Assembly (NCBI GenBank): GCA_030044035.1
Contig: JASHWN010000214.1
Location: 1-14,905, forward strand
Source of the DNA: Xanthobacteraceae bacterium
Lineage (GTDB): Bacteria > Pseudomonadota > Alphaproteobacteria > Rhizobiales > Xanthobacteraceae
Reading direction: 5' to 3'
DNA: 14,905 nt
The notes beneath the pieces were generated by a model that saw only the letters and a list, made by a program, of their open reading frames with translations, ran no database searches and was not told where the DNA came from. The position numbers and the translations under genes are program-made. Positions 1 to 14,905 of this stretch are shown here, in pieces. Position 1 is the stretch's first letter. Each line of letters opens with the position of its first letter.

Positions 1-1027
1 GGCGGAACGCGAGCGCCATCAACAGCCAGACGAACAGGCCGAGGAATTGCGGGATGCCGTCGGCAAAAATCGCAAGCGCGACCGGCGCCAGATAGACGAG
101 CGCGAGTCCGGCGATGGTGCCGGCCAAGAGCAGCGGCGAATAGCCGAGCTGCGCGTAAGCGGTGCGCGACACCATGCGGCGAATGTCGGCAAGCCGCGGA
201 TAGGCGCGGATGCTGTGCACGCGCTCGGTCAGACCGATCCAGATCTGGCCGCGCGCTTTGAGCAATTTGGCGAGCGCGCAGTCGTCGATCAGCGCGCCGC
301 GGATCGCCGCAAGCCCGCCGGCCTCGCGCAGCACGTCGCGACGCACCAGCATGCAGCCGCCGGCCGCAGCCGCGGTGGCGCGGCGCGGATCGTTGGCCCA
401 GGCGAACGGATAAAGCATCTGAAAGAACAAGATAAACGCCGGGACCAGGAGGCGCTCGGCAAAACTTTTGCAGCGCAGTTTCACCATCAACGAGGTGAGG
501 ACGAAACCGTTCGCCAGCGCGCGCTCAACGAGCCGCGGCAGCGCATCGGCGCCGTAAACAATATCCGCGTCGGTGAACAGCAAATAGTCCGGCGGGTTCG
601 GGACGCCTTCGATCGATAAGCCTTCGACCAGCGCCACGCCCTGCTGCTGCGCCCACAATTTGCCGGTCCAGCCGGCAGGCAACGGCCGCCCCGACACCAC
701 CTTGAGCCGATCGGCCTTGCCGAGGCGCGCCGCCGCATCGCGCGCCGCTTGCGCCGTGCCGTCGCGACTCTGATCGTCGACCACGATGACGTTGAACTCG
801 CCCGCATAAGGCTGGCGCAGCAGCGACGACACGGTTTCGCCGATGCACGCTGCCTCGTCGCGGGCCGGAATGATCGCGGCAATCGCCGGCCAAGCGCCGT
901 TCCAGGACGAAATCTCGCCCGGCGCCGACCGGTCGTCGCGTTCGGCGGCCTGCCAAAAACCGCCGCGCGCCGCGATCAGGTACAACCAGATCGCAAGCAC
1001 CATTGACGCTACAAGCTCGTTGGCCAC
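1..1027 (-). CDS. hpnB: Hopene-associated glycosyltransferase HpnB (3' end outside window)
   Basis: A membrane-associated GT-A fold (family 2) glycosyltransferase that resembles HpnB of hopanoid gene clusters; its exact sugar transfer is not known to me. The 342 visible residues start with a hydrophobic anchor (about 5-20, ending ARGGFW). The nucleotide-sugar site follows (VVDDQSRDGTA, 82-92), then the metal-binding FTDADI (151-156), the acceptor-site GALIDDC (244-250) and two C-terminal hydrophobic segments (299-321, 327-342). The family is usually somewhat under 400 residues, so roughly 45 are missing at the C-terminus. I chose GTG 1027, preceded by ACGAGAG at a short distance, because a stop codon lies in frame 12 codons upstream; ATG 1003 is the only other likely start and would clip the anchor. 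It is divergent from ispA, whose product feeds squalene and hopene synthesis. Family is sure, exact HpnB identity fairly sure. Confidence 0.85.
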   Translation of the reverse strand, partial: MANELVASMVLAIWLYLIAARGGFWQAAERDDRSAPGEISSWNGAWPAIAAIIPARDEAACIGETVSSLLRQPYAGEFNVIVVDDQSRDGTAQAARDAAARLGKADRLKVVSGRPLPAGWTGKLWAQQQGVALVEGLSIEGVPNPPDYLLFTDADIVYGADALPRLVERALANGFVLTSLMVKLRCKSFAERLLVPAFILFFQMLYPFAWANDPRRATAAAAGGCMLVRRDVLREAGGLAAIRGALIDDCALAKLLKARGQIWIGLTERVHSIRAYPRLADIRRMVSRTAYAQLGYSPLLLAGTIAGLALVYLAPVALAIFADGIPQFLGLFVWLLMALAFR

Positions 1028-1171
1028 AGATAGCTCTCGTTATGGCTCGTGTCGGGCCACAAGACCCGGCCCTGGTCGGGCGCGGGGCGCGGTCCGGCTC
1101 AACCGTTATCCCGTAAATGTAGGATCGAGAACAGCACCCCCACAGGGAGCCGAACCGCTGGGCAGCACCCG

Positions 1172-2143
1172 ATGAACGGCAAAAGTGCCAAGAAAAACAA
1201 CAAGAAAAACGACAAGCAAGCTGACCGGTTCCTCGCCCGCCTCGACGCCGTCGCGGCGGACACCGAGGCGCTGCTCGAACGGCTTCTGGCGGCAAAGCCG
1301 GAGCCCGGCGAACTGTCCCGCCCCGACCGCCTGCTCGAGGCCATGCGCTACGCCAGTCTCGGCGGCGGCAAGCGCTTTCGGCCGTTCCTGGTGGTCGAGA
1401 GTGCCGCGCTCTTCAAGGTGCCGCGGCAGCGCGCCCTGATGGCGGGCGCGGCGCTGGAATGCGTCCATTGCTACTCGCTGGCCCACGACGATCTGCCGGC
1501 CATGGACAACGACGCGCTGCGCCGCGGCCGTCCCACCGCGCACAAGAAATTCGACGAGGCGACCGCTATCCTTGCCGGCGACGGCCTGCTCACCTTCGCC
1601 TTCGACATTTTGTCGCGCAGAGAGACCCATCCGAACGCCGCAGTGCGTGCCGAGCTTGTCGGCGCGCTGGCGCGCGCGGCCGGCATCGGCGGCATGGCGG
1701 GCGGCCAGATGCTCGACCTCGCCGCCGAGGGCCGGTTCTCCGGCGCCGGCCCGTTGCGACTCAAGGAGAACGAGGTGCGGATGCTGCAGGCGATGAAGAC
1801 CGGCGCGCTGCTGCGTTTTGGCTGCCAGGCCGGCGGCACTCTGGCCGCGGCGGCAAAACGCGAGCGCGCCGCGCTGGACCGCTACGGCTCGGCGGTCGGC
1901 CAGGCCTTTCAAATCGCCGACGATCTGCTCGATCTCGAAGGCGACCCGGCGTTGGTCGGCAAATCCACCGGCAAAGACGCCGACGCCGGCAAAGCCACGA
2001 TGGTGAGCGCGCTCGGCGTTGCCGCCGCCAAGGCCCGGCTGCGGCAATTGGTCGGCGAGGCCGAGCAGGCTCTGGCGCCGTTCGGGGCCGCCGCCGGCAT
2101 CCTCATCGAAGGCGCGCGATTCGTCGCCGAGCGGCACGCCTGA
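1172..2143 (+). CDS. ispA: Farnesyl diphosphate synthase (geranyltranstransferase) IspA
   Basis: A cytosolic trans-prenyltransferase that condenses isopentenyl diphosphate with dimethylallyl and geranyl diphosphate to give farnesyl diphosphate, precursor of ubiquinone, undecaprenyl carriers and squalene/hopanoids. Visible motifs are GGGKRFRP (64-71), the first Asp-rich motif DDLPAMD (106-112, with the two-residue insert typical of bacterial type II FPP synthases), GGQMLDL (177-183), the KT pair 209-210, the second Asp-rich motif DDLLD (250-254) and GKSTGKD (263-269). Length is 323 residues, slightly above the usual 290-310 because of a Lys/Asn-rich N-terminus (KSAKKNNKKNDKQ). The frame is open from GTG 1049, but the ATG at 1172 gives the family-like start. 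The AGGGAG ahead of it is about 20 bases away, so the ribosome site is poor and the start is less sure than the function. It is divergent from hpnB. Confidence 0.93.
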   Translation: MNGKSAKKNNKKNDKQADRFLARLDAVAADTEALLERLLAAKPEPGELSRPDRLLEAMRYASLGGGKRFRPFLVVESAALFKVPRQRALMAGAALECVHCYSLAHDDLPAMDNDALRRGRPTAHKKFDEATAILAGDGLLTFAFDILSRRETHPNAAVRAELVGALARAAGIGGMAGGQMLDLAAEGRFSGAGPLRLKENEVRMLQAMKTGALLRFGCQAGGTLAAAAKRERAALDRYGSAVGQAFQIADDLLDLEGDPALVGKSTGKDADAGKATMVSALGVAAAKARLRQLVGEAEQALAPFGAAAGILIEGARFVAERHA

Positions 2144-2254
2144 ACGCCGGCGCCTGGCGCAACGCCGAGATGTGCACAGAACCAACTTCACGACGGATCA
2201 CGAATAATGTCACTGTTTCCAGGCATCTGCGTTCATCGGCGCTTCAGGACCGGG

Positions 2255-2281
2255 ATCGGATCCGATTCAATCGCGATTGAA
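2255..2281. promoter_or_regulatory. Two abutting perfect palindromes upstream of the lipase
   Basis: In the 245-base gap between ispA and the patatin gene, ATCGGATCCGAT (2255-2266) is a perfect 12-base palindrome. It shares one base with TTCAATCGCGATTGAA (2266-2281), a perfect 16-base palindrome without a spacer. They lie 108-134 bases ahead of the chosen lipase start. A spacerless even palindrome of this length looks like an operator for a dimeric regulator rather than an RNA hairpin; the regulator is unknown. The rest of this gap shows nothing I can name. Confidence 0.4.
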
Positions 2282-2388
2282 GTTCATACATGGGACGCAT
2301 ATTTGCTGGCGGCTGCCCCGCCGCCCGCGCTCACCACCAGGAACGAAACCGGGTCAAACCTTCCGGTGCTTTCGGGACACTCAAGCTC

Positions 2389-3717
2389 ATGAGAATGGAC
2401 GGCTATTGGAGCCTACGGGCGGCCGGCGCCTCTGTGGCGGCGCTTATTCTTGCACTCACCTTGGTGCCTGCGAGTATTCCTTGGCCGGCGCAGGCGCAGG
2501 ACGGCGCCCGCGTGGCGGCACCGCATCCGCGCGGAAACTTTCGCGCGCGCGAAAGCAAAATGCCGAACGGTACGCCGGCCGCCGCCGCGCAGGCGAAGTC
2601 GCTGCCGGCGCGAACGCCGTTCACCGCCGAGGATGACGCCATTGCAACCATTCCCGGCATGCCCGAGGTACGCTTCTGGGCCGACTCGACGGCGGATTTC
2701 ATCAAGGCGCTGCCTGACAAGCCGGGCCCTTGGCTCGCTCTGTCAAGCGGCGGCGAGGACGGCGCGTTCGGCGCCGGGCTCCTGGCCGGCCTGAGCGCGT
2801 CCGGCAAGCGGCCGGATTTTTCCGTCGTCACCGGGGTGAGCACCGGCGCGCTGTTGGCGCCGTTTGCGTTTGCCGGTTCGAAGTACGACGAGGCGATGCG
2901 CGACGCCTATATCAAGATCACTTCGGCCGATATTTTCGAAGTCGGCGCCACGCCGGAGAGCTTTGTCGACACTTGGCCGTTGAAAGAGCTCATCGCCAAG
3001 GAATTTACGCCGGCAATGCTCGCCGACATCGCCACCGAGTACCGCCGCGGCCGGCGGCTATTTGTGATCACCACCGATCTCGACGCCGAACGCTCGGTGG
3101 TCTGGAATATGGGCGCGATCGCGGCCCACGGCGGCGATGCGGCGCTCAACCTGTTTCGCACCGTGCTGCTCGCCTCCTGCAGCATACCGGGCGCGTTCCC
3201 GCCGGTGCTGATCAACGTCGAAGGCAACGGCAAACGTTTCGCCGAGATGCATGTCGACGGCGGCGCCGGCGGCCAGTTTTTTGTCGCGCCGGCCCAGCTC
3301 ATGGCGGCGACCTCCGATTATCGCCTGCCGGCGACGGATCTCTACATCGTGGTCGATAGCGGACTGCAGCCGGACTTTCAGGTCGTGCAGCGCTCCACTG
3401 CATCGATCCTCACCCAAACGGTCGGCATGGCGGTGAAGGTCGACACCCGTCTGATGCTCGATCGCGCCTATTTGGTGGCCAAGCGCAGCGGCGCTGCATT
3501 CAACGTCGCCAGCATCCCGCCGAATTTCTCCGCGCCGAGCCGCGGCGCGTTCGACCCCGACTATATGCGCGCGTTGTTTCAGACCGGCTACGATCAGGGC
3601 AAGGGCGACGCGCCGTTCGCCACCGCGCCGCCGCCTTATCCGCCACCGCCGGCGCAAGCATCGCCGCCGCAGGCACAGCCATCGCAGCATCCCGAGAAAA
3701 CCGGAGCCAATCGATGA
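2389..3717 (+). CDS. Secreted patatin-like phospholipase/acyl hydrolase
   Basis: A serine acyl hydrolase of the patatin family with a Ser-Asp dyad, probably acting on lipids in the cell envelope. The oxyanion-hole glycine loop SGGEDGAFGAG is at 120-130, the nucleophile elbow GVSTG at 149-153 (Ser151) and the catalytic Asp in DGG at 290-292. The N-terminus (positive residues, hydrophobic 11-30, then PAQAQ) is a signal peptide, so export is likely. The mature protein ends in a Pro/Gln/Ala-rich tail (about 412-435). The frame is open from ATG 2290, but starting there puts 33 polar residues ahead of the signal sequence; ATG 2389 is preferred, ATG 2395 is possible, and neither has a strong ribosome site. 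The stop overlaps the next gene's start, indicating translational coupling. Substrate cannot be told from the sequence. Confidence 0.85.
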   Translation: MRMDGYWSLRAAGASVAALILALTLVPASIPWPAQAQDGARVAAPHPRGNFRARESKMPNGTPAAAAQAKSLPARTPFTAEDDAIATIPGMPEVRFWADSTADFIKALPDKPGPWLALSSGGEDGAFGAGLLAGLSASGKRPDFSVVTGVSTGALLAPFAFAGSKYDEAMRDAYIKITSADIFEVGATPESFVDTWPLKELIAKEFTPAMLADIATEYRRGRRLFVITTDLDAERSVVWNMGAIAAHGGDAALNLFRTVLLASCSIPGAFPPVLINVEGNGKRFAEMHVDGGAGGQFFVAPAQLMAATSDYRLPATDLYIVVDSGLQPDFQVVQRSTASILTQTVGMAVKVDTRLMLDRAYLVAKRSGAAFNVASIPPNFSAPSRGAFDPDYMRALFQTGYDQGKGDAPFATAPPPYPPPPAQASPPQAQPSQHPEKTGANR

Positions 3718-4130
3718 AAAGGATTTTCAGCGCGGGTCTCGCCGCCACGCTGGCGGTCATTACGGCCGCGAGTGCGGTCACGCCGTCCGACGCAGCGGCG
3801 GCGCGGCGGCGCGCGCCGCTTACCGGCGTCTATGACGGGCTGTGGAGCGTCTCGATCGTTACGGTGGTCGGCGATTGCGACCGCGGCTATCGCTATCCGC
3901 TGCGCATCGTCGGCGGTCACGTCGTCAAGGCCGACGACGACTCGGCCTACGCGGTCGCCGGCGCAGTAGGCCGCGGCGGCGCGATCGGCGTCACGGTGTC
4001 GGGCGGCGGCCAAACCGCAACCGGCCGCGGCCGGCTGTGGCGCAACCAGGGCCGCGGCATCTGGCGCACCTCGAACGGCCGCTGCTCCGGCAACTGGACC
4101 GCCGAACGGCGCGCTGAGGCCGCTCGTTGA
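3714..4130 (+). CDS. Small secreted protein of unknown function
   Basis: A 138-residue protein with a signal peptide (MKRIFSAGLAATLAVITAAS, cleavage probably near the Ala-rich stretch at 27-30). The mature part is about 108 residues, rich in Gly and Arg, with a repeated aromatic/Gly pattern (GVYDGLWSVSI near 38-48, GRGIWRTSNGRCSGNW near 113-128). It has only two cysteines, Cys55 and Cys124, which could form one disulfide in the periplasm. Similar short proteins occur in Bradyrhizobium-type genomes, but I know no established function. The ATG overlaps the lipase TGA (ATGA) and a GGAG sits 8 bases ahead, so it is probably co-translated with the lipase and may work with it; that partnership is inferred from position only. 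It converges on the next gene with a 16-base gap and no visible terminator. Confidence 0.8.
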   Translation: MKRIFSAGLAATLAVITAASAVTPSDAAAARRRAPLTGVYDGLWSVSIVTVVGDCDRGYRYPLRIVGGHVVKADDDSAYAVAGAVGRGGAIGVTVSGGGQTATGRGRLWRNQGRGIWRTSNGRCSGNWTAERRAEAAR

Positions 4131-4146
4131 TCGCAACGCTGCCCAG

Positions 4147-4797
4147 TCAGGCGGCGCTTTCGGACGGCGCTTTCTTGGCCCAGTAATCCGCCTGCGCCTT
4201 GCTTGCCTTGAGCTGCTGCTCATCCTCATAACCGGGCGCCATCGATGCCGCGGTGCCGGCCAGCACCTGGTGATGCTCGATGTTGAGGAGCCGCAGCCAG
4301 CTCTGCTGGCCGAGCGTGAGCCCGATCATGCAGCCGAGCTCGACCAGCTCCGGTTCGTTGAAATGCCGGTGCATGCGCTCCCAGAACGCGTCGTCGGTGG
4401 CAAGATGCCAGACGATGGCTTCCGCGTAGGCGAGCGCGGCCTTCTGCCGTTCGTCGTATTTGGTCGATTTCTCGAAGTTGAGCAGATCGAGCACCTGGTC
4501 CTCGATCAGCGCGCCGCTTGTCGTCGCCTTCATCGAGCGTTGATTGCCGCAATATTCGCAAGCTACCGAGCGCGACACATAGAGCCGGCACAGTTCCTTG
4601 ATGGAGTGATCGAGGATGCCGTTACGGTAAATGTTGTTCCAGGAATCGGCGAAGAACCAGAAGCAAGCTGGCACATGGGCGCGGATCGCCGAGCTTTCCG
4701 GCCGCGGCGTGCCTTCGCGCCGGCAGCGCTCCATCTCGGCGCACATGCGCGCATCCATCTTGTCGAGCGGAACGTAGCTGATCCTCTGCTTAGCCAT
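4147..4797 (-). CDS. Carboxymuconolactone decarboxylase / AhpD-fold family protein
   Basis: A 216-residue protein of the all-helical CMD/AhpD superfamily, which includes peroxiredoxin-reducing thiol enzymes and decarboxylases. The core runs from about 40 to 175, with the CxxC pair Cys80-Glu-Tyr-Cys83 in the position of the AhpD active-site disulfide. The His usually found four residues after the second Cys is Arg87 here (CEYCGNQR), so the AhpD proton relay is not intact. Glu-rich and Trp-rich helices follow (AEAIVWHLATDDAFW), as in other family members. There is no signal peptide, so it is cytoplasmic. The start at ATG 4797 has AGGAAAG about 9 bases upstream. It stands alone on the minus strand, so no pathway can be assigned; redox or peroxide handling is a guess from the family. 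Confidence 0.82.
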   Translation of the reverse strand: MAKQRISYVPLDKMDARMCAEMERCRREGTPRPESSAIRAHVPACFWFFADSWNNIYRNGILDHSIKELCRLYVSRSVACEYCGNQRSMKATTSGALIEDQVLDLLNFEKSTKYDERQKAALAYAEAIVWHLATDDAFWERMHRHFNEPELVELGCMIGLTLGQQSWLRLLNIEHHQVLAGTAASMAPGYEDEQQLKASKAQADYWAKKAPSESAA

Positions 4798-4867
4798 GGT
4801 ACGTGTCTTTCCTGGAGTTCATGTCACGGTGCGCGCCGCGACCGCCAGCCTCAACATTGAGCCGAGC

Positions 4868-4902
4868 GGACGCGTGCCGCAACGGGTAAATGCGTCCTTT
4901 TT
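4868..4902 (+). terminator. Possible orphan intrinsic terminator
   Basis: GGACGC (4868-4873) pairs with GCGTCC (4892-4897) and is followed directly by TTTTT (4898-4902). The 18-base loop contains a small CCG/CGG pairing. It has the form of a rho-independent terminator reading rightwards, although the stem is short. No plus-strand gene ends nearby: the previous plus gene stops at 4130 and the flanking CMD gene is transcribed away. It could end antisense or readthrough transcription ahead of bamA, or be chance. Confidence 0.3.
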
Positions 4903-5083
4903 GGGGTCGCGTAAGTGGCCTTATCCTTCGGCCCTTTGCGCGCCGGGCGCCGGGCGATAATTAGCCGTAAACCATTATGGCAAGCGCCCCAAGAATTCCT
5001 CACAATCCGACACAAAGGGTCATGCTGCCGCCGTGGCAACCCAGTGTGATCGCACCCGGATTTGGGAAATTCAGGGTGCGAGG

Positions 5084-7432
5084 ATGCGCGGCCGGTTTTC
5101 TGCCGTCGTTCTTTCAATTCTGCTGTGCGGATTTTGCGCCTTGGCCGCGTGCGGCGCCGCGCGCGCGGCCGGCGTTACCGATTCCATCGCGGTGAGCGGC
5201 AACCGCCACGTCGACGCCGCGACCGTCCGCTCCTATTTCCACCCGGCCGCCGATGGCCGGCTCGACGGCGCTGTGCTCGATGCGGCGCTCAAGGCGCTTT
5301 ACGAGAGCGGCCTGTTCTCTGACGTCAAGATCAGCCATGACGGCGGCCGCGTCGTCGTCAAGGTCGTGGAAAATCCGCTTATTCGCAAGGTCGCCGTCGA
5401 GGGCAACAAGAAAGTCAAGGACGCCGACCTGACGAAGGCCCTGCAGTCGAAGCCCGGCGGGCCGCTGTCGCGTGCCATGGTGCAGGGCGACATGCAGCGG
5501 CTGCGCGACATCTACCAGCAGCACGGCTACTTCCAGGCTCGCATCGAACCGCAGATGATCGACGCCAAGAACGGCCGCGACGATCTCGTCTTCCAGATCA
5601 AGGAGGGCGACAAGCTCGCGGTGCGCAAAATCCTCTTTGCCGGCAACAACGCGTTTGCCGGCAACAAGCTCACCGGCCAGATCAAGAGCGGCAAGACCAA
5701 CTTCTTGAGTTTTCTGCTCGACAACGACATCTACGACGCCGACAAGATCGAAAACGATTGCGACCTCATTCGCCGCTTCTATCGCGCCCACGGCTATGCC
5801 GACGCGCGCGTACGCACGGCGGCGAGCTACGAGCCGAGCGAGCAAGGCGTCGTGCTCACCTTCGTCATCGACGAAGGCCCGTACTACCGCTTCGGCAAAG
5901 TCGATCTGCAATCGGACATGAAGGCGGTCGATGCCGCGGCGTTCCGCTCCTATGTACTGACCCAGCAGGGCGACGCGTTCAATGCCGACGCCATCGACAA
6001 GTCGGTGGACGCGTTGACCATGGCGCTGGCCCGAAGCGGCGAGCCGTTCGCCAGCGTCGCGGCGCGCATCGATCGCGAGCCGCCGCGCAGCGGCGCGGCT
6101 GCGGCCGGAATTGTCGATCTCGTCTACACCATCGACGAGGGCGACCGTGTCTACGTCGAGCGCATCGTCGTCCACGGCAATACCAAGACCCATGACGAGG
6201 TGATCCGCCGCCAGCTCGATTTCGGCGAGGGCGATGCCTACAACCGTGCGCTGGTGGACCGCGCCGAGCGGCGGCTCAAGGCGCTCGGCTATTTCAAATC
6301 GGTGAAGACCGCGATGGAGCCGGGCTCGGCGCCCGACCGCGTCGTGCTCGACATCAATGTGGTCGAGCAGGACACCGGCAATTTCTCGATCTCCGGCGGC
6401 TATTCGACGGTCACCGGAGCGATGGCCAGCGTCAGCGTCAGCGACACCAACATGTTCGGCGCCGGCTATGTCGGCAAGGTCGCGGTGACCTATGGGCAGT
6501 ACGCGCGCAGTTTCGATATCGCGCTCAGCGACCCTTACTTCCTCGACCAGCGGCTCTCCGCCGGCATCGAGCTGTTCGGCAGCGAAACCTTGGCCAACGT
6601 CAACCAGTCCTTTGACAGCACGGTGTATGGCGGCAAATTGACGTTCGGCACGCCGTTGAACGAACAGCTCGGCGTCACCTGGTCCTATTCGCTCTACAAT
6701 CAGTCGGTGTCGCTCGATCCGGTGGACGGCGTCTCGTCGCTGCCGATCCAGCAGGCGGCAGCCGCCGGGCCGATCTGGGTTTCCTCGGTCGGCGTTGGCA
6801 TGGTCTATTCGACGCTCGACAATCCGAAGAACCCGACCAACGGCCTGCGCATACAGACCAACAATGAAATCGCCGGGCTGGGCGGCGGCGCGGACTTCGC
6901 CAAGACCACCGAGGACATACGCTACTATCATCAGATCGCCGGCGACGTGGTCGGCATGGTGCGCACGCAGGACGGCTACGTCACGCCATATGGCGGCCAG
7001 CAATTGCCGCTGCTCGACGGCTTTTTCGGCGGACCGCAGCTCATCCGCGGCTTCGCGCCCAACGGCTTTGGGCCGCGCGACGTCACGCCTGGCACCACGA
7101 TGGATAATCTCGGCGGCAACGTCTACTGGACCATGTCGTCCGAATTGCAGGCGCCGGTGCCAGGCGTGCCGGCCGACGCCAATCTGAAAATGGCGCTGTT
7201 CTCCGACGTCGGCAGCCTGTGGGCGACCGGCGCGAGCGCGACCAGTCTCGCCGCGCTGTCGCAGTCGCAGTCGCAGCAGATCACCAATTCGAAGGGCTTG
7301 CGCGCCTCCGCCGGTATCGGCCTGGTTTGGGATTCGCCGTTCGGCGCGATGGAGGTCGACTACGCCTATCCGTTCGTCACCCAGCCCGGCGACGTGACGC
7401 AGCGGCTCAATTTCACCGCCGGCCAGTTTTGA
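5084..7432 (+). CDS. bamA: Outer membrane assembly factor BamA (Omp85), probable paralogue
   Basis: An outer membrane protein of the Omp85 family, which folds and inserts beta-barrel proteins with the Bam lipoproteins. The 782 residues hold a signal peptide (1 to about 28) and five POTRA domains (about 32-95, 99-175, 178-263, 267-352, 356-428). A 16-strand barrel from about 432 ends in the beta-signal ...QRLNFTAGQF with terminal Phe. The family motif RGF (655-657, in LIRGFAPNGFGPRD) marks loop 6. The frame is open from GTG 5033, but ATG 5084, with an AGGG/GAGG purine run just upstream, starts a proper signal sequence. The signal contains LAAC (20-23), which resembles a lipoprotein box; ARA at 26-28 is the alternative signal peptidase I site. 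The usual neighbours rseP, lpxD and fabZ are absent, so I infer a second copy specialised for certain substrates. Confidence 0.9.
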   Translation: MRGRFSAVVLSILLCGFCALAACGAARAAGVTDSIAVSGNRHVDAATVRSYFHPAADGRLDGAVLDAALKALYESGLFSDVKISHDGGRVVVKVVENPLIRKVAVEGNKKVKDADLTKALQSKPGGPLSRAMVQGDMQRLRDIYQQHGYFQARIEPQMIDAKNGRDDLVFQIKEGDKLAVRKILFAGNNAFAGNKLTGQIKSGKTNFLSFLLDNDIYDADKIENDCDLIRRFYRAHGYADARVRTAASYEPSEQGVVLTFVIDEGPYYRFGKVDLQSDMKAVDAAAFRSYVLTQQGDAFNADAIDKSVDALTMALARSGEPFASVAARIDREPPRSGAAAAGIVDLVYTIDEGDRVYVERIVVHGNTKTHDEVIRRQLDFGEGDAYNRALVDRAERRLKALGYFKSVKTAMEPGSAPDRVVLDINVVEQDTGNFSISGGYSTVTGAMASVSVSDTNMFGAGYVGKVAVTYGQYARSFDIALSDPYFLDQRLSAGIELFGSETLANVNQSFDSTVYGGKLTFGTPLNEQLGVTWSYSLYNQSVSLDPVDGVSSLPIQQAAAAGPIWVSSVGVGMVYSTLDNPKNPTNGLRIQTNNEIAGLGGGADFAKTTEDIRYYHQIAGDVVGMVRTQDGYVTPYGGQQLPLLDGFFGGPQLIRGFAPNGFGPRDVTPGTTMDNLGGNVYWTMSSELQAPVPGVPADANLKMALFSDVGSLWATGASATSLAALSQSQSQQITNSKGLRASAGIGLVWDSPFGAMEVDYAYPFVTQPGDVTQRLNFTAGQF

Positions 7433-7472
7433 TCGCGGCGGCCTCAGTCGCAGTGCAGGTCTCACGTCGCAA

Positions 7473-8828
7473 TCAAATTCCCTTCAGGTACTCGATCAGA
7501 TCCTTCTTCTGCGCATCGCTGAGCTTGAGATCCAACAACGAGTCGTAGTGGTTCACCACGTCGAGTAGCGTTGCAAAACGCCCATCGTGGTAGAAGCCGC
7601 CCTTCTGGTGGGTCCACAGTCCCGCCAATGGGGCGGTGCGGTACATGTGGGTCGGCGAGCGGTCGGCCTGGAACGAGTCGACGCCGATCTCGGCGGGGGC
7701 GTGTAAATTGTTGCCCGGCTCCGTGAACAGCGGCGGGACGTGACAGGTCGCGCACTTGGCCGTTCCGTCGAACAGCGCCTTGCCGCGTTCGAAAGCAGCG
7801 TGATCGTACGATCCCGGCGGCGCCTGCGGTGCTGGAATTGAGAGCTGATAAAAGTGCAGCGCCGCCAGCTTCGCGGTCAGCTTGTCGGGAGAGCCTCGCG
7901 TGTTCCAAGCGCCGCTTTTCGCCGCCACCGGATATTGATCCTTGTCGCCCAAGCGTGCGTCGAAGAAGGTTCCGGAGCCGTGCATTTCGGTGGCGCCGAC
8001 ATAGGCGTTCCAGTACGGCACCGAACCGAAACCGGTCCAGGTGTGCAAATTCACGCCGGCTAGCCCGAATGCCGGCGGGATGAGCGTGCCGGCCTGCTTG
8101 CCGTCGGGGCGCAGCGCCTTGCCGTCCTTGTCCAATTCCGCATCGAAGCGGCCCGGCCCCCAGGTGGCGAGGACCTTCTTTACAGTCGCCGCATCGACGC
8201 CGAGCAGATCGGTAAAGGGCTGCAGATTAGGCGCCAGAGACACGATGGCGCCGACATTGAGATCGCGATTGGCCCAGCCGTCGAGGCGCTCGCCGATGCC
8301 GGGCGCAAACGAATTGTCGACGGTTGAATGACAAAAGGCGCACTGGATGCCTATCGATTTGACCGCGCCATTGCCATCGGCGAACGCCGTGACGCCGACC
8401 ACTGCGTTCAACTTGAGCAGCGCGATCGTCGTCGCCGGATCGTCGAGGTTCACTTTGCCGGCCGCAAGCTGCTTCTTCAGAGCGTTCGGCAGTGCGTCGG
8501 CATCCACCTTGAGACCGACCGCCAAGGCCGTTTTCGGCGACACGCCCGGGCCGACGCCGCCATTCTTTTCGCCGGCAATCGCCTTGTGCAGTTGCAATGC
8601 CTCGCCCCAGAACGCCTCGCTGCCGAACGTGTCATAGCGAAATATCTTTCTACCCTCGTCGAGCATCGTCTGGGCGTGGCGCGCGATCTCGGCATCGAAA
8701 CCGCCGCGACGCGGAGCGGCGGATGAGACGACGGCTGCAACCGATGCTGCCGTACCAAGCACCGCAAGTTTCACGAGTTTCGACTTGCGCATGCCGCGTG
8801 CGGCAGCGATCAAATCCTTCGAACCCAT
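7473..8828 (-). CDS. Exported di-heme cytochrome c, peroxidase/MauG type
   Basis: A periplasmic c-type cytochrome with two covalent hemes: CAFCH (163-167) and CATCH (359-363). The C-terminal half carries the signature of bacterial di-heme cytochrome c peroxidases and MauG-like enzymes: MYRTAPLAGLW (395-405), then FYHDGRFATLLDVVNHYD (412-429). Peroxide reduction, or another oxidation driven by a high-valent heme, is therefore likely, though the substrate is open. The N-terminus (RKSKLVK, then hydrophobic 21-35) is a signal peptide or anchor. The frame extends to ATG 8888, but ATG 8828 has GGGGAGG five bases ahead and is clearly the start, giving 451 residues. The promoter region holds Crp/Fnr-type inverted repeats and the neighbouring upstream gene encodes a Crp-family regulator, so control by that protein is likely. 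It converges on bamA with a 40-base gap. Confidence 0.87.
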   Translation of the reverse strand: MGSKDLIAAARGMRKSKLVKLAVLGTAASVAAVVSSAAPRRGGFDAEIARHAQTMLDEGRKIFRYDTFGSEAFWGEALQLHKAIAGEKNGGVGPGVSPKTALAVGLKVDADALPNALKKQLAAGKVNLDDPATTIALLKLNAVVGVTAFADGNGAVKSIGIQCAFCHSTVDNSFAPGIGERLDGWANRDLNVGAIVSLAPNLQPFTDLLGVDAATVKKVLATWGPGRFDAELDKDGKALRPDGKQAGTLIPPAFGLAGVNLHTWTGFGSVPYWNAYVGATEMHGSGTFFDARLGDKDQYPVAAKSGAWNTRGSPDKLTAKLAALHFYQLSIPAPQAPPGSYDHAAFERGKALFDGTAKCATCHVPPLFTEPGNNLHAPAEIGVDSFQADRSPTHMYRTAPLAGLWTHQKGGFYHDGRFATLLDVVNHYDSLLDLKLSDAQKKDLIEYLKGI

Positions 8829-8833
8829 TGTCG

Positions 8834-8840
8834 CCTCCCC
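8834..8840 (-). promoter_or_regulatory. Ribosome binding site of the di-heme cytochrome
   Basis: GGGGAGG on the minus strand ends five bases before ATG 8828. It is the strongest Shine-Dalgarno sequence in the window. It fixes the start here rather than at the in-frame ATG 8888. Confidence 0.8.
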
Positions 8841-8913
8841 GTGGAATCCGTCGCCTGGATGCCGATCCGAAAAGCGAACGCGGCTCATCCCAGCGCGATA
8901 TTTTCGGAGCGAA

Positions 8914-8941
8914 ATTGTATGAAGAAAATTGCGGCGGTCAG
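8914..8941 (-). promoter_or_regulatory. Predicted promoter of the di-heme cytochrome
   Basis: On the minus strand a good -10 box TACAAT (8919 to 8914) lies 16 bases after a weak -35 CTGACC (8941 to 8936). Transcription would begin near 8906, giving a leader of about 78 bases. The weak -35 directly abuts the GTTAC/GTAAC operator, as expected for a promoter that needs an activator. The boxes are read by eye and unverified. Confidence 0.45.
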
Positions 8942-8954
8942 TTACTTATGTAAC
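8941..8954 (-). promoter_or_regulatory. Crp/Fnr-type operator, site A
   Basis: GTTAC-TTAT-GTAAC is a perfect five-base inverted repeat with a four-base spacer, the architecture of Fnr boxes (TTGAT-N4-ATCAA) but with a different half-site. Its centre (8947.5) is about 41 bases upstream of the start site expected from the TACAAT box, the class II activation position of Crp/Fnr proteins. The neighbouring Crp-family regulator is the obvious candidate to bind it. Confidence 0.5.
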
Positions 8955-9025
8955 ACCAATCTAAAAATGATCGACTGTCACACATGTGTAACACCGATCT
9001 AAAAGGCGATCGGCTGTCATACATG
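8950..9025. repeat. Imperfect tandem duplication, about 38-base unit
   Basis: Two adjacent units begin at 8950 and 8988. Both contain GTAACACC, then ATCTAAAA, GATCG, CTGTCA and ACATG in the same order, with a few substitutions and one single-base length difference. A third GTAACACC occurs at 9046 but without the rest of the unit. The duplication multiplies the GTAAC half-site upstream of the cytochrome gene. Confidence 0.7.
8976..8993 (-). promoter_or_regulatory. Degenerate Crp/Fnr-type site, site B
   Basis: TGTCACACATGTGTAACA is an 18-base palindrome with one mismatched pair. Its half-sites GTCAC and GTAAC resemble those of sites A and C, but the spacer is six instead of four bases, so it may bind weakly or not at all. 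It lies 37 bases upstream of site A in the cytochrome direction and arises from the tandem duplication. Confidence 0.35.
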
Positions 9026-9029
9026 AAAT

Positions 9030-9057
9030 CGCGGGTGTTACTTTTGTAACACCCGCG
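9030..9057. promoter_or_regulatory. Operator-like site C in a perfect 12-base-stem hairpin
   Basis: CGCGGGTGTTAC (9030-9041) and GTAACACCCGCG (9046-9057) form a perfect inverted repeat around TTTT. The core GTTAC-N4-GTAAC is the same as site A, so it may be a high-affinity operator, possibly for looping or autoregulation. It also lies 33 bases after the stop codon of the Crp-type gene. Read leftwards, a GC-rich hairpin with an AAAA loop followed by ATTTCAT could act as a weak terminator of that operon. The two roles are not exclusive. Confidence 0.5.
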
Positions 9058-9090
9058 TGCCGGATTTTAATGCAATTGCGCAGCGCCTGT

Positions 9091-9843
9091 TCAAGGCAAG
9101 TACGGCTCGAGCGCGTCGATGTCGAGTACCATGTGGCCTCTAGCCGAGTATTGGACAATTCCTCGGCGGCGGAGCGAATTGAGCGCGGTCGAGATGCGTT
9201 CGCGGCGCGCTCCCGCCATCTGGGCGATTTCTTCCTGGGTAAGATAGACCGGAATCTGCACCAGCGGACCGGAGCGCTGCCCGATCTTGGTCGCCAAGCC
9301 GCTCAGAACCTTGATCAGCCGGTGAACAGTATCGTCGAGTGCCATGCTGTTGACTTGCGCATACGCTTCTTTCAGCGCGCGGCAGAACACGTCTACCAAA
9401 ACGGTAGCCAATGCTGGCTGTTGCAGCAGCGACTGCATGACTTCTTCAAACGGCACGCAGACGGCATCGGTGGGCTCCAGCGCCACCGCGCGGTCGCTGC
9501 GGGCCTTTTCGGTAGCGCAAAGCTCTCCGACAACGTCGCCGGATTTGCGCACATCGTAAATGACTTCGCGCCCATCGACGGCAATCGTTCCGACCTTGGC
9601 AAAACCGCTCCGGAGAAAGAACAGAGTTCTTTCGCGGTCTCCCACATCGTAGATCACAGAATGTTTCTTGAACGCTGTTGTCTTGCGATTCGGTAGAATA
9701 AAATCGCAAAAGTTGCCGCGAAACACCGAGACCAGGGCGGTGGAGAGCGAGGCCTGACGGCCAAGCGCATCGTCTAGCTCGACGGATTGGTCGGAGTCTT
9801 GTCTCGCCGGCGACTTCACAATGTCCAAAATCGGGGATGTCAT
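9091..9843 (-). CDS. Crp/Fnr-family transcriptional regulator
   Basis: A 250-residue dimeric DNA-binding regulator. The N-terminal cyclic-nucleotide-binding-type beta-roll spans about 40-140 (GDVVGEL 102-108, the phosphate-cassette position), followed by a long dimerisation helix (about 145-185) and a C-terminal winged helix-turn-helix (202-245). The recognition helix RRERISTALNSL aligns with that of E. coli Crp. Arg214 and Glu215 match its Arg180 and Glu181, Ser218 matches the Fnr serine, and Thr219 replaces Arg185. The N-terminal cysteine cluster of Fnr is absent (cysteines only at 46, 109, 129 and 154), so iron-sulfur oxygen sensing of the Fnr type is unlikely; the effector is unknown. ATG 9843 has a G-rich run 6-7 bases upstream and lies 24 bases after the reductase stop, so it is probably the last gene of the folE operon. 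The GTTAC/GTAAC array lies between it and the cytochrome gene. Confidence 0.9.
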   Translation of the reverse strand: MTSPILDIVKSPARQDSDQSVELDDALGRQASLSTALVSVFRGNFCDFILPNRKTTAFKKHSVIYDVGDRERTLFFLRSGFAKVGTIAVDGREVIYDVRKSGDVVGELCATEKARSDRAVALEPTDAVCVPFEEVMQSLLQQPALATVLVDVFCRALKEAYAQVNSMALDDTVHRLIKVLSGLATKIGQRSGPLVQIPVYLTQEEIAQMAGARRERISTALNSLRRRGIVQYSARGHMVLDIDALEPYLP

Positions 9844-9867
9844 GACAGGCCCCCGCCGACAGCGGCG

Positions 9868-11394
9868 CTATTGCACGACGGCCCGCTCCATCGCCAGTTC
9901 GGCTCTCAGGCTTTCGACGTCGCGGAATATCGAGGCGACGGCGAGCACGCGGCCCTGACGCTTGTAGCGCAGCAGGCAATCCTTCGACGCAATAACACCG
10001 TCGATGGCGATCTCATCCCATTGCTCGGCGTGGCCGACATAATTGATCGGCACGTCGTAATGCTGGCTCCAGAAGAACGGCACGGCATCGAAGGGCTCGT
10101 TCTGACCCAGCATGTTGACCGCCGCGGTCTGGCCTTGGCGTTCGGCGACGACCCAGTGTTCGACGCGGATGGCTGCGCCCGAGTGCGGATCGGGCCAACG
10201 CGCGATATCGCCGGCGGCGTAAATACCGGGCGCGCTGGTTTCGAGAAACTGGTTCACCGCGACGCCGCGATCGAGCGTGAGCCCGATCTGCTCGGCAAGC
10301 GCAAGGCGCGGCCGCACGCCGACGCCGACGACGACGAGGTCCGCTTCGACCGTGCCGCCGCTCTTGAGCGTGGCGCGGCTTCCGTCCATGGCAGCGACCG
10401 TGTCCTGCAGGTGAAATACGACGCCGTGCTCTTCGTGCAGGGCGCGAATGAAGTCGCCCATTTGCGGCCCCAGCACCCGCTCCATCGGCCGCGCTTCGGG
10501 CGCGACGACAACGACCTCGATGCCGCGCGTGCGCAGTGACGCCGCGACTTCGAGCCCGATGAAACTCGCGCCGATCACCAGCGCGCGCCGCGCGTTGCCG
10601 GCCGCCGCGATGATGGCGCGGCAATCGGCAAGCGTACGCAGCGTGTGGAGCCGCGACGGGTCGGCGCCCGGGATCGGCAGCCGAACCGGCTCGGCGCCAG
10701 TCGCGAGCAAGAGCCTGTCGTAGATGAATGTCTTGCCGCCCCCGATCGCAACCTCGCGTGCTTTCGCATCGATGCCGACGACGTCGACATCGAGCTGCAA
10801 GTCGATGCCACTTTCGGGGTAGAACCCTTCCGGCCGCAGCGGCAGCCAATCCTCGGGTGCGCTGCCGGCGAGATAATCCTTCGACAGGTTCGGCCGATCG
10901 ACCGGCGCCGCGGCATCGTTGCTCAGCATGACGATGCTGCCGGCAAAGCCGCGCCGCCGCAGCATCTCGGCCGCCGCAAAACCGGCGGCGCCGCCGCCGA
11001 CAATAACGATGCGGCCTGGCAGATTTTTGGAGGCGGGCAGGCGCGACGTTGAGCGCTCGCGCTTTTCTTTGACAAAAATTTGCCTGTCGCGTTGCTCGAC
11101 CTTCCAGCAATCGACCGCGCTTAGCGCCGGGGCGCGCAATGCCTCGCCGCTTCGCAGATCGAAGCAGGCGTGGTGCCATGGGCAGCGCACGTCGCCATCC
11201 GTAATGATGCCCTCGGCGAGCGGGCCGTGATAATGCGTGCAATAGGCGGCGATGGCGAAAATTTCGGCACCGCTCTGTACCAAGAGCACCTCCTCGTCGC
11301 CGATATGTCCGACCAGCCGGCCGTCGACGAAATCGGACAGCGCAACGCCCTGCGTCAGATCGGGTCCAGCAGGAGAAGTTTGTTCGTCAGCCAT
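9868..11394 (-). CDS. Rieske ferredoxin-FAD/NAD(P)H reductase fusion (AIF-like)
   Basis: A 508-residue flavoprotein with an N-terminal Rieske 2Fe-2S domain, the layout of AIF-like (AIFM3) proteins and related ferredoxin reductases. The Rieske ligands are Cys52-x-His54 (CTHYHG) and Cys71-x2-His74 (CPWHHACFD). The FAD site is VIVIGGG-like, read here as IVIVGGGAAG (129-138), the NAD(P)H site ALVIGASFIGLE (271-282), and the second FAD contact YAAGDIA (392-398). It has no signal peptide, so it should move electrons from NAD(P)H through FAD and the cluster to a cytoplasmic partner, unidentified here. ATG 11394 has GGAGG six bases upstream. The gap to folE is 18 bases and to the regulator gene 24, so the three are likely one transcript. 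The partner could be an oxygenase or a stress-related acceptor; the fused cluster may make a separate ferredoxin unnecessary. Confidence 0.88.
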   Translation of the reverse strand: MADEQTSPAGPDLTQGVALSDFVDGRLVGHIGDEEVLLVQSGAEIFAIAAYCTHYHGPLAEGIITDGDVRCPWHHACFDLRSGEALRAPALSAVDCWKVEQRDRQIFVKEKRERSTSRLPASKNLPGRIVIVGGGAAGFAAAEMLRRRGFAGSIVMLSNDAAAPVDRPNLSKDYLAGSAPEDWLPLRPEGFYPESGIDLQLDVDVVGIDAKAREVAIGGGKTFIYDRLLLATGAEPVRLPIPGADPSRLHTLRTLADCRAIIAAAGNARRALVIGASFIGLEVAASLRTRGIEVVVVAPEARPMERVLGPQMGDFIRALHEEHGVVFHLQDTVAAMDGSRATLKSGGTVEADLVVVGVGVRPRLALAEQIGLTLDRGVAVNQFLETSAPGIYAAGDIARWPDPHSGAAIRVEHWVVAERQGQTAAVNMLGQNEPFDAVPFFWSQHYDVPINYVGHAEQWDEIAIDGVIASKDCLLRYKRQGRVLAVASIFRDVESLRAELAMERAVVQ

Positions 11395-11412
11395 CGGTCG
11401 CCTCCGTCAGTA

Positions 11413-12027
11413 TCAGGCCGCCATCATAACAAACTCGCGACGAAGCTCCTGGTTGTCGCGGAAGCAGCCGAGCATGCGGCTGGTCACGAGGTCGGTGCCG
11501 GGTTTGTGCACGCCGCGCGTCGTCATGCAGTGATGGGCCGCCCGCAGCACGACGCCGACGCCGCGCGGCTTGAGTACAGCGTTGATCGTATTGGCGATTT
11601 GCGCGGTGAGTTTTTCCTGAAGCTGCAGCCGCTTGGCATAGGCTTCGACCACGCGGGCGAGCTTGCTGATGCCGACCACGCGGCCGTCGGGCACGTACGC
11701 CACCCAGGCGCGGCCCACGATCGGCGCCATATGATGCTCGCAATGGCTTTCGAACCGGATGCCGCGCAGGGCCTCCATCTCGTCGTAGCCATCGATCTCG
11801 TCGAAAGACTTTTGCAGGATCACAATAGGGTCCTGCGCGTAGCCGCCGAACGCCTCCTCCAGCGCGCGCGTCACTCGCGCTGGCGTTTCGATCAAACCTT
11901 GGCGGTACGGATCATCGCCGCTCCAGCGAATGATGGTCCGTATGGCGCCTTCGACCTCGGCTCGGTCGGGTTTGCCGCAACGGTGCGGAGCGCGGGCCGG
12001 CTCTAGGGGAAGGACATGGCCGTTCAT
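11413..12027 (-). CDS. folE: GTP cyclohydrolase I FolE
   Basis: Converts GTP to 7,8-dihydroneopterin triphosphate, the first step to tetrahydrofolate and, in some bacteria, to queuosine or biopterin. The 204 residues have the family length. Zinc and catalytic residues are intact: Cys96 and His99 in SHCEHHMAP, His98 as the catalytic His, and AAHHCMTTRG with Cys167 as third zinc ligand. GISKLARVVEAYAKRLQ (119-135) and the preceding YVPDGRVVG (111-119) are also conserved. ATG 12027 is preceded by GGGAGGAAAG, with the purine run ending 7 bases away. An ECF-type promoter nearly identical to that of the neighbouring sigma gene lies about 60-90 bases upstream. It heads the folE-reductase-regulator operon. 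That setting points to an inducible, possibly second, FolE copy rather than a housekeeping one, which is an inference. Confidence 0.95.
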   Translation of the reverse strand: MNGHVLPLEPARAPHRCGKPDRAEVEGAIRTIIRWSGDDPYRQGLIETPARVTRALEEAFGGYAQDPIVILQKSFDEIDGYDEMEALRGIRFESHCEHHMAPIVGRAWVAYVPDGRVVGISKLARVVEAYAKRLQLQEKLTAQIANTINAVLKPRGVGVVLRAAHHCMTTRGVHKPGTDLVTSRMLGCFRDNQELRREFVMMAA

Positions 12028-12088
12028 GACAAAGCTTTCCTCCCGCCGAGGCGCGCAGCGACCTTTGCAGCCGTGGACCCGACAACCG

Positions 12089-12117
12089 TTAGATGGGATT
12101 CCGCGGTGAAAGGTTCC
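12089..12117 (-). promoter_or_regulatory. ECF-sigma promoter of the folE operon
   Basis: On the minus strand the -35 GGAACC (12117 to 12112) and -10 TCTAA (12093 to 12089) are 18 bases apart, matching the GGAACTT...TCTAA pattern of RpoE-type sigma factors. The start site should fall near 12082, giving a leader of about 55 bases to ATG 12027. Flanking bases (GGAACCTTT, CCATCTAA) are shared with the promoter of the sigma gene itself. Confidence 0.68.
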
Positions 12118-12127
12118 GCAACAACGA

Positions 12128-12820
12128 CTATTCGCAAATGCCCAGCCGTTTCATCACCGCCTCGGTCACTCGCTCACAGCGGCGGCCAGCAAACGGAAAC
12201 GCGTCCATCAGCACCGGACCGATCTGCTTGTCCAATTGCTCGCGGACGAGTTGCCGCGCCCGGTGCAGCCTGGTTTTGACCGTCTGCGGCCTGATGCCGA
12301 GAAGTTCGGAGGTCTCCTCGACACTCATGCCTTCGATTACCCGCGTGACGAACACCAATCGAAAAGCAGCCGGTAAATCGTCGGTTGCTCGCTCGACAAG
12401 CTCGAGAATTTGCCGCTGTGCCATGGTTCGTTCCGGATCGTCATTCGGGGTCGATAGAGGAAATTGGATGATTTCGGCTTCACTTCGCATGGCGTCACCT
12501 GCGGCAATATCCACGGTGGCGCGCCTGCGCCGCAGTCGTCCCAGGGCCTCGTTCATAACGATGCGGGACAGCCAGGTCGCAAGGGCGGATTCGCCTCGAT
12601 AACTCGCAAGATTAGTGAAGGCGGCCACATAGGCGTCCTGAACGGCGTCCTCGGCGTCGGCGTTATTGCCGAGGATTCCTCGCGCAATGCGATAGAGGCG
12701 GCGATTGTGTTTCTGCATGATTGCGCGAAAGGCGCCTGCATCGTGGGCGAGCGCTCGCCGCACCAAATTGGTGTCGTCCGACACGGCGGGAACAGTCCGC
12801 CTAGCGATATTTTGGACCAT
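12128..12820 (-). CDS. ECF-family RNA polymerase sigma factor (RpoE-like)
   Basis: A 230-residue extracytoplasmic-function sigma factor that directs RNA polymerase to stress-type promoters. Region 2 spans about 25-100, with the core-binding and -10 segment (DAEDAVQDAYVAAF 55-68, YRGESALATWLSRIVMNEA 74-92). Region 4 spans about 135-197, with the -35-reading helix-turn-helix SVEETSELLGIRPQTVKTRL (166-185). Beyond region 4 is a conserved-looking tail of about 33 residues (FPFAGRRCERVTEAVMKRL, Cys215, Cys229). ATG 12820 has AAGGGA six to seven bases upstream. No anti-sigma gene adjoins it: the previous gene is a binding-protein homologue and the next is folE. A promoter like that of folE lies directly upstream, which indicates autoregulation. 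The signal it senses is unknown; the redox genes downstream suggest oxidative or related stress. Confidence 0.93.
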   Translation of the reverse strand: MVQNIARRTVPAVSDDTNLVRRALAHDAGAFRAIMQKHNRRLYRIARGILGNNADAEDAVQDAYVAAFTNLASYRGESALATWLSRIVMNEALGRLRRRRATVDIAAGDAMRSEAEIIQFPLSTPNDDPERTMAQRQILELVERATDDLPAAFRLVFVTRVIEGMSVEETSELLGIRPQTVKTRLHRARQLVREQLDKQIGPVLMDAFPFAGRRCERVTEAVMKRLGICE

Positions 12821-12841
12821 AAACTATCCCTTTCCAGCCGC

Positions 12842-12869
12842 TTAGATGGTCCGCCGGAGAAAAGGTTCC
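12842..12869 (-). promoter_or_regulatory. ECF-sigma promoter of the sigma factor gene (autoregulation)
   Basis: On the minus strand -35 GGAACC (12869 to 12864) and -10 TCTAA (12846 to 12842) are 17 bases apart, within GGAACCTTTT...ACCATCTAAGCGG. The start site would be near 12835, leaving a short leader of about 15 bases that contains the ribosome site GGAAAGGGA. The close likeness to the folE promoter suggests that the same sigma factor, the product of this gene, reads both. Confidence 0.68.
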
Positions 12870-12930
12870 CAGCGAAAGCTGAATCTTTGCAGTTTGATCG
12901 CGGGCGTGACGGCCCAAAGCCGCCTGCACC

Positions 12931-13854
12931 CTAGCCCTTCCACAGCCCGCTGAACTGCGTCGCCACCACGTCTTCGTACGCCGCCTCGCGGTCGAGTACA
13001 CCCTGGCTGCGCACGAACGCGGTCATGCCGGCGATGAAATCGCGCGGTAGCGTGGCGTCGTAAAACGGCAGATCGCGGCGGATCAATTCGGCGATCAGCG
13101 CAGCTTCGGTTTCCGGAAAAAGCTTTCGGCCGACTTCGCTGGCGCGCGCGACGTTTGCCTTCAGCGCGGCCTGCGTCTTGACGATGGCGCGCACCGCGGC
13201 CGCCACGGTATCGGGCGAGCGCGCGATCAGCGCTTCCGTGGTGGCGAGGGTCGGCGCCGTGAAATTGAAGCACTGTTTCGGGCCGTCGCCGCGGCGCACG
13301 TCGGCCACCACGGTGCCGTAACCGCCGCGCACGGCGACTTCGGCGCCCATGCCGTTGGCCCAGAAGCCATCGAGCTTGCCGGCCTCGAGCGCCTTCGCGG
13401 CCATCACGCCGAAATTGGGCACCGTGCCAAGCGCGCCCGGCACCGCCGCGACGCGCACGCGATCGCGCTCCGGATCGATGCCGGCGGCGAGCAACAGCCC
13501 GCGCAGCCCCATGTTGACCCACGGCGCGGCGCCGATGGTGCGGCCTTTGACCACGTCGAGGTCGCCGCGTTTGGCGCCGAGATCCGACCGCATCACCAGA
13601 AACCAGTACATGCCGTGCGCCTGCGCGGCGATCAGCTTGGCGCCATCAAAACCCGGAAATGCCGAGAGCACCGCATGCGCCGCGCCGCCGACGAAATCGA
13701 TCTTGCCGTCGCGCAGCGCCGCATAGGCGTTGTCGACCGGATAGACCAGATCGAGCGACACATCGAGCCCTTCGGCCTTGAAGAAGCCAAGCTCGATCGC
13801 GGCCTCGGCCACGAAATACGACGGCGAAATCATGTCCGGGACGGCGAGCTTCAT
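12931..13854 (-). CDS. NMT1/THI5-like substrate-binding-fold protein without signal peptide
   Basis: A 307-residue protein with the periplasmic-binding-protein type 2 fold of the NMT1/THI5/SsuA group. The start (MKLAVPDMISPSYFVAEAAIE) leads straight into the first beta strand, and ELGFFKAEGLDVSLDLV (21-37) followed by ALRDGKIDFVGG (46-57) is typical. A second lobe follows from about 104 (KGRTIGAAPW). There is no signal peptide and the 7 bases to the upstream UbiD-type gene leave no room for one, so the protein seems cytoplasmic unless the start is misjudged. The Cys-rich catalytic motif of THI5 pyrimidine synthase is absent. It is probably translated with the decarboxylase and may bind its substrate or product. 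No ABC permease or ATPase gene is visible. The fold is fairly sure, the role unknown. Confidence 0.78.
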   Translation of the reverse strand: MKLAVPDMISPSYFVAEAAIELGFFKAEGLDVSLDLVYPVDNAYAALRDGKIDFVGGAAHAVLSAFPGFDGAKLIAAQAHGMYWFLVMRSDLGAKRGDLDVVKGRTIGAAPWVNMGLRGLLLAAGIDPERDRVRVAAVPGALGTVPNFGVMAAKALEAGKLDGFWANGMGAEVAVRGGYGTVVADVRRGDGPKQCFNFTAPTLATTEALIARSPDTVAAAVRAIVKTQAALKANVARASEVGRKLFPETEAALIAELIRRDLPFYDATLPRDFIAGMTAFVRSQGVLDREAAYEDVVATQFSGLWKG

Positions 13855-13861
13855 CCCAGAC

Positions 13862-14905
13862 TCACTTCTTCCCGTTCAACAGCCAGCCGAATTTTTCCTT
13901 GGCCTTGCGCGCAACTTCGGGGCTCGGCGTGTTGGTCGGCGGAAATTTGTCGCGCCAGTGCCACGGCTTGCAGGCGTTGATCAGCGCCACCGAGTGGGTG
14001 AAGTCGCCGGCGGCGCGGCGCTCCGGCGGCAACGCCGGATCGGCGCTGGAATCCCACGAGCCGGTGATGAACTGGATCGACTCCTTGGGATCGGTGCGGG
14101 TGAGCATCGCCCACAGCATGTGATCGAGATTGGTGACGTCGACGTCGTCGTCGCACACCACGATGTATTTGGAGGCGTAGGCCGAGGCGCCGCACTGCGC
14201 GGCGATATGGGCGGCCTGCACGGCGTGGCCGGGATAGCGCTGCGTGATCGAGATGGCGTGCAGCATGCGCGCGCCGCCGACCTCGTGACACCACACCTGC
14301 TGCACGCCGGGCACGCCCGCATTGGTCATGTTCTGCTTGATCATCGCCGAGCGCATCACCGCGCGGTAGCGCGCCATCTCGTCCGGCCCGCCGCCCATCG
14401 GCGGCACGCCGAGCAGGATTGGATCGTTGCGGTGATAGATCGCCTTGACGTCGAGCACCGCGGTCGGCCGCACGCCGCCGGCATAATGCCCGGTCCATTC
14501 GCCGAACGGGCCTTCGTCCTTGCGCTTGTCGGGGGTGACGAAACCTTCGAGCACGATCTCGGCATTGGCCGGGAACGGCAGCCCGGTGATCTTGCCGCGC
14601 ACCATCTTGGTCGGCCGGCCGCGCATGCCGCCGACGATGTCGAGCTCGAAGGTGCCGTACGGCGCCTCGACGCCGCCATAGAAGAACGCCAGCGGATCGC
14701 CGCCCAAAACCATCGCCACCGGCATGGCCTCGCCGCGCGCCCAGTATTTCTCGCGGTGGATGTAGCCGTGGTGGCCGCGCGCGGTGACGATGCCGACCGA
14801 TTTGGCGTCATGCACCATGGCGCGATAGGCGCCGGCATTGAGCCAGTTTTCCTCCGGGTCTCGGGTGATGCTGTAAGTGCCGGTGCCGATGTAGCGGCCG
14901 CCGTC
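13862..14905 (-). CDS. UbiD-family prenylated-FMN decarboxylase (5' end outside window)
   Basis: A reversible non-oxidative (de)carboxylase of the UbiD family, using prenylated FMN with Mn and K. The 347 visible residues begin inside the cofactor domain. RYIGTGTYSITRDPE leads to the metal/prFMN motif NAGAYR (23-28), then HHGYIHREKYW (45-55), and EGPFGEWTG (131-139) carries the catalytic acidic residues. The missing N-terminus is perhaps 100-150 residues, since the family is usually about 450-500 long; ATG 14818 is an internal Met. UbiD relatives act on polyprenyl-hydroxybenzoate, phenolic acids or aryl and acrylic acids. With a binding-protein-like gene 7 bases downstream and no ubiquinone genes nearby, an aromatic or other organic acid is likelier than true UbiD function. 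No ubiX-type flavin prenyltransferase is visible. Confidence 0.88.
   Translation of the reverse strand, partial: DGGRYIGTGTYSITRDPEENWLNAGAYRAMVHDAKSVGIVTARGHHGYIHREKYWARGEAMPVAMVLGGDPLAFFYGGVEAPYGTFELDIVGGMRGRPTKMVRGKITGLPFPANAEIVLEGFVTPDKRKDEGPFGEWTGHYAGGVRPTAVLDVKAIYHRNDPILLGVPPMGGGPDEMARYRAVMRSAMIKQNMTNAGVPGVQQVWCHEVGGARMLHAISITQRYPGHAVQAAHIAAQCGASAYASKYIVVCDDDVDVTNLDHMLWAMLTRTDPKESIQFITGSWDSSADPALPPERRAAGDFTHSVALINACKPWHWRDKFPPTNTPSPEVARKAKEKFGWLLNGKK

What the first reader, a model, noticed from the sequence alone, without database searches (positions are those of the whole stretch)
12089..12869. Two near-identical ECF promoters: sigma gene and folE operon
The sequences upstream of the sigma gene (12869-12842) and of folE (12117-12089) share GGAACCTTT and CCATCTAA with spacers of 17 and 18 bases. 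I found no other TTAGAT/GGTTCC pair on the plus strand of the window. This directly predicts autoregulation and a regulon of at least folE, the Rieske-FAD reductase and the Crp-type regulator.
Basis: partly seen in the sequence, partly recalled or inferred. Interest (0 to 1): 0.7.

Follow-up and report, generated by a model that had tools for sequence, protein, structure and literature searches.

The report
ECF29 sigma factor with folE promoter
Two matching DNA switches sit in front of a bacterial stress regulator and in front of an enzyme gene for making folate-type cofactors, which predicts that a poorly understood regulator family (ECF29) turns on itself and this enzyme.

Summary
They fit the published ECF29 promoter. 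The sigma is 60% identical to S. meliloti RpoE8 (ECF29), and both promoter sequences printed for that locus lie at the equivalent two places, before sigma and just after its stop. A matrix trained without the window scores the sites 30.2 and 24.8 bits; the next best 5.9. Of 12 sigma loci with a site after the stop, 8 lead to DUF4142; here it leads to folE and a Rieske-FAD reductase. That target recurs: same operon in G033, divergent sites on folE and reductase away from sigma in G015, P-folE-reductase in G016, P-folE-sigma in G131 and Phenylobacterium. In G002 and G009, where no sigma was found, sigma and most of folE are missing between the same neighbours. The Crp gene adjoins only here (0 of 11 others). 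Against: 126-fold RpoE8 overexpression raised no target (PMC6180224). Autoregulation and folE control are predicted, not shown.

The parts
12842..12869 (-). ECF29-type promoter of the sigma gene (GGAACC-N17-TCTAA; preceded by G at 12870, so GGGAACC)
   Evidence: (30.2 bits); position equivalent to the S. meliloti rpoE8 promoter in L100
12128..12820 (-). ECF sigma factor, 230 aa, NF008888 (312 bits, cut-off 204), ECF29-like
   Evidence: 60% identity to the S. meliloti 1021 pSymB homologue
12176..12199 (-). codons of the C-terminal extension motif FPFAGRRC (residues 208-215) with the invariant Cys215
   Evidence: C215 invariant in 38 of 38 aligned rows; codons checked; predicted helix at 213-226
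12089..12117 (-). ECF29-type promoter between sigma and folE (GGAACC-N18-TCTAA), with 10 bases between the sigma stop and the site
   Evidence: (24.8 bits); the same place carries a site just after the sigma stop in S. meliloti
11413..12027 (-). folE, GTP cyclohydrolase I, 204 aa, of a second folE lineage
   Evidence: folE tree
9868..11394 (-). Rieske [2Fe-2S] / FAD-dependent reductase fusion, 508 aa
   Evidence: beside folE in G033, G016 and G015
9091..9843 (-). Crp/Fnr-type regulator; in the operon only by its 24-bp gap
   Evidence: not adjacent in 11 of 11 other loci with enough flank

Best explanation
The sigma gene encodes an ECF29-group sigma factor (S. meliloti RpoE8 type) with a conserved C-terminal extension and no anti-sigma gene beside it. 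Its RNA polymerase recognises GGGAACCTTT and (G/C)CATC(C/T)AA. One such promoter reads the sigma gene (positive autoregulation), the other reads folE and the Rieske-FAD reductase. Shown here: the sites, their match to the ECF29 promoter, and their conservation and mobility with these genes. Inferred: that the holoenzyme uses both sites; that the switch is set inside the sigma protein by its C-terminal extension with an invariant cysteine; and that the output is a stress-time second GTP cyclohydrolase plus a redox partner, most likely under oxidative or photo-oxidative stress.
For: Exact sites. Promoter sequences printed for rpoE8 and SMb20593 in PMC6180224 found letter for letter in L100 before the sigma gene and one base after its stop. 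Leave-one-locus-out matrix: 28 of 38 sigma loci (window included) have an upstream site above every one of 760 random upstream stretches, and 12 of 38 a site within 220 bases after the sigma stop above the same bar. folE and reductase under such sites in G033, G015, G016; reductase alone in G003 and G007; P-folE-sigma in G131 and Phenylobacterium; folE just before the P-led sigma operon in Nitratireductor. GGAACCTTT-form sites: 19 in 20 genomes (19 genomes with a detected sigma, plus G016; 14 of the 20 have one) against 0 in 20 relatives without one. Sigma-folE absent as a block in G002 and G009, folE tail left, no site left by the scan.
Against: RpoE8 overexpressed 126-fold raised neither SMb20593 nor any other gene, and no start site was found at the second promoter (PMC6180224). 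The looser pattern GGAACNTT-N13/14-RTCYA is at background overall: 39 sites against 41 for the reversed pattern in the first 20 genomes, 22 against 19 in the other 20. G007 keeps a site before the reductase with no sigma found. G008 has sigma, two folE and the reductase, none of the last three with a site. 42 of 46 other folE loci have no site. No signal is known.
Confidence: 0.83

Rival explanations
1. Only the upstream promoter works. The second site is a relic or a weak site, and folE is transcribed by read-through from the sigma gene or from an ordinary promoter.
For: In S. meliloti neither a transcript start nor a response was found at the second site. The window's folE site has the longer spacing and no third G; it scores 5 bits lower.
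Against: A site within 220 bases after the sigma stop is above the random maximum in 12 of 38 loci. folE or the reductase carries such a site where no sigma gene is beside it: G015, G016, G003, G007 (G016's contig ends close by).
Confidence: 0.15
2. The sites are used mainly by another ECF sigma with a GGAAC -35 box, such as the general stress sigma EcfG (ECF15). The sigma beside them is a target, not the driver.
For: The -35 box is shared: the rpoE5 promoter printed in PMC6180224 contains GGAACC, and rpoE5 rises with RpoE2.
Against: The -10 part CATCYAA and the place of the sites follow the ECF29 gene. GGAACCTTT-form sites: 0 in 20 relatives without this sigma. That those relatives hold EcfG is assumed, not tested.
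Confidence: 0.1
3. Chance similarity of two stretches.
For: Raw genome-wide counts of the short patterns do not exceed the reversed control.
Against: Matrix scores far above random windows, and conservation across families.
Confidence: 0.01

Closest known systems
ECF29 group, S. meliloti RpoE8 (SMb20592) with SMb20593 (DUF4142) and amcY
   Same: 60% identical sigma; no anti-sigma gene known for the group; same C-terminal end FPFAGxRCER; a GGGAAC / CATC(C/T)AA promoter before the sigma gene and another just after its stop.
   Different: In S. meliloti the second promoter faces SMb20593 (PF13628, 129 bits) and the cupredoxin gene amcY; here it faces folE and a Rieske-FAD reductase. No DUF4142 match was found in the held part of this genome.
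R. sphaeroides / R. capsulatus RpoE-ChrR (ECF11) singlet-oxygen regulon, with folE2
   Same: An ECF sigma raises a GTP cyclohydrolase gene, folE2, under stress (PMC7074977). In G022 a FolE of the window's clade lies near a DNA photolyase, a ChrR-type cupin protein, an ECF sigma and a DUF1295 gene (L136).
   Different: Different ECF group, with an anti-sigma ChrR. The protein family of the Rhodobacter FolE2 was not checked here. That the G022 cluster is ECF11 is my reading of its neighbours.
B. japonicum EcfF-OsrA (ECF16)
   Same: Autoregulated ECF sigma in oxidative stress of an alphaproteobacterium (PMC3420878, abstract and passages).
   Different: Another group, with an anti-sigma factor whose cysteines are needed for its normal function and H2O2 response.

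Membership tests
ECF29 | Promoter GGGAAC / GCATCCAA before the sigma gene | tested here: met
   GGGAACC...CCATCTAA at 12842-12870; 30.2 bits on a matrix trained on ECF29-type loci without the window. Differs at two letters of the printed -10 (C for G, T for C), both also seen in relatives.
ECF29 | Sequence kinship with a classified member | tested here: met
   60% identity over 95% to the sigma at the S. meliloti rpoE8 locus, identified as rpoE8 by the two printed promoter sequences; both in one starred 7-row set of the tree.
ECF29 | No anti-sigma gene beside it | tested here: met
   Neighbours are an NMT1-type protein upstream and folE downstream.
ECF29 | C-terminal extension (listed under regulatory extensions, others, in PMC8999054) | tested here: met
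   Residues after the region-4 match (it ends at 190-194) with FPFxGxRC; C215 invariant in 38 of 38 rows.
ECF29 | Assignment by the group's own profile (ECF Hub / Casas-Pastor 2021) | not testable with these tools
ECF29 | DUF4142 and cupredoxin genes next to sigma (usual company, not a definition) | tested here: not met
   Not beside the window's sigma; no PF13628 match in the 68% complete genome.
ECF15 (EcfG) | GGAAC-N-CGTT-type promoter and NepR/PhyR partners | not tested
   Only the -35 box is shared; the -10 and the partners are recalled, not tested.

The most novel reading that the evidence does not exclude
ECF29 is a one-protein switch: the sigma senses its signal itself through the C-terminal FPFxGxRC cysteine. 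In this lineage its main output is an emergency GTP cyclohydrolase with its own electron-transfer partner, so that pterin/folate supply is backed up under oxidative stress. folE was drawn into this regulon more than once and is lost together with the sigma.
Probability: 0.25. Interest if true: 0.68.

Novelty: new variant of a known kind. Interest (0 to 1): 0.45.

Why it matters
The S. meliloti study says that to its authors' knowledge no ECF29 sigma had been studied in detail, found no target of RpoE8 and calls its regulation a mystery (PMC6180224). The comparison here gives a concrete small regulon to test (sigma, DUF4142-cupredoxin, folE, Rieske-FAD reductase) and genomes where promoter and gene stay together without the sigma gene beside them. 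That makes targets and signal testable, and adds folate/pterin supply to what ECF stress circuits may guard.

Tried and rejected
EcfQ/EcfF of Bradyrhizobium (class 33, ECF16) were considered as close kin and dropped after abstract and passages of PMC3420878. ECF26 was the first guess from memory and dropped when the printed consensus did not fit. Azospirillum RpoE8 (PMC12826043, passages) shares only the name, judged by its neighbours. A longer regulon was sought with a looser pattern in the own genome and gave only the same two sites. The loose pattern over 40 genomes is at background. The structure model shows an ECF fold and a C-terminal helix but has pTM 0.57 and does not tell a mechanism. 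In the sigma tree, the folE neighbourhood is not one clade (4 changes; 196 of 500 shuffles as low), so a single origin is not claimed. In one search locus L015 counts as a miss upstream only because the extended start lies past its site, which is seen. Rows left out: one search took the 10 best of the 18 other genomes with a match, and one search took 20 of the 52 genomes without a match. Of the 80 loci only 18 entered the sigma alignment (L020-L036 and L043), chosen by identity; the rest are weaker relatives.

Searches for print on ECF29 with folE: (and 9, 13, 30 for ECF groups). None showed ECF29 with folE in what was listed or read; the main ECF classification paper is not held.

Full report
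Check. In the operon's direction: site 12869-12842, sigma ATG at 12820, sigma stop ending at 12128, site 12117-12089, folE ATG at 12027, reductase 11394-9868, Crp-type gene 9843-9091. In the held genome (3.3 Mb, 68.4% complete) they are the only two hits, but the reversed patterns hit 5 and 3 times, so counting alone proves little.

What the sigma is. Pfam shows sigma regions 2 and 4; NF008888 fits at 312 bits with a cut-off of 204. A protein search of plasmids finds S. meliloti 1021 pSymB at 60% identity. PMC6180224 (passages and section 10 seen) classes RpoE8 as ECF29, gives the cross-species promoter as GGGAAC / GCATCCAA, and prints promoter sequences for rpoE8 and SMb20593. Both printed sequences lie in the fetched locus, one before the sigma gene and one starting one base after its stop. 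This is the arrangement of the window, where 10 bases lie between stop and site. The review PMC8999054 (passages and tables seen) lists ECF29 among groups without anti-sigma factor and with a regulatory extension of unsorted mechanism.

Promoter test. A two-block matrix was built from 24 sites before sigma or DUF4142 genes in 17 other loci, none from the window and none before folE or the reductase. In the window it scores the two sites 30.2 and 24.8 bits. The third-best place scores 5.9, and the best of 100 first-order random windows 16.1. With each locus left out of its own training (its relatives stay in), 28 of 38 sigma loci, window included, have a site within 1300 bases upstream that beats all 760 random stretches, and 12 of 38 have one within 220 bases after the sigma stop above the same bar. 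The misses are mostly the more distant sigmas. Nine of the 28 upstream sites lie about 680-1110 bases before sigma, at the head of an operon with folE, DUF4142 or cupredoxin genes.

What the second promoter reads. Of the 12 loci with a site after the sigma stop, 8 go on to DUF4142 (Mesorhizobium, Nitrobacter, Rhizobium altiplani, S. meliloti, G003, G008, G015, G025), with a cupredoxin gene after it in 7; in G015 the contig ends first. Two (G061, G367) go on to a ferritin-like protein, and two, the window and G033, to folE and the reductase. folE or the reductase near this kind of site is also found in: G015, where both genes sit back to back on another contig, each with its own site; G016, P-folE-reductase at a contig start; G003 and G007, a site before the reductase; G131, P-folE-sigma; Phenylobacterium (L035), P-folE-sigma. 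In Nitratireductor (L026) folE lies just before the promoter of a sigma operon. Of 46 other folE loci scanned with a loose form of the site in the 500 bases upstream, 4 have it: G033, L035, G015 and G016. The other 42 do not (one of them, L140, is a fragment), among them copies in G003, G008, G044 and G047, which have a sigma of this family.

Second folE. In the folE tree the window's copy lies in a supported set of six (100/96). G016, G022 and G044, which are in it, each have another folE outside it, so this looks like a second, accessory lineage. The G015 copy with the site is not in that set, so the promoter is attached to more than one folE lineage. The window's genome shows only this folE, but about a third of it is missing. 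In G022 the sister copy lies near a DNA photolyase, a ChrR-type cupin protein, an ECF sigma and a DUF1295 gene (L136). In Rhodobacter folE2 belongs to the RpoE singlet-oxygen response (PMC7074977, passages and table). This is the ground for guessing oxidative stress; it is inference.

Loss together. In G002 and G009, relatives without a detected sigma (65% and 90% complete), the UbiD and NMT1 proteins (89-98% identical) and the reductase (87-88%) are encoded side by side as in the window. The stretch between NMT1 stop and reductase start, 1536 bases in the window, is 144 and 105 bases there. It still holds the last 34 and 51 bases of folE coding sequence and what follows (85 columns at 84%, E 3e-20 in G009). 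The block was therefore most likely deleted there rather than newly gained in the window. G010, also without a detected sigma, has the same tail before its reductase but other DNA upstream. G002 and G010 keep something like a decayed site in front of the tail (GGGAAT.. and GGGAAC.. with a broken -10, seen by eye).

Presence and absence. GGAACNTT-N13/14-RTCYA is at background in both sets of 20 genomes (39 against 41 reversed; 22 against 19). The subset beginning GGAACCTTT counts 19 in the first set (19 genomes with a sigma found, plus G016) and 0 in the second (20 relatives without a match). Of the 19, 17 lie before sigma or folE, before the DUF4142 or cupredoxin-sigma operon, or between the sigma stop and a ferritin-like gene; one lies 0.4 kb after sigma in G131; one stands back to back with the reductase's site in G003.

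Sigma protein. Cys215 in the C-terminal FPFxGxRC is invariant in 38 of 38 rows. The model has mean pLDDT 82.6, pTM 0.57 and a helix at 213-226; Foldseek finds ECF sigmas. That the cysteine senses something is a guess.

Against. In S. meliloti, overexpression of RpoE8 raised no gene, and no start was found at the second site; amcY rose when rpoE8-SMb20593 was deleted. Either RpoE8 was inactive (my preferred reading, as the extension may hold it) or the second site does not work. The Crp gene as a target has no support beyond distance: not adjacent in 11 of 11 other reductase loci with 1000 or more bases after the reductase; two further loci were too short to tell.

Verdict. A new variant of a known kind: an ECF29 sigma with its known promoter, and a target not seen in print in my searches, folE with a Rieske-FAD reductase. 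The main classification paper is not held and may list it.

Noticed in passing
L136 (G022:C603): A folE of the window's clade sits near a DNA photolyase, a ChrR-type cupin protein, an ECF sigma and a DUF1295 gene, so the same folE lineage seems tied to another ECF system there.
   Followed up: partly
L226 (G003:C229) 951: An ECF29-type site back to back with the reductase's site, but the folE that stands there in G015 is missing.
   Followed up: partly
L230 (G007:C77) 2584: A good ECF29-type site before the Rieske-FAD reductase in a 90% complete genome in which no sigma of this kind was found.
   Followed up: no
L169 (G061) and L170 (G367): More distant sigmas of this family have a site after the sigma stop followed by a ferritin-like gene (PF13668), and in L169 then a cytochrome c gene.
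   Followed up: partly
L165 (G443) 4807-5253: The first gene of the cupredoxin-sigma operon there encodes a TTHB210-like protein (PF18197).
   Followed up: no
window 9030-9057: Perfect 12-bp inverted repeat with a 4-base loop just after the Crp-type gene; perhaps the end of the operon.
   Followed up: no
window 7473-8888: Cytochrome c / MauG-like protein gene after the Crp-type gene on the same strand; no ECF29-type site scored in front of it.
   Followed up: no
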